Part shown: one piece after another, positions 1 through 64,000 of the stretch | How positions within the stretch are numbered: the stretch's first letter is position 1 | Layout of the letters: every line of letters starts with the position of its first letter | DNA from: a bacterium | GTDB lineage: Bacteria; Vulcanimicrobiota; Vulcanimicrobiia; Vulcanimicrobiales; Vulcanimicrobiaceae | Length of the DNA: 64,000 bases | Assembly: GCA_021790935.1 (NCBI GenBank) | Contig: JAJYFL010000012.1 | Coordinates: forward strand, 1 to 64,000 | Direction of reading: 5' to 3' | Position numbers and translations under genes: made by a program | Notes under the pieces: model-generated | Databases searched by the model: none | What the model was told of the DNA's origin: nothing | What the model saw: the letters and a program-made list of their open reading frames with translations, nothing else

Positions 1-125
1 CCGCGGTCTACAAAGTCACGCCGGCCGCCGTCGGCACCTGTCAGATCACGATCACCGGCGGCAGCGGCAAGACCGCGACCGTGGGTGTGACGGTCACGAG
101 CACGAGCGTCGGCGGCATTCAGTAA
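1..125 (+). CDS. 3' end of an unrecognised gene (cut by window edge)
   Basis: The reading frame starting at base 3 stays open from the window edge to TAA at 123-125. It encodes a Gly/Thr/Val-rich tail (ITGGSGKTATVGVTVTST) that looks like the last beta-strands of a secreted beta-sandwich or Ig-like protein. The family cannot be named from 40 residues. It matters because near-identical scraps of this tail recur at 1842-1912 and, decayed, at 3899-3945. This shows that the end of the gene was included in the tandem duplication of the lipoprotein gene downstream. The next start codon is only 14 bases away, so both genes may share a transcript. Confidence 0.6.
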   Translation, partial: AVYKVTPAAVGTCQITITGGSGKTATVGVTVTSTSVGGIQ

Positions 126-1053
126 CAGGAGAAGAGGATATGGCTTCGCATGGGCTTCGGTTTCTCGGCGTACTGATCGCCGCAGCGTTGCTCGCAGGCT
201 GCGCCGGCGGCTCGCATGGCTCCTCGGTGCTGCCGGCGAGCCCAACGACCAACGGAAAGGGCACCGGCACGGCGGTCTTCGTCATCAACGTTCCGCAGCA
301 GAACGCGTCGTCGGCATCCCGCTCGGCCACGAGCGTGCGGACGAAGGGGGTGCGGCCGCAGTACCTCTCGACCGCGACGCAGTCGATCGTGATTGCGATC
401 AGCGGTCCGACGACCGTCAACGAGACGGCCGGCCTCACCGTGAACAGCAGCGGATGCACCAGCTCGCTCGCCTCGACGATCTGCACGCTCACCGTTCCGG
501 GGCTTCAGGCCGGCAGCTACACCGCGACCCTGACGACCTACGACGGCTATACCTCCGGGACCAACACGGCGACCGGCAACGTCCTCTCCGCGGCGCAGGC
601 GATTGCGTTTACGATTACCGCCGGGCAGAGCAACACCATCAACATCTCCCTCTCGGGCGTTCCGGTAAGCACGATCGTCATCCCGGCCGGCGTCATCACC
701 GTAGGCAACGCCAGCGGCGGTTACGATCTGTTTGGTCAGGGCGCGCACGCGTTCGTCGTCGAGTCGCTCGACGCCGACGGCAACATCATCGCCGGCGCCG
801 GCGCGCCGCTGTTCAGCATCGGTGCCGTTTCCGGCTCGCTTTCGCCCGTCACCACTTCGCCGTCGAGCGGCTCGACGACGAGCGCATCGGCGCCGAACTC
901 GTTCACGGTAACGCCGCCGACGACGTTCGCGAGCACCACCGCGTCGTTCACGGTGACGCCGACTTTCACCGGTCAGGCAACCGACGGTTGCACGCAGACC
1001 GGCGCTAACTGCGCCCCGGTGACCGTAACGGTCGACATGAAGTATCTGGCGCG
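53..1053 (+). repeat. Long direct repeat, copy 1 (partner 1842-2842)
   Basis: About 1 kb that includes the tail of the upstream gene, the ribosome binding site and the first ~305 codons of the lipoprotein gene is repeated at 1842-2842 with a constant offset of 1789 bases and no net indel over its length. Identity is very high except for a diverged patch around 665-735. It ends just where the propeller blades begin, at the codons for KYLA. Confidence 0.85.
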
Positions 1054-1837
1054 GGCGCTCTTCGTTACGAACTATAACAACAACACGGTGACGGAGTACG
1101 CGCCGCCCTACACCAACGCGCCGATAGCGACCATCTCGAAATCCGTGAGCGGTCCCGCGGGTCTGGCATTCGACTCCTCCGGCAATCTCTTTGTCGCGAA
1201 CTACGGCATCGCTACGGTGACGGAGTACGCGCCGCCCTACACCGGCGCGCCGACGACGCCCATCTCGAGCGGCCTGACCCATGCGAACAATCTGGCATTC
1301 GACTCCTCCGACGATCTCTTCGTTTCGGACGACTATGGCAACGTGACGGAGTACGCATCGCCCTACACCAACGCGCCGATGGCGACCATCTCGAACTCCG
1401 TGAACACTCCCGAGGGTCTGACATTCGATTCCTCCGGCGATCTCTTCGTCGCGAACTACTGGAGTGGCACGATGGAGTACGCGTACCCCTACACCAACGC
1501 GCCGATAGCGACCATCTCGAACGGCGCGTCTGGGGTCGATGGTCTGGCATTCGACTCATCCGGCGATCTCTTCGTCACGAATCACGGCGCCTGGACCGTG
1601 ACGGAGTACGCGCCGCCCTTCAGCAACACGAGCGCGCCGATAGCGACCATCTCGAACGGCGTGAACGGGCCCGAAGGTCTGGCACTCGACTCCTCTGGCA
1701 ATCTCTTCGTCGCGAACAACGGCGCCTCCACCGTGACGGAGTACGCACCACCCTTCAGCAACACGAGCGCGCCGATGGCTACCATCACGAACTCCGTGAA
1801 CGGTCCCGCTGGTCTGGCGATATTGAAGCAGCCATGA
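140..1837 (+). CDS. Beta-propeller (NHL/YVTN-like) lipoprotein, paralogue 1
   Basis: Predicted secreted lipoprotein of 565 residues. The N-terminus has a short positive stretch, a hydrophobic helix and a lipobox LAGC (Cys about residue 21). Residues ~40-300 form a Thr/Ser/Ala-rich region with strand-like repeats that resembles Ig-type domains. Residues ~305-565 hold six blades of about 43 residues on the pattern LFVANxxxxTVTEYAPP followed by NAPIATISN and GLAFDSSGN, as in NHL/YVTN/SMP-30-like propellers. The start is supported by GGAGAAGAGG at 127-136. No catalytic residues are recognised, so a binding or envelope structural role is only a guess. The next gene is its paralogue, nearly identical up to residue ~305 and mosaic afterwards. 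Confidence 0.85.
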   Translation: MASHGLRFLGVLIAAALLAGCAGGSHGSSVLPASPTTNGKGTGTAVFVINVPQQNASSASRSATSVRTKGVRPQYLSTATQSIVIAISGPTTVNETAGLTVNSSGCTSSLASTICTLTVPGLQAGSYTATLTTYDGYTSGTNTATGNVLSAAQAIAFTITAGQSNTINISLSGVPVSTIVIPAGVITVGNASGGYDLFGQGAHAFVVESLDADGNIIAGAGAPLFSIGAVSGSLSPVTTSPSSGSTTSASAPNSFTVTPPTTFASTTASFTVTPTFTGQATDGCTQTGANCAPVTVTVDMKYLARALFVTNYNNNTVTEYAPPYTNAPIATISKSVSGPAGLAFDSSGNLFVANYGIATVTEYAPPYTGAPTTPISSGLTHANNLAFDSSDDLFVSDDYGNVTEYASPYTNAPMATISNSVNTPEGLTFDSSGDLFVANYWSGTMEYAYPYTNAPIATISNGASGVDGLAFDSSGDLFVTNHGAWTVTEYAPPFSNTSAPIATISNGVNGPEGLALDSSGNLFVANNGASTVTEYAPPFSNTSAPMATITNSVNGPAGLAILKQP

Positions 1838-1841
1838 CCTG

Positions 1842-1912
1842 CACCGGCGGCAGCGGCAAGACTGCGACCGTGGGCGTCACGGTCACGAGCACGAGCGTCG
1901 GGATTCAAGTAA
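1842..1912 (+). pseudogene. Remnant of the upstream gene's 3' end between the paralogues
   Basis: Immediately after the stop of the first lipoprotein gene, about 70 bases match 53-125, the tail of the gene at the window start. One frame still encodes TGGSGKTATVGVTVTSTSVG. There is no start codon and the upstream part is missing. It is a duplication scar and not a gene. The copied ribosome binding site after it (AAAGGAGAAGAGG, 1915-1927) serves the second paralogue. Confidence 0.75.
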
Positions 1913-2842
1913 CAAAGGAGAAGAGGATATGACTTCGCAGGGGTTTCGGTTTCTCGGCGTACTGGCCGCCGCGGCGTTACTCGCAGGCTGCGCCGGCGGA
2001 CCCCACGGCTCCTCGGTGCTGCCGACGAGTCCAACGACCAACGGAAAGGGCACCGGCACGGCCGTCTTCGTCATCAACGTTCCGCAGCAGAGCGCGTCGT
2101 CGGCGTCCCGCTCGGCCACGAGCGTGCGGACGAAGGGGGTGCGGCCGCAGTACCTCTCGACCGCGACGCAGTCGATCGTCATCGCGATCAACGGTCCGAC
2201 GACCGTCAACGAGACGGCCGGCCTCACCGTCAACAGCAGCGGATGCACCAGCTCGCTCGCCTCGACGATCTGCACGCTGACGGTTCCGGGGCTTCAGGCC
2301 GGCAGCTACACCGCGACCCTGACGACCTACGACGGCTATACCTCCGGAACGAACACGGCGACCGGCAACGTCCTCTCCGCGGCGCAGGCGATTGCGTTCA
2401 CCATTACCGCCGGGCAGAGCAATACCATCAACATCGCCCTCGCGGGCGTTCCGGCGAGCACGGTCGTCGTTCCGGCGGACTCAAACAGCTCCGCGAACGG
2501 TAGCGGCGGTTACGACATCATCGGCCAAGGAGCGCACGCGTTCGTCGTCGAGTCGCTCGACGCCGACGGCAACATCATCGCCGGTGCCGGCGCGCCGCTG
2601 TTCAGCATCGGTGCCGTTTCCGGCTCGCTTTCGCCCGTCACCACCTCGCCGTCGAGCGGCTCGACGACGAGCGCATCGGCGCCGAACTCGTTTACGGTAA
2701 CGCCGCCGGCGACGTTCGCGACCACCACCGCGTCGTTCACCGTGGCACCGACCTTCACCGGTCAGGCGACGGACGGCTGCACGCAGACCGGCGCTAACTG
2801 CGCCCCGGTGACCGTCACGGTCGACATGAAGTATCTGGCGCT
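1842..2842 (+). repeat. Long direct repeat, copy 2 (partner 53-1053)
   Basis: Second copy of the 1-kb duplicated segment. It carries the remnant tail of the upstream gene, the ribosome binding site and the first ~305 codons of the second lipoprotein gene. The patch at about 2454-2524 differs strongly from copy 1 (VIPAGVITVGNAS against VVPADSNSSANGS), in contrast to the near identity around it. Confidence 0.85.
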
Positions 2843-3635
2843 GCTCTTCGTCGCGAACTACAACAACAGCAACGTGACGGAGTACGCATTGCCCGATACC
2901 AACGACGCCGCGCCGATAGCGGTCATCGGGATCGGCGTGGCCAGTCCCGATGGTCTAGCATTCGACTCCTCCGGCAATCTCTTCGTCGCGAACGACACCA
3001 ACCCCAGCACCGTGACGGAGTACGCGCCGCCCTTCTCCAACTCCAGCGCGCCGACGGCGACCATCTCGAACTCCGTGAACTATCCCTGGTTTCTCGCGTT
3101 CGATTCCTCCGGCAAGCTCTTCGTTACGGACAATGCCAACAGCACCGTGACGGAGTACGCACCGCCCTACACCGGCGCGCCGACGACCATCTCGAACTCC
3201 TCCGTGTCCCGTCCCACAGGTCTGGCATTCGACTCCTCCGGCAATCTCTTCGTCGCGAACTACTACAACGGCAACGTGACGGAGTACGCGCCGCCCTTCT
3301 CCAACACGAGCCCTGCGACGGCGATCATCTCGACCGGCGTGAACAATCCCCGGGGTCTCGCATTCGATTCCTCCGGCCATCTCTTCGTTGCGAATAACAA
3401 CGGCAACGTGACGGAGTACGCATCGCCCTACACCGGCGCGCCGATCGCGACCATCTCGAACGGCGTGAACTGGGCTCCCGTAGGTCTGGCATTCGACTCC
3501 TCCGGCAATCTCTTCGTCGGGAACGGTGGCGTGTTGGAGTACGCGCCGCCCTTCTCCAACACGAGCGCGCCGATAGCGACCATCTCGAACGGCGCGGGCG
3601 GTGCCGCTGGCGTGGCGATATTGGAACAGCCGTGA
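1929..3635 (+). CDS. Beta-propeller (NHL/YVTN-like) lipoprotein, paralogue 2
   Basis: Predicted lipoprotein of 568 residues and tandem paralogue of the preceding gene. The signal peptide and lipobox (LLAGC) are the same, as is the Thr/Ser-rich domain up to residue ~300. Six C-terminal blades follow, with the same consensus (TEYAPPFSNTSAPIATISN, GLAFDSSGNLFVAN) but in different order and detail. It ends in VAILEQP, against LAILKQP in paralogue 1. ATG is preceded by AAAGGAGAAGAGG. Sequence-level blade shuffling or gene conversion is likely because the repeat units are nearly interchangeable. Function unknown: extracytoplasmic beta-propeller, ligand not predictable. Confidence 0.85.
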   Translation: MTSQGFRFLGVLAAAALLAGCAGGPHGSSVLPTSPTTNGKGTGTAVFVINVPQQSASSASRSATSVRTKGVRPQYLSTATQSIVIAINGPTTVNETAGLTVNSSGCTSSLASTICTLTVPGLQAGSYTATLTTYDGYTSGTNTATGNVLSAAQAIAFTITAGQSNTINIALAGVPASTVVVPADSNSSANGSGGYDIIGQGAHAFVVESLDADGNIIAGAGAPLFSIGAVSGSLSPVTTSPSSGSTTSASAPNSFTVTPPATFATTTASFTVAPTFTGQATDGCTQTGANCAPVTVTVDMKYLALLFVANYNNSNVTEYALPDTNDAAPIAVIGIGVASPDGLAFDSSGNLFVANDTNPSTVTEYAPPFSNSSAPTATISNSVNYPWFLAFDSSGKLFVTDNANSTVTEYAPPYTGAPTTISNSSVSRPTGLAFDSSGNLFVANYYNGNVTEYAPPFSNTSPATAIISTGVNNPRGLAFDSSGHLFVANNNGNVTEYASPYTGAPIATISNGVNWAPVGLAFDSSGNLFVGNGGVLEYAPPFSNTSAPIATISNGAGGAAGVAILEQP

Positions 3636-3886
3636 CGTACCCAACGACGCGCACTATCGGGAAGATCGCGCCAAGCGGAGCATCACCGAGTATCCGAGCG
3701 GAGCACCTCAGGACGGCATCACTATCGGGAAACTCGTCCCCTGACCGTCGCGCTGGTTCCATCGGCGATCTCTTCGTCGGGAACTTGGCCGACGGCGACA
3801 TCACCAGCACGGTGACGGAGTACGCGCCGCCCTACACCAGCGCGCCGGCGGCTACCATGGGCCTGGCGAAACTGGAGCAGCCATGA
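3636..3886 (+). pseudogene. Decayed third copy of the propeller lipoprotein gene
   Basis: This stretch keeps pieces of propeller blades but no signal peptide and no complete frame. One frame around 3675-3742 reads SITEYPSGAPQDG and runs into TGA. Another frame, from about 3763, reads GDLFVGNLADGD then STVTEYAPPYTSAPAATMG and ends LAKLEQP plus TGA, the same tail as both intact paralogues. A formal 84-codon frame can be drawn from a GTG overlapping the previous stop, but its first 45 codons are not propeller-like. I read it as a frameshifted, N-terminally deleted third paralogue. Confidence 0.6.
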
Positions 3887-3898
3887 GATGCCTCGGAT

Positions 3899-3945
3899 CA
3901 TCACCGGCAGCAGCGGTAAGCAGGCGATCGTCGACGCGACGCTAC
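3899..3945 (+). pseudogene. Second decayed remnant of the upstream gene's 3' end
   Basis: After the stop of the decayed third copy, the bases encode ITGSSGKQAIVDAT, clearly related to ITGGSGKTATVGVT at the window start and at 1842-1912. Its position relative to the propeller tail is the same as in copy 1. This indicates that the duplicated unit was present at least three times. Nothing else is recognisable up to 4111. Confidence 0.5.
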
Positions 3946-4111
3946 CAGCTGTGGCACGCCGTAGCGCGGACCGAACGTTGCTAGCACGCTGAGGATCGCG
4001 CCCGACCATCCATGTCGCGATCTCGGCGTTGGCCGAGAACCAGAGGCCGAAGAGCTGCCGCGGATTGCCGTGGCGCTGTGCGGGCGGAACGTATTCGATG
4101 CCGGTCGGTAC

Positions 4112-4687
4112 TCACGCGGCGGCGTGCAGATCGGCGCTGGTCGCGAAGCGCGCGCCGGCGGTCTCCATCGCTTGCAATGCGGCGGCTTCGTCGCCCGGCT
4201 GCGCGTTGACGGCGGCGATCGCGTCGGTCAGCACGACGGTTGCAAAGCCGTGGCCGGCCGCTGCGATCGCGGTCTCCTTCACGCAGTAGTCGGTCGCGAG
4301 CCCGCAGATGAAGACGCGATCGACGCCGCGCGCGCGCAACCGCGCCGCGAGATCCGTGCCGGCGAATCCGCTGTACCCGTCGGTCGCGGGATCGGTGCCT
4401 TTGTCGACGATCTCACCGATTCGGTCCAGCGGCAGGAGCGGCGAGAAGGCGGCGCCGTGCGAACCGGCCACGCAGTGCTCCGGCCACGGCCCGCCCTGGG
4501 CTTGAAAGGAGCTGTGGTGCGGCGGGTGCCAGTCGCGCGTTGCAAAGACGTGCGCGAAGAGCGGCATCACGCGGCCGACCGGTTCGAAGATGCGCTCTCC
4601 CTCACCGACCGGCAATGCGCCGCCCGGCAAGAAATCGTTCTGCGGGTCTACGACGACGAGCGCGTCGGTCGGCCGGATCGCGTACAT
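4112..4687 (-). CDS. pncA: Nicotinamidase (isochorismatase-fold amidohydrolase)
   Basis: A 191-residue protein, the usual nicotinamidase length, that hydrolyses nicotinamide to nicotinate and ammonia in NAD salvage. The catalytic Asp lies in VVVDPQNDFLPGG (Asp14), the Lys in VDKGTDP and the nucleophilic Cys in GLATDYCVKETA. Metal ligands fit ATRDWHPPHH. I chose ATG at 4687 because GAGGAG precedes it at the right distance and the family begins just before the first beta-strand. The frame remains open upstream to 4912 but without family similarity. The gene stands alone, divergent from the lipoprotein gene at 4985. Confidence 0.92.
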   Translation of the reverse strand: MYAIRPTDALVVVDPQNDFLPGGALPVGEGERIFEPVGRVMPLFAHVFATRDWHPPHHSSFQAQGGPWPEHCVAGSHGAAFSPLLPLDRIGEIVDKGTDPATDGYSGFAGTDLAARLRARGVDRVFICGLATDYCVKETAIAAAGHGFATVVLTDAIAAVNAQPGDEAAALQAMETAGARFATSADLHAAA

Positions 4688-4729
4688 CTCTCCTCTACTG
4701 CCACCTAATAGCGCAAGCAGGGGTATTGC

Positions 4730-4770
4730 GGGACGAGGTGCGGAGTCCCCTTGGCTGCGTTGCCTTTTCA
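4730..4770 (+). repeat. Short intergenic repeat element, copy 1
   Basis: GGGACGAGGTGCG, then GAGTCCCCTTGG, then CTGCGTTGCC. A second copy lies at 9937-9979 with a 12-base identical core (GAGTCCCCTTGG) and similar flanks. GGGAC (4730-4734) can pair with GTCCC (4745-4749). Both copies sit in intergenic DNA upstream of a plus-strand gene. It could be a promoter element, a structured leader or a dispersed repeat. The remainder of 4688-4984 shows no gene. Confidence 0.45.
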
Positions 4771-4984
4771 ACCCGGTGCGGCCAAGCGCTTCTCCCGCCT
4801 GTCGTGCAGGGAGTCCTCCGACGTCATCGATGACCGGGGTTCTGACGTCACGCATCGCGCACGCGGCGAGATGCGTGCCTGGAGGCTCGCGGGACGCTAG
4901 CGGGACGGTCACACTTCATCATGATTCTGCAGAGGCGGCCTATGGAGGTCGCGTACTCGACTTTTTCGCAGAGGAGCAGTGATC

Positions 4985-6907
4985 ATGAATAGGAAGTTTT
5001 CGATAGTGATGCGGGGCGCCGCGCCCCTGATTGCGCTTGCGTCGCTGGCGGTAATCGCCGCCTGCGGACCTCCGCCCGGAGCAGCGGTCACGCCCGCACC
5101 GAAGCACTTGCGCCAGTTGTTTGTCGCGGAGCGCGGACTAAACCAGGTTGCCGTGCTCGATCCGTCCACAGGCGGGGTGATTCGCACGATTCCAGTCGGA
5201 AAAGAGCCGACCAAGCTCTCGTACGATGGGGACGCGCACGTGCTCTGGGTCGCCAACGCTGGTTCGGGCACGGTCAATGCGATCGATCCCAAGACCGACA
5301 CGGTCGTTGCAACGATCACCGTCGGCAGCGATCCGGAATGGATCGACGCGGCGCAGTCCGGGGGACTCGTCTACGTCGCAAATCACGGTTCGCAATCCGT
5401 TTCGATGATCGATAAAACGACCGAGACGCTCTTCCGTACGTATAAGACGGCGGCTACCCCCTTCATGGTGTACGCCGGCGTCTACGAAATGATCTCTGAG
5501 AGCAACGGCGAGGTAGAGTTCTACGATGAATATTCTACGAAATCGCCTCCGAACGTCACGCTGGCAAACGGGCTCCTCGGGGCCGCGTTCACGAATCCCG
5601 GTCTGGCCTGTCAGGACCCAGCTTACGTGTTCTTCTATACGCAGGACGGCGTCGTGTCGCAATACTCGTCAGCTTGCGGCGCGCTTCCGATCACGAACGT
5701 CGGGCATTACACACTCGCACCGGGCAACGGCACGATCGTTGCGGACAATTCGGAGGGTTGGCAATCCGACGTGTTCGTTCTGAACGACACGACCAACACC
5801 GTGACGGACATTGACGCCATGCATAGCCAGGTATCCTTCACCGCTGCGGTCGGCAAAGCGCCAAGAGGCGTTGATTTCGGCTATTCTACAACGACGAACA
5901 TGGTTTACTTCGTGGCGGATTCGGGCGACGATACCGTCGATCTCTTGAACACAGCCACCGGTGCGGTACAGGACAGGTACACGCTATCTCCGGGCGCGCA
6001 GCCCTACGATGTCGAGTACGTCGACGTAACGCTCCCTGCGCCGTCACCGAAACCATCTCCCAGTCCAACCCCGACGGCCACGCCGACGATTGCACCGACC
6101 GCCACGCCGACGCCGACGACGCACTTGTACGTGGCGAACGGCAGTGCCGGCAACGTGCTGGAGTACACCGCGCCGTTCAGCTCGTCCAGCGCACCGAGCG
6201 TCAACGTGCAGATCGGCGGTAACATCTGGGGCGTCGCCTCGGACAGCCAGTACGTCGCCGTGGAGGACAGCACCGGGTACATCTATATCTTCAACGCGCC
6301 GCTCACCTCCGGGTCCTCGCCAGTCGCCCAGTTCCAGCAGTTCCAAGGCGGTGTTGGTGGCGCCCAACTGCTCTTCGATTCGAACGGCAACCTCTACACC
6401 GGTACGCAAGGCAGCATGGTGTTTGAGTACTCGCCGCCGTTCAGCAACGCAAGCACACCGTCGAAGACGATCAACGGCGACAACACTTCATTCTCGCTCG
6501 CGATGGACTACCTCGGCAATCTCTACGTAGGCAACCTGGGCATGAACCAGATGGACGTATTCGCATCACCATATACGAGTGCGCCGACCACCGTGACCGC
6601 TCCGGGAACCTATGGGCTCGCATCGTACGCGACCTATCTGTTCGATGCGGATGCAATGGACGGCTTGGTCGATGTCTATAACTTGCCGATGAATGCGAGC
6701 AGCACTCCGGCGTACACAATCGCCAACACCGATCCGCATGCACTCGCCGTGGACGGAACGGGCACGCTGTATGTGGGGGACCAGCACGGCGGTAGCGGCA
6801 CGAGCTCGGTCGACGCGTACGCGCAGCCGCTTAGCGCCTCGAGCAAGGCGGCATACTCCATTACCAGCGGTTTGGTAGAACCGGTGGAACTCTGGCTCGG
6901 GCCATAA
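4985..6907 (+). CDS. Double beta-propeller lipoprotein (YVTN family plus related blades)
   Basis: Predicted lipoprotein of 640 residues. The signal helix ends in a VIAAC lipobox. Residues ~45-345 carry YVTN-type blades (LFVAERGLNQVAVLDPSTG, LWVANAGSGTVNAIDP, VYVANHGSQSVSMID). A Pro/Thr/Ser linker of about 25 residues (PSPSPTPTATPT) follows. The C-terminal half has looser blades such as LYVANGSAGNVLEYTAPF and FEYSPPFSNAS, related to the blades of the tandem lipoproteins 1 kb upstream. GAGGAG at 4971-4976 favours ATG 4985 over the in-frame GTG at 4979. Function unknown; an envelope-anchored binding or scaffold protein is likely. The next gene, a regulator, is 191 bases away. Confidence 0.85.
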   Translation: MNRKFSIVMRGAAPLIALASLAVIAACGPPPGAAVTPAPKHLRQLFVAERGLNQVAVLDPSTGGVIRTIPVGKEPTKLSYDGDAHVLWVANAGSGTVNAIDPKTDTVVATITVGSDPEWIDAAQSGGLVYVANHGSQSVSMIDKTTETLFRTYKTAATPFMVYAGVYEMISESNGEVEFYDEYSTKSPPNVTLANGLLGAAFTNPGLACQDPAYVFFYTQDGVVSQYSSACGALPITNVGHYTLAPGNGTIVADNSEGWQSDVFVLNDTTNTVTDIDAMHSQVSFTAAVGKAPRGVDFGYSTTTNMVYFVADSGDDTVDLLNTATGAVQDRYTLSPGAQPYDVEYVDVTLPAPSPKPSPSPTPTATPTIAPTATPTPTTHLYVANGSAGNVLEYTAPFSSSSAPSVNVQIGGNIWGVASDSQYVAVEDSTGYIYIFNAPLTSGSSPVAQFQQFQGGVGGAQLLFDSNGNLYTGTQGSMVFEYSPPFSNASTPSKTINGDNTSFSLAMDYLGNLYVGNLGMNQMDVFASPYTSAPTTVTAPGTYGLASYATYLFDADAMDGLVDVYNLPMNASSTPAYTIANTDPHALAVDGTGTLYVGDQHGGSGTSSVDAYAQPLSASSKAAYSITSGLVEPVELWLGP

Positions 6908-6958
6908 CGGCATCGGCCCTACGTAGCCCATAACCTGTGCTCGCCGCGGCGAACACTC

Positions 6959-6992
6959 GCGGCGCCCCGCAACCTCTGCTGCGGGGCGCCGC
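6959..6992 (+). terminator. Perfect 13-bp GC hairpin after the lipoprotein gene
   Basis: GCGGCGCCCCGCA (6959-6971) pairs perfectly with TGCGGGGCGCCGC (6980-6992) around an 8-base loop. It lies 51 bases after the stop codon. No T-run follows, so it could be a terminator lacking the U tract or an mRNA 3'-end stabiliser. Confidence 0.6.
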
Positions 6993-6997
6993 ACCTT

Positions 6998-7011
6998 ATG
7001 ACTTTAGTCAT
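6998..7011. promoter_or_regulatory. Inverted repeat upstream of the SARP regulator (operator candidate)
   Basis: ATGACT-TT-AGTCAT is a perfect 6-bp dyad in an AT-richer stretch 88 bases before the regulator's ATG. A pair of AACGTT hexamers also lies nearer the start (about 7067-7089). Possible operator or autoregulatory site, by position only. Confidence 0.3.
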
Positions 7012-7098
7012 CATTAAGGGGTCTGCAGAGTAATACTTTAGTTTCTTTCCCGTCTAGCCGAGGAGTAACGTTCGCGACGAAGCAACGTTGCGGCTGGG

Positions 7099-9912
7099 AT
7101 GGAGACGACGCTCAGATTGCTGGGGCATCCGGCGCTCGAGCAGGACGGCACGGCGATGCGAGTCGGCATACGGCCGAAGGCTTTGGCCTTGCTCGGCTTG
7201 CTTGCCGCGCACTATCGCCGGCCGGTTTCGCGGGATTGGCTTGCTCGGACCCTGTGGCCCGACGATGCACCGCCGACCGGTGCGGCCAATCTGCGGCGGC
7301 ACATGCACTTGCTGCACAAAGCGCTTAGCGCCGATATCCTCCTGCTCACCCGGACCACCGTCCAATGGAACCCGCAGTGCGGCGTAGTCGTGGACTCGAT
7401 TCAGTTCGAGCGCTGCTTGAGCGCGAGCCCGACCGAAGCGTTGGCTGCCTATGGGGGAGATTTTTGCGAGGGCGTCGCGGACGAGTCGCTGGAACCAATC
7501 CGGGAGCGGTATCGCACGGCATACGAAAGTCTCTTGCGTTCGCAGATCGAGCTGCTCGATACGGCCGGCACCTCGCCCGGAATGCTTCTGCCGTGGTTGG
7601 AGCGCTTAGTCGCGCTCGGTCCGTTCGACGAAGGCGCCGTGCGCCGCTTGATGGAGGCGCTGCTTGCTTTCGGCGATCGAAGCGCGGCTATTCGTGAGTA
7701 CAATGCCTTGACCAATCGGCTGCGTGCCGAGATCGGTGCGGCACCGGAACCGGCCACCGTCAGGCTCTTTGAATCGCTGCTCACCACGAGCCAAACGCCG
7801 CTCGTTCCAAACAATCTTCCCCAACAGCGCCTGTCATTCGTTGGGAGGCATCGCGAGCTTTCGCAGCTTGCGCTGCAACTGGCACCCGGGCGTATCGTTT
7901 CGATCGTCGGGCCGGCCGGTTCGGGGAAGTCGAGCCTCGCAGTACGCCACGCCCAGACGCAACTCGCTCGCTTTCCGGGCGGCGTGTGGTTCGCAGATCT
8001 CACGCATGTCCGCGAAGAGCGCGATGCCTGGGAACGCGTCAGAGCGGCTGCCGCCATCGAGTCCGGACCGGACCCGCGAGAAAAGGTCGTGCGAGCCCTG
8101 CAGGCACGCGAAGCGCTCGTGATTCTCGACCGTTGTGAGGGTTCGCTCGACGCCGCGCGCCCGCTCGCGGAACGATTGGCCGCCGCCGACGTCGCGGTGC
8201 TAACCACCACGCGGCGAAAGCTCGATGCCGAAGGCGAAGCCGTTCTCCCGCTTCTGTCTTTTGACGTTCCGGCTACGGATATGCCGGCGGCTTCGCTGAT
8301 CGCCTATCCCGCGTATCGCCTTTTTCTGGAACGCGCGGCTGCGGCAGCACCGTTCTTCGAAATCAGCGCCGCCAACGCCACAGTCATTCTCGAACTGCTG
8401 AATCGGGTTGACGGGTTGCCGCTCGGGATCGAAATTATCGCCGCCCGGATCGCGGTGCTTTCGCCCGAGACGATCCTGCGGCAACTGCGTGCCTCCCGCA
8501 TTCCCGAACGGCTCGACGCTGCGATAGCATGGAGCTACGATTTGCTCGGAAGCGATCAGCGCGAGGTGTTCTTGCGATTGTCTATCTTCCGAAGGACGTT
8601 TACGGCGGAAGCGGCCGGGTTCGTCTGCAGCGCTCCGATAGAATCCGCTCTTTGCGATTTGGTCGACGCCTCTCTGCTCAGCGCGACATCCGATGCGCAA
8701 GGCATCCGTTATCGCTTGCTGGATACGATTCGCGCGTTCGCGGAGTCGCGCCAAACGGAGCGCGAACCCCTCCGAGAGATGCACGCACGCTATTATGCCG
8801 GGCTCGCGGCACGGTATCGCCCGGAGTTCCGGTCTCCGCGCGAAGTTGAGTTCTTCCAACGCGCAGACGCAGACCGGGAGAATTTCGACGCCGCCCTTCG
8901 ATGGGCAATGTCTAGCGATCCCGGCTTAGCCGCGAAACTCGCGCAAGCGCTTTGCCCGTATTACATATTCCGTTGGAATTTTGCGGAGTTGGAGGCGTTG
9001 GCCCGCGGCCTATTGAGCGAAGAAGAGGATCGTCTCCCGCTCTCCACCAGTGCGGGGCTGCATTTGGTTACGGGCCTCATTGCCAAAGCGCAAACCGATC
9101 GGGAGCAGGCTGAATCCCACTTGCAGAAGGCACTGAATGGATTTCGAGCATCGGGCGATAGTTCGGGTGAGCTGGAGGCGCTCAACGCCATCGCAATCGT
9201 CGCGTTTAATCATGGCGACCCCGCTGCTTTGCAACTGTTCGAAGAGCTCTTGTCCCTGCAGCGGCGGTACGGCGACGATTACGGCGCGACTCACACCATC
9301 TTCAACATTGCTGCATCGTTGACGAACGAAGGACAGTGGGAACGAGCGCTCGCGCTGCAGAGCGAGGGCCTCTCCATGTTCAAGCGTATGAAGTTCACTC
9401 GCGGAATCGGCTATGCCCATCGAGCGCTTTCGCTGAGCTATGCGAAGTTGGGGCGTTTGGACGAGTCGGTTGCGGCCGCCCGGACGGCGGTAGACATCTT
9501 TGAATCGCTCGGCGACTCCGTGTGGCTGGCCGATGCATTGACTACTCTATCGTTGCAATTATGCGAGTGCGGGAAGTATGGCGAGGCGCTCCAGTTTTGC
9601 GTTCGGGCACTTTCGCTGCTCTCACCTGGGGATTATGCGATATTCGTTCGAGGCGCGCTGTTGGCCGGATTCCAGGCGTTGACTGGCCTTGGCCGCTTCC
9701 GAGAAGGCGTCTTGGCCTTCGGCATGGCCGAACGTCTAGGCGCGCTGAACGATCTTGCGATGACACCTTCGTACAGTGAGTACTTGCGACCGATCCTTGA
9801 AACGGCGAAAAACGCGGTGGGCCCGGCGACCTTCATCGGGCTGTGCGGCGAAGCGGCGTCGATGGACTACGCCGAACTGGTCGATCTCATCAAGCGGGCC
9901 GAGGTGGCCTAG
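7099..9912 (+). CDS. SARP/AfsR-type regulator: BTAD, NB-ARC ATPase and TPR
   Basis: Large cytoplasmic transcription regulator of 937 residues. Residues ~1-95 form an OmpR/PhoB-type winged helix (IRPKALALLGLLAAHY, LWPDDAP, LRRHMHLLHKAL). Residues ~100-245 form a bacterial transcriptional activator (BTAD) domain. An NB-ARC-type ATPase follows, with P-loop GPAGSGKSS near residues 270-278 and a GLPLGIEIIAAR motif. Residues ~600-937 are TPR-like helices. Such proteins couple signal or nucleotide binding to activation of nearby or distant genes. The target is not evident here: it is followed by a 29-kDa-free gap and a small membrane protein gene. The Shine-Dalgarno is weak. No transmembrane segment seen. 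Confidence 0.88.
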   Translation: METTLRLLGHPALEQDGTAMRVGIRPKALALLGLLAAHYRRPVSRDWLARTLWPDDAPPTGAANLRRHMHLLHKALSADILLLTRTTVQWNPQCGVVVDSIQFERCLSASPTEALAAYGGDFCEGVADESLEPIRERYRTAYESLLRSQIELLDTAGTSPGMLLPWLERLVALGPFDEGAVRRLMEALLAFGDRSAAIREYNALTNRLRAEIGAAPEPATVRLFESLLTTSQTPLVPNNLPQQRLSFVGRHRELSQLALQLAPGRIVSIVGPAGSGKSSLAVRHAQTQLARFPGGVWFADLTHVREERDAWERVRAAAAIESGPDPREKVVRALQAREALVILDRCEGSLDAARPLAERLAAADVAVLTTTRRKLDAEGEAVLPLLSFDVPATDMPAASLIAYPAYRLFLERAAAAAPFFEISAANATVILELLNRVDGLPLGIEIIAARIAVLSPETILRQLRASRIPERLDAAIAWSYDLLGSDQREVFLRLSIFRRTFTAEAAGFVCSAPIESALCDLVDASLLSATSDAQGIRYRLLDTIRAFAESRQTEREPLREMHARYYAGLAARYRPEFRSPREVEFFQRADADRENFDAALRWAMSSDPGLAAKLAQALCPYYIFRWNFAELEALARGLLSEEEDRLPLSTSAGLHLVTGLIAKAQTDREQAESHLQKALNGFRASGDSSGELEALNAIAIVAFNHGDPAALQLFEELLSLQRRYGDDYGATHTIFNIAASLTNEGQWERALALQSEGLSMFKRMKFTRGIGYAHRALSLSYAKLGRLDESVAAARTAVDIFESLGDSVWLADALTTLSLQLCECGKYGEALQFCVRALSLLSPGDYAIFVRGALLAGFQALTGLGRFREGVLAFGMAERLGALNDLAMTPSYSEYLRPILETAKNAVGPATFIGLCGEAASMDYAELVDLIKRAEVA

Positions 9913-9936
9913 CGGGTCTATCCGGCAGGGGGTGCT

Positions 9937-9979
9937 GGGCGTGGAGGCGTAGAGTCCCCTTGGTTGCTTTGCCCTTTCC
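9937..9979 (+). repeat. Short intergenic repeat element, copy 2
   Basis: GGGCGTGGAGGCGTA, then GAGTCCCCTTGG, then TTGCTTTGCCC. It shares the exact core and similar flanks with 4730-4770. It ends 35 bases before the ATG of the small membrane protein at 10015, so a leader or promoter role is possible. Confidence 0.45.
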
Positions 9980-10014
9980 CTTCGATAACACTCGTCATCG
10001 AAATGGAGGCACTT

Positions 10015-10278
10015 ATGCCGACCCCAGCCCCACTCCCCGATACGTCTTCGATCGGCGCTCTTGCAGCGTTCGGCGTTATCTACGCCATCATCGTCATCGT
10101 CGCGCTCGTCCTCGGCATCATCATCAACTGGCGGATCGCCTCGAAGGCCGGATACAGCGGCGCGCTGTCGCTCCTGATGCTGATTCCTTTCGTGAACATC
10201 GTCATCATACTCATCTTCGCGTTCTCGAAGTGGCCGATCGAGCAGCAGCTCGAGGCCATGCGCAGCAAGCAGACCTAG
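10015..10278 (+). CDS. Small two-helix membrane protein
   Basis: An 87-residue protein with two hydrophobic segments, about residues 13-37 (IIVIVALVLGIIINW) and 45-67 (LLMLIPFVNIVIILIFAF). A charged loop (RIASKAGYSG) separates them and the tail is charged. This arrangement is common in small uncharacterised bacterial membrane proteins described as DUF-type. The start is fixed by GGAGG at 10005-10009, five bases before ATG. A longer frame from 9964 lacks a ribosome binding site. The intergenic repeat element lies directly upstream. Function unknown. Its stop overlaps the convergent aminopeptidase gene by four bases. Confidence 0.8.
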   Translation: MPTPAPLPDTSSIGALAAFGVIYAIIVIVALVLGIIINWRIASKAGYSGALSLLMLIPFVNIVIILIFAFSKWPIEQQLEAMRSKQT

Positions 10279-11717
10279 CTCACCCCGCCCACGGCTGCCA
10301 TCCAGGCCTCGACCGCGCCGGGCGCTGAGGGCAGCATCGCCGAGAGATTCTCGTGCCCGTCGTTTGTAACGAGCACGTCGTCCTCGATGCGTACTCCGAT
10401 GCCGCGGAAACGCTGCGGAACGGTCGCGTCGCTGGGCTGGAAGTATAACCCCGGTTCGACGGTGAGGACCATTCCGGGCTCGAGCGAGCCGTAGCGGTAG
10501 CGCTCCGCGCGCGCTCTCGCGCAGTCGTGTACGTCGATGCCGAGCATATGGCTGACGTTGTGCAACGTGTAGCGGCGATAGAACTGGCGCTCGGGATCGA
10601 GGGCCTCATCGAGCGAGCTCTTCAGAATGCCGAGATCGATCAGGCCTTGCGCCATCACGCGCATCGCCGCGCGATTGGGTGCGAGGAAATCGTTGCCGGG
10701 CTTTACCTGCGCGAAGCCCGCGCGTTGCGCTTCGTAGACGATCTCGTAGACCGCGCGCTGCTCCGCCGAGAACCTACCGCCGATCGGCAGCGTGCGCGTG
10801 ATGTCGGCGGTGTAGAGCGACTCGACCTCGACGCCGGCATCGAGCAGCAGCAACGTTCCCGGGTCGGCGGCGCCGCTGTTGCGGTTCCAGTGCAGCGTGC
10901 AGGCATGGTGCCCGGCGGCCGCGATCGTCAGGTAGCCGACGTCGTTGGCTTCGATGCGCGCGCGGCGCCAAAATGCGGCCTCGATCTCGCGCTCGGTGCG
11001 CGCCGTAGGCAGCACGCGAATCACATCTTCGAAACCGCGCTTGCTGATCTCGCAGCACGCGCGCAGTTCGGCGATCTCGAACGCATCCTTTATCAAGCGC
11101 ATCTCGGAGAGGTGGCTCGCGAACTCCGCGTCTTGCGGCGCCGCGTCAAAGAGCGCGTCGATCGTATCGTCGGAACCGCGCACGAGGCGCACGCCCTGCC
11201 GGTCACCGCGCAGCTCCTCCAAATACGGTGCAAGACGCTCGAGCGGAAGGCACGTATCGACGCCGTAGTAGGCGCGGCTTTCATCTACGCCGCGGTGGCG
11301 GCCGACCCAGAGTTCGCCGTAGACCCGATCGGTGATGAACTGCGCGCTGCCGCGATTGTGAGCCGGCACGAACAGGGTCGACCGGTGTTCGCGTCCGGCC
11401 GGCGAGAGCACGAGCACCGCGCCGGGTTCGCCGTGCCCTACCAGGTATGCAAAATCGCTCGACGTGCGAAAGCGGAAGTTCGTATCGTTGGCGCGCACGC
11501 GCTCGGTGCCCGCCGGTACGACGAGTGAGGTTCCGGGATAGTGCTGCGAGAGAGCCGCACGGCGCGCCAGGAACCGGTCGTTCCCGCGGATCGTCGCACG
11601 CTCGATCGGCTCGTCGATCCAGCCGGTCTCCATAAACGCGATCAGCGCGGCCGGCGGATCGGTGTCATGCGTCGCCTTGGCCGGGCCTACCGTCTCGAGC
11701 GGTTCTTTCGTTTCCAT
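10275..11717 (-). CDS. pepP: Xaa-Pro aminopeptidase (aminopeptidase P, M24)
   Basis: A 480-residue metallopeptidase that removes an N-terminal residue preceding proline. It has the AMP_N domain (about residues 35-200) and the pita-bread M24 domain (about 210-470). Metal ligands are visible: Asp in LLLLDAGVEVES and Asp in YTADITRTLPIGG, His in HNVSHMLGIDVHDC, Glu in VLTVEPGLYF and Glu in RIEDDVLVT. The ~30-residue N-terminal extension before TGWIDEP is poorly conserved in character, so a later start is possible. Convergent with the small membrane protein gene, divergent from the secreted protein gene at 11813. Confidence 0.93.
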   Translation of the reverse strand: METKEPLETVGPAKATHDTDPPAALIAFMETGWIDEPIERATIRGNDRFLARRAALSQHYPGTSLVVPAGTERVRANDTNFRFRTSSDFAYLVGHGEPGAVLVLSPAGREHRSTLFVPAHNRGSAQFITDRVYGELWVGRHRGVDESRAYYGVDTCLPLERLAPYLEELRGDRQGVRLVRGSDDTIDALFDAAPQDAEFASHLSEMRLIKDAFEIAELRACCEISKRGFEDVIRVLPTARTEREIEAAFWRRARIEANDVGYLTIAAAGHHACTLHWNRNSGAADPGTLLLLDAGVEVESLYTADITRTLPIGGRFSAEQRAVYEIVYEAQRAGFAQVKPGNDFLAPNRAAMRVMAQGLIDLGILKSSLDEALDPERQFYRRYTLHNVSHMLGIDVHDCARARAERYRYGSLEPGMVLTVEPGLYFQPSDATVPQRFRGIGVRIEDDVLVTNDGHENLSAMLPSAPGAVEAWMAAVGGVS

Positions 11718-11812
11718 GAGCTAGCGCTTCGCGAGCCCCGGCACGGCTCCCCCGCGGTCGTCCCGGCTAGCGCAGCAGGTCCGGCCGAGCCGTGCCGTGG
11801 TACAGGTAGCCG

Positions 11813-12148
11813 ATGCGCCGCCGTTCGCTTGCAATTTCCGCGCTCGCGCTCTTGCTGCCGTTCCTCTCGGCCGCGCCCGCGGACGCGGCCACGCGCCGCG
11901 TCGAGATCCTCGATCGAGGGGACCGGGCTATCTATACGCTGCGGCTCGGCCACGCGGCCACGGCTTCGTGGGGTCCGGATCTGCTCGGGCCCACCCGCGT
12001 GATCGGCATCGGAGAGGGCCGCTCCTTCGCGCTCACCTTCGATCCGTCAACCTGCGCGTACGATCTGCGCGCGCGTTTTGCAGGCGGACGCGTTCAGATT
12101 CGCAGCGTCGATCTCTGCGCGGTCACCCGCATCACCTTCGGCCGCTGA
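11813..12148 (+). CDS. Small secreted protein of unknown function
   Basis: A 111-residue protein with a clear Sec signal peptide (MRRRSLAISALALLLPF then APADAAT). The mature part is about 85 residues with two Cys (DPSTCAYDLRARF and VDLCAVTRITFG) and a strand-rich appearance. The motif pattern, an ATASWGPDLLG segment followed by RSFALTFDPSTCAYDLRA, recalls small periplasmic beta-sandwich proteins, but no family can be named with confidence. The gene lies 95 bases from the divergent aminopeptidase gene and ends just before the converging small basic protein gene. Confidence 0.7.
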   Translation: MRRRSLAISALALLLPFLSAAPADAATRRVEILDRGDRAIYTLRLGHAATASWGPDLLGPTRVIGIGEGRSFALTFDPSTCAYDLRARFAGGRVQIRSVDLCAVTRITFGR

Positions 12149-12157
12149 CGGCGCGGC

Positions 12158-12361
12158 TCACGTGCCCGGTTCGCGGCCCAAGGTCGAACGATCCCTTGCC
12201 GCCGGGGCGGCGGCCTCGGCCTGCGGCTCGGCGTCCGCCGCCGCGTCCGCCGCCGTCTCCTCGGCGGGCGGCTTCTTCTTTGCTCGCAGCGCCTGAAGGT
12301 TCGCTGCGAACCGGCTTGCGGCTGGATCGCCGCCCTTACGATTTCGTCCCATCGGCTCCAT
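12158..12361 (-). CDS. Small basic/Ala-rich protein, hypothetical
   Basis: Candidate 67-residue protein starting MEPMGRNRKGGDPAASRF, with a helical segment (ANLQALRAKKKPP) and an Ala/Glu-rich disordered tail. Two ATGs are available (12361 and 12352). The composition is unlike a random antisense frame, and the gene fits the gap between the secreted protein and the uraD gene. No homologue comes to mind. It could still be non-coding. Confidence 0.4.
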   Translation of the reverse strand: MEPMGRNRKGGDPAASRFAANLQALRAKKKPPAEETAADAAADAEPQAEAAAPAARDRSTLGREPGT

Positions 12362-12438
12362 TATGCCATAATCTGCGGCGGCATGCTCGTGACGGGCAGT
12401 CACGGGCCATGCTTGCGTAGAACCTGCGGAGCGAGACG

Positions 12439-12945
12439 ATGACGATCGCACAACTCAATGCGGCCGACCGCGCGACCTTTGTGGCGCAGCTCGGTTTCGC
12501 ATTCGAAGATTCGCCGTGGATTGCGGATGCCGCTTGGGAGAGACGCCCGTTTGCCGACGCCGGCGCGCTGCACGCGGCCATGCTCGCCGTCCTTGCCGAT
12601 GCGCCGGAGGAACGGCGGGTCGCGCTCATTGCGGCGCACCCGGATCTCGCCGGACGAGTAGCGCGCGAGGGGCGGCTGACACCGGCCTCGAGCGCCGAGC
12701 AATCCGCAGCCGGGCTCGACCGGCTCTCGCCGGAGGAGGTCGAACGCTTCGACGCGCTCAACGGCGCGTACCGCGCCCGCTTCGGGTTTCCGTTCGTCAT
12801 CTGCGCTCGCGAGCACACTACATCCTCGATCCTTGCGGCGCTCGCGGCGCGAGCCTCCAACGATCGTACGACCGAGATCTCGGCGGCACTCGCCGAGATC
12901 GGAAAGATCGTGCGGCTTCGCCTGCGCGATGCGGTGACCGGCTGA
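12439..12945 (+). CDS. uraD: OHCU decarboxylase
   Basis: A 168-residue enzyme that decarboxylates 2-oxo-4-hydroxy-4-carboxy-5-ureidoimidazoline to S-allantoin, the third step from urate. Family signatures are the catalytic His in IAAHPDLAGR, SSAEQSAAGL with its conserved Glu, and the C-terminal YRARFGFPFVICAREHT. ATG follows GCGGAGCGAG. It is the first gene of a three-gene plus-strand operon. Its TGA overlaps the ATG of the urate oxidase gene by one base, and the HIU hydrolase follows, so the three consecutive urate-degrading steps are cotranslated. Confidence 0.93.
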   Translation: MTIAQLNAADRATFVAQLGFAFEDSPWIADAAWERRPFADAGALHAAMLAVLADAPEERRVALIAAHPDLAGRVAREGRLTPASSAEQSAAGLDRLSPEEVERFDALNGAYRARFGFPFVICAREHTTSSILAALAARASNDRTTEISAALAEIGKIVRLRLRDAVTG

Positions 12946-14147
12946 TGTCGTCCTACGTTCTCGAATGGCTGAACCTCCTCGTTCGCTGGCTGCACTTCAC
13001 GGCGGGCATCGCCTGGATCGGCACGTCGTTCTACTTCGTATGGCTCGACGATACGCTGACGCCGCCCCAGAAGCCCGAGGACGTGCGCCGCGGCGTCTTG
13101 GGCGAAGTGTGGTCCGTGCACGGCGGAGGGTTCTACCACAACCAAAAATATCTCACGGGTCCGAAGGGCGAGCCGCTGACCGAGCACCTCCACTGGTTCA
13201 AGTGGGAGGCCTACGCAACGTGGCTCTCCGGCATGGCGATGCTCGCGATCGTATATTGGATCGGCGCCGGCACCTACCTCATCGACAAGAGCGTGATGAA
13301 TCTCACGCCGGCGGCGGCCATCGCGATCAGCATCGCGACCCTCGCGGTGGGCTGGTTCGTCTACGACGCGCTCTGCCGCCTGTTCGCCGATCGGCCGCTG
13401 CTGCTGGGCGGCATCGTCTACGTCTTGCTCGCGCTCGCAGCGTGGGGACTCTCGCACGTCTTCGCAGCGCAAGCCGCGTACATGCACGTCGGCGCGATCA
13501 TCGGCACGATCATGGTCGCGAACGTCTTTTTTTGGATCATCCCGGGCCAGCGCAAGATGCTGGCCGACATACGCGCAGGTCGCGAGCCCGACCCGCGCCC
13601 CGGGCAGCTCGCGAAGATTCGCTCCGTTCACAACACGTACTTTACGCTTCCCGTGCTCTTCATCATGATCAGCGCACACTATCCGATGACCTACGACAAT
13701 CGGTACGGATGGCTCGTGCTCGCGGTCATCGGCCTCGCCGGCGTCTTGCTGCGGTACTTCTTCGTCCTCAGCCACAAGAACAAGATCGTTCCGGCGCTTC
13801 CGATCGCCGCAGCCGTGCTTCTCGCCGCCGCGGCGATAGCCATCGCACCGCATCCGCGTTCGCTCCCGGCCGCGGCGAGCAGCGTTACGTTCGCGCAGGT
13901 GCGGCCGGTCATTGCGCAGCGGTGCGCAGTCTGCCACTCACCGGTGCCGGTGCAGCCCGGATTCGCGGCGCCGCCGGACGGCGTGCTGCTGGATACGCCC
14001 GCGCACATCCGCGCCAACGCCTCGCGCATCTACCTGCAAGCCGTCCAAACCCACGCAATGCCGCTAGGCAACGTTACCGCGATGACGCAAGCGGAACGCA
14101 CGCTCGTCGGCGCGTGGATCGCGGATGGCGCGAAGGTGACGCCGTGA
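12945..14147 (+). CDS. puuD: Membrane-bound urate oxidase with C-terminal cytochrome c domain
   Basis: A 400-residue PuuD-type enzyme oxidising urate to 5-hydroxyisourate, with electrons passed to a heme and not directly to oxygen as in soluble uricase. The N-terminal ~300 residues carry about eight membrane helices (LLVRWLHFTAGIAWIGTSF, WLSGMAMLAIVYWIG, TIMVANVFFWIIPGQRKM). The C-terminus has a c-type heme motif CAVCH at residues 327-331 and a distal Met-rich HAMPLGN segment, consistent with a cytochrome c fold facing the periplasm. The start overlaps the uraD stop (TGATG), and the end overlaps the HIU hydrolase start (GTGA). Identification rests on family resemblance and context. Confidence 0.9.
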   Translation: MSSYVLEWLNLLVRWLHFTAGIAWIGTSFYFVWLDDTLTPPQKPEDVRRGVLGEVWSVHGGGFYHNQKYLTGPKGEPLTEHLHWFKWEAYATWLSGMAMLAIVYWIGAGTYLIDKSVMNLTPAAAIAISIATLAVGWFVYDALCRLFADRPLLLGGIVYVLLALAAWGLSHVFAAQAAYMHVGAIIGTIMVANVFFWIIPGQRKMLADIRAGREPDPRPGQLAKIRSVHNTYFTLPVLFIMISAHYPMTYDNRYGWLVLAVIGLAGVLLRYFFVLSHKNKIVPALPIAAAVLLAAAAIAIAPHPRSLPAAASSVTFAQVRPVIAQRCAVCHSPVPVQPGFAAPPDGVLLDTPAHIRANASRIYLQAVQTHAMPLGNVTAMTQAERTLVGAWIADGAKVTP

Positions 14148-14479
14148 GTGGGCTCTCGACGCACGTTCTCGACATTGCGCGCGGCGTTCCCGGCGCTCGC
14201 ATCGAGGTCGCGCTCTTACGCAGCGAGGGAGAGGTTCGCACGCCGGTCGCGCGTGCGTGGACCGATGACGGCGGACGCATCGCCGGCCCGTTCGACGGCG
14301 AGCTCGAACCGGGGTGGTACGAACTCGTCTTTACGGTCGGGGCCTACTTCAAACGCCTGGAAAGCCCATCGTTCTACGACGAGATTGCGGTCCGCTTTCG
14401 CATCGAAGAAGGTGCGGCGCACTATCACGTCCCGCTCTTACTCGCACCGTACGGATATTCGACCTATCGCGGCAGCTAG
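14144..14479 (+). CDS. uraH: 5-hydroxyisourate hydrolase (transthyretin-like)
   Basis: A 111-residue enzyme converting 5-hydroxyisourate to OHCU. It shows the hallmark N-terminal LSTHVLDIARG, the internal VALLRSEGE and the C-terminal tetrapeptide YRGS that distinguishes HIU hydrolases from transthyretins. His ligands in STHVLD and YHVPLLLAPYGYSTYRGS are present. Starts at GTG overlapping the puuD stop by four bases, so it is translationally coupled. It completes the urate-to-allantoin set with the two genes before it. No signal peptide, so cytoplasmic. Confidence 0.95.
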   Translation: MSGLSTHVLDIARGVPGARIEVALLRSEGEVRTPVARAWTDDGGRIAGPFDGELEPGWYELVFTVGAYFKRLESPSFYDEIAVRFRIEEGAAHYHVPLLLAPYGYSTYRGS

Positions 14480-14871
14480 CGCCGGCTGGCGCGCTCCTCA
14501 CCGGTGGCGAGCTTGTACGCGGCCCAACCGCCGTACGCGGAGATGTCCGCGTATCCGCGCTCCTGAATGAGCGTACGGGGATAGAGCATCGCCGGGGCTG
14601 AGGTGCCGTCGTCGAGGAGAATCGGCGCTTCGTAGAGATCGGGCGGCTCGGTCGAGAGCATATGAGCGTGTTGTGCCGGCGTGAACTCGTAGAGCTCGCC
14701 CGGGATCGAGATGCCGCCGATATCGACTTCATAGATACCGGGATGCTCGTCCCGTACGCTGTGCAGCCGGTAGCGCGGCGCGGTGCGTGCCTCCCCCAGG
14801 AGACGCGCGTCGCCAAGATTGGCGTGGTTGGGCTGGCCGCTTAACGCGGAGCCGCAGATGAAAAATCGCAT
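14476..14871 (-). CDS. Gamma-glutamylcyclotransferase-fold protein (AtzF C-terminal-like)
   Basis: A 131-residue protein with the signature opening of the GGCT/AIG2 fold (MRFFICGSALSGQPNHANLG) and a central YRLHSVRDEHPGIYEV, followed by GELYEFTPAQHAHML. It resembles the C-terminal domain of allophanate hydrolases more than classical glutathione-degrading cyclotransferases. The fold's catalytic Glu could be in the ELYEF segment. It heads for the urate genes tail-to-tail (four-base overlap) and is the last gene of the minus-strand mocA-puuE-allC run. A role in downstream ureide processing (ureidoglycine, ureidoglycolate or allophanate steps) is therefore plausible but inferred. Confidence 0.75.
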   Translation of the reverse strand: MRFFICGSALSGQPNHANLGDARLLGEARTAPRYRLHSVRDEHPGIYEVDIGGISIPGELYEFTPAQHAHMLSTEPPDLYEAPILLDDGTSAPAMLYPRTLIQERGYADISAYGGWAAYKLATGEERASRR

Positions 14872-14880
14872 GGCGGGATC

Positions 14881-16119
14881 TTAATTCGCGGCGAGCGCGG
14901 CGTCGACCTCGACGAGGGCCGCGGCGAGCGCTTCGACGCCCATCTCGAGATCGGCGTCGTCGGTCCGCTCGGCATCGACGTGGCTGCGCCCGCCGATGCT
15001 CGGCACGAAGAGCATCGCCGCCGGGGCGATCTGCGCCAGAGAGATCGCGTCGTGGCCGGCTCCGCTCGTAACGTCGAGCGCCTGCGGCTCGAAACGCTCG
15101 GCGGCATGCCGCAGCACCCGGCGCAGCGCCGGATTCATCGGCGTCGGCGCACGCGCTTCCAGTCGTTGCGTCGCGATCCGTACGGAGCGCCGCCGCCGCG
15201 CGTCGAACGCCGCGGCGTCCAGCGCATCTTCGATCGCGTCCAGCCGAGCATCGTCGGGCGAGCGCGCGTCGATCGAAAAGATCGCGCGACCGGGAATAAC
15301 GTTCGTCCCGTTAGGCTCCACGGCGATGCGCCCGACCGTTACGACGCACTCGCCGCTTCGTGCCGCCGCGGCCTCGAGCGCGAGGATCAGTTCGGAGGCC
15401 GCGCAGAGCGCGTCGGAGCGTCCATCCATCGGAACGGTGCCGGCATGCCCGCTCGTGCCGTCGACGACGGCACGGTATCGGCGCTGCCCGGCGATCGCCG
15501 TGACGATGCCGAGAGCGACGCCCGCGCGCTCGAGCACCGGCCCCTGTTCGACGTGGAGCTCGACGTAGGCAGCGACGCGCCGGTCGCGGCGCGGCTCGAT
15601 CGCGTCGAGCAGGCCGCCGGCGGGCGACGCCAGCGCGGCACCGAGCGACGTCCCTGCGTCGTCGACGAGCGCGAGCGCCTCGCGTTCGGCTACGATGCCG
15701 GCGAAGACGGAACTGCCCAGACATCCGAGCGGGAACCGGCTGCCCTCTTCGCCCGCCCACGCGACGGCCTCGATCGGACGCTGGGTCGTCAGGCCGCGCG
15801 CGTCGAGCAGTTCGAGCGCGCAGAGCGCGGCGACGACGCCGTAGGCGCCGTCGTACGCGCCGCCCGTGGGCACGGTGTCCAGGTGTGACCCTACGAGCAG
15901 CGGTGCGGCATCGGCGCGGGCGCCGCGGCGGCGAGCGAAGAGATTGCCTACGCGATCTTGCGTGAGAGCGTAGTTATCGGCGCGAGCCCACGCTGCGAAA
16001 AGTTCGCGCGCGGCTCGCTCGGGCGGGGTTGCCAGCCCGCGCGAGATTCCGGCGTCGTGCCGCCCGATGCGCGCCAGCTCGGCGAGGCGCGCTACGACGT
16101 TGGTGCCGTCAGCCGTCAT
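14881..16119 (-). CDS. allC: Allantoate amidohydrolase / N-carbamoyl amidohydrolase (M20)
   Basis: A 412-residue binuclear metalloenzyme of the M20/hydantoinase-carbamoylase family. Metal ligands are visible: His and Asp in VGSHLDTVPTGGAYDGAYG, Glu in WAGEEGSRFP, His in ELHVEQGPVLE and His in TSGAGHDA. Given its neighbours it most likely cleaves allantoate to ureidoglycine, ammonia and CO2. N-carbamoyl-amino-acid hydrolase activity cannot be excluded from sequence alone. I chose ATG 16119, which overlaps the puuE stop as ATGA, over an in-frame TTG at 16143. It follows allantoinase directly, as expected for consecutive steps. Confidence 0.88.
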   Translation of the reverse strand: MTADGTNVVARLAELARIGRHDAGISRGLATPPERAARELFAAWARADNYALTQDRVGNLFARRRGARADAAPLLVGSHLDTVPTGGAYDGAYGVVAALCALELLDARGLTTQRPIEAVAWAGEEGSRFPLGCLGSSVFAGIVAEREALALVDDAGTSLGAALASPAGGLLDAIEPRRDRRVAAYVELHVEQGPVLERAGVALGIVTAIAGQRRYRAVVDGTSGHAGTVPMDGRSDALCAASELILALEAAAARSGECVVTVGRIAVEPNGTNVIPGRAIFSIDARSPDDARLDAIEDALDAAAFDARRRRSVRIATQRLEARAPTPMNPALRRVLRHAAERFEPQALDVTSGAGHDAISLAQIAPAAMLFVPSIGGRSHVDAERTDDADLEMGVEALAAALVEVDAALAAN

Positions 16120-17024
16120 CGCGGCGGGTGATTCGCGATCCAATGACGAGCGATGTCGACGCGCCGGCAGATCCAGACGTCCTCGTGCAGGGCGACGTGG
16201 TCGAGAAAGCGCTCGAGCGCGGCCGTACGCCCCGGGCGGCCGGCCAAACGCGCGTGCAGCCCGACCGACATCATCTTCGGGTGCGTCTTCCCCTCGCGGT
16301 ACAGGACGTCGAACGCGTCGCGCATGTATTCGAAGTAGCCCGACGGCGACGAGAAGCCGGGCGCGACGGCGAACTTCATGTCGTTGACGTCGAGCGTGTA
16401 CGGAACGACCAGATGGTTCTTCCCGGAGACCTTGACCCAGTAGGGCAGATCGTCGTTATAGGCGTCGGAGTCGTATAAGAAACCGCCCTCTTCCACGACG
16501 AGGCGGCGCGTGTTCAGGCTCGGGGCGTAGCGGCAGTACCAGCCGTAGGGGCGCTCGCCGGTCGTTCGTGCGATCGACTCGACCGCCATGCGCATCTGCT
16601 CGCGCTCTTGCGCTTCGCTCATCGCGTGAAAGTCGATCCAGCGCCAGCCGTGCGAACAGACTTCGTGCTTCGCCTCGCGAATCGCGCGCGCCGCCTCGGG
16701 GTTGCGCTCGAGTGCCAGCGCCGCGCCGAAGACGGTTATCGCGATCTCGCGTTCCGCGAAGAGGCGCATCAGGCGCCAGAAGCCGGCACGGCTGCCATAC
16801 TCGTAGACCGATTCCACGATGAGATCGCGCTGGCCGGGGCCGAGGGCCGCGCCCGGCACCTCGGTGAGGTACGTCTCCGAATGTCCGTCGCCGTTGGAGA
16901 TAGAGTACTCCGAGCCCTCTTCGTAATTCATCACGATCTGCAGCGCGAGACGGGCGTCGCCCGGCCATCGCGGGTTTGGAGGATTCGCTCCGTAACCAAT
17001 GAGATCGCGTGGTTGAGCGTTCAC
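16116..17024 (-). CDS. puuE: Allantoinase of the polysaccharide-deacetylase-like PuuE type
   Basis: A protein of about 302 residues opening S-allantoin to allantoate. It is the metal-light PuuE type and not the amidohydrolase-superfamily AllB. Conserved PuuE strings are RDLIGYGANPPNPRWPGDAR, ALQIVMNYEEGSEYS, EVPGAALGPGQRDLIVESVYEYG, EVCSHGWRWIDFH and MMSVGLHARLAGRPGR. The start is uncertain: GTG 17024 fits the short leader usual before PRDLIGYG, and an in-frame TTG at 17042 would overlap the mocA stop. Located between mocA and allC in one operon. Confidence 0.92.
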   Translation of the reverse strand: MNAQPRDLIGYGANPPNPRWPGDARLALQIVMNYEEGSEYSISNGDGHSETYLTEVPGAALGPGQRDLIVESVYEYGSRAGFWRLMRLFAEREIAITVFGAALALERNPEAARAIREAKHEVCSHGWRWIDFHAMSEAQEREQMRMAVESIARTTGERPYGWYCRYAPSLNTRRLVVEEGGFLYDSDAYNDDLPYWVKVSGKNHLVVPYTLDVNDMKFAVAPGFSSPSGYFEYMRDAFDVLYREGKTHPKMMSVGLHARLAGRPGRTAALERFLDHVALHEDVWICRRVDIARHWIANHPPR

Positions 17025-17031
17025 GTTTGAG

Positions 17032-17589
17032 TCATTCGACAAGCGCGTTCAAAGCCTCCGGGGTGTCGATATCGAGGTAGGCGCCGAGGTCGTCCATCTC
17101 GAGTTGCAGGCGCAGCAGCGACGGATCGTCGCGGAGCAGTTGGAGCGTGTCGCCGCGTGGTAAAGAGGCGATCTTGCGCCGCGCAGCGACCGAAAGGAAG
17201 ACGGGATGCCCCGGCTCGTCGGCGCGGATCGGATAGACCACGTCGGCCTCGCCGGCACGTTCGCAGACCGCGCGAATCAGCGCGGCGCTCGCCAGCGGTT
17301 TGTCCGCGAGCAGGAGGACGATCGAGGATTCGGGGTCGAGGGCGGCATCGGCCAGCGCCAGCGAGTGCGACATTCCAAGGCTGGGCGCATCGTTGACGCA
17401 GACGGCCGCGTGGCTGTTCCCCGTCAGCGCGCGGGCGACGTCGGGGCCGGCAACCACAAGCGGGTTCCATTCACGCGCAGCCTCGATCGTATGCTCGACC
17501 ATCAGCTTGCCTCGAAACGGAAGGAGCAGCTTCTGCGTGCCCATGCGGCGCGACTGGCCGGCCGCAAGGATAACGGCGCGTACGCTCAC
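17032..17589 (-). CDS. mocA: MocA-like molybdenum-cofactor nucleotidyltransferase
   Basis: A 185-residue NTP-transferase with the N-terminal signature ILAAGQSRRMGTQKLLLPF and a catalytic/metal segment LLLADKP (often DQP in the family). GHPVFL lies in the C-terminal half. MocA-type enzymes attach CMP to molybdopterin to make the MCD cofactor used by xanthine dehydrogenase-family enzymes. The xanthine dehydrogenase genes start divergently 80 bases away, which supports the assignment. Starts at GTG. It is the first gene of the minus-strand operon mocA-puuE-allC-GGCT. An FAD- or sugar-type nucleotidyltransferase is the less likely alternative. Confidence 0.85.
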   Translation of the reverse strand: MSVRAVILAAGQSRRMGTQKLLLPFRGKLMVEHTIEAAREWNPLVVAGPDVARALTGNSHAAVCVNDAPSLGMSHSLALADAALDPESSIVLLLADKPLASAALIRAVCERAGEADVVYPIRADEPGHPVFLSVAARRKIASLPRGDTLQLLRDDPSLLRLQLEMDDLGAYLDIDTPEALNALVE

Positions 17590-17669
17590 GGCCGGTTTTC
17601 AAACATAACGTACTCCCGTTGCCGCAGGTGCGCAATGGCTTGCGCGCGGCCTTGGTGAACTTCCGAGAT

Positions 17670-19085
17670 ATGTGGAAGCGGTACCTCCAACCGGGGACGC
17701 TCCAGGAGGCGCTCGGCCTCTTGGAGGAGCGGGACGAAGGCAGGCGCGTCGTGGCCGGCGGAACCGACATTCTCGTCGAACTGCAGCGCGGCGGAAAGCC
17801 GGCCGATACGCTGCTGGACATCACGAAGATCGAGGGTTTGCGCTACGTGCGCGTGGAGGGCGACGAGATCGCGATCGGCGGTCTGGCTACCCACAACGAT
17901 ATTCTAGCCTCGCCCGACTGCGTGGCGCACGCGCTGCCGCTGGTGCAGGCATGCGCCGAGGTCGGTGCCCCGCAGATTCGCGCGCGCGGCACGATCGCCG
18001 GGAATCTCCTCACCGCATCGCCGGCCAACGACACGATCGCACCGCTGGTGGCGCTGCGCGCCTGCGTGACGCTGCGCAGCCGTTCGGGAACGAGGAGCGT
18101 CCCAATCGACGCGTTCTTCGAAGGGTTCCGCAAGACGGTCGTCCGGCCCGACGAACTGCTGACGGAGATTCGTTTCAAGAAGTTGCAGGGCGGGCGGCGC
18201 GGATTGTTCTTAAAGCTCGGCCTCCGCCGCGCGCAGGCCATCTCCGTCATCGACGTTGCGTTCGTCCTGCGATTCGACGGAGATGTCGTGCGCGAAGCCG
18301 ATATCGCGCTCGGCTGCCTGGCACCGACCGTCATCCACGCGGCGAGCGCGCAAGCGTATCTGCGCGGTAAGCGCCTGGATGCGCCGGTGCGTGAAGAAGC
18401 CGCGCGCCGTGCCTGCGCGGACGCCTCCCCGATCGACGACCTGCGCGGATCGGCCGGCTACCGTGCGACGGCGCTGGCCGTCTTCATCGCCGATGGTCTG
18501 CAGCGCATCGCCGAGGATCGCTGCGCCGACGGTCTGGCGTCTGCGCCGGTCCTGCTCGATACGGGTGAGGTGTCGCCGGCGCTGCACGCTCCGTTCGCGG
18601 GAACGATCGAAACGGTCGTCAACGGGCTGCCGATGGAGATCGACGGAGCGGAGTGCAAGACGCTGCTCGAAGCCTTGCGCGAGAACGCGCACCTCACCGG
18701 CGCGAAAGAAGGCTGCGCCGAAGGCGAGTGTGGCGCATGCACCGTGTGGCTCGATGGCCGCGCGGTTATGTCGTGCCTGGTGCCGGCTCCGCAGGCTCAC
18801 GGCTGCGCGGTGACCACGATCGAGGGCCTGGCGGCCGGCGAACGCCTGCATCCGCTTCAACAAGCGTATATCGATCGCGGGGCCGTGCAATGCGGCTTCT
18901 GCATTCCGGGGATGCTCATGGCCGGCGCGAAGCTGCTGCAGGAGCATCCGCATCCGACGCTGCCGCAGCACCAAACGGCGATCAGCGGGAATATCTGCCG
19001 CTGTACCGGCTATCGAAAGATCCTCGACGCGATGGTCGAGGCGAGCGAACGGATCGCTCCGCAGGCCGAGACGACGCGCGTATGA
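17670..19085 (+). CDS. xdhB: Xanthine dehydrogenase, FAD and 2Fe-2S domains fused
   Basis: A 471-residue electron-transfer subunit. Residues ~1-280 are the FAD-binding domain (VAGGTDILVELQRG, RARGTIAGNLLTASPANDT) with its C-terminal CO-dehydrogenase-flavoprotein-like part. Residues ~300-471 form the two-cluster iron-sulphur domain: first cluster Cys in KEGCAEGECGACTVW, second in VQCGFCIPGML and GNICRCTGYRKI. Many bacteria encode the two domains separately, or fuse them in the opposite order. ATG 17670 gives the family N-terminus MWKRYLQPGTLQEAL, and upstream frame to 17619 is not conserved. TGA overlaps the catalytic-subunit ATG. Confidence 0.92.
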   Translation: MWKRYLQPGTLQEALGLLEERDEGRRVVAGGTDILVELQRGGKPADTLLDITKIEGLRYVRVEGDEIAIGGLATHNDILASPDCVAHALPLVQACAEVGAPQIRARGTIAGNLLTASPANDTIAPLVALRACVTLRSRSGTRSVPIDAFFEGFRKTVVRPDELLTEIRFKKLQGGRRGLFLKLGLRRAQAISVIDVAFVLRFDGDVVREADIALGCLAPTVIHAASAQAYLRGKRLDAPVREEAARRACADASPIDDLRGSAGYRATALAVFIADGLQRIAEDRCADGLASAPVLLDTGEVSPALHAPFAGTIETVVNGLPMEIDGAECKTLLEALRENAHLTGAKEGCAEGECGACTVWLDGRAVMSCLVPAPQAHGCAVTTIEGLAAGERLHPLQQAYIDRGAVQCGFCIPGMLMAGAKLLQEHPHPTLPQHQTAISGNICRCTGYRKILDAMVEASERIAPQAETTRV

Positions 19086-21289
19086 CCCTGCTCGGCAAGC
19101 GTTTGGCGCGGCCCGACGCGCTCGACAAAGTAACCGGGGCCGCGCGATACCCCGCCGATATCGTGCGCGACGACATGCTGCGTTTGAAGGTCGTCTTCGC
19201 ACAGCGGGCGCACGCGCGTATCCTTTCGATTGACACTGCGGAGGCGCTGGCGGTTCCCGGCGTGGTCGCGGTCTTGACCGCTCGCGACGTGCCGTACAAT
19301 CGTTACGGACTCGTCGAAGAGGACCAGCCCGTGCTCTGCGACGGCGTCGTGCGGTACTGGGGCGACAAAGTCGCGCTGGTCGTTGCGGAGAACGTGCGCG
19401 CGGCGGAGCTCGGGGCGCAATGCGTGCGCGTCGCGTACGAGGATCTGCCGGCCGTGACCGATGCGCGCGCGGGCATGGCGCGGGACGCCCAGCGCGTACA
19501 CGCCGGACGGGCAGATAACGTCCTCAAGCACGTTCGCATTCGCAAGGGCGACGTGGAGCGCGCGTTTGCGTCGGCACACGTCGTCCTGGAAGGCGAGTTC
19601 GAGACGTCTTGGCAGGAGCACGCCTACCTGCAGCCCGACGCCGGGGTTGCGTACTACGAAGATGGAACGCTCGTCGTCGAAACGGCCGGACAGTGGCTGC
19701 ACGAGGACCGCAAGCAGCTGGCCAAGATGCTGGGGCTCGCACCCGAAGAAGTCGCCGTCCGCTATGCGAAGATCGGCGGCGCCTTCGGCGGCCGCGAAGA
19801 CTTGAGCGTGCAGACGCTGCTCGCGCTCGCGACGTGGAAGCTGCAACGGCCCACGGCGATCGTCTGGAGCCGCGAGGAGTCGATCGTCGGGCACCACAAG
19901 CGCCATCCGTTCTGGATTCGCGCGAAGTGGGGCGCGGCGCGCGACGGGCGCATCGTCGCCGCGCAGACCGAACTGATCGCCGACGGGGGCGCGTACGCAT
20001 CGACCAGCGCCGAGGTGCTCAAAGGCGCGACGCTCTTTGCAACGAGCACCTACGAAATCGAGAACGTCGCTTCCGACGGCTACGCCGTCTACACCAACAA
20101 TGTGCCGAGCGGCGCATTCCGCGGCTTCGGCGCGCCGCAGGCGCACTTCGCGGCGGAGTGCATGGTGACGCGCCTCGCGCACGCACTCGATCTCGATCCG
20201 GTCGAGATTCGCCGGCGCAACGTCTATCGCGAAGGCAGCATCGAACCGACGCAGCATCCGCTGCCGGCGGGCGTGAGCGCGGCGGCGGTGCTGGAGCGTT
20301 GCGTCGAAGAGGCGCGCGCGCGAATGCACTACGGCATGCCGGATCTGCGGCCGCGCACCCATCTGCGCCGCGGCGTCGGCATCGCTTCGGGCATCAAGAA
20401 CGTCGGCTACTCGTTTGGATTTCCCGAGCAGGCGACGGCCACGGTGGAACTCTTCGGCGAGCGCGAGATCGAGCGGGCGATCGTGCGCGTCGGGGCGGCC
20501 GACGTCGGCCAGGGCGCACACGCCGCACTACGGCAGATCGCGGCGGAGACGCTCGGCCTGCCGCCGCACGCGGTGCGGATGATCACCGACGACAGCGCTC
20601 GTGCGCCCGACGCCGGAAGTGCCTCCGCATCGCGCCTGACCCTCATGGGTGGGCGTGCCGTCAAAGATGCGGCCGACGCGGCGAAAGCGAAGTTTCCCGG
20701 ACCCGACGCAAAGGCCACCGTCCAGTTTCGGCCGCCCGCGACGACCGCGCTCGATCCGCAGACCACTGCCGGGAGGCCGAATTACTCCTACGGTTACGTC
20801 TCGCAGGCCGTCGAGGTCGAGGTCGATACGCGCACGGGGCAGATCCGCATTCTGAAGATCGTCAGCGCGCACGACGTCGGCCGAGCGATCGACGAGCAAC
20901 TCGTCGAGGGACAGATCGAAGGCTGTTTGGCGCAAGCCGTCGGATACGTGCTGACCGAGCATCTGCAATTGCGCGACGGGAAAATTCTCACGCCGCATTT
21001 CAGCACATACCTACTGCCGACGACGCTCGACATGCCGACGGAGGTCTATCCGGTGCTGCTGGAACTGGCCGATCCGAACGGGCCGTTCGGCGCGCGCGGC
21101 GTCGCCGAGATGCCGTTGGTTCCGTTTGCCGGCGCGGTCGCCAATGCAATCTATGCGGCCACCGGCGCGTGGGTCACGCAGCTCCCCATGACCCCGGAGC
21201 GCGTGCTCGCCGCGTTGAGCGCCTCAGCGCAACTCGTCCCGCACGAGCGCCCGCGCGATCCGGTTATGCCGCTCGATCAGCACCGGTAG
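19082..21289 (+). CDS. xdhA: Xanthine dehydrogenase molybdenum-binding subunit
   Basis: A 735-residue molybdopterin subunit oxidising hypoxanthine and xanthine to urate. It begins with the aldehyde oxidase/xanthine dehydrogenase a/b hammerhead (LLGKRLARPDALDKVTGAAR, GVVAVLTARDVP). The cofactor region contains GGAFGGREDLSVQ and GAFRGFGAPQAHFAAE, and the catalytic Glu is in GPFGARGVAEMP. The start overlaps the preceding subunit's stop (ATGA). The end runs 66 bases into the 3' end of the opposing deaminase gene. No XdhC-type insertion chaperone is present in the window. Other purine or aldehyde substrates are possible, but the island argues for xanthine. Confidence 0.9.
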   Translation: MTLLGKRLARPDALDKVTGAARYPADIVRDDMLRLKVVFAQRAHARILSIDTAEALAVPGVVAVLTARDVPYNRYGLVEEDQPVLCDGVVRYWGDKVALVVAENVRAAELGAQCVRVAYEDLPAVTDARAGMARDAQRVHAGRADNVLKHVRIRKGDVERAFASAHVVLEGEFETSWQEHAYLQPDAGVAYYEDGTLVVETAGQWLHEDRKQLAKMLGLAPEEVAVRYAKIGGAFGGREDLSVQTLLALATWKLQRPTAIVWSREESIVGHHKRHPFWIRAKWGAARDGRIVAAQTELIADGGAYASTSAEVLKGATLFATSTYEIENVASDGYAVYTNNVPSGAFRGFGAPQAHFAAECMVTRLAHALDLDPVEIRRRNVYREGSIEPTQHPLPAGVSAAAVLERCVEEARARMHYGMPDLRPRTHLRRGVGIASGIKNVGYSFGFPEQATATVELFGEREIERAIVRVGAADVGQGAHAALRQIAAETLGLPPHAVRMITDDSARAPDAGSASASRLTLMGGRAVKDAADAAKAKFPGPDAKATVQFRPPATTALDPQTTAGRPNYSYGYVSQAVEVEVDTRTGQIRILKIVSAHDVGRAIDEQLVEGQIEGCLAQAVGYVLTEHLQLRDGKILTPHFSTYLLPTTLDMPTEVYPVLLELADPNGPFGARGVAEMPLVPFAGAVANAIYAATGAWVTQLPMTPERVLAALSASAQLVPHERPRDPVMPLDQHR

Positions 21290-22597
21290 GTCGACGTCGA
21301 CGAAGGCGCCGCCCGAGATGCGCACGCGTCCGTCGATCATGCTGAAATCCACGTTGCCCGGCCGGCAGAAGAGCAGGGCCGCCAGCGGATCGTGGACCGC
21401 ACCGCCCGCGAGGCCAAGCGCGTCCAAGCGATAGCCGACGATGTCGGCGGCCATGCCGGGTGCGAGCGTGCCGAGGTCGTCGCGTCCTAAGACCGCGGCG
21501 CCGCCGCGCGTCGCTAGGCGCAGCACGCCGCGTGCCGTCGTTGCGGCGGGATCCCCGCCGACGCGCTGCAGCAGCAGCGCCTGACGCGCCTCGTCGAGCA
21601 TCGACGACGCATCGTTCGAAGCCGAGCCGTCGACGCCCAGAGCGACGCGCGCGCCGGCTGCGGTGAGCGCGCGCAGCGGCGCGATACCGGATCCCAGCCG
21701 CATGTTCGACGTGGGGCAGTGGGCGACGCCCGTCTGCGTGGCTCCCAGCCGCGCGATATCGGCCGGTGCGGGATGCACCGCATGCGCGTGCCAAACGTCG
21801 TTCCCAACCCAGCCGAGCGACTCGGCCAGCTCCACCGGGCGCAGGCCGTATCGCGCGAGGCAATAGCGCTCTTCGTCGAGCGTTTCGGCCAGGTGCGTGT
21901 GCACGTGCACGCCGCAGGAGCGGGCGAGCGCCACGCTCTCGCGCATGAGTTCGGGCGATACGGAGAACGGCGAACACGGTGCGAGCGCGACGCGCGTCAT
22001 CGCGTACCGCGACGGATCGTGATAGAGTTCGATCGCGCGCTGCGAATCGTGGAGAATGAGGCGTTCGTCCTCGACCAGCGAATCGGGCGGCAAGCCGCCC
22101 TTCGATTCGCCAAGCGACATCGATCCGCGCGCCGCGTGGAAGCGCATGCCCATCTCGCGTGCTGCCTCGATCTGATCGTCGATGCGCGCTCCGTTCGGCC
22201 AGACGTAGGCGTGATCGCTCGTGGTCGTACAGCCGGAGAGCATGAGCTCCGCCATCGCCGTCGCCGTCGATACGCGGATCGCCTCGGGCGTCAGGCGAGC
22301 CCAGATCGGGTAGAGTCGCGAGAGCCAGGCGAAGAGGCCGGCGTCTTGCGTCCCCGGTACGTTGCGCGTGAGCGTCTGGAAGAAATGATGGTGCGTGTTG
22401 ATCAGCCCCGGCAGCAGAATGCGTTCGCGCGCGTCGACGACCGTATCGGCGGTCTGCGGTAACTCTGCGGAGTGGCCGACCCGTTCGATGACGCGATCGC
22501 GGACGAATACCGCCCCGCCGGCGAAGGTCGTCTCCGCATCGTCGAAGGTCGCCACGAACGCGGCGTTGCGGATCAGCGTGGTGCTCACGCCGATCAC
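21224..22597 (-). CDS. Guanine / 8-oxoguanine deaminase-like amidohydrolase
   Basis: A 457-residue metal-dependent hydrolase of the amidohydrolase superfamily. It has HxH in GLINTHHHFFQTLTRN, a HTHLAETLDEERYC segment, His in VWHAHAVHP and the catalytic Asp in ALGVDGSASND. The overall pattern matches the branch containing 8-oxoguanine deaminase, hydroxyatrazine hydrolase and ATZ/TRZ enzymes. Next to xanthine dehydrogenase, conversion of guanine to xanthine (or 8-oxoguanine to urate) is the natural role and would feed the pathway. It overlaps the end of xdhA tail-to-tail by 66 bases. Substrate is inferred from context. Confidence 0.8.
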   Translation of the reverse strand: MIGVSTTLIRNAAFVATFDDAETTFAGGAVFVRDRVIERVGHSAELPQTADTVVDARERILLPGLINTHHHFFQTLTRNVPGTQDAGLFAWLSRLYPIWARLTPEAIRVSTATAMAELMLSGCTTTSDHAYVWPNGARIDDQIEAAREMGMRFHAARGSMSLGESKGGLPPDSLVEDERLILHDSQRAIELYHDPSRYAMTRVALAPCSPFSVSPELMRESVALARSCGVHVHTHLAETLDEERYCLARYGLRPVELAESLGWVGNDVWHAHAVHPAPADIARLGATQTGVAHCPTSNMRLGSGIAPLRALTAAGARVALGVDGSASNDASSMLDEARQALLLQRVGGDPAATTARGVLRLATRGGAAVLGRDDLGTLAPGMAADIVGYRLDALGLAGGAVHDPLAALLFCRPGNVDFSMIDGRVRISGGAFVDVDLPVLIERHNRIARALVRDELR

Positions 22598-22627
22598 TGT
22601 ACAATCGCGTACGCGAAATACCTTTAC

Positions 22628-24949
22628 TCACGGTCGAGGCAGCACGTCTGAGAGATCGATGCGCGTTCCGTCGGTGCGCAGCATCACCGCGCCGTTTTCA
22701 TCGGTCCGGTAGACGCGGATGCCGAAGCGCCGCAGCGTGGCGAGCGTCTGCGGCGCCGGGTGGCCGAAGAGGTTGTGGCGTCCGACAGAGACGATCGCGT
22801 ATCGAGGCTGCACGGCGGCGATAAAGGCCGGGGACGAGCTGTATGCCGATCCGTGGTGACCGACTTTGAGCACCGCCGCGTGGAGGTCGACGCCTTCGGA
22901 TAGGAAGCGTCTCTCGGCCGCAACGCCGGCGTCCCCGGTAAAGAGCATGCGAAATGCCCGGTACTGCAGCACGAAGGCAATCGAGTTGTCGTTGATCTCG
23001 TTGGAACCGGTGATGAGCGGGAGCGACGGTCCTATGAAGCGCAGGGTGACGCCGTCGTCGGTGCGCCAGACGTCACCGGCCTGCGGGTACGCCAGCGGAA
23101 TGCGTTCTGCGCGCGCCGTCGCTATCGCGTCGTTATAGGCAAAGCCGCCGTAACGCTGGCCGCTGTCGGCGACCTCGCCGGTGCCCAGCGCGCGCAGCAC
23201 GGGTGCGACTCCACCGGCGTGATCGCCGTGAGGGTGCGAGATAAGGATCGCGTCGAGGTAGTGGATACCGTGCCGGAGCAAGAACGGCACGACGATGCGC
23301 TCGCCGATGCGCTGCGCGGTGGAACCGCCGGCCGACTGCGGGCCGCGCTCCAAGCGCCCGCCGGCATCGACCAGCAGCACGTGACCGCGCGGCGTCTGTA
23401 TGACTAAAGAATCCGCTTGCCCGACGTCGAGCGCCGTTACGCGAAGGTCGCGGTCGATCGCGCGCGGCGGTTCGAGTACGAGCCAGACGCCGACGAGCAG
23501 CAGCGCGAGCGCGGCGGTGCGCCCGCCTCGCGCCCATAGCCACGCTCCCGCCACGATGGCCGCATCGTACGCGGCGATCGTCCAAAGCGGCGGCGGCGTC
23601 ATCACGATGCGAGCTCCGGGAAGCGCGGCGACGGCGTGCACGCTCGCGACCATCCAGGCGAGCAGCCAGCCGTTGAGGTTCGCGCAGGCCTGCGCGAGCG
23701 GTGCCGACGATGCGAGTGCCAGCTGCGCGAAACCGAGCAGCATCGTGGCCCCGACGCACGGGACGACCGCGAGGTTTGCGACGACCGCATAGGGCGCGAA
23801 GAACAAGAACGTCGCAGCCGTCAGCGGCCACGTGCCGAGTTGCGTCGCGATCGTCAGCGTTATCGCTTCGCGAAGGCGATGCGGGAGCGCGGCGAGCCCG
23901 CTCAGCGCGGTTTCGATTGCGCCGGCGGTAACGACGATGGCGCCCACGCACGAAAACGAGAGTGCGAACGAGACGCTCGTGACGGAGAGCGGGTCGAAGA
24001 GCGCGACGACGATCGCGGCCGCCGCGAGCGCGTTGAACGAAAACGTCCGCGCCCCAAAGGCACGCGCCGCCAACGCGAATGCGATCGTAGTGGCCGCGCG
24101 CATCGCCGGGACGTGCATGCCGCTGAAATATGCATAGCCGAAGACCACGAGAACCGCAAGCGCGCAGGCCGGGATCCGCGGTACGCGTAGCGCTCCGAGC
24201 AGCGCGAGCAGTAGTGCCGCGACGACGCCCAAGTGCAGTCCGGCCGTCACCAAGACGTGAACGGTGCCGGTGCGCTGGAACTCGGCCTGCAGGTCGGGCG
24301 CGAGCGAGCCGCGCTCGCCCCACAACTCTCCAGCCAGAATCGAGGCGGACGGTTCGGGCAGTCGCGCGCGTAATTGAGCGAGCGCCCACGCGTGAATCCG
24401 CGCCAGCACGATCCCCGGCGTCGCCGGCGCTGGCGGGAGCGTTGCGAGAACCCGGCCGCGCGCGACCTGCGCCAATACGCCGCGCTCGTTTTCGATCGCC
24501 CGTTCGTTCGGATCGCCTGGATTGCGTGGCCCGTCGAACGGCTCAACGCGGCCGCGCAGCAGCACGTGCGCCCCCAGTGCCGGCGGCGCTCCCGTAGAGA
24601 GGACGCGCAGCGTCGGCCCGCCTGCGTCGAACTCGCAGAGATAGGAGGTCGTGGTTCCGCTGTCGCGCACGTCGCCCACGACCGAACACTGCATGCGCTG
24701 CGTGCGCGACTCGGCTACGATCGGCAGCGAGCCTTCGTGCAGCCACGCGCTGAGCGCGCCCGCAGCTAGGGAGCAGGCCAGCAATGCCAAGAGCGGGCCG
24801 CGCAGGGCGCGCCGCGCTAGAAAGATCGTCGCAAAGAGCGCGCCGGCGCCGAGGAGGAGGAGCGACCGCTGCTCGCTTTCCAGGGGTTGCGCGACGGCGG
24901 CGCCAATCACCACCGCCGCCGCAAGCGCGGGCAGCGGCAGGCGTTCCAT
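22628..24949 (-). CDS. comEC: ComEC/Rec2 DNA-uptake channel with metallo-beta-lactamase domain
   Basis: A 773-residue inner-membrane protein for transport of single-stranded DNA in natural transformation. The N-terminal ~260 residues contain the ComEC N-terminal (DUF4131-like) part. The middle has about seven to eight membrane helices of the Competence domain (LAGELWGERGSL, LVTAGLHLGVVAALLLAL). The C-terminal ~250 residues are a metallo-beta-lactamase domain (VTALDVGQADSLVIQT, ISHPHGDHAGG, VLKVGHHGSAYS). ATG 24949 is preceded by GAGGGG; the frame continues to a GTG at 24979. A matching comEA lies at 40049, so the uptake genes are split across loci. Confidence 0.92.
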   Translation of the reverse strand: MERLPLPALAAAVVIGAAVAQPLESEQRSLLLLGAGALFATIFLARRALRGPLLALLACSLAAGALSAWLHEGSLPIVAESRTQRMQCSVVGDVRDSGTTTSYLCEFDAGGPTLRVLSTGAPPALGAHVLLRGRVEPFDGPRNPGDPNERAIENERGVLAQVARGRVLATLPPAPATPGIVLARIHAWALAQLRARLPEPSASILAGELWGERGSLAPDLQAEFQRTGTVHVLVTAGLHLGVVAALLLALLGALRVPRIPACALAVLVVFGYAYFSGMHVPAMRAATTIAFALAARAFGARTFSFNALAAAAIVVALFDPLSVTSVSFALSFSCVGAIVVTAGAIETALSGLAALPHRLREAITLTIATQLGTWPLTAATFLFFAPYAVVANLAVVPCVGATMLLGFAQLALASSAPLAQACANLNGWLLAWMVASVHAVAALPGARIVMTPPPLWTIAAYDAAIVAGAWLWARGGRTAALALLLVGVWLVLEPPRAIDRDLRVTALDVGQADSLVIQTPRGHVLLVDAGGRLERGPQSAGGSTAQRIGERIVVPFLLRHGIHYLDAILISHPHGDHAGGVAPVLRALGTGEVADSGQRYGGFAYNDAIATARAERIPLAYPQAGDVWRTDDGVTLRFIGPSLPLITGSNEINDNSIAFVLQYRAFRMLFTGDAGVAAERRFLSEGVDLHAAVLKVGHHGSAYSSSPAFIAAVQPRYAIVSVGRHNLFGHPAPQTLATLRRFGIRVYRTDENGAVMLRTDGTRIDLSDVLPRP

Positions 24950-25002
24950 CGCCGCCCCTCTGCGACGGCGAGCGCTCACGACAAGTCGAAAGGATCGATC
25001 GC

Positions 25003-25938
25003 GTGCGGATTATCGTCACCGGCGGAGCCGGGTTCATCGGGTCACATATCGCGGATGCCTACCTCGCGGCCGGCCACGACGTACTCGTGCTCGATTCGCT
25101 CTGGGAGCATGGAGGCGGGAGGCGCCAAAACGTACCCGAGCGGGCGAGTTTCGTGCACATGGATATCCGCGATGCCAATATCACGCGCATCTTCCAGGAG
25201 TTCAAGCCGGAGGTCGTCTGCCACCACGCCGCCCAGCATAGCGTCGCCATCGGCTCGCGAGACCCGGTCCTCGACGCGCAAGTCAACGTTCTCGGGCTGC
25301 TCAACGTGCTGGAGAACTCGGTCAAGTCGGGCGTTCGGAAGGTTCTGTTCGCCTCGAGCGGAGCGACGTACGGGAATCCCGAGCGGCTTCCGATCGACGA
25401 GCGTACCGCGCAGATGCCGCTATCGCCATACGGCATCACCAAGATGGTTGCCGAACACTACCTGCGGTTCTACCGAAACGAACGCGGTCTCGATTTCACC
25501 GCGTTACGATATGGCAACGTCTACGGACCGCGCCAAGACCCAAACGGCGAAGCCGGCGTCATCGCCATCTTCGTCGGGAAGTTTCTCGCGAAGCAGGGCG
25601 TTCGCATCGATTGGGACGGCGACCAGACGCGCGACTATACGTACGTGAAGGACGTCGCTCGCGCGAACCTCCTCGCGCTCGCAAAGGGCTCCGGCACGTG
25701 TTACTGCATCGGCACCGGCAAGCGTACGAGCGTCAACGATATCTATAAGGCGCTCGTCGAGATCGCCGGCTTCGAAGTGCCGATCGCGCATGCCGAGAAG
25801 CGGCCCGGCGATTGCCGCGACGCGCAGTTCGATAACGCGCTCGCCCGGCGGGAACTCGCCTGGACGCCGGAGACGCCCTTGCTCGAAGGCCTGCGCGAGA
25901 CCTATGCCTACTTTGAAAAACGGTTGCCGCCGGAGTAA
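25003..25938 (+). CDS. NAD-dependent epimerase (UDP-glucose 4-epimerase-like, extended SDR)
   Basis: A 311-residue extended short-chain dehydrogenase/reductase. The Rossmann motif GGAGFIGSHI is at the N-terminus, the catalytic Ser in FASSGATYG, and the YxxxK pair in SPYGITKMVAEHY. Substrate-loop strings such as RYGNVYGPRQDPNGEAGV are typical of GalE-like UDP-sugar epimerases. The start is GTG 25003 with AAAGGAT upstream. The upstream frame only overlaps comEC antisense. Supplying UDP-galactose or a related sugar for the polysaccharide genes immediately downstream is plausible but not shown. Product specificity cannot be read from sequence. Confidence 0.88.
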   Translation: MRIIVTGGAGFIGSHIADAYLAAGHDVLVLDSLWEHGGGRRQNVPERASFVHMDIRDANITRIFQEFKPEVVCHHAAQHSVAIGSRDPVLDAQVNVLGLLNVLENSVKSGVRKVLFASSGATYGNPERLPIDERTAQMPLSPYGITKMVAEHYLRFYRNERGLDFTALRYGNVYGPRQDPNGEAGVIAIFVGKFLAKQGVRIDWDGDQTRDYTYVKDVARANLLALAKGSGTCYCIGTGKRTSVNDIYKALVEIAGFEVPIAHAEKRPGDCRDAQFDNALARRELAWTPETPLLEGLRETYAYFEKRLPPE

Positions 25939-25947
25939 TCCGTGGCG

Positions 25948-26781
25948 CTAAGGGGCTTTCGGTGCGTGGCCCATGCCGGCAAAGATGCCGAGGGTGACGC
26001 CTCTTCGGCGGTAGACGACGGCGCCGCTGTTACGATCGCTTTCGGTTCCGTAATCGAGACCGACGTCGAAACCGAGCCGGGGATTCATCCAATGTTTGAT
26101 CGCCAGATCCACGGTGACCCCTCGATCGGCAAAGCGGCTTGCGATCGTGGGATCGTTAACGACGAAGACCGGCTGAACCCCGCTTTGCACGGTGAGACTC
26201 GTTACGGTGCGCCCGGGATCGCCCACCGAAACGTTCGCTAGGATGGCAGAGGCGGCGACCTGGCCCTGAGTCCAGATCGGTAAGTAGCGCACGGTAGCCG
26301 TTCCGTGGGGGAAATAATATGTCGGCCCAACGCTCAGGTAGCGTTGCATCAATCCGTTTGCGTAATGGTACATACCACCACCGGCACCGACTGCAAAGCG
26401 CGGTGCGACGGACATGTCGCCTTCCAGAAATGCACCCGTGGAGGGGAAGACGTTGCCGTCACCGATCTGCACCGCACCGTACAGGAAGGCGCGACCCGAT
26501 AACTGGTGATAGTCGTCGAGAACGTAGAATCGCCCGTTGTTTACGCTGCGGCCGTTACGATCGCTACGCGCGGTGAACGAGAGGCCCGGTTTATCGTTTC
26601 CGCTCACCGCACGATACGCTACGGTATCGAACTGCCACGGACCGTACGTCGCCTGTGGTGAGAAGACCAGGGTCGTAGCGCTCACGTCGACCGTCGCGGC
26701 GGGCTGATCGTCTGCGTAGGCCATCGACGCCGCGCAGAAGATGCACGCCAGGGCAATCGCAACGGCGAAGGCGACTCGCAT
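25948..26781 (-). CDS. YaiO-like outer-membrane beta-barrel protein
   Basis: A 277-residue secreted protein with a signal peptide (MRVAFAVAIALACIF to SMAYADD). The mature part has alternating hydrophobic strands ending in aromatic-rich turns (GPWQFDTVAYRAV, YLSVGPTYYFPHGTATVRYL, LGFDVGLDYGTES), which suggests a barrel of about 12 strands of the YaiO type. YaiO-like barrels occur next to surface-polysaccharide synthases. Here the gene is the last of a five-gene minus-strand run that contains a processive glycosyltransferase. ATG 26781 overlaps the preceding gene's stop by one base. The barrel prediction is by eye. Confidence 0.65.
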   Translation of the reverse strand: MRVAFAVAIALACIFCAASMAYADDQPAATVDVSATTLVFSPQATYGPWQFDTVAYRAVSGNDKPGLSFTARSDRNGRSVNNGRFYVLDDYHQLSGRAFLYGAVQIGDGNVFPSTGAFLEGDMSVAPRFAVGAGGGMYHYANGLMQRYLSVGPTYYFPHGTATVRYLPIWTQGQVAASAILANVSVGDPGRTVTSLTVQSGVQPVFVVNDPTIASRFADRGVTVDLAIKHWMNPRLGFDVGLDYGTESDRNSGAVVYRRRGVTLGIFAGMGHAPKAP

Positions 26782-27317
26782 CACGGATGCACCAGCGCAA
26801 ATGACGCCGCGCGATTCCGGAACCAACGAGCGGATGCCGCCTTCGTGGCGAGATCGGGTGGCTCGGCGATGTAGAACGCATTCCCATGGCCCACGAGATC
26901 GGCGAAGGTCGAGCGCCGCAGCGGTTTTCCATCGTCGCGTAGCGTACCCGCGTCTCGCACGACGCCCAGCACGCCCCCGTCGTCAACGTACTTGCGAACG
27001 ATCGGCTCGAGCTGCGGCGGCACGTAGCGTGCGATGCGATTGACGAAAAACAACGCGACGAAGCGGCTAGGCGGGCGCGAACCGGATACGAGCAGGAGTT
27101 CGTCCGTAGAGACCCACGTATAGGCAACGTGCTGCTCGGAAAGATAGCGGCTCCACATCGCTTGGGTCTGTGGATGCGCGGCGGTTTCGTCCGAATCGTA
27201 GACGAGCGCGGCGGTCGTCGACGGCGATGCCGAGAGCGACCAGAGCTGCCACGTCCGGTGGCCGATGATGGCCAGAAATGCGATAACGAAGATGGCGAGT
27301 ATCGTTCGACGATTCAT
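26781..27317 (-). CDS. Membrane-anchored protein of unknown function in the polysaccharide cluster
   Basis: A 178-residue protein with one N-terminal membrane helix (ILAIFVIAFLAIIGH) and a ~150-residue extracytoplasmic domain. Strings such as ALVYDSDETAA, VNRIARYVPPQLEPIVRKYVDDGGVLGVVRDAG suggest a Rossmann-like or glutamine-amidotransferase-like fold without a visible nucleophile. I do not recognise the family. It overlaps both neighbours (ATGA with the bactofilin-like gene, one base with the barrel gene), so it is part of the same translational unit and probably acts in the same envelope process. Confidence 0.7.
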   Translation of the reverse strand: MNRRTILAIFVIAFLAIIGHRTWQLWSLSASPSTTAALVYDSDETAAHPQTQAMWSRYLSEQHVAYTWVSTDELLLVSGSRPPSRFVALFFVNRIARYVPPQLEPIVRKYVDDGGVLGVVRDAGTLRDDGKPLRRSTFADLVGHGNAFYIAEPPDLATKAASARWFRNRAASFALVHP

Positions 27318-28291
27318 GCTATGGCCCGTCCTAACGGTTCGGTAACGACCCAGCCAAAAATCCGTACGTCGTTACCGAGTTCGAGATGTTTCCCACAGTA
27401 GACGCTCTTGTGTCCGACGGCGTTGCCGATCCGCGTGCCGTCTCCTAAGCGAAGATCTCCCTCGCAAAACAGATGCCCGCCGACCGTCACGGAGTCGCCG
27501 ATCCACGCATCCGCGCGTGCGATGACGTTGCCCTCGATCGCCGAGCCGCTACCGATGACGAGCGTGCCATGCGCCTTGACGCTGCCGCGAATGCGGCAGC
27601 CGTCTCCGATGCGCAGGTCGCGGCGGGCGATGAGGTCGCCGTCGACCTCCGCGCCGTCCGCGACGACCTCCGCATCGGTTCGGGTATGCGCGGGGGTGTT
27701 TGCCGTGGCGCCTGAAAGCGTCACGACCGGCAAACCGAAGGCGCGCCCGAAGCGCACGCCCGCAGCTAATTCGAGGCGTTGCGCCGTGGTCGCGGAGCTT
27801 CCGAGAACGGACCCGTGCCCAACGGTGATATCTCCCCTGGCATCGATCCAGCGATCGATACGACAATCTTCACCGAGGCTCATCGGGCCATCGCACAGCA
27901 GCGTTCGCGCGGAGACGCCGTTGCCGAGGAGCATCGTGCCGGCCGAATAGGCGTCGAGGACGCGCGCACCGTCGCCGAAGACGATGCATTCCTCGGCGAG
28001 CAAGACGTTTCGTTCCGTCTGCCCGTCTTTAACCTCGATCCTGGTATCGGCGTAGGCGTATTCCGACCGGCGGGAGAGAAAGCGCGCCAGGAAAGGCATC
28101 TGCCCGTGTGCTTCTTGCAGGTACGATCCGATCTTGGCACGCGACGATTCTCCAAAAAAGTGAGGGTCGCGCACGTAGCCCTGGTCGACATTTAGCGCTT
28201 TGCGGTCGCGCGGCCATACGATTTCGAGAAGGCCGGGTAAGAGCGGCAGCGCGAAGACCGTTGCAAAGACGACGACGCTAAGTAACAGCAT
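27314..28291 (-). CDS. Bactofilin-like hexapeptide/beta-helix membrane protein
   Basis: A protein of about 325 residues with one N-terminal membrane helix (LLLSVVVFATVFALPLLPG). A short linker follows, then from about residue 80 a run of short periodic turns rich in Gly/Asp (GDLIARRDLRIGDGCRIRGS, GHLFCEGDLRLGDGTRIG), as in bactofilins (polymer-forming cytoskeletal proteins) and hexapeptide acyltransferases. No acyltransferase His is evident, so a scaffold is favoured. Start uncertain: ATG 28291 overlaps the glycosyltransferase stop by 14 bases, while a GTG at 28354 would overlap by 77. It could position the polysaccharide synthase. Confidence 0.7.
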   Translation of the reverse strand: MLLLSVVVFATVFALPLLPGLLEIVWPRDRKALNVDQGYVRDPHFFGESSRAKIGSYLQEAHGQMPFLARFLSRRSEYAYADTRIEVKDGQTERNVLLAEECIVFGDGARVLDAYSAGTMLLGNGVSARTLLCDGPMSLGEDCRIDRWIDARGDITVGHGSVLGSSATTAQRLELAAGVRFGRAFGLPVVTLSGATANTPAHTRTDAEVVADGAEVDGDLIARRDLRIGDGCRIRGSVKAHGTLVIGSGSAIEGNVIARADAWIGDSVTVGGHLFCEGDLRLGDGTRIGNAVGHKSVYCGKHLELGNDVRIFGWVVTEPLGRAIA

Positions 28292-29543
28292 TGCGATCGC
28301 CTGAAGTTCGAGTGGTCTTCTCCCAAAGGGGCGAACGCCGCTTGAGACCGTCACCTAGCGTGTCGAGAAGCCCCGACGTTACCGCCCACGAATTGAACAA
28401 GAACAGGTAAAACAGGTACGGCAACAGGTATAGCCGCTGGCGCGCCCCGTCGAGGACCTCCGCGGCGCCGATCTCATAGATCGGCCCGAAGTTTCCAAAT
28501 GCGCTGTACGCAACCACGAAGAAGCCGAGTGCGACCGCCGACCATACCGAGAGCGCGCCCATCAAGAACAACAGCATGTTTGCCAGGAAGCCGCTCAGTA
28601 AGATCGGGGGGATTGCATAGACCGCAAGCGTGAGGATGCCATCACAGCGCTGCCGGAACGAAAGCCTTGGGGCGCGCAGCATGTTCGAGATATTGCGGTA
28701 GAGAGCGCGATTGTGCCCGCGCGACCACCGCCGAAGTTGGCGGAAGCGCGCCTCCCAGCTGATGGGGACCTCCTCGTAGCACTCCGCCCGGTTGGCGTAG
28801 ACGACCTTCCAACCGTTCGTAAAGAGCCGCGCTGTGAGATCGGTATCCTCGGCGAGCATCTGCGTATCGAATCCGTGCAGCGAGAGTACGACCGAGCGCC
28901 GAAATCCGCCGACCGTTCCCCCATACTGCGGAAACAGATCGAGATTGTAGCGCGCCTGCTGGTCGACCTGATACCCGCCGGACCGCTCTAGCGACAAGAG
29001 CCGCGTCAAGAGGTTTTGCGCCGTATTCTGCGGCACGACGCGCCCCATGACGGCGCCGACTTCGGGATCGACGAATGCCATCGCGAGCTCGCGCAGGATG
29101 CCGCGTCCCGGCGTGTAGTCGGCGTCGAAGACCATCACGATTTCGTTCGACGCCTCTTGAAGGGCGAGGTTGAGCGCGTTCGGCTTGCCGCGCAGGCCCG
29201 TAGACACGTGGAGCGGCTTCACGAACGCATATCGCTCGGCGTACTCGCGCAAAATCGCGCCCGTTCCGTCAGTGGAGTGGTCGTCGACCGGGATGATCTC
29301 CAAGAGGCTATGCGGATAATCTCCGAGCACGATGGCATCGAGCACGTTGCGCGCCACGGCCGCTTCGTCGTGCATCGGTACGATGACGGTCACCGGCGGC
29401 AAGTCGTTGTCGTAAAGGTCCTGGAAGTACGGCCGCTGGCGCATCATCATGCGATCGAGCGTAAAGTACCAGTGCCGCACCGCGTAGAGCGTCATGATGA
29501 CGACGACGAAGAGCACCCAGAGGTGCAATATCGTTACAACCAT
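28278..29543 (-). CDS. Processive family 2 glycosyltransferase (polysaccharide synthase)
   Basis: A 421-residue membrane glycosyltransferase with one N-terminal helix (LWVLFVVVIMTLYAV), a GT-A domain and three to four C-terminal helices. Processive-synthase motifs are all visible: DDHSTDGTG, DADYTPG (DxD), AEDTDLTAR (catalytic base) and QLRRWSRGHNRA (QxxRW). These are the motifs of cellulose, hyaluronan, chitin and poly-GlcNAc synthases. Which sugar is used cannot be told. No PilZ domain follows, so direct c-di-GMP control through this protein is not seen. ATG 29543 overlaps the upstream gene by 10 bases. Confidence 0.88.
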   Translation of the reverse strand: MVVTILHLWVLFVVVIMTLYAVRHWYFTLDRMMMRQRPYFQDLYDNDLPPVTVIVPMHDEAAVARNVLDAIVLGDYPHSLLEIIPVDDHSTDGTGAILREYAERYAFVKPLHVSTGLRGKPNALNLALQEASNEIVMVFDADYTPGRGILRELAMAFVDPEVGAVMGRVVPQNTAQNLLTRLLSLERSGGYQVDQQARYNLDLFPQYGGTVGGFRRSVVLSLHGFDTQMLAEDTDLTARLFTNGWKVVYANRAECYEEVPISWEARFRQLRRWSRGHNRALYRNISNMLRAPRLSFRQRCDGILTLAVYAIPPILLSGFLANMLLFLMGALSVWSAVALGFFVVAYSAFGNFGPIYEIGAAEVLDGARQRLYLLPYLFYLFLFNSWAVTSGLLDTLGDGLKRRSPLWEKTTRTSGDRNAVT

Positions 29544-30343
29544 TCCCAGGCTCCGACGCTCGCCTGCATGCGGCGCGATAGATACGCGAGTGCGATCGCG
29601 AAGATGCCGATGATCGGGATGATGTCCAGCAGCGGACCGTACAGGAGGAAGAGGTCCGACATCAAGATCGGTCCCGTGTGCGTGAGCAGAGCGGCGAAGG
29701 CTGCGTAACGCACGCCTTCGAGTAGAAAATCGTACGCCACGCACGCGACGATAATTGCCGCCGTCTCCCACGCCCGAAACGGAAACAGGGCCACCATCGC
29801 TCCCACGAAGGCCGGGATGACGAACCAGGTTACGATCATCGTTCGAAGCATCAGGACCGAGAAGCCGCGCGCGCTGTAGCCGAGATGCCCGGCGAAGAGC
29901 AGGTAGGTCGCCTCCGCGCAGACGATCAGGAGGTTAAAGTTGACGAAATAGCGCAGCGGCGCCGGAAGCGATTTGAGCACCGTAAAGAGGACGATGCCGG
30001 CAAGGCACGCCAGAATCCAGAGCACGAGTTCGAGATACCGGTGGACCGGCATCGTGAACGTGAGCGCCGTCAGCGCTTTCCCAAGGAAGGCGGTCGACTC
30101 CAAACCGACGGGAAAGCCCATGCGTTGCAATACCGATGCGTCGACCTGCGTGAGCGTTCGCGCGAGCGGGGCGAAGTAAAGGGCGAGAGCCAGCTCGACC
30201 AGCACCGTGCAGGCGAGCGCGGCGAACGCACCGGTTGCCGTCGAAGGCAGCGTGCGGTAGGAGCGGTGCGGAAGGATCGCTCGGCGCGCAACCGCCTCTT
30301 CGCGCGATGGGCTCGTACCGGCCGGTGCCTGAGCTGCGGTCAT
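29534..30343 (-). CDS. Polytopic membrane protein, first gene of the polysaccharide cluster
   Basis: A 269-residue protein with about seven hydrophobic helices after a ~35-residue cytoplasmic leader (for example AALACTVLVELALALYF, LELVLWILACLAGIVLF, YFVNFNLLIVCAEATYLLF, GPLLDIIPIIGIFAIALAYL). No motif identifies it. It is not an obvious flippase, O-acetyltransferase or exosortase. It overlaps the glycosyltransferase start by 10 bases and so is probably cotranscribed and functionally linked with polymer synthesis or export. The 176 bases upstream to 30519 hold no gene and may contain the cluster's promoter. Confidence 0.75.
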   Translation of the reverse strand: MTAAQAPAGTSPSREEAVARRAILPHRSYRTLPSTATGAFAALACTVLVELALALYFAPLARTLTQVDASVLQRMGFPVGLESTAFLGKALTALTFTMPVHRYLELVLWILACLAGIVLFTVLKSLPAPLRYFVNFNLLIVCAEATYLLFAGHLGYSARGFSVLMLRTMIVTWFVIPAFVGAMVALFPFRAWETAAIIVACVAYDFLLEGVRYAAFAALLTHTGPILMSDLFLLYGPLLDIIPIIGIFAIALAYLSRRMQASVGAWEWL

Positions 30344-30519
30344 CGATGTTTTTCCATTGTTCCGTGAGCCGCTCGCCAGTTACGGCAGCAGCGGGTACCC
30401 CTAAGCGTACCTTGCGAGCGTTACCGGGTCTTGGGCCTTTGGTTGGGGGTGCCGTAGCAAAAGCTGCACTGCACGGGTGAGATATTTCCGCGAACGGATG
30501 GGCCGTATGGGTGGCGCAG

Positions 30520-30948
30520 CTAGACTTGCGATGCGCGCGGGCTCGCCGCGTCGGCCAGATAGCGGCTATCGGTATGCGTGCCTACGCTCAGCACGTGGAG
30601 AAGGCCCGCGACGATCTCCTCGGGCGTAGCGAACTTGGTGAAGAGCGCGTTGGCGCCGGCGAGGTGGCACGCTCGAGCCCACGCCGCGCTCGTCTGCGAG
30701 GCGTAGACGCAGATGATGCTCTCGGGACTGCGGCTGCGGATGTTCCGGATCGTGTCCGGTACGTCGTCTACGACGAAATCCGTGTCGATGAATATGACGT
30801 CGGGCAGCGCCCGGCCGAGATAATCGAACTCGATGTCACCCGAAAGATAGGAGACGTGGAGGCCGCCGAGCTCGAGCGTGCGCGCCAAATACGGCGCAAA
30901 AAAGGCCTGGCGTTCAATGACATAGGTGCTCGCTCGACGTATCGCCAT
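30520..30948 (-). CDS. Stand-alone atypical receiver-domain protein
   Basis: A 142-residue single receiver domain. The phosphoacceptor-like Asp is in PDVIFIDTDF and the conserved Lys in ALFTKFATPEEI. The usual acidic pair after the first strand is replaced by VIERQ, leaving one acidic residue. Phosphorylation may therefore be impaired or absent. ATG 30948 places the start six residues before the first strand; the longer frame to 30990 is not receiver-like. It neighbours a full response regulator with the same ERQ substitution and the polysaccharide genes, which suggests paralogous regulators of the matrix locus. Confidence 0.75.
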   Translation of the reverse strand: MAIRRASTYVIERQAFFAPYLARTLELGGLHVSYLSGDIEFDYLGRALPDVIFIDTDFVVDDVPDTIRNIRSRSPESIICVYASQTSAAWARACHLAGANALFTKFATPEEIVAGLLHVLSVGTHTDSRYLADAASPRASQV

Positions 30949-31039
30949 ACCGATGCACGAGAGCGTACTCCGATAGGGAGGGCCGCACAAGTGCGAATGT
31001 GGGCCCCCATGGCAGGATAAAAGGCATAGCCGTTCCGGG

Positions 31040-31702
31040 TTACACCAACCCGTTATGGATCGCGTAGACCGCGACTTGGGTCCGCGCCGCCAAGTGGAGC
31101 TTGGAGAAGATGCTCGAGATATGATTCTTGATCGTCTTGTCGGAGATCATGAGCCGGTCGCCGATCTCCTTGTTCGAGAGGCCCTGCGCGATGAGGCGCA
31201 CGACGTCCAATTCGCGGGCGGAGAGCTCCTCCCGGCTGTGCCCGCGTCTTAGCGCGTGGCGGCGCAAGAGCATCCCGGAAAGGCGTTGGTCCGCATAGAA
31301 GCCTCCGCGTGCCATGGCCTTGACGGATGCCAAGAACTCGCTCGGGGTAATGTCCTTTACTAAATAACCGTCGGCCCCGGCGCTGAGCGCGCGCAGCATG
31401 AGTTCGCTGCTGAGGTGCGCCGAAAGCATGCAGACGCGAGCGGTAGGCACGTATTCTCGGATGGCCTTGAAAGATTCGCGCATCGCCCCCAGGTCGTGAT
31501 CGATGTCAAGGACGACCAAGTCGGGTTTCGCATCGCGGAGGGCGTGCGCGTCGAGTTCGGGAGCGTCGCCCGCCGCCGCAAATGCGGCGTCCTGATCGAA
31601 AAGTTGACAGATCGCTTTTGCCAGCAGCACCTGGCGCTCGACGACGAACACCCGGATCGGTGCCTCCGTGGGCCGCGCAATTTCGGCTGGTGAGTATGCC
31701 AT
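31040..31702 (-). CDS. NarL/FixJ-type response regulator with atypical receiver
   Basis: A 220-residue regulator. The receiver (residues ~16-135) has the acceptor Asp in PDLVVLDIDHD, Ser in CMLSAHLS and Lys in GYLVKDITPSEF. Where the acidic pair normally sits it has VVERQ. A LuxR-type helix-turn-helix (residues ~155-220) has the canonical ELSARELDVVRLIAQGLSNK and TIKNHISSIFSKL. No histidine kinase lies nearby. The gene is divergent from another LuxR regulator across 277 AT-rich bases that contain a dyad. By position it probably controls the polysaccharide genes, the amyloid-like operon, or both. Confidence 0.88.
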   Translation of the reverse strand: MAYSPAEIARPTEAPIRVFVVERQVLLAKAICQLFDQDAAFAAAGDAPELDAHALRDAKPDLVVLDIDHDLGAMRESFKAIREYVPTARVCMLSAHLSSELMLRALSAGADGYLVKDITPSEFLASVKAMARGGFYADQRLSGMLLRRHALRRGHSREELSARELDVVRLIAQGLSNKEIGDRLMISDKTIKNHISSIFSKLHLAARTQVAVYAIHNGLV

Positions 31703-31772
31703 GGTCCTAGTCCCTTCATCCGAGTTGAGATGACCGATGGGCCGTAGTTCCCAGAGAGGGCCGGCTTCTCGC

Positions 31773-31802
31773 TTGCAATGAACGGAGATTAGAAACTATA
31801 CT
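31773..31802 (+). promoter_or_regulatory. Sigma70-like promoter candidate
   Basis: TTGCAA (31773-31778) and TATACT (31797-31802) are separated by 18 bases in the AT-rich gap between the two LuxR-family genes, pointing towards the plus-strand gene at 31980. The match to the general consensus is moderate. Confidence 0.3.
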
Positions 31803-31822
31803 TAATGTCAGCTAGATGTGAT

Positions 31823-31858
31823 ACTCAGGGATAATAGAAGCTATTGTTATTTCTGAGT
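31823..31858. promoter_or_regulatory. Imperfect 36-base palindrome between divergent regulators
   Basis: ACTCAG at the left end (31823-31828) and CTGAGT at the right end (31853-31858) are exact complements. The inner arms GGATAATAG and CTATTGTTAT are largely complementary. It lies in an AT-rich stretch (31703-31979) that holds no gene, between the response regulator and the LuxR gene. The size and symmetry suit an operator for a dimeric LuxR-type protein. Confidence 0.4.
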
Positions 31859-31979
31859 AACACTATAGTCGGATGGAAAGACGCTTTGTGCAACCTCGTT
31901 TTGGTGTGGTTTTCAGGATAGTGGGCCATAATAGGCAACGGGTGCGTCGTTTGACCCATAGTCTGCATAGAGTAGGCCA

Positions 31980-32942
31980 ATGGAGCTAAAGCGCGGGAAC
32001 GAGGCGCTGGTACGATCGACGCTTGAGTCGAATCGGCGCGCTCAGATTGCGTCGGCGTTGGCAAAGCTCGCGCCGGATCACTGGATTCTCGGAACGTTCG
32101 ATGTTCGTTCGCGGCTCACGGGCGCGTTGGTCTCGGATGCAACGGTAACGCGGCGCTCGGCATACGATATGCTCTTCGTTTCGGGCGAGAGCGCGGCGGC
32201 GGAGGTCGTCTCGGCCACCGTCGCCACAAACGATGGCGGTGCGGTGCGGGTGCTGGCGCTCTACGATCGCGCTGGGAGCGGCCTGGCTCCGCCGGGCGCA
32301 GCCGATCTACTCGCCGCCATCGCCGAAAAATTGTTGGCGGACTCGGCTGTGCCGTTTACGGATGCATCGGAGTCGGAGGCGATCACGCGGCGGCACTGGC
32401 CGCATATCGCCATCTGCGAGTTGGACGCCCGCCTCCAAATGCTTGCCAGTTGGTTCCCGCAGAGAACGGCCGTTGCCGATCTCGTCGAACTCGTGAAACC
32501 CGCTGCTGACGGACGCCTGCCAGGCTACCTTCTGGACTCCGTGCGCGACATCGTCAAAGATTGGGATTGGAGCGACGCGAAACGCTGCCGCGAGCGTACC
32601 GCCTCCCCGGTGCCGGAGATTTTCTTGCGGGTCGTTCCGGCCGCGGCCGAGGGCGCCACGAGGGTCCTGGTGCTCTTCGAGGCGTTGCAAACTCGGCACG
32701 TGCTGCGAAAGGCCAGCCACTTTTACGGGATCTCTCAGCGCGAGGAGCAGGTGGTAGACTTTCTCCTCGAGGGACATACCATCGGCGAGATCGCGAGGGC
32801 GTTGGTCTTGGCCGAATCGACGGTGCAAGACCACGTCAAGCACGTCATCGCAAAGACGGGCTCGAACAATCGCGTGCAGATGGCCGCGCGGCTCCTCGGA
32901 TGGGCGTCGGGCACGAGAGCGGGCGATACGCCAAAACATTAG
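31980..32942 (+). CDS. LuxR-family transcriptional regulator with unassigned N-terminal sensor
   Basis: A 320-residue regulator. The last ~65 residues are a LuxR helix-turn-helix (YGISQREEQVVDFLLEGHTI, ARALVLAESTVQDHVKHVI). The first ~240 residues are not a receiver; predicted alternating helices and strands (LAVALYDRAGSG-like, FLRVVPAAAEGATRVLVLF) suggest PAS/GAF-like sensing, but no ligand site is recognised. It is transcribed towards the amyloid-like operon, which begins 98 bases after its stop. This makes it the best candidate for that operon's regulator. No obvious ribosome binding site. Confidence 0.82.
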   Translation: MELKRGNEALVRSTLESNRRAQIASALAKLAPDHWILGTFDVRSRLTGALVSDATVTRRSAYDMLFVSGESAAAEVVSATVATNDGGAVRVLALYDRAGSGLAPPGAADLLAAIAEKLLADSAVPFTDASESEAITRRHWPHIAICELDARLQMLASWFPQRTAVADLVELVKPAADGRLPGYLLDSVRDIVKDWDWSDAKRCRERTASPVPEIFLRVVPAAAEGATRVLVLFEALQTRHVLRKASHFYGISQREEQVVDFLLEGHTIGEIARALVLAESTVQDHVKHVIAKTGSNNRVQMAARLLGWASGTRAGDTPKH

Positions 32943-33040
32943 GCCCAGGACCTTTTTCCCGGCTCTCGCGTGAGCAACTGCTCTAGGCGCAAAATTGGCA
33001 CACCGTGTATGCTGAGCACCCTGCAGAAGGGACTCTCAGC

Positions 33041-33700
33041 ATGCCCGTTTCACTCGCCACGTCCTCGAATCCGACCCCGCTGAAGATGGCGATCGCGAAT
33101 GCGTTCGCGGTCGCCACGCTTGTGGCGCTCTCCGGCGTACCGGCGACGGCACTGGCGGATGGACCCAAACGAACCAACTCCGCTCCGGCGGGGACCGACC
33201 AGGCGGTCATTGCGGGCCAGAGCTTCGATGGCGTTACGGGTGCGATACGGCTGAACCAAGCCGCCGGAAACGGTAACGCGCAAGCAAACGCGATCGTCAT
33301 CACCAACGGCGCCGGCGTAAAGCTTCGTCTGATACAGCAGACGGACGCAACCGGGACCGTGAACGGCCGCGCGTCGATCCTGGATCGAAGCTTCGCGGGT
33401 GCCGTCGGGGCCATTCAGGTCAATCAGAGCGCCGGCAACGGGAACGCTCAAGGCAACCTCATCCTCCTGGAGCTGGGCAGCGGCACCTCCGAACTGGACG
33501 ACGGCACGCTGCGTTCGATGGTCTCCGAGCAACAGACCGGCGGATACGCCGGACCGCACGGCACCAACGTCGCCGGCGTATCGCCGGGGGCGTTCTCGAA
33601 GGCGAGCGGCATCGTTCAGGTCGATCAGGTCGCCGGTACCGGAAACAGCACTGCCAATAGTTTCCATCTGCAGATCCAACTTGGGACCGGCGATCCGTAA
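33041..33700 (+). CDS. Secreted triple-repeat protein, candidate Fap minor/nucleator subunit
   Basis: A 219-residue protein with a signal peptide (MAIANAFAVATLVALSG to ATALADG). Three imperfect repeats of ~28 residues lie at about 61-88, 117-144 and 185-212, on the pattern SF-x-G-x-x-GAI-x-LNQ-AGNGNAQANAIVI, spaced by variable linkers. Gln/Asn ladders of this kind are typical of functional amyloids such as Fap and curli subunits. It lies first in a five-gene set ordered like fapA/B-C-D-E-F, and its repeats are related to those of the next gene. ATG 33041 follows AGAAGGGA; an upstream ATG at 33005 is in frame. FapA or FapB equivalence is unresolved. Confidence 0.7.
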   Translation: MPVSLATSSNPTPLKMAIANAFAVATLVALSGVPATALADGPKRTNSAPAGTDQAVIAGQSFDGVTGAIRLNQAAGNGNAQANAIVITNGAGVKLRLIQQTDATGTVNGRASILDRSFAGAVGAIQVNQSAGNGNAQGNLILLELGSGTSELDDGTLRSMVSEQQTGGYAGPHGTNVAGVSPGAFSKASGIVQVDQVAGTGNSTANSFHLQIQLGTGDP

Positions 33701-33732
33701 GGCCGGCCCAGTACTAGGAAAAGGAGAACCTC

Positions 33733-34392
33733 GTGAAACATACCATCAAGACCGGCCTTGCGTCCACGGCGCTTCTGGCGCTCGTCGCTGCGATGTCGGC
33801 TCCCGCTTTTGCCGACATACTCCCGAACCCGGTGACGTCGGTCCAAGCGAACGTACAGCTCTCGAAAAACGCGACCGTGAACGACGGCGACGGCAACCGC
33901 GCATCTGTCGGCCGCGAGGCGTTCGAATGGGCGACCGGGAACGTCGGCGCCAACGTCGCATCTGGAGACGGCAACCAGCAGGCCAACGCGATGTACATCG
34001 ATCAGGGTCACACCGGCTTCTCGCTCTTCAGCGGAACGGTTCAACTCCAGAAAGAGAATGACGTGACGGACTCCGGCTATCAGCGCGCTCGCGTCCGCGG
34101 CGACGCATTCCAGCACGCGAGCGGCAATATCGGCCTCAACGTCGCTGCCGGCAATTTGAACCAACAGTCGAACACGGCCGCGATCCTCAACCAGGATCAG
34201 CTCAACGGCCTCGTCGCCGGTACACTGCAAGGCGCAAATGACGGCGATTACTACAACAGCGACGACAACCACGCGGCGATCTCAGGAAATGCGTTCGAAC
34301 ACGCATCCGGTAACATCGGCGTGAACGTCGCCGGCGGAAACGGCAACCAGCAATCCAACTCGCTCGTGATCAACAACGCGGGCAGCCACTAG
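33733..34392 (+). CDS. Candidate major functional-amyloid subunit (FapC/FapB-like)
   Basis: A 219-residue secreted protein with a clean signal peptide (MKHTIKTGLASTALLALV to SAPAFAD). Three repeats of about 49 residues lie at 41-89, 103-151 and 163-213. Each ends in the highly conserved block AFEHASGNIGVNVAGGNGN then QQSNSLVI; linkers are short and Asp/Gln rich. Three Gln/Asn-rich repeats separated by linkers is the layout of Pseudomonas FapC. No Cys is present, so the CxxC seen at FapC C-termini is missing. AAAAGGAG (33719-33726) gives a strong ribosome binding site, fitting high expression. A hairpin follows the stop. Confidence 0.75.
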   Translation: MKHTIKTGLASTALLALVAAMSAPAFADILPNPVTSVQANVQLSKNATVNDGDGNRASVGREAFEWATGNVGANVASGDGNQQANAMYIDQGHTGFSLFSGTVQLQKENDVTDSGYQRARVRGDAFQHASGNIGLNVAAGNLNQQSNTAAILNQDQLNGLVAGTLQGANDGDYYNSDDNHAAISGNAFEHASGNIGVNVAGGNGNQQSNSLVINNAGSH

Positions 34393-34432
34393 ATAAGAGA
34401 CTCGGCATCCACTTCGGTAGATGTGCGATCGG

Positions 34433-34465
34433 CGGCTCGAGGAGAACGTGCTTCTCCTCGAGCCG
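34433..34465 (+). terminator. 14-bp hairpin between amyloid subunit and peptidase genes
   Basis: CGGCTCGAGGAGAA pairs perfectly with TTCTCCTCGAGCCG around the 5-base loop CGTGC, 41 bases after the subunit stop and 31 before the peptidase ATG. No T-run follows. It is more likely an attenuator or mRNA-stabilising structure, lowering downstream expression, than a full terminator. Confidence 0.65.
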
Positions 34466-34495
34466 TAACCCCAAGAACGCCAACGATTTAACAGC

Positions 34496-35230
34496 ATGGA
34501 GAGGGTGAATCGGCTCATGCGGAACGCGGGAAGGATAGCGATCTGGTGCGCGGCGGCGGCGATGCTGATGCCGGCACCCGTGAGCGCGCAGGACGGTGCC
34601 GTAGCCGGATTCATTCCGGGCGCCGGCCTGATCCGCGTCCCGGTCGTTTCGCTTCTGGGCGAGCACTTCTTCGGGATCGTCCGCCAGCACACCGATTACA
34701 GCTGCGGGGCCGCCTCGGTGGCGACGATCCTGCGCTACGCCTACGGCATGCCGGCGAGCGAAAACAGCGTGATCCGCGGCATGCTGCAGGTTAGCAACCC
34801 CGCAGTGGTCCGCGTGCGCGGCTTCTCCCTGCTAGATATCAAGCACTACGTGAACGCGCTCGGGCTGGTAGGCGCCGGCTATCAAGTGCCGCTCGACAAG
34901 CTGTTTGCGGTGAAGGTCCCGACCATCGCGCTGCTCGACGAGGACGGCTACGAGCATTTCGTCGTCCTGAAGAAGACGACGCCCACGTATACCTATGTAG
35001 CCGACCCGATACGTGGGAACCAGACCCTTCGGACATCCGAGTTCGCTCGCATGTGGAACGGGATTATCTTCATCATCGCCGCGTCGAGCTACCAGCCTTC
35101 GAACGTGCTCGTCCGCGTGCATGCGCCGCCGAGCCTGCGCCGGATGGCCGACGGCATACCTCCGGACACCAGCGTGCTCGCCAACGCCGTCCTCTCTACG
35201 ATCTACATTCCCGGCATCGACCGCTTATAG
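34496..35230 (+). CDS. fapD: Secreted C39-type papain-like peptidase (FapD-like)
   Basis: A 244-residue protein with a signal peptide (IAIWCAAAAMLMPAPVSAQ) and a C39 peptidase domain. Catalytic Cys70 is in QHTDYSCGAASVATILRY, His154 in DGYEHFVVLKK, and the Asp is in the following YVADPIRGN. Unlike bacteriocin-processing C39 domains it carries no ABC transporter, as in FapD, the periplasmic peptidase of Fap amyloid operons required for fibre export. Its position after the subunit gene and before FapE- and FapF-like genes fits. ATG 34517 is an alternative start. A stand-alone peptidase of other function is the alternative. Confidence 0.78.
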   Translation: MERVNRLMRNAGRIAIWCAAAAMLMPAPVSAQDGAVAGFIPGAGLIRVPVVSLLGEHFFGIVRQHTDYSCGAASVATILRYAYGMPASENSVIRGMLQVSNPAVVRVRGFSLLDIKHYVNALGLVGAGYQVPLDKLFAVKVPTIALLDEDGYEHFVVLKKTTPTYTYVADPIRGNQTLRTSEFARMWNGIIFIIAASSYQPSNVLVRVHAPPSLRRMADGIPPDTSVLANAVLSTIYIPGIDRL

Positions 35231-35255
35231 ACACGAACGGAGATTGGAACGGATC

Positions 35256-36161
35256 ATGATCGCGCACGACCCCAAAAAACTAAGAACGGCAGCTCGCCGC
35301 ATCGTCGCGTGCGGAGCGCTCGCTGCGTTTGCGGCGGCCGCGTGTGCGGCGCCCGCCTTCGCGGCCGGCACGAGCAATCCGTTTGCGATGTTCGCCGCGC
35401 TGCCGACGGTCGGCGACGCGCAGCTCGGGACGATGCGCGGCCGCTACGTCGTTCCGCACTCGGGTGGACCGGGCGCGGTCGCGGCGGCAACTGCGCTGCA
35501 GCCGGGCCCGGGCATCGCCGGCGCGACCGACGGCGTCTCCGCGGCATCGGTGGCGCGGTCCACGCATATGGCGGGCCCCTCCATCTCAGGGCTCGGCACG
35601 AGCGTCGTCTACTTCGGCGTTCAGATGACCAGCACGTGGCAAGCGTCCTCCGGCGGGGTGGCCGTCGGTCTGAACCTCGGTATCAACGTGCAGACGGATT
35701 CCGTAACGATCTCGACGTGGAGCTCCTCGAACAACGGCGGCCTGCCGGCGGGGCCCGCGACCGGCAATAGCGTAAATGGCGCCCCGCCGGTTTCGGGCAT
35801 CTCGAATGGGGTCGGTCAAAGCATTCAAGTCGCCGGCGACGGCAATACCGTCGTCAACGACGCCGGACTCGTCGTTACGCAGAACGCACCGGATGCGGTC
35901 ATCACGCCGACGACGACCACCTGCGGATCGACGTGCACGACCACGATAGGCGCAAACTCCGTGACGATCGCGATCGCGACGGCCCAGGGCACGGTCTCTC
36001 AGTCGATCGGGCCGGACGGCGTCCTGCAAACCGTTCAATTGAACGGCAACTCAAACCAGATCGAAAGCGACCTCAACATGCAGGCCCAAGTGGCTCCATC
36101 TACGGCATCCGGCATCGGCAACATCCTCCCGATCCTGCAGTCGCTGAACGGCCTGCCATGA
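35256..36161 (+). CDS. fapE: FapE-like secreted protein with Gln/Asn-rich motif
   Basis: A 301-residue secreted protein with a long N-terminal leader and signal helix (RRIVACGALAAFAAAACA to PAFAAG). The mature part has strand-like Ser/Thr/Gly-rich stretches, a single VGQSIQVAGDGNTVVNDAG motif related to the amyloid repeats, a CGSTC Cys pair near residue 227, and a C-terminal LQTVQLNGNSNQIESDL. FapE is a minor exported component in Pseudomonas. Here the assignment rests on order (between FapD- and FapF-like genes) and the shared Gln/Asn motif. ATG 35256 fits the leader; the stop overlaps the next ATG. Confidence 0.65.
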   Translation: MIAHDPKKLRTAARRIVACGALAAFAAAACAAPAFAAGTSNPFAMFAALPTVGDAQLGTMRGRYVVPHSGGPGAVAAATALQPGPGIAGATDGVSAASVARSTHMAGPSISGLGTSVVYFGVQMTSTWQASSGGVAVGLNLGINVQTDSVTISTWSSSNNGGLPAGPATGNSVNGAPPVSGISNGVGQSIQVAGDGNTVVNDAGLVVTQNAPDAVITPTTTTCGSTCTTTIGANSVTIAIATAQGTVSQSIGPDGVLQTVQLNGNSNQIESDLNMQAQVAPSTASGIGNILPILQSLNGLP

Positions 36162-37468
36162 ACGCCAAGAAACTGTTCGTCACGGCGATGCTGGGCTCGT
36201 TCGTTGCGAGTATCGTACCGTTGCCGGCGCTTGCCGCCACCACGACGAGCGCGCAGCGCTTAAGGGCGATGCAGCATCAGCTCGACGTGCTCAAACACAA
36301 GTACGACGTACAAGAACGGCAGATCAAGCAACTCGAGCGCCTCGTGCTCCGCTCGCACGGGCATCTCGCCGTGGCCAAGGCCAAACCGGCCGCACCCGCG
36401 CAGCCGGCACCCGCTCCAGCGGTGGCCGCGCGCGCGGCCGCGCCCGCACCGGCCCCCCAACCCGTAGCGGCTGCGCCACCCGCGCCGGCGGTGAGTTCGC
36501 TCGGCAAACCGGCGCCCCAGACGAGCAGCGAGAAGAGCATCTACGAGCAGCAGAACGCGCTCTTCCATCACGGCATTACGCTCACGCCGGGCATCGCCTA
36601 CACGTATGCCGACAACCGCTTCTTCACGCTCAATGGGTTCCTGGCGCTGGGCGCGATATTCTTGGGCAACGTCAACGTCAGCCGCCAGGAGAACTCGCTG
36701 GTCATCCCAAGCCTTACGGCCAACTACGGCGCCACCAACCGGCTGCAGTTCGATATGACGGTACCCTACGTCGAGCGTGCCTCGCTGTATAGCTCGGTCG
36801 GCGCGCAAAACTCGTCGGCGCTCGCAAGCGAAAAACGCTTCTTCGCAGGCGGTCTCGGCGATATCAGCACCGGCTTCTACTATCAGTTGCGCCAGCACCG
36901 GCTCGACAGCCCGAGCGTGATCCTCAACATGCACCTCGCCGTACCCACCGGGCGTAGTCCCTACGGCATCAAGATCGTTCAGGATCCAACCAACTCGAGT
37001 CTGTCGTACCCGACGCGGTTGCCGACCGGGCAGGGCGTCTACACGGTCTCCGCCGGAGCCACCATGATCAAGTCGGTCGATCCCGCCATCATCTTCGGCG
37101 GCTTCAACTACTACCACAGTATCCCCGGGCACTTCGGCGACATCAGCGTGAACGCGGGTCAAGTCCAGCCCGGCACGGTCGCTCCCGGCGATGCGTATAG
37201 CGCCACGTTCGGCACGGCCTTCGCCTTGAACGACCGCATGAGCCTTACGTTTTCGTTCCAAGATACGATGGTCGGGCCGACGCGCGTCCACCCGAACGGC
37301 CTAGCGTGGCAGAGCATCGCCGGCAGCGAGATCAACGCAGGCGTACTGAACATCGGAACGACCTACGCCATCAACAAACGGGTATCGTGGCAGGCGCTGG
37401 TGGGTATCGGGGTCACGCAAGACGCCCCGAACATGACGCTGAATCTTCGCTTCCCCGAAAATTATTGA
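36158..37468 (+). CDS. fapF: Coiled-coil/beta-barrel outer-membrane exporter (FapF-like)
   Basis: A 436-residue protein. A signal peptide (MNAKKLFVTAMLGSFVASIV to PALAAT) is followed by a heptad-like coiled coil at residues ~30-62 (QRLRAMQHQLDVLKHKYDVQ and on). A Pro/Ala-rich linker of ~50 residues comes next, then a beta-barrel of about 300 residues with alternating strands and Tyr/Phe belts (GITLTPGIAYTYADNRFFTL, LGDISTGFYYQLRQHRL), ending in NLRFPENY. This matches FapF, the trimeric amyloid export pore with an N-terminal coiled coil. It is the last gene of the operon; the ATG overlaps the previous stop. It converges on leuS. Confidence 0.75.
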   Translation: MNAKKLFVTAMLGSFVASIVPLPALAATTTSAQRLRAMQHQLDVLKHKYDVQERQIKQLERLVLRSHGHLAVAKAKPAAPAQPAPAPAVAARAAAPAPAPQPVAAAPPAPAVSSLGKPAPQTSSEKSIYEQQNALFHHGITLTPGIAYTYADNRFFTLNGFLALGAIFLGNVNVSRQENSLVIPSLTANYGATNRLQFDMTVPYVERASLYSSVGAQNSSALASEKRFFAGGLGDISTGFYYQLRQHRLDSPSVILNMHLAVPTGRSPYGIKIVQDPTNSSLSYPTRLPTGQGVYTVSAGATMIKSVDPAIIFGGFNYYHSIPGHFGDISVNAGQVQPGTVAPGDAYSATFGTAFALNDRMSLTFSFQDTMVGPTRVHPNGLAWQSIAGSEINAGVLNIGTTYAINKRVSWQALVGIGVTQDAPNMTLNLRFPENY

Positions 37469-37475
37469 TTCGCGC

Positions 37476-39944
37476 TCAGCCTGCGACGATATTCAACAGC
37501 TTGTCGGCGACGAAGATGCGCTTGCGGACCTGCTTGCCTTCGAGTTGCGCGCGCACGCCGCTCTGTTCGAGCGCCAGTTCGTAGGCGCCATCCTCGCCGA
37601 TGCCCGGAGAGGTTTGGATGCGGGCGCGGATCTTGCCGTTGACTTGGACGACGAGCGTGATCTCCTCAAGGGCCAGCGCCCGTTCGTCGGGCTGGAGATA
37701 CGCTTGCAGGTGTACCGACTCGGCGTGCCCCAGGCGTTCCCACAGCTCCTCGGCCACGTGCGGCGCGAAGGGAGCGACGATCGTCGGCAGCGCGTGCACC
37801 GCATACTGCACCGCGGGCGAACCGGGCGCCGCCCTTCCCAGCGCCGTGAGCGCGTTTACGTACTCGTCGAGCTTCGCAATCGTCGCGTTGAAGTGAAAGC
37901 GGCGCGAGAGCGTTTCGTCGATCGCCGATTTCACGGCGACGTGAACCGCGCGGACCAGCTCTCGCTCCGCTGCGCTCGCCGCCGGCGGTAACTCTGCGAG
38001 CGACGTCCTCCCGGCGCGATCGAAGAACGGCTCGCACGCGCGCCAGACCCGGTTGACGAAGCGCACGCGCCCGCTGATGCCTTCGTCGGTCCACTCGCTC
38101 GTGTCCTCGGGCGGCGTCACGTAGAGCAGGAACAAGCGCATCGCGTCGACGCCCTGCCGCTGCACCGTTTCGTCGATCCCGACGACGTTGCCGCGCGATT
38201 TCGACATCTTCTCGCCGTTGTAGAGCACCATTCCCTGATGGAACAGGCGCGCGAACGGCTCCTCCGGCCCGTGGACCCAGCCGCGATCGTGAAAGAACTT
38301 GTAGAAGAAGCGCGAGTAGAGCAGGTGCAGCACCGCGTGCTCGGAGCCGCCGATATACTGATCGACGTTCATCCAGCGGTCGGCCGCCGCTTTGCGCCAC
38401 GGGGCGGCGTCGCCGTGCGGGTCGAGGTAGCGCAGATAGTACCACGACGACTCGAAGAACGTGTCCATCGTGTCGCTCTCGCGCGCGGCCGGCCCGGCGC
38501 ACGTGGGACAGGCGGTGTTGACGAACGCCGGATCCCGCGCGAGCGGCGAGCCTTCGCCCGTAATCGGGACGTCGGCGGGTAAGAGCACCGGCAGCTGCTC
38601 GTCGGGGACGGGCACCTCGCCGCAACGCTCGCAGTAGACGATCGGAATCGGCGTACCCCAGTAGCGCTGCCTTGATACCAGCCAATCGCGCAGGCGAAAG
38701 TTCACGGCCGTCTCGCCGGCGTGCATCTCCGCGAGCCGCAGCGCGATCGCATCGCGCGCGCGGGCGCTCGGCATGCCGGTGAAATCGCCGCTGGCGACCA
38801 GGCGCCCGTCGTCGACGTAGGCAGCTTCGAGCGGACCTTCGGCCGCGCTCCCCAGCGGCACGACGACCTGCGCGATCGGCAGCCCGAAATCGCGCGCGAA
38901 CTCGAAATCGCGTTCGTCGTGCGCCGGAACGCCCATGACGGCGCCCGTGCCGTACTCCGCGAGGACGTAGTTCGTCACCCAAATGGGCACGCGCTCGTGC
39001 GAGAGCGGGTGGATCGCGTGCGCCCCGGTGAAGACGCCTTGCTTGGCCATCAAACTCGTACGCTCGAGCTCCGATTTCGAGGCGAGGCTCGCCGCGAACC
39101 GCTCGACCTCGGCGCGCCGCTCCTCGGTGACGATCTGCGCGACGACGGGATGCTCGGGCGCGATCGCGAGGTATGTAACGCCGTAGACGGTGTCGATCCG
39201 CGTGGTGAAGACGCCGATGCGCGCCGCGGAGTTCTCCACGGCAAACGAAAACTGCACGCCGGCGCTGCGGCCGATCCAGTTGCGCTGCATCGTCTTGGTG
39301 CGTTCGGGCCAGCCTTCCAGCCCGTCGAGGCCGGCCAGCAGGCGGTCGCCGTAGGCGGTGATCTTCAAGAACCACTGCGAGAGGTTGCGTCGTTCGACGG
39401 GAGAGTGGCAGCGCCAGCAGCGCCCGTCTACGACCTGTTCGTTCGCCAGCACCGTCCGGTCGTTGGGGCACCAGTTCACCGGCGCCTCGCGCTTGTACGC
39501 GAGCCCGTGCTCGTACAAACGCAAGAACAGCCACTGGTTCCATCGGTAGTACTCGGGATCGCACGTGGCGATCTCTCGGCTCCAATCGTAGCCCGTGCCC
39601 ATCAGCCGTATCTGACGCTGCATGTTTTCGATGTTCGAGCGCGTCCATTGCGCGGGGTCGATGCCGCGCTGGATCGCCGCGTTCTCGGCCGGAAGGCCGA
39701 ACGCGTCCCAGCCCATCGGATGCAGCACGTTGTAGCCGAGCATGCGCATCATCCGCGCCACCGCATCGCCCAGCGTGTAGTTCTTCGCGTGTCCGACGTG
39801 GAGATCGCCGGAGGGGTACGGCAGCATCTCGAGCACGTAGTAGCGCTCGCGCGCGTCGTCGTCGGAGGCCCGGTAGAGATGCGCCCGCTCCCAGCGTTCT
39901 TGCCACTTTCGCTCGACGGAGCGGAAATCGTAGGACTCGGCCAT
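37476..39944 (-). CDS. leuS: Leucyl-tRNA synthetase
   Basis: An 822-residue class I synthetase charging tRNA-Leu. It has the HIGH-equivalent HVGH in [19 protein letters not shown] and KMSKS in [14 protein letters not shown]. The editing (CP1) domain has [19 protein letters not shown], and four Cys of a zinc site lie in [10 protein letters not shown] and [10 protein letters not shown]. Length is typical. I chose ATG 39944, the start of [18 protein letters not shown], with GGAG upstream. The frame stays open to 40118 only because it is antisense to comEA. Its 3' end is eight bases from the convergent FapF-like gene. Confidence 0.96.
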
Positions 39945-40048
39945 CTTCTCCAACATCGTTGCGCGATTTTCCGAACCCTGCTCGATTGGATAAGGATATG
40001 CCGCGGATAGCGTCTTTCCGAAGCGTATGCTCGGCGTGAAGGTAGGCC

Positions 40049-40663
40049 GTGTACCGTTGGATCGTGGTCGCGGCGGTCGTCCTCGTGGCGGCGCTGGCGA
40101 TCCGGCACCCCGTTCCAAGCGCGGCGCCGTCGCTCGTGGCGCTCTCGCCGCCTCCGGCTCCCCGCAGCGCCGCGCGGCGGCTTGCGGCGCCGGGAGAGGC
40201 TGCCGTCACCGTCTACGTCGTGGGTGAGATCCTACGCCCGGGGCTCTACCGTCTGCCGGCCGGCAAGCGCGCGGCCGACGCGGTCGCTCGAGCCGGCGGC
40301 TTTACGCCGGCTGCCGACCCGGCCGGCGTCAATCTGGCGCAGCGCCTGAACGACGGGGACCAGATCACCGTCCCAAAGCTCGGGGCGCAGGCAGCTTGCG
40401 CGCCGGCACGCCGCCGCCGGCGCACGACCTCCCGCCGCCGGAAGCCGGCCGTACGAGCGCCGGCGCAGGTCTCGCTCGACTTGAATGCGGCCAGCGCCGA
40501 GGCGCTCGCGCAGCTCCCAGGCATCGGCGACCGTTTGGCAGCGCGCATCGTCCGCTATCGCGAGGTCAACGGACCGTTCGCATCGGTCGACGAGCTCGCC
40601 GACGTCTCCGGAATGACCGATAGCCGCATCCAGAAGGTGGCACCTTTCATCATCGTACATTGA
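40049..40663 (+). CDS. comEA: ComEA-type DNA receptor (SLBB and helix-hairpin-helix)
   Basis: A 204-residue periplasmic DNA-binding protein for natural transformation. An N-terminal membrane anchor ([17 protein letters not shown]) is followed by an SLBB-like domain ([20 protein letters not shown], residues ~53-112). A basic linker ([14 protein letters not shown]) and a C-terminal ComEA helix-hairpin-helix pair ([35 protein letters not shown]) complete it. The start is GTG 40049, divergent from leuS by 104 bases. Its partner channel comEC is at 22628. Architecture matches ComEA closely. Confidence 0.9.
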
Positions 40664-40708
40664 TAAAAAGGCAAGGGAGCTCCTAGAGTCGGGCGAATCT
40701 CGCGCTCG

Positions 40709-42511
40709 ATGGAGACGCGCACTCACCCGCCCGAAACGCTTCCTGCGATCGTCCGCCGCGCGCTCGCGCAGCCGCAGGACGCCGTCCTCCTCGGACGCGT
40801 CGCCGGGGCGTGGGCGGCGACTTCGAGCGAGCAACTCCTGCGGCGCGTCTCGAACCTCGCCTGCGCGATCCGCGATGCCGGGCTCTCCACCGGCGACCGA
40901 GTCGCCCTCATCGCGCAAAACAGCGTCGACTGGATCGTTGCGGATTTCGCGACGCTCTTCGCGGGCTGCGTCGTCGTTCCGATCTTTTCGACGCAGGCGC
41001 TCGACCAGGTGCGATATATCCTCGGCAATTCGGAAGCCAAGCTGATCTTCGTCGATACGCTCGAGGCCGAGCGGAGGCTGCGCACGATGGAAGCGCCGCT
41101 GCCGCGCATCGTCGTCTTCGAGGGTGAAGGCTCGGGCTGCCTCGCAGCCTTTGAATCTCACGGCGCCGAGATTCGCGTGCAGCACCCAGAGTTACCGGAT
41201 GCGTTTGAGGCCGCGCTCCAACCCGACGATCTCGCGGTGCTCATCTACACTTCGGGCACGACCGGCCAGCCGAAGGGCGTGATGCTCTCGCACGACAACC
41301 TCGGCTCGAACGCGCAAGGCGCCTTCGATTACGGCCTCGGCGGCGTGGAGCGGGGAGCGCCGGTGCTCTCGGTCCTGCCCCTCTCGCATATCTACGAACA
41401 CTGCATGTTGTACGGCTATATGATCAAGGGCGTCAGCGTATACGTATGCCACAACCCGGACGATATGCTGGCCGATCTGCGCGACGCGCACCCGGTCGTC
41501 GTAACGGCGGTGCCGCGCATCTTCGAGCGCCTGATCATCGGTACCAAATCCAGCGCCAAGGCGCACGGCGGCGCGCAGGCCAAACTCGTCCCATGGGCGC
41601 TCGACACGGGGCGCGATTACATGCGCGCGAAGGTGCAAGGGCCGCGCCCCGGCGCGGCGTTGTCGCTGCGGTACAGGTTGGCCTGGGAGCTGGTCCTGCG
41701 GAAGATTCGTCCGGCGCTCGGGCTCGACAAACTGCTATTCTTCGTCAGCGGCAGCGCGCCGCTGCACCTGGATACGGCGATGACGATGCTGGCCTGCGAT
41801 ATTACGATTCTCGAAGGATACGGGCTGACGGAGTGTTCGCCGGTCGTCACGGCGAGCCGCTTGGAGGACCACCGCTACGGCACGGTTGGCAAGGCGCTGC
41901 CGGGCGTGCAGATCAAGGTCGCCGAAGACGGCGAGATTCTCACCAAGGGCCCGAACGTCATGAAGGGATACTATAAGGATCCCGAGGCCACCGCAGCGGT
42001 ATTCGAAGACGGCTGGTTTAAGACCGGCGACATCGGTGCGGTCGATGCCGACGGTTACGTGCGGATCACCGATCGCAAGAAAGAACTCTTCAAAACCTCC
42101 GGAGGGAAATTCGTTGCACCGGCGCGGGTCGAGAGCGCGATCAAGCGTTCCGTCTACGTCAATCAGGTGTTGTTGGTGGGCTACGGACGGCCCCATCCGG
42201 CGGCTCTCGTCTTGCCGAACTGGGATCTCTTGCGCCGCGAGTTTCACCTGAGCGCCGAGATGGCGACCTCGGAGATCGCGGCGCGCGAGGACGTGCAGCG
42301 GCTGATAACCGAAGAAGTACGCCGCACGACCTCGGATCTCGCGAGCTACGAGCAGGTGCGGCGCGTCGTGGTTTTGCCGCGCGATTTGACCGTGGAGCGA
42401 GGCGAGCTCTCGCCGACGCTCAAGGTCCGCCGGCGAGTCGTTGAAGACAACTATGCCACCGAGATCGAGCGCGTCTATCGGCTCGACCTGCACGAATCCC
42501 CGCACGCCTAA
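40709..42511 (+). CDS. fadD: Long-chain acyl-CoA synthetase (AMP-binding)
   Basis: A 600-residue ANL-superfamily ligase activating fatty acids to acyl-CoA via acyl-AMP. The P-loop motif YTSGTTGQPKGVMLSHDN is near residue ~185. Other signature strings are SVLPLSHIYE, EGYGLTECSPVVTAS and, near the C-terminal hinge, TGDIGAVDADGYVRITDRKK with the FKTSGGKFVAPA that follows. The family resembles the bacterial FadD15/FAA1 group. It starts at ATG, 45 bases after comEA. A PadR-type regulator follows after six bases and probably shares its transcript. Chain-length preference is not readable. Confidence 0.92.
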   Translation: METRTHPPETLPAIVRRALAQPQDAVLLGRVAGAWAATSSEQLLRRVSNLACAIRDAGLSTGDRVALIAQNSVDWIVADFATLFAGCVVVPIFSTQALDQVRYILGNSEAKLIFVDTLEAERRLRTMEAPLPRIVVFEGEGSGCLAAFESHGAEIRVQHPELPDAFEAALQPDDLAVLIYTSGTTGQPKGVMLSHDNLGSNAQGAFDYGLGGVERGAPVLSVLPLSHIYEHCMLYGYMIKGVSVYVCHNPDDMLADLRDAHPVVVTAVPRIFERLIIGTKSSAKAHGGAQAKLVPWALDTGRDYMRAKVQGPRPGAALSLRYRLAWELVLRKIRPALGLDKLLFFVSGSAPLHLDTAMTMLACDITILEGYGLTECSPVVTASRLEDHRYGTVGKALPGVQIKVAEDGEILTKGPNVMKGYYKDPEATAAVFEDGWFKTGDIGAVDADGYVRITDRKKELFKTSGGKFVAPARVESAIKRSVYVNQVLLVGYGRPHPAALVLPNWDLLRREFHLSAEMATSEIAAREDVQRLITEEVRRTTSDLASYEQVRRVVVLPRDLTVERGELSPTLKVRRRVVEDNYATEIERVYRLDLHESPHA

Positions 42512-42517
42512 CGCGCC

Positions 42518-42895
42518 GTGTCCCACCGCGTCGACGAGATTCTCAAAGGCCCGATCAAGAGCAAGACGATCTTCCCGGCGCTCATCTTGCACATGGTCGC
42601 GAGCCGCCCCGATCACGGCTACGGATTGATGCAGCGCATCGACGACTTGTGCGGCGGCTTGATCGCCGTAAACACCAACAAGATCTATCCGCTGCTGCGC
42701 CGTTTGGAAGAGCGCGGTTTCTTAGCTGCGGCCTGGGACCACCCGACCAAGCGCTCGCGGCGCATCTACCGCATTACGCCCGAAGGCGAGGTGCGTCTGG
42801 AGCGCATCAAGACGGCGATGGAGCCGTATCTCGAGTCGATGGTCGAAGCGGTCGCCGACCTCAAGCGCGAGTTGTACGGCTCCGGCCCAAGCTAG
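42518..42895 (+). CDS. PadR-family transcriptional regulator
   Basis: A 125-residue winged-helix repressor of the PadR type. It has the core LILHMVASRPDHGYGLMQRI, NTNKIYPLLRRLEERGFLAA and the wing SRRIYRITPEGEVRL, followed by a C-terminal dimerisation helix. The start is GTG 42518, six bases after the acyl-CoA ligase gene, so it is probably cotranscribed. A regulatory link to that ligase is possible. PadR proteins often respond to phenolics or lipophilic compounds; the effector here is unknown. Confidence 0.88.
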   Translation: MSHRVDEILKGPIKSKTIFPALILHMVASRPDHGYGLMQRIDDLCGGLIAVNTNKIYPLLRRLEERGFLAAAWDHPTKRSRRIYRITPEGEVRLERIKTAMEPYLESMVEAVADLKRELYGSGPS

Positions 42896-42984
42896 ACAAA
42901 CGCGTAGCCGGTTGCCGTGCCACGAACCTGGCCGGAAGGGCGGCGCCTCGCTACGCGCAATCTACCGCAGATGGAGAGACGGAA

Positions 42985-44538
42985 TTGAAACGATTTTTCG
43001 CGTTGTTCTTGACTGCGGCGCTCTGCGCAGCTGCGGCGGCGGCCGCTCCGGACGCAGCGTCCGCCAAGCCGGCCCCTCACAAGATGGCCCACGTTCCGCC
43101 GGCGACACCCGCCGCGGTCACCGAGCACACGATCGAGCTCGGCGGGCAGGTGATTCACTACACCGCGAGAGCGGGAACCATCACGCTGCGAAATCAAGCC
43201 GATCAACCGACGGCGCGCATCTTCTACGTCGCCTATACCGAAGACGGCAGCGACCTCACCCGGCGGCCCGTCACCTTCCTCTATAACGGCGGTCCGGGGA
43301 GTTCGACCATGTGGCTGCACATGGGTGCGTTCGGTCCGGTTCACGTCGTAACCGGAGACGGGACCATCACCGGGCCGCCGCCGTACCGTATCGTGACGAA
43401 TCCAAACTCGCTTTTGAACAAGACCGACCTGGTCTTCATCGATATGCCGGATACCGGCTTCGGCCGCATCGTCGGAGCCGGGAAGCCCAAAGATTTCTTC
43501 GGCGTCGATCAGGACGCACGGGCCTTTGCCCAGTTCGTTCAGCGCTACATCACGCAGTTCGACCGCTGGAACTCCCCCAAGTTCATCTTCGGGGAGAGTT
43601 ACGGCACGACGCGTTCGGCCGCGCTCGCAGCGGTGCTCCAGCAGGACGGCATCGCGCTCAACGGCGTCGTGCTGCAATCCTCGATATTGAATTTCAATCT
43701 CGACTGGAATCAAAACTTCGGATACAAAGCGGCGACCATCGGCGGCGGCGACTGGGGGTTCGTACTCTATCTCCCGACCGAAGCCGCGACGGCGTGGTAC
43801 CACCACAAAGTTACCTACCGCGGCAGTTTGCAGTCGTTCCTGCAGACCGTGCAGCACTTCGCGATGGGCGAATACCTCGGCGCGCTCGCCAAGGGCGATA
43901 GCCTGAGCGGCCCCGAGTACAACAACGTCGTTCGCAAGCTGCACGAGTACACCGGCCTGAGCGAGCAATACATCAGAGACTCGCACCTACGGATCCAGTA
44001 CGGCCGCTTTGAAAAGGCCCTGCTGCGCAATCAGGGCAAGATCGTGGGGCGTCTGGATTCACGTTTCGAAACCTACACCCTCGACCCGGAATCCGCATCG
44101 GCGCAATGGGATCCGACCGATTCGGCGATCGACGCCGCTTATACCACGGCGGTCAACCAATACATACGCCAGACGCTGAAGTACAATCCGCCGATCTCCT
44201 ATCGTTCGAGCGCCTACGCCATCATCCACAAGAACGGCGGCTGGGATTGGAAGCACGACGGGCAGACGACGACCAACGTGGCTGTGGACTTGGCGGAGAC
44301 GATGGTCATCAACCCGCACCTGCAGGTCTTTTCAGCGAACGGCTACTACGACTTCGCGACGCCCTATCTCGCGACCGTCTACACGCTCTCCCATCTCAAT
44401 CTGCCGCCCGCGCTGCAGAAGCATATCACGTATGGATTCTATAAATCCGGGCACATGATTTATCTGAATCCGGCCTCGCTCGTGCGGTACAGATCGGATC
44501 TCGATCGCTGGTACGATAGGGTCCTCAGCGGCCGCTAA
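42985..44538 (+). CDS. Secreted serine carboxypeptidase-like peptidase (S10)
   Basis: A 517-residue secreted alpha/beta-hydrolase. The signal peptide is MKRFFALFLTAALCAAAAAA. An oxyanion-site string FLYNGGPGSSTMW comes early. The catalytic triad is visible: Ser205 in FGESYGTTRSAAL, Asp456 in GYYDFATPYLA and His490 in YKSGHMIYL. S10 enzymes are best known from eukaryotes; bacterial members occur in soil lineages. The start is TTG 42985 behind GGAGAG; no ATG or GTG gives a signal peptide. Its last four bases overlap the opposing BNR-repeat gene. Substrate unknown. Confidence 0.88.
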   Translation: MKRFFALFLTAALCAAAAAAAPDAASAKPAPHKMAHVPPATPAAVTEHTIELGGQVIHYTARAGTITLRNQADQPTARIFYVAYTEDGSDLTRRPVTFLYNGGPGSSTMWLHMGAFGPVHVVTGDGTITGPPPYRIVTNPNSLLNKTDLVFIDMPDTGFGRIVGAGKPKDFFGVDQDARAFAQFVQRYITQFDRWNSPKFIFGESYGTTRSAALAAVLQQDGIALNGVVLQSSILNFNLDWNQNFGYKAATIGGGDWGFVLYLPTEAATAWYHHKVTYRGSLQSFLQTVQHFAMGEYLGALAKGDSLSGPEYNNVVRKLHEYTGLSEQYIRDSHLRIQYGRFEKALLRNQGKIVGRLDSRFETYTLDPESASAQWDPTDSAIDAAYTTAVNQYIRQTLKYNPPISYRSSAYAIIHKNGGWDWKHDGQTTTNVAVDLAETMVINPHLQVFSANGYYDFATPYLATVYTLSHLNLPPALQKHITYGFYKSGHMIYLNPASLVRYRSDLDRWYDRVLSGR

Positions 44539-47500
44539 CGAGTGTGCACCGAGCGTTCGAGCGATGCAAGTGCGTTCAGCGTGCGCCGCATCGTCCCCCG
44601 GACCTTCGCGTAGGCCGCGTAGTCGTTGGGCGTCGGGGCACCGGCGCCCCCTTCGACGACGCTCTCGAGGTAGCCCAGCATTCCGCTAAGGTAGCGCAGG
44701 CTCGAGAAATCGTGCGATGCGACGCCCACGGAGTTATCCGGGTTCGCGGGCGGTACGACGCCGGCGATCGCGGCGAGCCGCGCTTTTAGCGCAGCGTTGC
44801 GCGCGACCTTCGAACGCAGTTTGGCTGCCGCGGTCCGGGCGCGCGTGACGCGCTGGAGTGCGGTGTCGATGCGTTGCGCGAACTCGAACTGCGAGCGCAG
44901 CGCCGCATCGGTCGCCGGAAAGAGCGGATCGCGCCGCACGGTCAGCGGCTGCACGAAGCGCCGCCCGTCGACCGTCATCGTTACGGTGTAGCGCCCGGGC
45001 GGAGCCAAGACGCCGCCGTCGCTGCCGTAGTGGAGATTCCAGACGAACCGGTGTTCGCCGGGAGACGCCGAGGGCGGATAGGTGGCGTGCAGCCAGTGCG
45101 CCGGGATGTCGTAGTTCTTCGGGTTGGGAACGACCGGCTTCTGCGCGCTCGACCATCTTCGAACGAGGTGCCCCGAAGCGTCGTCGATCGTCAGCACGAG
45201 CGGCGTGCGCGCGTGCTTCACGTAGTAATCGAGGATCGCGCCGTCCGGCGGGTTCTTCGCCTGCGGCTCCTCGGGCGGCAACGGGGTTCCTTGGTCGGAG
45301 CCCGGAGGGATCAGATAGGCCGCGACCGGTTTGAAGAGATAGGCATCGCTGCGCGCGACGGCCGCATCGAGTTGGCGCAGCGGCGAAGCGTCGTCGAGGA
45401 CCCATAGCGCGCGCCCGTGCGTCGCGACGACGATGTCGTGGTCGCGGAACGCGATGTCGCGAACCGACGCGACGGGGAGATTGAGTTGCAACGGTTGCCA
45501 GCGGCCGCCGTCGTCGAACGAGACGTAGACGCCTCTCTCCGTGCCCGCGTAGAGCAAACCGCGGTGCTCTGGGTCCTCGCGCACAACGTTGACGAACGAT
45601 CCGTTGGGGATTCCGTCGGTGATGAGCTTCCAATGCCGGCCGCCATCGTGCGTGCGGTAGATGTACGGCCGGTCGTCGTTTAGCCGATGCCGGTCGACCG
45701 CAGCGTACGCGCTGTTTGCGTCGAACGGCGAAGCATCGATGATGCCGACTTTGCTCCACGGCGTCAGTTGCCGCGGCGTGACGTTCTTCCAGTGCTTGCC
45801 GCCGTCGCGGGTGATCCAGACGAGCCCGTCGTCGGTGCCGGCCCAAATCTCGTGAGCGCGCACCGGCGATGGCGCCAGCGCATAGATCACGCCCCGGCGT
45901 TTGAGGCCGGTGTTGTCGGCGACGGTCGCCGGATCCAGGGTCCGCGGCACGGTGTTGGTGCGGCGGGTGAGATCGGGGCTGATGAGGCTCCAGCGCTTGC
46001 CGCCGTCGGCCGTGCGGAAGATGCGTTGATCCGCGAAATAGAGCACGTGCGGATCCGTAGGCGAGAAGACCAGCGGCATCGTCCAATCGCTGCGCCAGAC
46101 GATGCCGGGGTAGTCGATCGTCGGGTCGACGTTGCGCTCCCATCCGGTCTTGACGTTTTCGACGGTGACGTCGGCTCCGACGTTTCCGAGACCGTCACCG
46201 TAGACCAGGTGCGGGTGCAGCGGGTCGGGTGCGAGATAGCCGTCCTCACCGCCCACGTCGATCGGGCTCCAGTCGCGGTTGCCGATGGCGGCGTGGGGGC
46301 TGCGGCTTGGGACCATCGCCGCGCCGGAGTCTTGCTGCGAGCCGTAGACCCAGAACGGGAAGCGGTTGTCGGTAGCGATGTGATAGAACTGCCCCGTCGG
46401 CTGGTTGTACCACGAACTCCACGTCTTCGCGTCGTCCAGCGAGATCACGACCCCCTGGTCTCCCCCGAGAATCATGTGGCTGGGCTGCGACGGATCGATC
46501 CAAAGCGTGTGGTAATCGTCGCCGCCCGGCGCACCCTTTATCGCGACGAAGGTCACGCCGCCGTCGGTCGAGCGGTAGGTCGACGTATCCATGACGTAGA
46601 CTTCGTTCGGATTCTTCGGATCGGCGGTGATGCCGCCGAAGTACCAGCCGCGTTTCCACACGCGCTGCTCGCCGTCGGTTCGCTGCCAGGTCGTGCCGCC
46701 GTCGTCGGAGCGATAGATGCCGCCCGTTGCGGGATCGTTGGTATCGACGACCGCGTAGATGCGGCGCGTATCGGCAGGCGAGATCGCGATGCCGATGCGG
46801 CCGGCCTTGGCCGGGAACCCGTGGCCGGCAACGCGCGCCCACGTCTTGCCGCCGTCGGTCGTCTTGTAGAGCCCGCTTCCGGGGCCGCTGCTCGGCGGAT
46901 AGACGTTCCAGGGCGGGCGCCGCGTCTGCCAGAGGGCCGCAAATAGGACGTTCGGGTCGCTCGGATCCATCGAGAGGTCGACCGCTCCGGTATCGGCGTT
47001 CTCATAGAGCACCTTCGTCCACGTCTTGCCGCCATTCGTGGACTTGAAGACGCCGCGCTCTGCGTTGGGCGCATATTGATTGCCTAGCGCGGCGACGTAG
47101 AGCGTGTTCGCATCGTGCGGATCGACGACGATCGCGCCGATCTGCCGCGTCTCACGCAGCCCGATGCGCTCCCAGGTCTTGCCGGCGTCGGTCGATCTGT
47201 ACATACCGTCGCCGGCCTGGATATCCGAACGCATATCGGCTTCGCCAGACCCGACGTAGACGACGCTCGGGGAGCTCGGCGCTACGGCGATGGCGCCGAT
47301 CGAGGCGACCGGCTCTCTATCGAAGACGGGTCTCCACGTGCGGCCCGCATTGCCGGTCTTCCACACGCCCCCGCCGACGGCGCCGAAATAGAAGGTGTTG
47401 GGGCGCCCGGGGACGCCGGTAACGGCCAGCGCGCGCCCGCCTCGGAACGGTCCGATCAGACGCCAGTGCAGTCCGGCGAAGAGGTTGGGATCGAAGCCGG

Positions 47501-47582
47501 CTGCCGGGGCGGGGGAGGCGGCGCTCGCGGTCAGCGGACCGCACAACGCCAGCAAGAAAGCACATGAAAACAAGCGTCGCAT
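44535..47582 (-). CDS. Large secreted BNR/sortilin-type beta-propeller protein
   Basis: A protein of about 1015 residues. The signal peptide (MRRLFSCAFLLALCGPLTASA) is followed by ~700 residues of BNR/Asp-box-like repeats (STDAGKTWERI, TTDGGKTWARV, TRDGGKHWKNV, TFDDGGRWQPL-like) of the VPS10/sortilin propeller type. A C-terminal ~250 residues with Ig-like strands and helices (GRYTVTMTVDGRRFVQPLTV) complete the protein. Proteins of this type in Bacteria are annotated as glycosyl hydrolase or exo-alpha-sialidase-like, usually without proof. Start uncertain: ATG 47582 or 47600, neither with a strong ribosome binding site. Overlaps the peptidase gene tail-to-tail by four bases. Confidence 0.82.
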   Translation of the reverse strand: MRRLFSCAFLLALCGPLTASAASPAPAAGFDPNLFAGLHWRLIGPFRGGRALAVTGVPGRPNTFYFGAVGGGVWKTGNAGRTWRPVFDREPVASIGAIAVAPSSPSVVYVGSGEADMRSDIQAGDGMYRSTDAGKTWERIGLRETRQIGAIVVDPHDANTLYVAALGNQYAPNAERGVFKSTNGGKTWTKVLYENADTGAVDLSMDPSDPNVLFAALWQTRRPPWNVYPPSSGPGSGLYKTTDGGKTWARVAGHGFPAKAGRIGIAISPADTRRIYAVVDTNDPATGGIYRSDDGGTTWQRTDGEQRVWKRGWYFGGITADPKNPNEVYVMDTSTYRSTDGGVTFVAIKGAPGGDDYHTLWIDPSQPSHMILGGDQGVVISLDDAKTWSSWYNQPTGQFYHIATDNRFPFWVYGSQQDSGAAMVPSRSPHAAIGNRDWSPIDVGGEDGYLAPDPLHPHLVYGDGLGNVGADVTVENVKTGWERNVDPTIDYPGIVWRSDWTMPLVFSPTDPHVLYFADQRIFRTADGGKRWSLISPDLTRRTNTVPRTLDPATVADNTGLKRRGVIYALAPSPVRAHEIWAGTDDGLVWITRDGGKHWKNVTPRQLTPWSKVGIIDASPFDANSAYAAVDRHRLNDDRPYIYRTHDGGRHWKLITDGIPNGSFVNVVREDPEHRGLLYAGTERGVYVSFDDGGRWQPLQLNLPVASVRDIAFRDHDIVVATHGRALWVLDDASPLRQLDAAVARSDAYLFKPVAAYLIPPGSDQGTPLPPEEPQAKNPPDGAILDYYVKHARTPLVLTIDDASGHLVRRWSSAQKPVVPNPKNYDIPAHWLHATYPPSASPGEHRFVWNLHYGSDGGVLAPPGRYTVTMTVDGRRFVQPLTVRRDPLFPATDAALRSQFEFAQRIDTALQRVTRARTAAAKLRSKVARNAALKARLAAIAGVVPPANPDNSVGVASHDFSSLRYLSGMLGYLESVVEGGAGAPTPNDYAAYAKVRGTMRRTLNALASLERSVHTR

Positions 47583-47643
47583 ACCTGTGGGGTTCCGCAT
47601 CCTTGCGGTAACGCCTACGGCGAGGCGCTCGACCGGCTCCTCT

Positions 47644-47790
47644 TTATCTCGGCGCCGTGCCGAATGCGATGACCGCTCCAACCACGCTGAAGGCGAAGAT
47701 GCACAAGAAGATCCAGATACCGGCGCGCAGCAAGGCCTGGCGCCGCTGGCGCGCGGAGCGGGTCTGGTAGACGACTTTCGGTCTTTTCAT
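47644..47790 (-). CDS. Small single-helix membrane protein
   Basis: A 48-residue protein: a basic N-terminus (MKRPKVVYQTRSARQRRQAL), one hydrophobic helix (IWIFLCIFAFSVVGAVIAF) and a short tail. The ATG at 47790 overlaps the rsfS stop as ATGA, which argues for real, coupled translation at the end of this operon. Too short for assignment. A long upstream-extended frame exists but overlaps rsfS. Confidence 0.6.
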   Translation of the reverse strand: MKRPKVVYQTRSARQRRQALLRAGIWIFLCIFAFSVVGAVIAFGTAPR

Positions 47791-48146
47791 GAGCTCTGTG
47801 CCTGGCGTTCCGCAGGGCCGGCCCAGAGTCTTTCCAAGTTGTAGAAGGCTCGCATCTCCGGGGTGAAGACGTGGACGACCACGCTGCCCAGATCGAGCAA
47901 GATCCAATTCCCGTCCGGGTAACCCTCGGTACGGGCCACGCGCAAGCCCGCCTCGCGGATCTTTTCGGCGACGGCATCGGCGATCGAGCGCGTTTGGATC
48001 TTCGAGCGCCCGGTGACGATCACGAACGTATCGGCGATGATCGTCTTGCCGGCGATATCGATCTCTACGAAATCTTCGCCCTTCTTGTCGAGCGCGGCGT
48101 CGCGCACGATCGTCACGATGTCAGGCAGTGCGTACCTCCAAATCAC
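47787..48146 (-). CDS. rsfS: Ribosomal silencing factor RsfS
   Basis: A protein of about 119 residues that blocks subunit joining by binding ribosomal protein L14 during starvation. Conserved strings are LDKKGEDFVEIDI, DTFVIVTGRSKIQTRSIADA, EGYPDGNWILLDLGSVVVHVF and FYNLERLW. The start is GTG 48146, overlapping the yqeK end by 26 bases, or a GTG at 48116 that would leave a more usual N-terminus. It is typically found next to yqeK and nadD. nadD is not present here, but yqeK is directly upstream. Confidence 0.92.
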   Translation of the reverse strand: MIWRYALPDIVTIVRDAALDKKGEDFVEIDIAGKTIIADTFVIVTGRSKIQTRSIADAVAEKIREAGLRVARTEGYPDGNWILLDLGSVVVHVFTPEMRAFYNLERLWAGPAERQAQSS

Positions 48147-48711
48147 CGGTCGGGAGAGCGAACGCGGCGGCGGCCGCCATCGTCTCGGGCGAGGCCGGGA
48201 TCCCGCGCTCTTTCAAGTGTTGCATGGTTGAGAGCAGCGTTGCGCGCATCGCCGCCGCAAGGTCTCGTTCGGCCAGGCGTGCGAGCTGCGCGCGTTGCGG
48301 GAAGTTGCGGCCCGGCTCGAGGCCGTCGGCGAGGTAGAGGATGCAGTCGAGCGCCGACATCGATCCGGCGCCGACGGTGTGCTTGGCGATCGCCGAGAGC
48401 ACGGCGGGATCGGTCACGCCGAAGCGCTCGCGAGCCAGCTCCGCGCTCAGACGCGCGTGCAGCACGATGGGATTGCGCCGCTCGAATGCGTCGACCGGCA
48501 TCTTACGGAGCGCGCACTCGTCGAGCAGCCGCGGCGCGGGGTAGAGCCGTGCGAGATCGTGCAGCATGCCGGCCGATCGCGCGGCGCGCGCATCCTCGCC
48601 GTGCGCCCGCGCGAGGTTCTCCGCTAAGCGAGCGACGCGCACGCAGTGTTCGTAGCGGTGCCGCTGGCCGAGCTGCTCTCGGACGCCTTTCGAGAGAGCC
48701 GTGAAGCTCAA
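48121..48711 (-). CDS. yqeK: YqeK-like HD-domain phosphohydrolase
   Basis: A 196-residue HD-domain protein. Metal/catalytic motifs are RHRYEHCVRVA, the HD in AGMLHDLARLY, IVLHARLSAELARERF, and AIAKHTVGAGSMSALDCILYLAD, as in YqeK enzymes that hydrolyse diadenosine tetraphosphate symmetrically. TTG 48711 overlaps the rimI stop as TTGA and gives a normal-length protein. The longer frame to 48795 is antisense-like and not conserved. It sits in the tsaE-tsaB-rimI-yqeK-rsfS operon, next to its usual partner rsfS. Confidence 0.88.
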   Translation of the reverse strand: MSFTALSKGVREQLGQRHRYEHCVRVARLAENLARAHGEDARAARSAGMLHDLARLYPAPRLLDECALRKMPVDAFERRNPIVLHARLSAELARERFGVTDPAVLSAIAKHTVGAGSMSALDCILYLADGLEPGRNFPQRAQLARLAERDLAAAMRATLLSTMQHLKERGIPASPETMAAAAAFALPTGDLEVRTA

Positions 48712-49262
48712 GAGGCCTGCGATCGAGCGAGAGCCGCCGCGCGTAAGGCGCGCAGACGATTGCGGTAGATTTCGCTGCGCAGATTTCCGGCCCACATCAC
48801 GAGCGCGCTTTCGTTGTTGTCGCTGTAGTAGCCCTTGCGCGTCGATACGGTCGTGAAACCATACTTGCGGTACAGGGTCTGCGCGACGGCATTACTTTCG
48901 CGCACCTCGAGCGTCATCCAGGCAGCGCCGCGGGCGACGGCGTCGTCGAGGAGGTGCAGCAAAACCGCCTCGCCGTAGCCGCGGCCGCGCTCTTCCGACG
49001 CCACCGCTATCGTCGTCACGTGCGAATCTTCCAGGATGACCCAGATGCCGCCGTACGCGACGATGCGGCCGCCGGCGCGGCCGACGAAATAATGCGCGAG
49101 CGAGTTGTCGCGCAGCTCGTTGTAAAACGCGTTGGAGGGCCAGGTCGTGCTGAACGACTGCGCTTCGATGCGCATGACGGGCTGGATATCGGCCTCCACC
49201 ATCGGCTCGATCGCGAGCGGTGACGGCTGGCCGGCGGCCTGGGGATCGAGTTCGGCTTTCAC
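48708..49262 (-). CDS. rimI: Ribosomal protein S18 alanine N-acetyltransferase-like (RimI)
   Basis: A 184-residue GNAT acetyltransferase. The acetyl-CoA-binding motif is VASEERGRGYGEAVLLHLLD; the family opening MVEADIQPVMRIEAQSFST and C-terminal YRKYGFTTVSTRKGYYSDNN match RimI. It presumably acetylates the N-terminus of ribosomal protein S18, or has another protein target. An N-terminal extension of ~20 residues precedes the GNAT core. Starts at GTG. Next to tsaB, a common arrangement (tsaB-rimI). Confidence 0.9.
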   Translation of the reverse strand: MKAELDPQAAGQPSPLAIEPMVEADIQPVMRIEAQSFSTTWPSNAFYNELRDNSLAHYFVGRAGGRIVAYGGIWVILEDSHVTTIAVASEERGRGYGEAVLLHLLDDAVARGAAWMTLEVRESNAVAQTLYRKYGFTTVSTRKGYYSDNNESALVMWAGNLRSEIYRNRLRALRAAALARSQAS

Positions 49263-49278
49263 GGGCAGTCAGGCACGC

Positions 49279-49935
49279 TCATAGGTTCTTGGGGACGCGG
49301 GCGGCCGGCTGTTCGCCGTAGTCGGCGCGCAGCTCGTGCAGGCTTCGCGCAGGCTCGCGCCCGGCGGCGACGATGGCTACCGCCAAGGCGGCGGGGTGTA
49401 GCGTGCGATCGATGCTCTCCACGTGCATACCGCGTTCGCCAAGAGCCGCAAGCACGTCCTCCGCGGCGCCGACGACCCGCAGGGTACGGCTGGCGACAGC
49501 CGGGCAGAGCGCGTCCAGAACGTCGCGGAGATACCCCGAGGCGCGCCGGCTGGAGCCGCCCTCGCGCAAGCGTGCCGAGATCACCCCCGGGCGCCCGGTG
49601 ACGACGGCCATCATGGGGGCGTCGAGCGGCAGACCCGCCTCCAGGGCGTCGAACGACGAGACGCCGGCCAGCGGTTTGCGCCACGCCTGCGCGAGCGACT
49701 TCGCGTAGGTGATGGCGATCCGCAGGCCCGTGAAGCCGCCCGGCCCGACGCCCACCGCCAGGCGATCGATCGCCGCGGGCGTGCAGCCCGCCTTGGAGAG
49801 CGTGGAGGCGACGGCATCGAGCCCCATCTCCAGGGCCACGCTACCGGGCAGGCTCTGCGCGGCCAGCGTCTCCGCATCGCGTATCACGGCGCAGGAGAAG
49901 CCGCCGAGCGCTCCGTCGAGGGCGAGGACGATCAT
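49279..49935 (-). CDS. tsaB: tRNA t6A biosynthesis protein TsaB
   Basis: A 218-residue ASKHA-fold protein that partners TsaD and TsaE for N6-threonylcarbamoyl-adenosine at position 37 of ANN-decoding tRNAs. The opening MIVLALDGALGGFSCAVI and the block VGVGPGGFTGLRIAITYAKS are diagnostic of TsaB. Residues needed for direct nucleotide binding are reduced in this family. The ATG overlaps the tsaE stop by four bases. tsaD itself is not in the window. Cytoplasmic. Confidence 0.92.
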   Translation of the reverse strand: MIVLALDGALGGFSCAVIRDAETLAAQSLPGSVALEMGLDAVASTLSKAGCTPAAIDRLAVGVGPGGFTGLRIAITYAKSLAQAWRKPLAGVSSFDALEAGLPLDAPMMAVVTGRPGVISARLREGGSSRRASGYLRDVLDALCPAVASRTLRVVGAAEDVLAALGERGMHVESIDRTLHPAALAVAIVAAGREPARSLHELRADYGEQPAARVPKNL

Positions 49936-50399
49936 ACCGCCCGCTCTGCAGGTTCGGTCCCCGAGGGAGGGCGCACGGTGACGCGGCGCGGGCCGTTCCC
50001 CGAGCCCTCGATCTCGATTTCGTAGCGGCGCGGCGGCAGGAAGCCGGGCGCATTACGCCACCACTCGACCAGCACGATCGACGAACCGTCGAAGACCTCC
50101 TCGAGCCCAAGCTCCACCAGTTCGGCCGGATCGCCGATGCGAAAGAGGTCGAGGTGATCGATGAGGGGCGCCTCCGGGCAAGTAGCGGCGTCCGGGGCCG
50201 TATAGCGGTGCCGGAACGTGAAGGTCGGGCTGCTGGTGGGATCGTGGCCGAGCAACGCCTGGACCGCCGCCCTTACGAAGGTCGTCTTTCCGGCGCCCAG
50301 GGGCCCCGCGAGCCCGACCGCGTCGCCCGCTCGCAGCCCGCGGGCAAATTCGGCGGCGAAGGACCGCATCTCGTCCTCGCTGTGAAATGTTCGTTCCAT
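49932..50399 (-). CDS. tsaE: tRNA t6A biosynthesis ATPase TsaE
   Basis: A 155-residue P-loop ATPase with Walker A GPLGAGKTTFVRAAVQALLG and the family segment SSPTFTFRHRYTA then LIDHLDLFRIGDPAELVELG and VLVEWWRNA. It drives the TsaBDE complex. ATG 50399 begins MERTFHSEDEMRSF; the frame extends to 50453 without similarity. First gene of the minus-strand operon running to the small membrane protein at 47644. Confidence 0.93.
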   Translation of the reverse strand: MERTFHSEDEMRSFAAEFARGLRAGDAVGLAGPLGAGKTTFVRAAVQALLGHDPTSSPTFTFRHRYTAPDAATCPEAPLIDHLDLFRIGDPAELVELGLEEVFDGSSIVLVEWWRNAPGFLPPRRYEIEIEGSGNGPRRVTVRPPSGTEPAERAV

Positions 50400-50604
50400 G
50401 CTCTTGGCGAACGCTCGTCTCCGTGGGAATCTCTCCGAACAGCATCTTATCACGAGGGAGCCGCCTATCCTGACTGATCTCGACGCGCGGGCCGATTCCT
50501 TCCTGGAAGAGCAGCGGGCCGCGGCGGCGGCCGCGCGCGAGCGCCTGGCCGCCAGGCTGGAAGCGTTACGGAGCCGAGCCGATACGGGCGCCGAAGAGAT
50601 TTAA
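50398..50604 (+). CDS. Possible small coiled-coil protein
   Basis: A 68-codon frame overlapping the tsaE start by two bases. Its second half (FLEEQRAAAAAARERLAARL) would form an Ala/Glu/Arg-rich coiled coil. The first half has no recognisable features. The stretch lies 56 bases before gyrA. A stronger ribosome-binding-like GAGGGAG at about 50453-50459 precedes no standard start codon. Coding is uncertain. Confidence 0.3.
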   Translation: MLLANARLRGNLSEQHLITREPPILTDLDARADSFLEEQRAAAAAARERLAARLEALRSRADTGAEEI

Positions 50605-50659
50605 CCATCTCGTCACCCACCCACCCGCAGCCTTGTAGAGCGGAGCGTCTTTTTACCAC

Positions 50660-53167
50660 GTGAACAACGACATTATTTCGCAGATCAACGTCGAGGACGA
50701 AATGCGGGAGAGTTATCTCTCGTATGCGATGTCCGTCATCGCGTCGCGCGCCCTTCCGGACGTTCGCGACGGCCTCAAGCCCGTCCAGCGACGCATTCTC
50801 TTTGCGATGCGTGAGATGGGCATGGAGCCGACCAAGCAGCACCGCAAGTGCGCCGGTATCATCGGCGAGGTCCTCAAGTCGTACCACCCGCACGGCGACG
50901 CTTCCGTCTACGATGCGCTCGTTCGCATGGCGCAGGATTTCACGCTGCGCTATCCGCTGATCGACGGGCACGGCAACTTCGGCTCGATCGATCCCGATCC
51001 GCCGGCCGCCTACCGGTACACCGAGGCGCGTCTCGCGCGGCCCTCGCTCGACGTTCTGGCCGACATCGATAAAGAGACCGTGGCGTTCGTTTCGAACTTC
51101 GATAACCAAGGCATCGAACCGACCGTGCTGCCGGGGAGGCTGCCGCAGTTGCTGCTCAACGGAAGCAGCGGCATCGCCGTCGGTATGGCGACCAACATCC
51201 CGCCGCACAATCTCGGCGAGATCGCCGATGCGATCGTCGCGCTGATCGACGACTCGGCGATCGGCGACGACGCGCTCTGCGATATCGTGAAGGGTCCGGA
51301 CTTTCCGACCGGCGGCATCATCATGGGGGAAGCCGCGATCCGCCAAGCATACAAGACCGGGCGAGGGTCGATCGCCATCCGCGGTACGGCGGAGATCGTC
51401 GAAGAACGCGGCAAGAACAAGATCGTCATCACCGAGATCCCATACCAGGTGTACAAGAGCCGCATCGTGGAAGCGATCGCCGAGGCCCACGCCGAGAAAC
51501 GGATTCAAGGCATCTCGGCGCTGCACGACGAGTCCAACCGCAAGGGTATGCGCGTGGTCGTCGAGCTGCAGCGCACCGCGACGCCCAAGATCGTGCTCAA
51601 TCAGCTCTACAAGCACACGCCGCTCCAATCGAGCTTCGGCTTCAACATGCTGGCGCTGGTACCGGCCGGCGCTCCACGAGCGGACGGCTCGACGCCGCTG
51701 GAACCGCAGGTGCTCTCGCTGAAACAACTGCTCGAGCATTACGTCGCGCATCGTAAGGACGTCATCGCCAAGCGGACGCGTTACGATCTGCGCAAGGCCG
51801 AGGAGCGCGCGCACGTCCTCGAGGGCTACCGCATCGCGCTCGACAACATCGACGAGGTCATCGCAATCGTGCGCGGCAGCCAGACGACCGACGAGGCGCG
51901 CCAGAGCCTCGTCGCGCGCTTCGGGCTCTCGGATATACAGGCCAACGCGATCGTCGATATGCGCCTGCGGTCGCTCGTCGGGCTGGAACGGCGGAAGATC
52001 GAGGAGGAGTACGCGGAGCTCATCAAACTGATCGCCGAGCTGCAAGATATTCTCGGGAGCGACCGGCGCATCGCCGGGATCGTGCGAGTCGAGGCGCTGG
52101 ATATGAAGAAGCGCTTCGGCGACGAGCGCCGTACGGCGATCGTGCCGGCCGAAGACGAGTTCTCCGTCGAAGCGCTGATTCCGGACACCGAGGTCGTGGT
52201 TACGTATACGGTCGGCGGTTACATCAAACGCGTTTCGACGGACACGTTCAAGACGCAAAACCGCGGCGGCCGCGGCGTGATCGGCATCAGCAATCTCAAA
52301 CGTGAAGACGTCGTGCGAAATTTCTTTACGACCAGCACGCACGATCACGTGTTGTTCTTTACGAACAAGGGCCGCATCTATCGCTTGCGGGGCTACGAGA
52401 TCCCCGATACGACGCGGCAAGCGCGCGGCACGGCGCTCGTGAATCTGTTGACGCTGCCTCCGGGCGAGCAAGTCTCGGCCGTCTTCCCGATCGACAAGTT
52501 TCAGGGCGAGAAGTATCTCGTCATGGTTACCAAGAATGGCGTCATCAAGAAATCGAAGCTCGAGGAGTTCGCCAACGTGCGCCGCAACGGCCTCAACGCC
52601 ATCAACCTCGACGAGGGAGACGAGCTGCTCGCGGTCGATCTCTCGGACGGATCGCGCGATATCATCCTCGGGTCGACCGTCGGGATGGCCGTGCACTTCA
52701 ACGAGAAGGACGTCCGCCCCATGGGTCGCAACGCGCGCGGCGTCAAGGCGATGTCGCTGGATCGCGGAGACTCCGTCGTCGCGATGGACGTCGTCGAAGA
52801 GGACCGCAAGGAGGTCTTGCTGGTCACCTCCAGGGCCTTCGGCAAACGGACCGCGATCGACGAGTACCGCCATACGTCGCGCGGCGGCAAGGGAGTCAAG
52901 GCATTCGCCAAGGAGCGCGAAGACATCGGCCACGTGGTCGACCAAATAATGGTGGCGCGCGACGACGAAATTCTCATGATCACTTCCGCCAATCAGGTAA
53001 TCCGCCTGAAGGTCGGGGATATTCGCAAAGCGGGCCGCTCTACCAAGGGGGTTCGGCTGCAGCGTTTGGGCGACGGCGACGAGGTGATAGCCATAACCAA
53101 TATGGGTAAGCAGGCCGAGCAGCTCACCGGCATTACCGGCGAGCCGCAGCAGCCGGAGATCGCGTAG
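50660..53167 (+). CDS. gyrA: DNA gyrase subunit A
   Basis: An 835-residue type II topoisomerase subunit. The N-terminal part has SYAMSVIASRALPDVRDGLK and PVQRRILFAM. The catalytic Tyr120 lies in AAYRYTEARLARPSLDVLAD. The C-terminal ~330 residues form the beta-pinwheel DNA-wrapping domain with the GyrA box in NRGGRGVIGI (QTQNRGG-like). GTG start. In the quinolone region HGDASVYDALVRM the residue equivalent to E. coli Ser83 is Ala, as in mycobacteria. gyrB is not adjacent. First gene of the plus-strand run to the DsbA-like gene. Confidence 0.96.
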   Translation: MNNDIISQINVEDEMRESYLSYAMSVIASRALPDVRDGLKPVQRRILFAMREMGMEPTKQHRKCAGIIGEVLKSYHPHGDASVYDALVRMAQDFTLRYPLIDGHGNFGSIDPDPPAAYRYTEARLARPSLDVLADIDKETVAFVSNFDNQGIEPTVLPGRLPQLLLNGSSGIAVGMATNIPPHNLGEIADAIVALIDDSAIGDDALCDIVKGPDFPTGGIIMGEAAIRQAYKTGRGSIAIRGTAEIVEERGKNKIVITEIPYQVYKSRIVEAIAEAHAEKRIQGISALHDESNRKGMRVVVELQRTATPKIVLNQLYKHTPLQSSFGFNMLALVPAGAPRADGSTPLEPQVLSLKQLLEHYVAHRKDVIAKRTRYDLRKAEERAHVLEGYRIALDNIDEVIAIVRGSQTTDEARQSLVARFGLSDIQANAIVDMRLRSLVGLERRKIEEEYAELIKLIAELQDILGSDRRIAGIVRVEALDMKKRFGDERRTAIVPAEDEFSVEALIPDTEVVVTYTVGGYIKRVSTDTFKTQNRGGRGVIGISNLKREDVVRNFFTTSTHDHVLFFTNKGRIYRLRGYEIPDTTRQARGTALVNLLTLPPGEQVSAVFPIDKFQGEKYLVMVTKNGVIKKSKLEEFANVRRNGLNAINLDEGDELLAVDLSDGSRDIILGSTVGMAVHFNEKDVRPMGRNARGVKAMSLDRGDSVVAMDVVEEDRKEVLLVTSRAFGKRTAIDEYRHTSRGGKGVKAFAKEREDIGHVVDQIMVARDDEILMITSANQVIRLKVGDIRKAGRSTKGVRLQRLGDGDEVIAITNMGKQAEQLTGITGEPQQPEIA

Positions 53168-53226
53168 ACGCAACTCACGGCCCGGTAACGGGTGTTACAT
53201 ACGACTGGAGGATCGAACGAAAAACC

Positions 53227-53559
53227 ATGAGCGCAATAGCAGACGTTTCGCAAGCCACTTTTCAGCAGGAAGTCCTGGGGAACGAGCAGCCCGTGCTGGT
53301 CGATTTCTGGGCGCCGTGGTGCGGTCCGTGTAAGATGCTCTCGCCGATCGTAGAGAAAGTCGCCGCTTCTCATGCGGGCAAGGCGAAGTTCATGAAACTC
53401 AATACCGACGAAAATCCGAGCTTGGCCGGAGAGTACCAGGTATCGGGCATACCGTGTTTGATTCTCTTCAAGGGCGGCCGGGCGGTCGATCGCATCGTCG
53501 GATACGTCCCCGAACAGACGATCGCGTCGATGTTGAGCAGACACTTGAACCCCGCTTGA
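53227..53559 (+). CDS. trxA: Thioredoxin
   Basis: A 110-residue thioredoxin with the active-site WAPWCGPCKMLSPIVEK and the conserved cis-Pro segment VSGIPCLILFKGGRAVDRIVG. It reduces cytoplasmic disulfides. ATG, with GGAGG upstream (53204-53208). The TGA overlaps the selA TTG start, so thioredoxin and SelA are translationally coupled. The cis-Pro loop has an additional Cys (IPC) where Thr is more usual (IPT), which is uncommon. Confidence 0.95.
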   Translation: MSAIADVSQATFQQEVLGNEQPVLVDFWAPWCGPCKMLSPIVEKVAASHAGKAKFMKLNTDENPSLAGEYQVSGIPCLILFKGGRAVDRIVGYVPEQTIASMLSRHLNPA

Positions 53560-54926
53560 ACCTGCTAGGGAGCGGGCGGGAGTCGCTCGCGGCGATCCCG
53601 GCGGTGCACCGGTTCCTCGACGAGCCTGCCGTGCGCCGCTACGAGTTTGCGCTCGGCCGCGAAAACGTCAAACGCGCGATCGCCGGCGAGCTCGATGATG
53701 CGCGAAGCCGCGTTCCTCTGCCGGAGTACGAGGCGTTGCTGGCGGGCGTAATCGATCGCCTGGAGCGCGAGCGCACGCAGGCGCTGCTCGAAACCATCAA
53801 CGCGACCGGGGTAATGCTTCATACGAACCTCGGGCGCGCGCCGCTCGCGGTGCCGGCGCTCGAGGCGGTTCGCCGGACCGGAGGCGGCTACTCCAATCTC
53901 GAGTTCGATCTGCAGGCCGGCACGCGCGGTTCGCGTTACGCACGGGTGACGGCGCTGCTGACGGCGATCACCGGCGCGCCGGACGCTCTCGTCGTCAATA
54001 ACTGCGCGGCGGCCGTGCTCTTAATCCTCGACACGCTCGCAAAGGGGCGCGAGGCGATCGTCGCGCGCAATCAACTCATCGAGATCGGCGGCGGTTTTCG
54101 CTTACCCGACGTCCTCGAACGCAGCGGCGCCCGCCTGGTCGAAGTCGGCGCGACCAACAAAGTCTACCTGCGCGATTACGAGCGCGCGCTGACGCCGAAC
54201 ACCGCGCTGCTCCTGCGTTCGCATCCCTCGAATTACCGGATCTCCGGTTTCACGCACGACGTGCCGCCCGAAGAACTCGCAGCGCTCGGTAAGCGCGTGG
54301 GCGTTCCGGTCGTCGAAGACCTCGGCAGCGGCGCGCTCGTCGATCTAGCCGCGTACGGTTTGCCGCACGAACGCACCGTGCAGGACGCCGTGCGCGACGG
54401 CATCGACGCGGTCGCGTTTTCCGGCGACAAGCTCTTGGGCGGGCCGCAGGCCGGCATCGTCGTCGGCACCGCGGCGCTGATCGCGCGTTTGCGCGACAAT
54501 CCGCTCTTGCGTGCCCTGCGCGTCGACAAGTCGACGATCGCAGCTTTGGGGGCGACGCTGCGGCTCTATCTCTCCGCGGAGGGTCTCGAAGCCATCCCGC
54601 TCTACCGCATGCTCGGCGCATCGCAGCGAGAGCTTCGGTCGCGCGCGCAGCGCTACGTGGACGAGCTGCCGGCCCTACTCGGCGCTTGCGTGGTGGAGAG
54701 CAGCGCGCGCGTCGGCGGAGGTTGCCTGCCGGAGACCGAGATCGCCTCGATTGCGGTCTCGCTGCGCCCGCCCGGCGGAGCCGATGCGTTCGCGGCAAGA
54801 CTGCGCCGCGGAGAACCGGCGCTCGTCGGGCGCATCGAGAACGGCGCCTTGCTCCTCGACCTGCGAACGGTCGCCCCGGAACAGGACGCCGCCGTAGTTA
54901 CGGCGCTGCAAGCTGCGATCCGGTAG
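53556..54926 (+). CDS. selA: L-seryl-tRNA(Sec) selenium transferase
   Basis: A 456-residue PLP enzyme converting seryl-tRNA(Sec) to selenocysteinyl-tRNA(Sec). The family opening is AAIPAVHRFLDEPAV. The core has NATGVMLHTNLGRAPL, VVNNCAAAVLLIL and the PLP Lys292 in FSGDKLLGGPQAG (Lys295 in E. coli). TTG 53556 overlaps the trxA stop (TTGA) and gives the expected N-terminus; the frame further upstream is antisense/overlap with trxA. selB follows after two bases. Shows that UGA is decoded as selenocysteine in this genome. Confidence 0.95.
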   Translation: MNLLGSGRESLAAIPAVHRFLDEPAVRRYEFALGRENVKRAIAGELDDARSRVPLPEYEALLAGVIDRLERERTQALLETINATGVMLHTNLGRAPLAVPALEAVRRTGGGYSNLEFDLQAGTRGSRYARVTALLTAITGAPDALVVNNCAAAVLLILDTLAKGREAIVARNQLIEIGGGFRLPDVLERSGARLVEVGATNKVYLRDYERALTPNTALLLRSHPSNYRISGFTHDVPPEELAALGKRVGVPVVEDLGSGALVDLAAYGLPHERTVQDAVRDGIDAVAFSGDKLLGGPQAGIVVGTAALIARLRDNPLLRALRVDKSTIAALGATLRLYLSAEGLEAIPLYRMLGASQRELRSRAQRYVDELPALLGACVVESSARVGGGCLPETEIASIAVSLRPPGGADAFAARLRRGEPALVGRIENGALLLDLRTVAPEQDAAVVTALQAAIR

Positions 54927-54928
54927 CG

Positions 54929-56800
54929 ATGCACATCGTCGGGACTGCGGGCCACGTCGACCACGGGAAGTCGTCGCTCGTCGCCGCGCTGACCGGCACC
55001 AATCCCGATCGCTGGCTCGAAGAACGCCTACGCGGCATGACGCTCGATTTGGGATTCGCGCACCTGCGCTTCGACGACGGCACCGAAGCCGGGATCGTCG
55101 ACGTTCCGGGGCACGAGCGCTTCCTGCATAATATGCTCGCGGGCGCTGCCGGCATGGAACTCTTGCTGCTAGCGGTCGCGGCAGACGAAGGCGCGATGCC
55201 GCAGACGTTCGAGCACCTGCAGATCCTGCGTTTCCTCAACGTGCGGCGAACGCTCGTCGTCCTCACCAAATCCGATCTGCTGGATGACGAAGCCCTGGAT
55301 TTCGCGGCGGAGAGCGTGGCCGAAGCGCTGCGCGGCACGATCGCCGCCGACGCCCCGCTGATCGCCGTTTCGACCGTGACCGGCAGCGGTATGGATGCGC
55401 TGCGCGCGATGATTCATAGCGAGTTGCGTTCGCTCCCAGCGCGCAACGCCAACGCGCCGGCCTATCTGCCCATCGACCGCGTCTTTGCGCTGCCGGGCCA
55501 CGGGACGATCGTCACGGGGACGCTGCTGCAGGGTTCGATCGCCGTCGGCGACCGGGTGAAGCTCGAGCCGAGCGGCAAGATCGTGCGCGTGCGCAGTTTA
55601 CAGACGTTCGGCCGGCGAGCCGAGCGCGCGAGCGGTGGTTCGCGCGTCGCGGCCAACCTGCCGGGCGTCGAGGTGCACGAGATCGCTCGTGGCGAGGTGC
55701 TCGGCAGCTTGCAATTCGATGCTGCGGCCGCCTTCGAGGTTCGCTTCGAAGCATTGCCACAGGGCCTGCCGATCCTGCGCCGGCGCAACCACGTGCGCGC
55801 GCACATCGGCTCCGCCGAGATTCTCGGAACGCTGCTGTTCGAGGAACCGCCTGCGGACGAAGCCCCGGTACTCGGACGGCTCTTCCTGCGCGGCAAGACC
55901 GTCGCCTATCCCGGTACGGCGTTCGTCGTGCGCCGCATGTCGCCCAAGACGCTGCTTGGTGGAGGGCACATCGAAGGGGCCTCCGGCGCGGCCGGGGCTG
56001 CCTACGAGCCGGCCGGCACGCAGGATGCCGCCGTATTGGGCGTGCTGCGCGCGCACGGCCTCGAGGCCCTCGAGGCCGATGCGATTGCGCGCGAGGCGAA
56101 CCTGCGTGAAGAGGCGGCCGGCGCTGCGCTCGGCGCGCTGCTCGAACGCGGTGAGGCCCTGCGCCTGCAGCGGCCCGTCGCCTTCGTCGAGATGCGGGCC
56201 GCGCAAGCGTTCTTGGACCGCGTGCTGGCGCACCTGGGCGAGCGCCACGAACGCGAACCGTGGTCCATGGGCGTGACGACGCTCGCGCTCTCGCGGGCTC
56301 TCGCGATGCCCGAAGCGCTCCTCGTCCGCCTGTTGGGTGCGTTCGCGGACGATGGCCGGATTGCCAATCGCGCGGGCTATTATTGCAGAAGCGATCATAC
56401 GCCCAAACTCGCACCCGCGCAGAGAGCGTTCTTCGATGCGGCCGTTCCGGTCGATCCGGCGGCGCCCTTCGGTCCGGCGTCGCTAGCCGACGTCGTCGCC
56501 CGCGTCAAGCAGTCGCGCGTCGAGGGTCTCGGGGCGGCGTTCGAAACCCTTCTCGCCAAGGGCGCGCTCGTAAAAGTCGGAGAGTGCCTCTATCGAGGGA
56601 CGCAGATCGCCGAAATCCACGCGAAGGTCGAGACGTTCATCCGTGCCGAAAAGCAGATGACGATGGCTCAGTTTCGCGATTTGTTAGGGACCTCGCGCAA
56701 GTTCGCCGTTCCATTGCTCGAGTGGTGCGATGCTCACGGCATCACGGTGCGCAGCGGCGACGTGCGCGTCTTGCGCGCGCGCAGGCAAAAGACGCCATGA
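54929..56800 (+). CDS. selB: Selenocysteine-specific elongation factor SelB
   Basis: A 623-residue translation GTPase delivering Sec-tRNA to UGA codons that carry a SECIS element. G1 is GTAGHVDHGKSSL, G3 VDVPGHERFLHNML, G4 TKSDLLDDE. EF-Tu-like beta domains follow (residues ~170-350), then the C-terminal winged-helix SECIS-binding modules (residues ~400-623, e.g. EKQMTMAQFRDLLGTSRKF). ATG two bases after selA; stop overlaps the adenine deaminase ATG. selC and selD were not found in the window. Confidence 0.95.
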   Translation: MHIVGTAGHVDHGKSSLVAALTGTNPDRWLEERLRGMTLDLGFAHLRFDDGTEAGIVDVPGHERFLHNMLAGAAGMELLLLAVAADEGAMPQTFEHLQILRFLNVRRTLVVLTKSDLLDDEALDFAAESVAEALRGTIAADAPLIAVSTVTGSGMDALRAMIHSELRSLPARNANAPAYLPIDRVFALPGHGTIVTGTLLQGSIAVGDRVKLEPSGKIVRVRSLQTFGRRAERASGGSRVAANLPGVEVHEIARGEVLGSLQFDAAAAFEVRFEALPQGLPILRRRNHVRAHIGSAEILGTLLFEEPPADEAPVLGRLFLRGKTVAYPGTAFVVRRMSPKTLLGGGHIEGASGAAGAAYEPAGTQDAAVLGVLRAHGLEALEADAIAREANLREEAAGAALGALLERGEALRLQRPVAFVEMRAAQAFLDRVLAHLGERHEREPWSMGVTTLALSRALAMPEALLVRLLGAFADDGRIANRAGYYCRSDHTPKLAPAQRAFFDAAVPVDPAAPFGPASLADVVARVKQSRVEGLGAAFETLLAKGALVKVGECLYRGTQIAEIHAKVETFIRAEKQMTMAQFRDLLGTSRKFAVPLLEWCDAHGITVRSGDVRVLRARRQKTP

Positions 56801-57828
56801 TCGACGTCGCCACGCTGCCCAAGGCCGAACTCCACCTCCATATCGAAGGCACGCTCGAACCCGAGAGCATCTTCGAGATGGCGGAGCGCAACGGCGTACG
56901 CTTGGCCTATCCGAGCGTCGGCGCGCTGCGCGCCGATTACGCGTTCTCCGATCTCCAGTCGTTCTTGAACCTCTATTACGCGGGCGTCACCGTCCTGCGC
57001 ACCGAGCGCGATTTCCGCGATATGGCGCTGGCGTATCTGCGGCGCGCCAGCGCGCAAAACGTCAAGCATGCGGAGATATTCTTCGATCCGCAGTCGCACA
57101 CGAGCCGCGGCGTGCCGTTCGAAACGGTGGTCGAGGGCCTGTGGTCGGCGCTGCGTGAGAGCGAATCCCACTTCGGCATGACGACGAAGCTGATCATGTG
57201 CTTCCTGCGCGATCTCTCCGCGGCGTCGGCGATGGAGACGCTTGAGAGCGCGCTCCCCTATCGCGACCGGATCGTCGCCGTGGGGTTGGATTCGGCCGAA
57301 CGGCAGAACCCGCCGTCGAAGTTCGAACGAGTCTTCGATCGCGCGCGAGCCGAAGGGTTCCTTACCGTCGCCCACGCGGGCGAAGAGGGCCCGCCGGCGT
57401 ACGTGTGGGAGGCGCTCGATATTCTGAAGGTCTCGCGCGTCGACCACGGGATCCGCTCCCTCGAGGACGCACGGCTGGTCGATCGCCTGCGCCGCATGAG
57501 GATGCCGCTGACGGTTTGCCCGCTTTCGAACGTGCGGCTTCACGTCGTAGAGGGGCTCGCGCACCACCCTCTCAAGGCGATGCTCGATCTCGGTCTGCTC
57601 GCAACCGTAAACTCGGACGATCCGGCCTATTTCGGAGGCTACGTCAACGAGAATTACGCGGAGTCCGTTCGCGCGCTGGCGCTCTCCGACGACGACGTCG
57701 TCACGCTGGCAAAGAACGGTTTTCACGCGTCGTTCTTGGACGATGCCGCGAAACGGCGGCATCTCGCCGCCATCGATGCGGTTCGCGCTTTGGAAGTGCA
57801 ACCGCTGGCCCCCGCTCCGCCGTTATGA
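56797..57828 (+). CDS. Adenine deaminase (adenosine-deaminase family)
   Basis: A 343-residue zinc hydrolase. Metal ligands: HxH in [18 protein letters not shown], His in [13 protein letters not shown], and the catalytic Asp pair in [15 protein letters not shown]. The EGTLEPE and [21 protein letters not shown] strings match adenine deaminases of the aah1/Pseudomonas type better than adenosine deaminases. It would convert adenine to hypoxanthine, which the xanthine dehydrogenase at 17.7-21.3 kb could oxidise. ATG overlaps the selB stop. Ribonucleoside activity cannot be excluded. Confidence 0.88.
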
Positions 57829-57838
57829 GGTGCGAGCC

Positions 57839-60469
57839 ATGAACGCAGACCGCATGACCGAGCGCGTGCAAGACGCGCTCAACGCCGCTTACACGCGCGC
57901 CCTCAGCGAACACAACGCGCAGACGACCCCCGAGCATATGCTCGCCGCCCTTATCGACCAAGACCAAGGGATCGCTCGCGACGTGCTCGCGAAAGCCGGG
58001 GCCGACGTAAAGAGGCTTTCGCGGAGTACCGATCAGGCGATCGGCGCCTTGCCGCGCCTGACCGGCTCGAATGCCGACAGCGCGCAGGTGACCGTCGCTC
58101 CCGAGTTAACGCGCCTTATGACGCAGGCCGAGAGCGATGCGAAGTCACTGCAAGACGACTTCATCTCGGTCGAACACGTCTTGCTCGCGATGCTGCACTC
58201 CGGCGGGGCTGCGGGCCGCGTCTTGCGCGACGCGGGCCTCACGCGCGACAAGTTACTCGCCGCGCTGCGCGACGTCCGCGGCAACCAGCGGGTCACCACG
58301 CAGAATCCCGAAGGCACCTATAAGAGCCTGGAACGCTACGGCCGCGATCTGACGCGCGAAGCCGAGCGCGGCAAGCTCGATCCGGTGATCGGCCGCGACG
58401 ACGAGGTTCGCCGCGTTATCCAAGTACTCTCGCGGCGCACGAAAAACAACCCCGTGCTCATCGGCGAGCCGGGCGTCGGCAAGACCGCGATCGTCGAGGG
58501 GCTGGCACAGCGCATCGTGCGCGGGGACGTGCCGGAAGGCTTGAAGGAGAAGCGCATCGTTTCGCTCGATATGGGCGCGCTCATCGCCGGGGCGAAGTAT
58601 CGCGGCGAGTTCGAAGAACGGCTCAAGGCGGTCCTCAAAGACGTGCAAAGTTCCGAGGGGCAGATCGTGCTGTTCGTCGACGAACTGCACACCGTCGTGG
58701 GTGCGGGGAAAACCGAAGGCTCGATGGACGCCGGCAACCTGCTGAAACCGATGCTCGCGCGCGGCGAACTCCACATGATCGGCGCGACTACGCTCGGCGA
58801 ATACCGCAAGTACGTGGAAAAGGACGCGGCACTGGAGCGGCGGTTCCAACCGGTATTGGTCGACCAGCCGAGCGTCGAAGACACGATCTCGATCTTACGC
58901 GGCCTCAAGGAGAAGTACGAAGCGCACCACGGCGTGCGCATCAAAGACTCGGCGCTGGTCGCCGCGGCGACGCTCTCCAACCGCTACATCAGCGACCGTT
59001 TTTTACCCGACAAGGCGATCGACTTGGTCGACGAATCGGCCGCCAAGCTGCGGACCGAGATCGATTCGATGCCGCAGGAGCTCGACGAACTGACGCGCCG
59101 CATCATGCAGCTCGAGATCGAGCGCGAGGCGCTGCGAAAGGAGAGCGATGCGGAGAGCTCCCGGCGCCTCGAGAAGCTCGAGGGCGAGGTCGCATCCCTC
59201 AAAGTCGATCGAGACCGCCTGCAGGGGCAGTGGGCGGCCGAGAAGGGCGCGGCGGTCGACCTGCGCGCGCTGCGCGAGCGAATCGAAACGACCAAGGTGC
59301 AGATCGAACAGGCCGAGCGCCAGTACGATCTCAACCGCGTCGCCGAGCTGCGTTACGGCACGCTTGCGGGCCTAGAGAAGCAGCTGCGGGCCGAGGAGCT
59401 GCACTTGACCTCCAGCGACGGTGCGAAGCGCCTCTCGAAGGAAGAGGTCGACGAGCAGGATATCGCCGAGGTCATCAGCCGTTGGACGGGCATTCCGGTT
59501 ACCAAACTGCTCGAAGGCGAGGCGATCAAGTTGTTGCAGCTCGCCGACGAACTGCACCGGCGCGTCGTCGGGCAAGACGAGGCGGTCGATGCGGTTGCCG
59601 AAGCCGTCGTGCGCTCGCGCTCCGGTCTGGCCGACCCCAATCGCCCGATCGGTTCCTTTATCTTCCTCGGTCCTACCGGCGTCGGAAAGACCGAGCTCGC
59701 GCGCGCGCTTGCCGTCTATCTGTTCGACGACGAGCGCGCGATGATTCGCATCGATATGTCGGAGTATCAAGAGCGCCACACGGTCGCGCGGCTGCTCGGT
59801 GCTCCGCCCGGATACGTCGGCTTCGAAGAAGGCGGCCAGCTCACCGAAGCGGTCCGCCGCCGCCCGTATGCGGTCGTGCTCTTCGACGAGATCGAGAAGG
59901 CGCACCCCGACGTCTTCAACGTGCTCTTGCAGATTCTCGACGACGGCCGCCTCACGGACGGTCAGGGCCGAACGGTCGATTTCAAGAACGCGATCTTGAT
60001 CATGACGTCGAACGTCGGGAGCCATCGCATCCTCGACTACAAGGGCGGTTACTCCGGCGCGGAGTATGCGGTGATGCGCGCGACGGTACTCGACGAGCTG
60101 CGACAGCATTTTCGGCCGGAGTTCCTCAACCGCGTCGACGAGATCATCGTCTTCCACGCGCTGACGGAGGAGCAGCTCGCGGAGATCATCGAGATTCAGC
60201 TGGAACGCTTGCGCAAGCGCCTGGCGGAACGGCGGATCACGCTCGAACTCACGCCGGAGGCGAAGCGACACCTCGTGCTCGCGGGCTACGACCCCGTTTA
60301 CGGCGCGCGCCCGCTCAAGCGGGCGATTCAAAAGGGCTTGGAGACGCCGCTTGGGCGCAAGATCATCTCGGGCGAGATTCAAGACGGGCGCCACGTGACC
60401 GTCCGGCTCGACGACGTTCGCGGCGACCTCTCTTTTGCCGTAGAAGCGCCGCCGCCGGCGGTCTCCTGA
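57839..60469 (+). CDS. clpB: ATP-dependent disaggregase ClpB
   Basis: An 876-residue Hsp100 protein resolubilising aggregates with DnaK. It has the N domain ([15 protein letters not shown]), first AAA module with [15 protein letters not shown], the coiled-coil M domain (residues ~410-540, [18 protein letters not shown]) and second AAA module with [16 protein letters not shown]. Presence of the long M domain separates it from ClpA/ClpC. GAGG sits eight bases before ATG 57839. A heat-shock promoter was not identified; it appears to be cotranscribed from upstream. Confidence 0.95.
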
Positions 60470-60473
60470 GCGC

Positions 60474-61115
60474 GTGCAGATCACCTATTACCTCGACGTC
60501 GTCTCGCAATGGTGCTATTTTGCCGATCGGTCGCTCGATCGCGTGCGGGAACGCTTCGGGGAGCGGGTCGTCGTCGGATGGAAGTTGGCGCTCATCAACG
60601 ACGGGCGGCCGCTGGAATCGCCCCCCGAAGCGATGGCCTGGATGTACCGCAGATCGCAGTCGGTCTCCGGCATCGCGACCAACGCGGCGTGGCGCCGCGC
60701 CGGCGACTCCACGCTTCACGTCAACTGTGCAGTCGAAGGCTTACGCGCGCTCGGCTCCGATGCCGATGGGCTGCGCCGCACCATCGCGCGCGCCGCGCTG
60801 ATCGACGGGACGCCGATCGGCACGTTCGATGAGGCGCTCGCGGTTGCGGGTCGCGCGAGCGGAACGGACCGCGAAACGCTGGCGCGAGCGATGCGGGAGG
60901 CAGAGCCCATCGTCCGCGAGACGACCGCAGAGTACCGCGCGTTGCCCGTCGAGGTCGTACCGGGGCTGCTATTTCGTAGTTCGATCGGTGACGCGGCGCT
61001 GCTCTCGGGGCTCTTCGAATACGAGACGCTCGAGCGGGTCGTTGGCGAGATGCTGCGGGCCGAGGATGGCTACGCCGCGTTCGCTGCAGCCAACCCCGCA
61101 ATGCCGGGGAGTTAG
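60474..61115 (+). CDS. DsbA/FrnE-like thioredoxin-fold protein with SxxC site
   Basis: A 213-residue cytoplasmic thioredoxin-fold protein of the DsbA/FrnE/2-hydroxychromene-carboxylate-isomerase group (YYLDVVSQWCYFADRSLDRV, VEVVPGLLF with the cis-Pro). Where FrnE-type proteins have CPWC, this one has SQWC, so only the second Cys remains. A glutathione- or bacillithiol-linked isomerase, or a monothiol exchange role, is more likely than dithiol oxidation. GTG start, four bases after clpB. Ends over the convergent mscL stop by four bases. Confidence 0.75.
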   Translation: MQITYYLDVVSQWCYFADRSLDRVRERFGERVVVGWKLALINDGRPLESPPEAMAWMYRRSQSVSGIATNAAWRRAGDSTLHVNCAVEGLRALGSDADGLRRTIARAALIDGTPIGTFDEALAVAGRASGTDRETLARAMREAEPIVRETTAEYRALPVEVVPGLLFRSSIGDAALLSGLFEYETLERVVGEMLRAEDGYAAFAAANPAMPGS

Positions 61116-61615
61116 TCTAGGGCTGCCGGTGCCTCCTCGACGAGCGGTTCCAGCGGCTGGGCGCAGTACATGCACCGTTTGGCCCCTCGGGGAACGTCGC
61201 TCAAGCATTCCGGGCACTTGCGCATCGCCGGGTCCGGCGGAGGCTCGAAATAGGCGTTGGTAACGAGCCTGTTCGTCGGCGTGATGACGAAGAAATAGAT
61301 GACCGCTGCGATGACTAGGAACGAAAGAAGCTCGTTGATGAAGTCGCCGTAGCGGATATCCGAACCCCGCCAAGCGATGAAACGTCCTGAAAAATCGGCA
61401 TGCGAACCAAAGATCCCGCCGACGATCGGCGTGAAGATATCCTTCACGAACGCCGTGATGGTCGTGCCGGCCGCCGCGCCGATGACGACGGCGACGGCGA
61501 GATCGACGACTTTGCCGCGTAGCAAGAACCGGACGAACCCCCGCGCGATCGACCGCCCTTCGGCGGCGACGTGGCGCCCGATCTCTCTTGAATCGCTCCT
61601 AGACCCGGGTCGCAT
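61112..61615 (-). CDS. mscL: Large-conductance mechanosensitive channel with zinc ribbon
   Basis: A 167-residue MscL. The first helix is FLLRGKVVDLAVAVVIGAAAG with FVKDIFTPIVGGIFG, and the second is INELLSFLVIAAVIYFFVI; it opens under hypo-osmotic tension. The C-terminus is unusual. In place of only the helical bundle it has a zinc-ribbon-like CPECLSDVPRGAKRCMYCAQ. ATG 61615 overlaps the typA stop by 17 bases; the frame extends further upstream over typA without similarity. Convergent with the DsbA-like gene. Confidence 0.88.
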   Translation of the reverse strand: MRPGSRSDSREIGRHVAAEGRSIARGFVRFLLRGKVVDLAVAVVIGAAAGTTITAFVKDIFTPIVGGIFGSHADFSGRFIAWRGSDIRYGDFINELLSFLVIAAVIYFFVITPTNRLVTNAYFEPPPDPAMRKCPECLSDVPRGAKRCMYCAQPLEPLVEEAPAALD

Positions 61616-63425
61616 CACGCTTGCGGCGGCGCAGGCGCTCGGTCTCGTTGAGGAGACGCTTGCGCAGGCGAATGGATTGCGGCGTAACTTCAACCAGCTC
61701 GTCGTCTTCGATAAACTCGATCGCGCGCTCTAACGACAGTTCTTCCGGCGGCGCGAGTTTAACGTTGTCATCCGACCCCGAGGCGCGCATGTTGGTGAGT
61801 TTCTTTTCGCGCACGACGTTGAGCGCGATATCCTTGTCGTCGTTAGCCCGCCCTACGATCATGCCTTCGTAGATATCGACGCCGGGACCGACGAAGAAGC
61901 GCCCGCGTTGCTCCACGCCGGCCAGGGCGTAGGCCGTGCTGCGGCCGGTGTCGCTGGCCACCAGGGCGCCGACGTTGCGCCCGGGCAGATCCCCCTGCCA
62001 CTCCTGATGGTCGTAGTACGTGTGCGACATGACGGCCGTGCCGCGCGAAAGCGTGAGCAGTTCGCCGCGCAGACCGAAGATCGCTCGGGTCGGCATGGTG
62101 TACTCCAAGCGGCGCGATTCGCCGAGCGAGATCATGTTCGACATGAGGGCCTTGCGCCGCCCGAGCGCCTCGATGACCGCTCCGGAATATGCCTCCGGCA
62201 CGTCCACGACCACGTACTCTACCGGTTCGAATTTCTTCCCCGCGCGTTCGATGAGAATGACCTGCGGTTTGGAAACTTGTACTTCGTAGCCCTCGCGGCG
62301 CATGGTCTCGATCAAGATCGAGAGGTGGAGCTCACCGCGACCACGCACCTCGAAGGTATCGGCGGAATCCGTATCCGCCACGCGCAACGCAACGTTCGAC
62401 TCGAGTTCGCGCATGAGCCGGTCGCGAATCTGGCGCGATGTGAGAAATTTTCCTTCACGGCCGGCAAACGGCGAGTTGTTGACGCTGAAAAACATCGAAA
62501 CCGTCGGCTCGTCGACGGCGATGGCGTGCACGCCTTCGGGAGCCTCGGAGTCGGCGATCGTGTCGCCGATGTTCAAGCCTTCGATGCCCGAGACGCAGAC
62601 GATGTCGCCGGCGCTCGCTTCATCGACTTCGACCCGTTCGAGCCCTTGAAACGTCAGGAGTTTCGTTAAGTGTAGGCCCGTCTGGATCGTACCGTCTCGT
62701 GCGACCTTGACGATAGCCGCATTGATCTTCGCATTCCCACGGAAGACGCGTCCGATGCCGATGCGACCGACGTATTTGTTGTGGTCGATGGCGGAGACGA
62801 GCATTTGGAAACTGCCGTCTTCGGCGGGAGCTTCGGGTACGTGTTCGGCGATCGTTTGAAAGAGCGGTTCGAGATCTTCGCTGCGGTCGTCGAGGGTGCG
62901 CTTGGCGATGCCGAGCTTTCCGTTGGTGAAGACCACCGGGAAGTCGGCTTGCTCGTCATTAGCCCCCAGTTCGATAAACAGATCGAACGCCTCGTTGACG
63001 ACCTCGGTCGCACGCGCGTCCTTGCGGTCGATCTTGTTGACGACCACGATCGCCTTCAGGTCGAGTTCGAGGGCCTTGCGCAGCACGAAGCGGGTCTGCG
63101 GCATGACGCCCTCGGCCGCGTCGACCAGCAAGAGCACGCCCTGCACCATCTGCAGCACGCGCTCGACTTCACCGCCGAAGTCGGCGTGGCCGGGCGTATC
63201 GACGATGTTGAATTTGAGGTCGCCGTGCCGGACCGCCGTGTTCTTGGCTAAAATGGTGATGCCGCGCTCGCGTTCGAGCGGGTTGGAGTCCATGATCCGG
63301 GTCTCCATGTGCTGGCCCTCGCGAAAGACTCCGCTCTGGCGCAGCATGGCGTCCACGAGCGTAGTTTTGCCGTGGTCGACGTGGGCGATGATGGCGACGT
63401 TGCGGATATCCGGGCGAGTCTTCAC
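61599..63425 (-). CDS. typA: Ribosome-associated GTPase TypA/BipA
   Basis: A 608-residue translation-factor GTPase. G1 is [16 protein letters not shown]2/G3 [13 protein letters not shown] and [17 protein letters not shown]4 [13 protein letters not shown]-like domains and the BipA-specific C-terminus ([37 protein letters not shown]) are complete. Involved in 50S assembly and stress adaptation. ATG at 63425. It overlaps mscL downstream. Confidence 0.96.
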
Positions 63426-63486
63426 TGGCCAGTTCTACCACAGGGTGCCGCTTCGGCGCTAGTGCTTGTATCCTGAGAATGCGCGA

Positions 63487-63553
63487 GGGCCGAAGGCCGG
63501 GGGCCCCGGCGGCTTTGCCGACGGGGGGCGCGTAGCGCGCAGCGCGGATGCGC
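63487..63553. other. Cluster of small GC hairpins between typA and the kinase gene
   Basis: Three short stem-loops with three-base loops follow each other: GGCC-GAA-GGCC (63488-63498), CGGC-TTT-GCCG (63510-63520) and GCGC-GTA-GCGC (63528-63538). The arrangement looks like a palindromic repeat element or a complex terminator for the kinase transcript. No T-run is present. Confidence 0.35.
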
Positions 63554-63557
63554 CATT

Positions 63558-64000
63558 TCAACCCTGGGCGCGCGGCAGCGTAAACCAGAAGGTCGTGAGG
63601 CGGCCGGGCTCGCTTTCGCAGCCGATCGTGCCGCCCATGAGGCCGGCCAGCTCCGAGCAGATGTAGAGGCCTAAACCGATGGAGTTGTCGTTCGCGGCAG
63701 AGAGGCGGCCGAAGCGCGTAAAGAGCCGGTCGCGGTCGGCCTCGGCGATCCCCGGCCCCTCGTTCTTGACGGCGAAAGAGAGACGCTCCGCCTCCTCGCG
63801 CAGCTCCACCGCGATGACCGAGTGCGGGGACGAGTACTTCGCGGCATTGGAGAGCAGGTTGGTCAAGACCTGAACGAGGCGGCCCGCGTCCGCTTGGACG
63901 CGGGGCACCGGTTCCAAATACAGGGTGCGGAACTCGCGGTCGGGATGCTCGCTGCGGATGCGGGCGACGGATTCCTCAACGACCGAAATCGCATCCGTGG
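63558..64000 (-). CDS. Sensor histidine kinase, C-terminal part (cut by window edge)
   Basis: The frame is open from the window edge to the stop at 63558 and encodes ~146 residues of an HATPase_c catalytic domain: N box QVLTNLLSNAAKYSS, G1 VKNEGPGIAEADRDRLF, G2 SIGLGLYICSELAGLMGG and the terminal FWFTLPRAQG. The tail of a HisKA-type dimerisation helix may be in ISVVEESVARIRSEHPDREF at the edge. Sensor domains lie outside the window, so signal and partner are unknown. An ATG at 63917 is only internal. Confidence 0.88.
   Translation of the reverse strand, partial: TDAISVVEESVARIRSEHPDREFRTLYLEPVPRVQADAGRLVQVLTNLLSNAAKYSSPHSVIAVELREEAERLSFAVKNEGPGIAEADRDRLFTRFGRLSAANDNSIGLGLYICSELAGLMGGTIGCESEPGRLTTFWFTLPRAQG

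Follow-up and report, generated by a model that had tools for sequence, protein, structure and literature searches.

A small AH_C protein encoded beside allantoate amidohydrolase is probably an unrecognised enzyme of late purine breakdown in two distantly related groups of bacteria

Ureidoglycine aminohydrolase (AllE) and ureidoglycolate lyase (AllA; PF04115) occupy the place in the ureide pathway that we propose here for a small AH_C protein, which differs from both in sequence family. Routes leading from ureidoglycolate with the release of ammonia or of urea are set out in passages of PMC3793230. The described proteins closest to the AH_C protein are (i) the C-terminal domain of AtzF and of the K. 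lactis allophanate hydrolase (KlAH), (ii) c4763 of uropathogenic E. coli, which is also a stand-alone AH_C protein, and (iii) human GGACT. In the K. lactis enzyme the C domain is a decarboxylase, and the histidine of its GAHL motif serves decarboxylation.

The reasoning applied here resembles the discovery of PuuD by association rules, in which, according to excerpts of PMC4562309, a missing step was deduced from the neighbours present and the known enzymes absent. In contrast to PuuD, whose gene was tested by deletion (same excerpts), the role proposed for the AH_C protein comes from the comparison of genomes.

The AH_C gene and its coupling to allC

The window, i.e. the whole stretch of 64,000 nucleotides that was analysed, derives from a genome (G000) of 98.78% completeness. 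It carries genes for all steps from xanthine to allantoate, plus allC. The features surrounding the AH_C gene are as follows:

12439..12945, plus strand: UraD, OHCU decarboxylase (PF09349, 169.8 bits; TIGR03164 over the cut-off)
12945..14147, plus strand: membrane urate oxidase PuuD (PF06181, 424.9 bits; C-terminal CxxCH read in the translation)
14144..14479, plus strand: 5-hydroxyisourate hydrolase-like (HIUase-like) ORF (named from its sequence and a homologue)
14476..14871, minus strand: ureide-type AH_C protein, 131 aa (PF21986, 94.8 bits; clade and invariant residues; model pLDDT 84.9)
14881..16143, start codon provisional, minus strand: AllC, M20 hydantoinase/carbamoylase family amidase of the allantoate amidohydrolase type (TIGR01879)
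16116..17042, minus strand: PuuE allantoinase (TIGR03212, 453.7 bits, cut-off 424.6)
17032..17589, minus strand: MocA-like NTP transferase of the molybdenum cofactor cytidylyltransferase type (PF12804, 104.6 bits)
17619..19085, plus strand: FAD and 2Fe2S parts of xanthine dehydrogenase in a single ORF (named from its sequence; a homologue adjoins XdhA in other loci)
19082..21289, plus strand: molybdenum-binding subunit of xanthine dehydrogenase (named from its sequence)
21224..22597, minus strand: 8-oxoguanine deaminase (NF006055, 670 bits, cut-off 532)

The minus-strand run MocA-PuuE-AllC-AH_C begins with the MocA-like gene and ends with the AH_C gene, and is flanked by the genes of UraD, PuuD, xanthine dehydrogenase and 8-oxoguanine deaminase. 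The original prediction described a 131-residue protein 9 bases after allC, and its frame, length and gap were all borne out: frame 14476-14871 encodes 131 aa with no inner stops, and lies on the same minus strand as allC at a spacing of 9 bases (14872-14880). Since copies with 92% and 94% protein identity are found in two congeners, this is no chance ORF. Its last bases are overlapped by the convergent HIUase-like ORF, whose product is 39% identical to a Pseudanabaena protein labelled uraH. AllC scored 363 bits with TIGR01879, above the cut-off of 204, and 375 bits with its best NCBIfam model, NF006771 (allantoate amidohydrolase), slightly below the cut-off of 399; among its relatives of known structure are E. 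coli AAH (1z2l) and Arabidopsis UAH (4pxb). The MocA-like protein scored 97.6 bits with TIGR03310, below the cut-off of 186.

It had been noted earlier that no ureidoglycine aminohydrolase or ureidoglycolate lyase is encoded nearby. This proved true of the whole genome, in which no match to TIGR03214 or PF04115 was found at E<=0.001. The same genome encodes a single AH_C protein, with no second match to the window protein.

All 44 AH_C matches of the window's phylum, except the window's own, gave 43 further loci; one of them (L032), with a 760-aa frame resembling full-length allophanate hydrolase, was set aside, which left 42 loci from 40 genomes. AllC is the most constant neighbour of AH_C: in 40 of the 42 loci it immediately precedes AH_C on the same strand, and the gap has a median of 8.5 bases (range -4 to 636, fusion excluded). 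PuuE is present within the stretch read in 38 of the 42. Linkage to ureide genes thus recurs outside the window, in these loci and also in cyanobacteria (see below). The commonest gene outside the window's reference set, an adenosine deaminase by reading, separates PuuE from AllC in 10 loci.

A single case among L032-L219 joins AllC and a ureide-type AH_C in one open frame (L057:7756-9396, minus strand, G091), a layout resembling the amidase-AH_C order of AtzF. The AH_C part of this frame has its own ATG, and could therefore also start separately.

Family, motifs and fold of the AH_C protein

The window protein matches the Pfam AH_C family (PF21986) with 94.8 bits (cut-off 27) over residues 2-120, covering positions 2-122 of the 123 in the profile, and the GGACT family (PF06094) with 42.8 bits (cut-off 22.8). 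Among solved structures, 5c5z (c4763) and the C-terminal portion of the allophanate hydrolase 4gyr are the nearest in sequence. The original description of the protein as similar to the AtzF C-terminus agrees with the Pfam match, which identifies it as a stand-alone relative of that domain. We rejected a filing of the protein as AtzF itself, since it has neither the amidase domain nor the GAHL histidine. In Pfam, only AH_C/GGACT was found in the 131 aa, with no amidase-signature N-terminal domain, and the allophanate hydrolase model TIGR02713 gave 46.5 bits against a cut-off of 511. When the window protein and two relatives were compared with NCBIfam, solely whole-allophanate-hydrolase models were matched, far under their cut-offs; thus, no model of the ureide type's own was met. 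Neither TIGR03214 (NCBIfam) nor PF04115 (Pfam) matched the window protein. Four plasmid homologues (L076-L079) were considered as stand-alone relatives and rejected: their AH_C forms the end of frames of 555-647 aa, with front parts that are amidase-like by appearance, and these frames were used solely as AtzF-type rows.

For the comparison of residues, the ureide type was defined by a score of at least 86 bits against the profile of alignment A2, whereas GAHL and GTLM served as sorting motifs for the AtzF and NGTLM rows, respectively (two rows fitted none of the three types). Glu75, Ala9 and Tyr61 are invariant over the 140 ureide-type rows (Glu75 in 140/140), and Cys6, Ser8, Gln13, His43 and Tyr80 nearly so. 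Ala9 stands where the GAHL motif has its histidine, both in the window protein and in the ureide-type rows. As the 10-row AtzF set was itself motif-sorted, our statements on GAHL are based instead on frame length and solved structures: all 7 of the AH_C domains located at the end of frames of at least 568 aa have the histidine, and none (0/7) has Glu at position 75; 4iss and 4gyr have the histidine too. The ureide type shares with the AtzF/KlAH domain Thr30, Tyr34, Glu59 and Trp116, none of which varies among the rows compared, and mostly Arg35; it differs from the AtzF types by Glu75, Tyr80 and Tyr97-Pro98. The NGTLM type has Glu75 and lacks Tyr80. This applies to c4763, which is 29-32% identical to the window protein, has NGTLM in place of CGSAL, and is without Tyr80.

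In a tree of 69 rows, the ureide type falls on one side of a 99/99 branch, the other AH_C types being AtzF-type domains and the NGTLM type, including a relative of E. coli c4763. The cyanobacterial rows form one clade (100/98) among the rows of the window's phylum. The tree holds a sample of the ureide-type rows and all others that were long enough, and its few columns and long branches leave many inner forks weak. The window protein shows the features of the ureide-type clade, i.e. its side of the 99/99 branch, the motifs CGSAL and EPPxxY, and the company of PuuE and AllC. In terms of sequence, the ureide type is a clade separate from the AtzF and c4763 types.

Membership of the AH_C family raises the question of a decarboxylase partner: AllC would hydrolyse the terminal amide to give a carboxylated amine, from which AH_C would remove CO2. 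This reading fits the constancy of AllC as a neighbour, the AtzF-like layout of the natural AllC-AH_C frame and the sequential reactions catalysed by the two AH domains, as reported in a section of PMC5770610. The residues that separate the two types do not favour it, since the ureide type has Ala9 and Glu75 where the long frames have the GAHL histidine and no Glu75. In addition, some genomes have AllC-family genes over the cut-off and no AH_C (G060, G076, G029-G031, G134-G138), and E. coli AllC alone makes ureidoglycine in vitro (excerpts of PMC4016543). We consider a decarboxylase partner unlikely.

Another possibility is that AH_C is a regulatory or other non-catalytic partner with a part in assembling or activating AllC. 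The tight gene coupling and the one fused frame would suit such a protein, as would the conserved dimer interface formed by the AH domains in urea amidolyase (described in part of PMC5770610). However, across the two phyla the AH_C proteins are 52% identical, while the paired AllC proteins are only 33% identical, and the invariant polar residues, including a catalytic-type Glu, point to catalysis. A structural or regulatory role is judged improbable, slightly more so than decarboxylation.

The AlphaFold model of the window protein (pLDDT 84.9, pTM 0.79) has the GGCT/BtrG fold. The best fold matches were c4763 (5c5z, Z 18.0) and the K. lactis urea amidolyase/allophanate hydrolase (5i8i, Z 17.7; 4iss, Z 17.6), followed by human GGACT (3jub and 3jud, Z 12.3-12.5) and 3cry (Z 8.5). 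Through a GGACT-like protein (L209), whose glutamate aligns with both, Glu75 corresponds to the human residue that is replaced by Q in E82Q (3jud); Tyr80 can be matched to the GGACT tyrosine through the same intermediate. The substrate-loop tyrosine of the cyclotransferases is not kept: human GGACT has FVYGTL and the window protein FICGSAL, i.e. YGTL is replaced by CGSA, with Cys6 in place of Tyr. The two proteins also differ in gene company, that of the window protein being urate/allantoin genes, and their structural alignment has only 15-16% identity.

Distribution in the window's phylum and in cyanobacteria

Among 149 genomes of the window's phylum, AH_C was found in 41 and PuuE over the cut-off in 42, with both in 36 (Fisher p 6.5e-23, uncorrected for kinship). 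The co-occurrence with puuE/allC that the original prediction proposed as a check was thus observed, in 36/42 PuuE genomes of the phylum and in cyanobacteria (23/23 vs 0/316). Six genomes have PuuE without AH_C. Four of them, all of one genus (G134, G135, G137, G138), contain a PF04115 lyase (179-184 bits); in the remaining two, the contig stops inside allC (G126) or 139 bases beyond it (G110). In G137, the sole lyase genome read closely, the lyase is followed by allantoicase. The order PuuE - UraD - ureidoglycolate lyase - allantoicase - DUF6986 was recorded at L214:7277-11261, in a distant family of the phylum of which one genome was read.

Five genomes have AH_C without PuuE over the cut-off, and in three (G034, G113, G123) a PuuE piece is present at a contig end. 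The true exceptions are G051, with no AllC beside AH_C, and G032, in which AllC is convergent. The AH_C of G051 (L073:8138-8503) is of the ureide type (53% identical), with zero ureide genes in 16 kb and no PuuE in the genome. At L068:2379-5208, a divergent AH_C (40% identical) is convergent with AllC and located behind an acyl-CoA dehydrogenase, with no PuuE listed; this protein perhaps acts on another carbamoyl substrate. The presence/absence pattern is confounded by descent, all the lyase genomes being of one genus.

The 41 AH_C genomes of the phylum gave no PF04115 match and no AllE over the cut-off, although 14 of them contain sub-cut-off AllE matches (19-28 bits, cut-off 200). Likewise, AllE is over the cut-off in none of the 23 PuuE cyanobacteria; in 6 of these, weaker matches score 20-27 bits. 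A highly divergent cupin enzyme may possibly fill the AllE role. Weak PF04115 relatives (24-46 bits, Pfam cut-off 23) are present in 15 of the 23 PuuE cyanobacteria vs 4 of 21 without PuuE, a contrast blurred by the many small genomes among the 21 controls. Matches to PF04115 were obtained in 28 of 35 cyanobacterial AH_C genomes, all with 24-46 bits vs 179-184 for the lyases of the window's phylum, and a divergent lyase is possible in some cyanobacteria.

Urease gave no match in the window genome and is missing from 20 of the 26 AH_C genomes tested in its phylum. In cyanobacteria it is over the cut-off in 23/23 PuuE genomes and in 6/12 without PuuE. Its scarcity in the phylum would suit the release of ammonia rather than urea, without deciding between them; as a tie-breaker urease was discarded, because 3 of the 4 lyase genomes of the phylum also lack it (1/4 has it).

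These data bear on whether AH_C could be a urea-releasing ureidoglycolate/ureidoglycine lyase, a non-homologous counterpart of AllA that would act after a spontaneous loss of ammonia. This is one form of the explanation that we favour, and a doubtful one. The complementary occurrence of AH_C and the PF04115 lyase in the phylum and the urease of all PuuE cyanobacteria are consistent with it, and ureidoglycine is described as unstable in a passage of PMC4016543. The rarity of urease among the AH_C genomes, including that of the window, counts against it, with the reservation made above for the lyase genomes. Furthermore, the lyase genus may use allantoicase and not AllC (one genome, G137), so that the exchange of AH_C for the lyase may be one of the whole route.

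The cyanobacterial sample consisted of 339 genomes of at least 90% completeness, scanned once for AH_C and once for PuuE (threshold E<=1e-80); the genomes listed by the two scans agree. AH_C of any type was found in 33 and PuuE in 23. The ureide type is present in 23/23 PuuE genomes vs 0/316 others (Fisher 3.5e-36, uncorrected for kinship), and each of the 23 has a copy that shares 59% identity or more with the Pseudanabaena copy or the window protein. Their loci were fetched for the purpose in 21 cases, and those of G162 and G159 were available as L107 and L103. The ten AH_C cyanobacteria without PuuE contain other types, with at most 37% identity, or an AtzF-type fragment (G377). Only 6 of the 23 have PuuE within about 2 kb of AH_C, which means that the association goes beyond physical linkage to PuuE.

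When species genomes were scanned with an alignment headed by the Pseudanabaena copy, 155 stretches were confirmed, and we examined the best 80 of these. All 80 are cyanobacterial by title, an outcome that the leading sequence would favour. At least one of PuuE, AllC, UraD, HIUase, HpxO and PuuD was found in 63 of these best 80 of 155 (AllC in 42, HIUase in 18 and PuuE in 15). The whole-stretch comparison with other AH_C types (63/80 vs 0/18) involves sets of different length (medians of 20.4 vs 9.0 kb), and was therefore redone at fixed distances, with L208 left out: a ureide gene is located within 3 kb of AH_C in 59/80 ureide-type loci vs 0/17 of the other types, and within 4 kb in 61/80 vs 0/17.

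In Pseudanabaena, a ring-opening amidohydrolase gene (L075:9408-10478) is located between AH_C and PuuE, with a homologue in 3 of the best 80 of 155 loci. A different neighbourhood was seen for cyanobacterial NGTLM-type AH_C (L181, L183, L184, L213), which is near two isochorismatase-family hydrolases, separated in L184 by an ABC transporter ATPase; another ureide-like pathway is possible in these loci.

A relative of c4763 is likewise found beside carbamoyl/ureide genes, but with no PuuE or AllC in the stretch. This locus (L080:1405-8612, E. coli plasmid AP026455.1) encodes an isochorismatase-family hydrolase, a CoA-ligase-type protein that may be AllF-like, AllG, a labelled carbamate kinase, the c4763-type AH_C and a purine/allantoin-type permease. 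Its AH_C gene is present in 1543 of 5426 complete E. coli genomes.

The distribution is also relevant to the public label of the Pseudanabaena copy, gamma-glutamylcyclotransferase, according to which AH_C would be an ordinary gamma-glutamyl(amine) cyclotransferase, located here by chance. The GGACT Pfam match and fold (Z 12.5 to 3jud), together with a catalytic Glu and a GQPNH stretch common to human GGACT, agree with the label. However, a protein confined to the PuuE cyanobacteria (23/23 vs 0/316) and adjoined by AllC in 40 of 42 loci is a poor fit to a housekeeping enzyme, and the loop Tyr has been replaced by Cys6. We regard this explanation as very improbable.

Proposed role of the ureide-type AH_C

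We conclude with strong confidence that the AH_C protein belongs to the urate/allantoin pathway, and propose that in both groups of bacteria it is probably an enzyme, so far unrecognised, of one of the late steps by which purines are degraded. The observations behind this proposal are its operon position, the co-occurrence with PuuE, the absence of two known families, the separate clade, the GGCT-type fold and the catalytic-type glutamate. The earlier reading is upheld in part, as regards linkage to the ureide pathway (AllC adjoins 40/42; 23/23 PuuE cyanobacteria); the protein is not AtzF and is without its amidase domain.

Since the known handlers searched for (AllE and AllA) are missing, and the genus with the lyase is without AH_C, the simplest reading is that AH_C performs the step after AllC. 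We find it reasonably likely that it works directly after AllC, in place of AllE or AllA, an estimate that covers both forms of the product. The substrate would be ureidoglycine or ureidoglycolate, released by AllC. Our first choice of product is ureidoglycolate plus ammonia, which we put forward tentatively; direct loss of urea is the second choice, and less likely.

Ureidoglycine carries a free amino-acid head, as do gamma-glutamyl substrates. After its release by AllC, this head would be bound in the AH_C pocket, in the way that cyclotransferases bind the glutamyl head, and Glu75 would relay a proton from one nitrogen to the one that leaves; the C-N bond at the central carbon would then break, with the expulsion of ammonia or urea. 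A proton transfer from the amine to the leaving nitrogen is attributed to the catalytic glutamate of the cyclotransferase family in the sections of PMC12756093 that deal with it. Ureidoglycolate may be converted to glyoxylate by the same AllC, acting before and after AH_C; one AllC might serve twice because its family contains ureidoglycolate amidohydrolases (4pxb). We give even chances to a scheme in which, in the window's phylum and in many cyanobacteria, the ureide-type AH_C breaks ureidoglycine/ureidoglycolate on a cyclotransferase fold, with a glutamate shuttling the proton; it would be a further, non-homologous way of carrying out the reaction that follows allantoate amidohydrolase.

In a search of the open-licence literature with exact spellings, gamma-glutamylcyclotransferase was never paired with allantoate and operon, nor with the allophanate hydrolase C-terminal domain; an earlier description elsewhere is possible. 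If the proposal is true, it would close a gap in the use of urate and allantoin in two bacterial groups and correct a misleading gamma-glutamylcyclotransferase label. It also provides an association rule, by which PuuE and AllC without AllE/AllA predict the ureide-type AH_C clade. The AIG2/GGCT fold would gain a role in nitrogen recovery, and the cyclotransferase fold a new activity, and the role of the ureide type may hint at the function of the c4763-type proteins of E. coli.

What the first reader, a model, noticed from the sequence alone, without database searches (positions are those of the whole stretch)
33041..37468. A Fap-type functional-amyloid operon in an apparently non-proteobacterial genome
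Five consecutive plus-strand genes encode: a secreted triple-repeat protein; a second secreted protein with three Gln/Asn-rich repeats; a secreted stand-alone C39 peptidase with intact Cys70/His154; a secreted protein with one related Gln/Asn motif; and a signal-peptide plus coiled-coil plus Pro/Ala-linker plus beta-barrel protein. This is the order and architecture of fapB/A-C-D-E-F. Fap systems are described mainly from Proteobacteria, so a divergent set here would be an unrecognised branch. Seen: motifs, order, overlaps. Inferred: amyloid formation and host lineage.
Basis: partly seen in the sequence, partly recalled or inferred. Interest (0 to 1): 0.85.

Follow-up and report, generated by a model that had tools for sequence, protein, structure and literature searches.

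The report
Fap amyloid operon in Eremiobacterota
This uncultured bacterium, from a phylum far from Pseudomonas, carries a complete five-gene kit for building the sticky protein fibres (functional amyloid) that Pseudomonas uses in biofilms, and comparing the two kits suggests where the kit's own protease cuts.

Summary
Window 33041-37468 (+) is fapB-C-D-E-F, without fapA. Every gene matches its own NCBIfam Fap model (E 8e-18 to 5e-93). FapF matches the FapF crystal structure (predicted fold), and FapC matches the FapC fibril structures.

The host is a Candidatus Eremiobacterota (Vulcanimicrobiota) genome. FapF and FapE occur together in the same 8 of 149 genomes of that phylum, in five genera of one family. 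The Eremiobacterota FapF proteins form one clade (100/100) inside the Fap family. Whether the operon was inherited or transferred is unresolved (AU p = 0.12).

Fap outside Proteobacteria is already published, but I found no paper that names Eremiobacterota: a new member of a known kind.

The comparison also gave a mechanistic lead. All 21 FapE proteins examined carry hxDxxLxxhRG[K/R][Y/F], or a near match, shortly after the signal peptide, in the register of the double-glycine leaders that C39 peptidases cut. FapD-like genes elsewhere are flanked by secreted proteins with the true RGG version. This marks FapE as the likely FapD substrate, which the papers I read leave open. No cleavage was tested.

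The parts
33041..33700 (+). fapB: secreted minor/nucleator amyloid subunit, three Fap repeats (third with Asn to Asp)
   Evidence: NCBIfam FapB NF058557 E 1.7e-20; repeats; conserved in related operons
33733..34392 (+). fapC: secreted major amyloid subunit, three exact Fap repeats spaced 62 aa; GTG start
   Evidence: NCBIfam FapC NF058558 E 4e-28; PDB FapC fibrils 9u4u E 3.5e-17, profile 9nqd E 3e-25; low-confidence AF2 model has 9u4u as its only significant PDB match, E 1.6e-5
34496..35230 (+). fapD: Sec-exported stand-alone C39 cysteine peptidase, catalytic C70/H154/D170, Q64
   Evidence: Pfam Peptidase_C39 4.9e-20; NCBIfam FapD NF058616 3.7e-55; catalytic residues conserved
35256..36161 (+). 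fapE: secreted fibre-associated protein with two Fap-like stretches and an Eremiobacterota-specific CX3C
   Evidence: NCBIfam FapE NF058559 8e-18; found in the same 8 genomes as FapF; alignment A3
35409..35447 (+). proposed FapD recognition/cleavage site in FapE: V52-GDA-Q-L57-GT-M60-R-G62-R63|Y64 (register -12 to +1 of a double-glycine leader)
   Evidence: 21 of 21 FapE carry the motif; RGG version in genes flanking FapD-like genes elsewhere. Cleavage itself is inferred
36158..37468 (+). fapF: outer-membrane amyloid-subunit transporter: signal peptide, coiled coil 31-72, Pro/Ala linker, plug helix 123-131, beta-barrel
   Evidence: NCBIfam FapF NF058560 5e-93; PDB FapF 5o65 4.3e-69; AF2 plus Foldseek 5o67/5o65 E 3e-24, TM 0.84-0.88 by target
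31980..32942 (+). LuxR-type (GerE) regulator directly upstream; likely regulator of or cotranscribed with fap (inferred)
   Evidence: Pfam GerE 2e-9; homolog near fap in another genus, L017
31040..31702 (-). NarL/FixJ-type response regulator, divergent; neighbours fap in three of five genera
   Evidence: Pfam Response_reg 1.8e-11 and GerE 6.6e-19; L017, L021, L022
25948..30343 (-). putative exopolysaccharide cluster (PgaC-like GT2, beta-helix/bactofilin-like protein, YaiO-type outer-membrane barrel), near fap here and directly adjacent in L022

Best explanation
The operon is a complete, functional-looking fapBCDEF system in an Eremiobacterota bacterium. Sec exports all five proteins. FapF forms an outer-membrane barrel (trimeric in Pseudomonas) with a plug helix hung from a periplasmic coiled coil. 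FapC (major) and FapB (nucleator) pass through it unfolded and stack their three repeats into cross-beta fibres outside the cell, with FapE as a minor fibre or anchor component. FapD, a periplasmic C39 peptidase, licenses secretion by cutting FapE at a double-glycine-like leader, RG[K/R]|[Y/F] (R63|Y64 here, or one residue earlier). LuxR-type regulators and a neighbouring exopolysaccharide cluster point to use in a biofilm matrix. Shown: homology, catalytic residues, repeats, fold, operon conservation and motif conservation. Inferred: secretion, amyloid formation, regulation and the cleavage event (the last at about 0.5-0.6).
For: Every gene hits its own Fap model. Solved-structure matches: FapF 5o65 E 4e-69 and FapC 9u4u/9nqd. 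Foldseek of the two predicted models returns FapF and FapC as best hits. In all seven other genomes of the family that carry FapF, fap genes sit in the same order B-C-D-E-F; two operons are cut at a contig end, L019 lacking fapB and L021 starting within fapB. The barrels fall inside the Fap clade, apart from FapF-like outgroups (100/100). The FapE leader motif is in 21 of 21 FapE. Co-directional neighbours of FapD-like genes carry the motif at 25 per 10,000 aa against 1.3 elsewhere in the same loci. Published: the FapD active-site Cys is essential for FapC secretion, and FapE alone shows complete N-terminal loss by mass spectrometry (PMC5557850).
Against: None of the NCBIfam equivalog cut-offs is reached (FapF 312 bits against 700), although most Pseudomonadota Fap-clade FapF also miss it. 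The FapC model has low confidence (pLDDT 43). At P1 FapE has mostly Arg/Lys where C39 substrates have Gly, and I found no Fap-specific acidic residue in FapD that would explain it. Expression and fibres are unknown for this uncultured organism.
Confidence: 0.9

Rival explanations
1. It is a FapD/FapF-like secretion system of the FilB/FilC kind (C39 peptidase plus barrel plus repeat proteins) that is not a true Fap amyloid system.
For: FapF also hits FilC (7e-18) and FapD hits FilB (1e-31); such D/F-only systems are common in the Pseudomonadota sample.
Against: Fap models beat Fil models by far (FapF 5e-93, FapD 4e-55). FapB, FapC and FapE are all present. The barrel lies in the Fap clade, not with the FapF-like rows. 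The D/F-only loci give no FapB, FapC or FapE hit.
Confidence: 0.03
2. The operon is a recent transfer from, or a binning contaminant of, an acidophilic proteobacterium.
For: The nearest FapF outside the phylum are two Pseudomonadota (support 90/84); fap is in only 8 of 149 genomes of the phylum.
Against: Eight genomes form one clade at 100/100 with deep branches. The adjacent leuS is 67-78% identical to other genera of the family and only 46-50% to those Pseudomonadota. GC matches the surroundings. The genome is 98.8% complete with 0.12% contamination. An old transfer is not excluded: monophyly of Pseudomonadota Fap is not rejected (p = 0.12).
Confidence: 0.05
3. Within the Fap mechanism, FapD cuts the FapF linker rather than FapE, and the FapE motif is a structural element.
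For: Suggested in PMC5557850 because GG/GA motifs precede the barrel in Pseudomonas FapF and linker peptides are missing in mass spectrometry.
Against: The window FapF has no GG or GA between coiled coil and plug (residues 73-122; sequence). The leader motif is in all 21 FapE and in neighbours of FapD-like genes in 14 of 14 FapD/FapF-like loci, and the one locus without a FapD-like gene nearby has none.
Confidence: 0.2

Closest known systems
fapABCDEF of Pseudomonas (UK4, PAO1)
   Same: Gene order B-C-D-E-F; three-repeat FapC with the published minimal repeat; C39 FapD with conserved catalytic residues; FapF barrel, plug helix, coiled coil and PTG motifs
   Different: No fapA; FapF barrel about 32% identical; FapC lacks the C-terminal CXXC described for some Pseudomonas (PMC3684753); FapE has CX3C; regulator and exopolysaccharide neighbours not compared in Pseudomonas
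Fap operons in other phyla (Desulfobacterota, Nitrospirota, Bacillota; PMC12822426)
   Same: Fap operon in a host outside Pseudomonadota
   Different: Eremiobacterota not named in the text; I could not compare sequences from those phyla directly
FilB/FilC-type and other FapD/FapF-like loci
   Same: C39 peptidase plus FapF-like barrel; neighbours with a leader motif (RGG)
   Different: No FapB, FapC or FapE hit; barrel in a separate clade
Curli (Csg)
   Same: Works alike: secreted nucleator and major amyloid with repeats, dedicated outer-membrane pore, LuxR-type regulator nearby (CsgD analogy, from general knowledge)
   Different: Unrelated proteins and pore; no Csg protein was found among the matches here

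Membership tests
[quoted passage not shown]
   Five, in order B-C-D-E-F within 4.4 kb
Fap system (criteria of PMC6173800/PMC12392863) | FapB and FapC each with about three GX4NX3GX6N repeats | tested here: met
   FapC 3 of 3 exact; FapB 2 exact plus 1 with N to D
Fap system (criteria of PMC6173800/PMC12392863) | FapF: plugged barrel with periplasmic coiled coil, homologous to 5o65 | tested here: met
   Trimer not tested
Fap system (criteria of PMC6173800/PMC12392863) | FapD: exported C39 peptidase with catalytic Cys/His | tested here: met
   export inferred from the signal peptide
Fap system (criteria of PMC6173800/PMC12392863) | FapE present | tested here: met
   8e-18; same 8 genomes as FapF
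Fap system (criteria of PMC6173800/PMC12392863) | FapA (optional; its absence is the commonest published variant) | tested here: not met
   No FapA hit in G000 or relatives, while the model finds FapA in two positive-control genomes. Not required by the published definition
Fap system (criteria of PMC6173800/PMC12392863) | Extracellular SDS-resistant amyloid fibres | not testable with these tools
   Needs expression and ThT/Congo red/EM
NCBIfam Fap equivalog models (strict naming) | Score above the curated equivalog cut-off | tested here: not met
   FapF 312 of 700 bits, FapD 187 of 330, FapC 99 of 195, FapB 73 of 190, FapE 65 of 250. In the 398-genome Pseudomonadota sample only 7 FapF pass; the other Fap-clade FapF score 340-679
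FilB/FilC pilus-like system | Best match to Fil models and membership of the FapF-like clade | tested here: not met
   Fil scores far below Fap; clade placement
C39 double-glycine leader (applied to FapE) | Hydrophobic -12, Leu -7, hydrophobic -4, Gly -2, small residue at -1 (PMC6363468) | tested here: inconclusive
   -12, -7 (Leu or Met) and -2 met in 21 of 21; -4 hydrophobic in 18 of 21 (Gln in 3); -1 is R/K/E/H, not Gly

The most novel reading that the evidence does not exclude
FapD-family peptidases recognise a double-glycine-type leader placed after a Sec signal peptide. FapE is their substrate in all Fap systems, with RG[K/R]|[Y/F] replacing RGG|F. Eremiobacterota hold a deep, vertically maintained branch of Fap that is linked to an exopolysaccharide module.
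Probability: 0.5. Interest if true: 0.65.

Novelty: new member of a known kind. Interest (0 to 1): 0.5.

Why it matters
It puts a complete Fap amyloid system in a largely uncultured phylum that NCBI places in the kingdom Bacillati, far from Pseudomonas, which bears on the 2013 view that Fap is young and restricted to Proteobacteria. The deep divergence also works as a filter. A conserved island near the FapE N-terminus is a double-glycine-like leader, which gives a concrete and cheap test of what FapD cuts; PMC5557850 and PMC6173800 call this undetermined, and PMC12822426 says only that FapD is thought to process FapE and FapF.

Tried and rejected
(1) Viral-contig scan for FapF relatives: none. 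(2) Plasmid collection: only Pseudomonadota homologs at 25-36% identity. (3) Pfam alone does not recognise FapB, FapC or FapE, and FapF only as a weak Phenol_MetA_deg match, so Pfam alone would leave B, C, E and F unnamed. (4) FapE has no solved relative. (5) Promoter and terminator scans: nothing clearly above shuffled expectation, and no promoter-like site near fapB. (6) AU test of Pseudomonadota Fap monophyly not significant, so I make no claim about transfer direction. (7) LeuS tree too weakly resolved among genera to test congruence with FapF. (8) Looked for a Fap-specific acidic residue in FapD to explain Arg/Lys at P1: none. (10) FapA of two Pseudomonas-type genomes also shows an LxDxDIxxIxSG stretch, but mass spectrometry in PMC5557850 finds FapA unprocessed, so it was not added to the claim.
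Full report
OBSERVATION. Each of the five hits its own NCBIfam Fap model and no other family better: FapB 1.7e-20, FapC 4.2e-28, FapD 3.7e-55, FapE 7.9e-18, FapF 5e-93. The repeats are real. The published minimal Fap repeat (GX4NX3GX6N, PMC3792158) occurs three times in FapC at exact 62-residue spacing and twice in FapB, with a third copy carrying Asp for Asn; shuffled sequences give 0.05 and 0.02.

STRUCTURE. By sequence, FapF matches the crystallised Pseudomonas FapF barrel at 4.3e-69 and FapC matches the two solved FapC fibrils at 3.5e-17 and 4.5e-15, improving to 3e-25 with a family profile. AlphaFold2 on window and relatives gives FapF a signal helix, a coiled-coil helix 31-72, a low-confidence Pro/Ala linker, a plug helix 123-131 and a barrel; Foldseek returns all FapF crystal chains first (E 3e-24, TM by target 0.83-0.88), then the COG4313 channel. 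The FapC model is of low confidence (pLDDT 43) but shows three similar beta layers, and its only significant PDB match is the FapC fibril 9u4u.

HOST. The window lies in a 2.65 Mb genome, 98.8% complete with 0.12% contamination. The neighbouring leuS is 67-78% identical across genera of this family and only 46-50% to Pseudomonadota, so the contig is not a proteobacterial contaminant.

DISTRIBUTION AND TREE. FapF and FapE models were searched independently in 149 genomes of the phylum; both are found in the same 8 genomes, in five genera of one family. In all of them the fap genes sit in the order BCDEF, two operons being cut by contig ends (L019 lacks fapB, L021 starts within fapB). fapA was not found in this genome or its relatives, while the model detects fapA in two positive-control genomes. 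A maximum-likelihood tree of 41 barrels puts the Eremiobacterota proteins in one clade (100/100) inside the Fap family and apart from FapF-like outgroups (100/100); its sister is a pair of Pseudomonadota with moderate support (90/84). Monophyly of Pseudomonadota Fap is not rejected (p-AU 0.119), so inheritance versus an old transfer is open.

VARIATION WITHIN THE BRANCH. FapC carries 3 repeats in the window genus, 4 in two other genera, 12 in a third (882 aa, L018) and 3 split by a 400-residue Ser/Asn linker in a fourth (L023). The published survey finds three repeats in about 94% of FapC (PMC12392863), so this family is unusually variable. Six of six aligned Eremiobacterota FapE share a CX3C absent at that place from the 19 Pseudomonadota FapE checked.

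NEIGHBOURHOOD. A LuxR-type regulator ends just upstream of fapB, and a NarL-type response regulator is divergent from it; response-regulator homologs flank fap in two more genera. A cluster with a PgaC-like glycosyltransferase, a beta-helix protein and a YaiO-type barrel lies at 25948-30343; the same set is immediately divergent from fapB in another genus (L022). I read this as a biofilm-matrix locus; that reading is inference.

MECHANISM AND THE FapD QUESTION. FapD must be proteolytically active for FapC secretion, its target is described as unclear, and FapE is the only Fap protein whose mature N-terminus is lost (PMC5557850; PMC6173800). Aligning FapE from both phyla exposes one conserved island soon after the signal peptide: hydrophobic(-12), Asp(-10), Leu/Met(-7), mostly Met/Ile/Leu/Val(-4), Arg(-3), Gly(-2), Arg/Lys(-1), Tyr/Phe(+1). 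Leu/Met(-7), Gly(-2) and Tyr/Phe(+1) are met in 21 of 21 FapE, and Arg(-3) and Asp(-10) in 19. This is the register of C39 double-glycine leaders, whose hydrophobic -12, -7 and -4 residues sit in the protease groove (PMC6363468). As an independent check I fetched 15 loci with a FapF-like barrel in Pseudomonadota. In 14 of 14 with a FapD-like gene nearby, co-directional genes on one or both sides (most often both) carry the motif, usually with a true RGG (for example LAETELAALRGG, LSDPELADYRGGF). The one locus without a FapD-like gene has none. The rate is 25 per 10,000 aa in FapD neighbours against 1.3 in all other ORFs of those loci. The regex was written after I had looked at the sequences, so the contrast is descriptive, but the twenty-fold enrichment, the position next to FapD and the shared register are hard to get by chance. 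The weak point is P1: FapE has Arg/Lys where C39 enzymes take Gly. Cleavage may fall after Gly(-2), or FapD may differ; I found no Fap-specific acidic residue in FapD. A second loose end is that the published mass spectrometry lacks peptides over about the first 70 residues of FapE, more than this leader alone would remove in Pseudomonas. The competing idea that FapD cuts GG in the FapF linker finds no GG or GA in the window FapF linker (sequence).

KNOWN OR NEW. Fap was first reported as restricted to Proteobacteria (PMC3792158); fapD/fapF pairs were later noted in five other phyla (PMC6173800); a GTDB v226 scan found operons in Desulfobacterota, Nitrospirota and Bacillota (PMC12822426). Eremiobacterota are not named there, and no paper in the library holds both 'Eremiobacterota' and 'amyloid', although those scans may well have caught these genomes. 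I file the locus as a new member of a known kind. The leader motif is the part I would call new; I found no description of it in the papers read, but subscription papers, supplements and preprints are outside what I could read.

Noticed in passing
L018:10160-12808 (-): FapC of a related Eremiobacterota genus has 12 Fap repeats (882 aa), against three in about 94% of published FapC.
   Followed up: partly
L078-L092 (Pseudomonadota FapD/FapF-like loci): FapD-like genes are flanked by small secreted proteins with a double-glycine leader (xxxELxxxRGG); a D/F secretion system of unknown product, apparently common.
   Followed up: partly
L101:7005-7478 (-); L076, L077: A protein in the fapA position carries SLEDGDLASIRGRF, and Pseudomonas-type FapA has LxDxDIxxIxSG: FapA may share the FapD-recognition motif.
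   Followed up: partly
window 35256-36161, FapE C223/C227: CX3C in all six aligned Eremiobacterota FapE, absent at that place from Pseudomonadota FapE checked, while the window FapC has no Cys.
   Followed up: partly
window 25948-30343 and L022:8020-13470: Putative exopolysaccharide synthesis/export cluster (GT2, beta-helix, YaiO barrel) associated with fap in two genera.
   Followed up: partly
L023:5274-6959 (+): FapC with a roughly 400-residue Ser/Asn-rich low-complexity linker between repeats 1 and 2.
   Followed up: no
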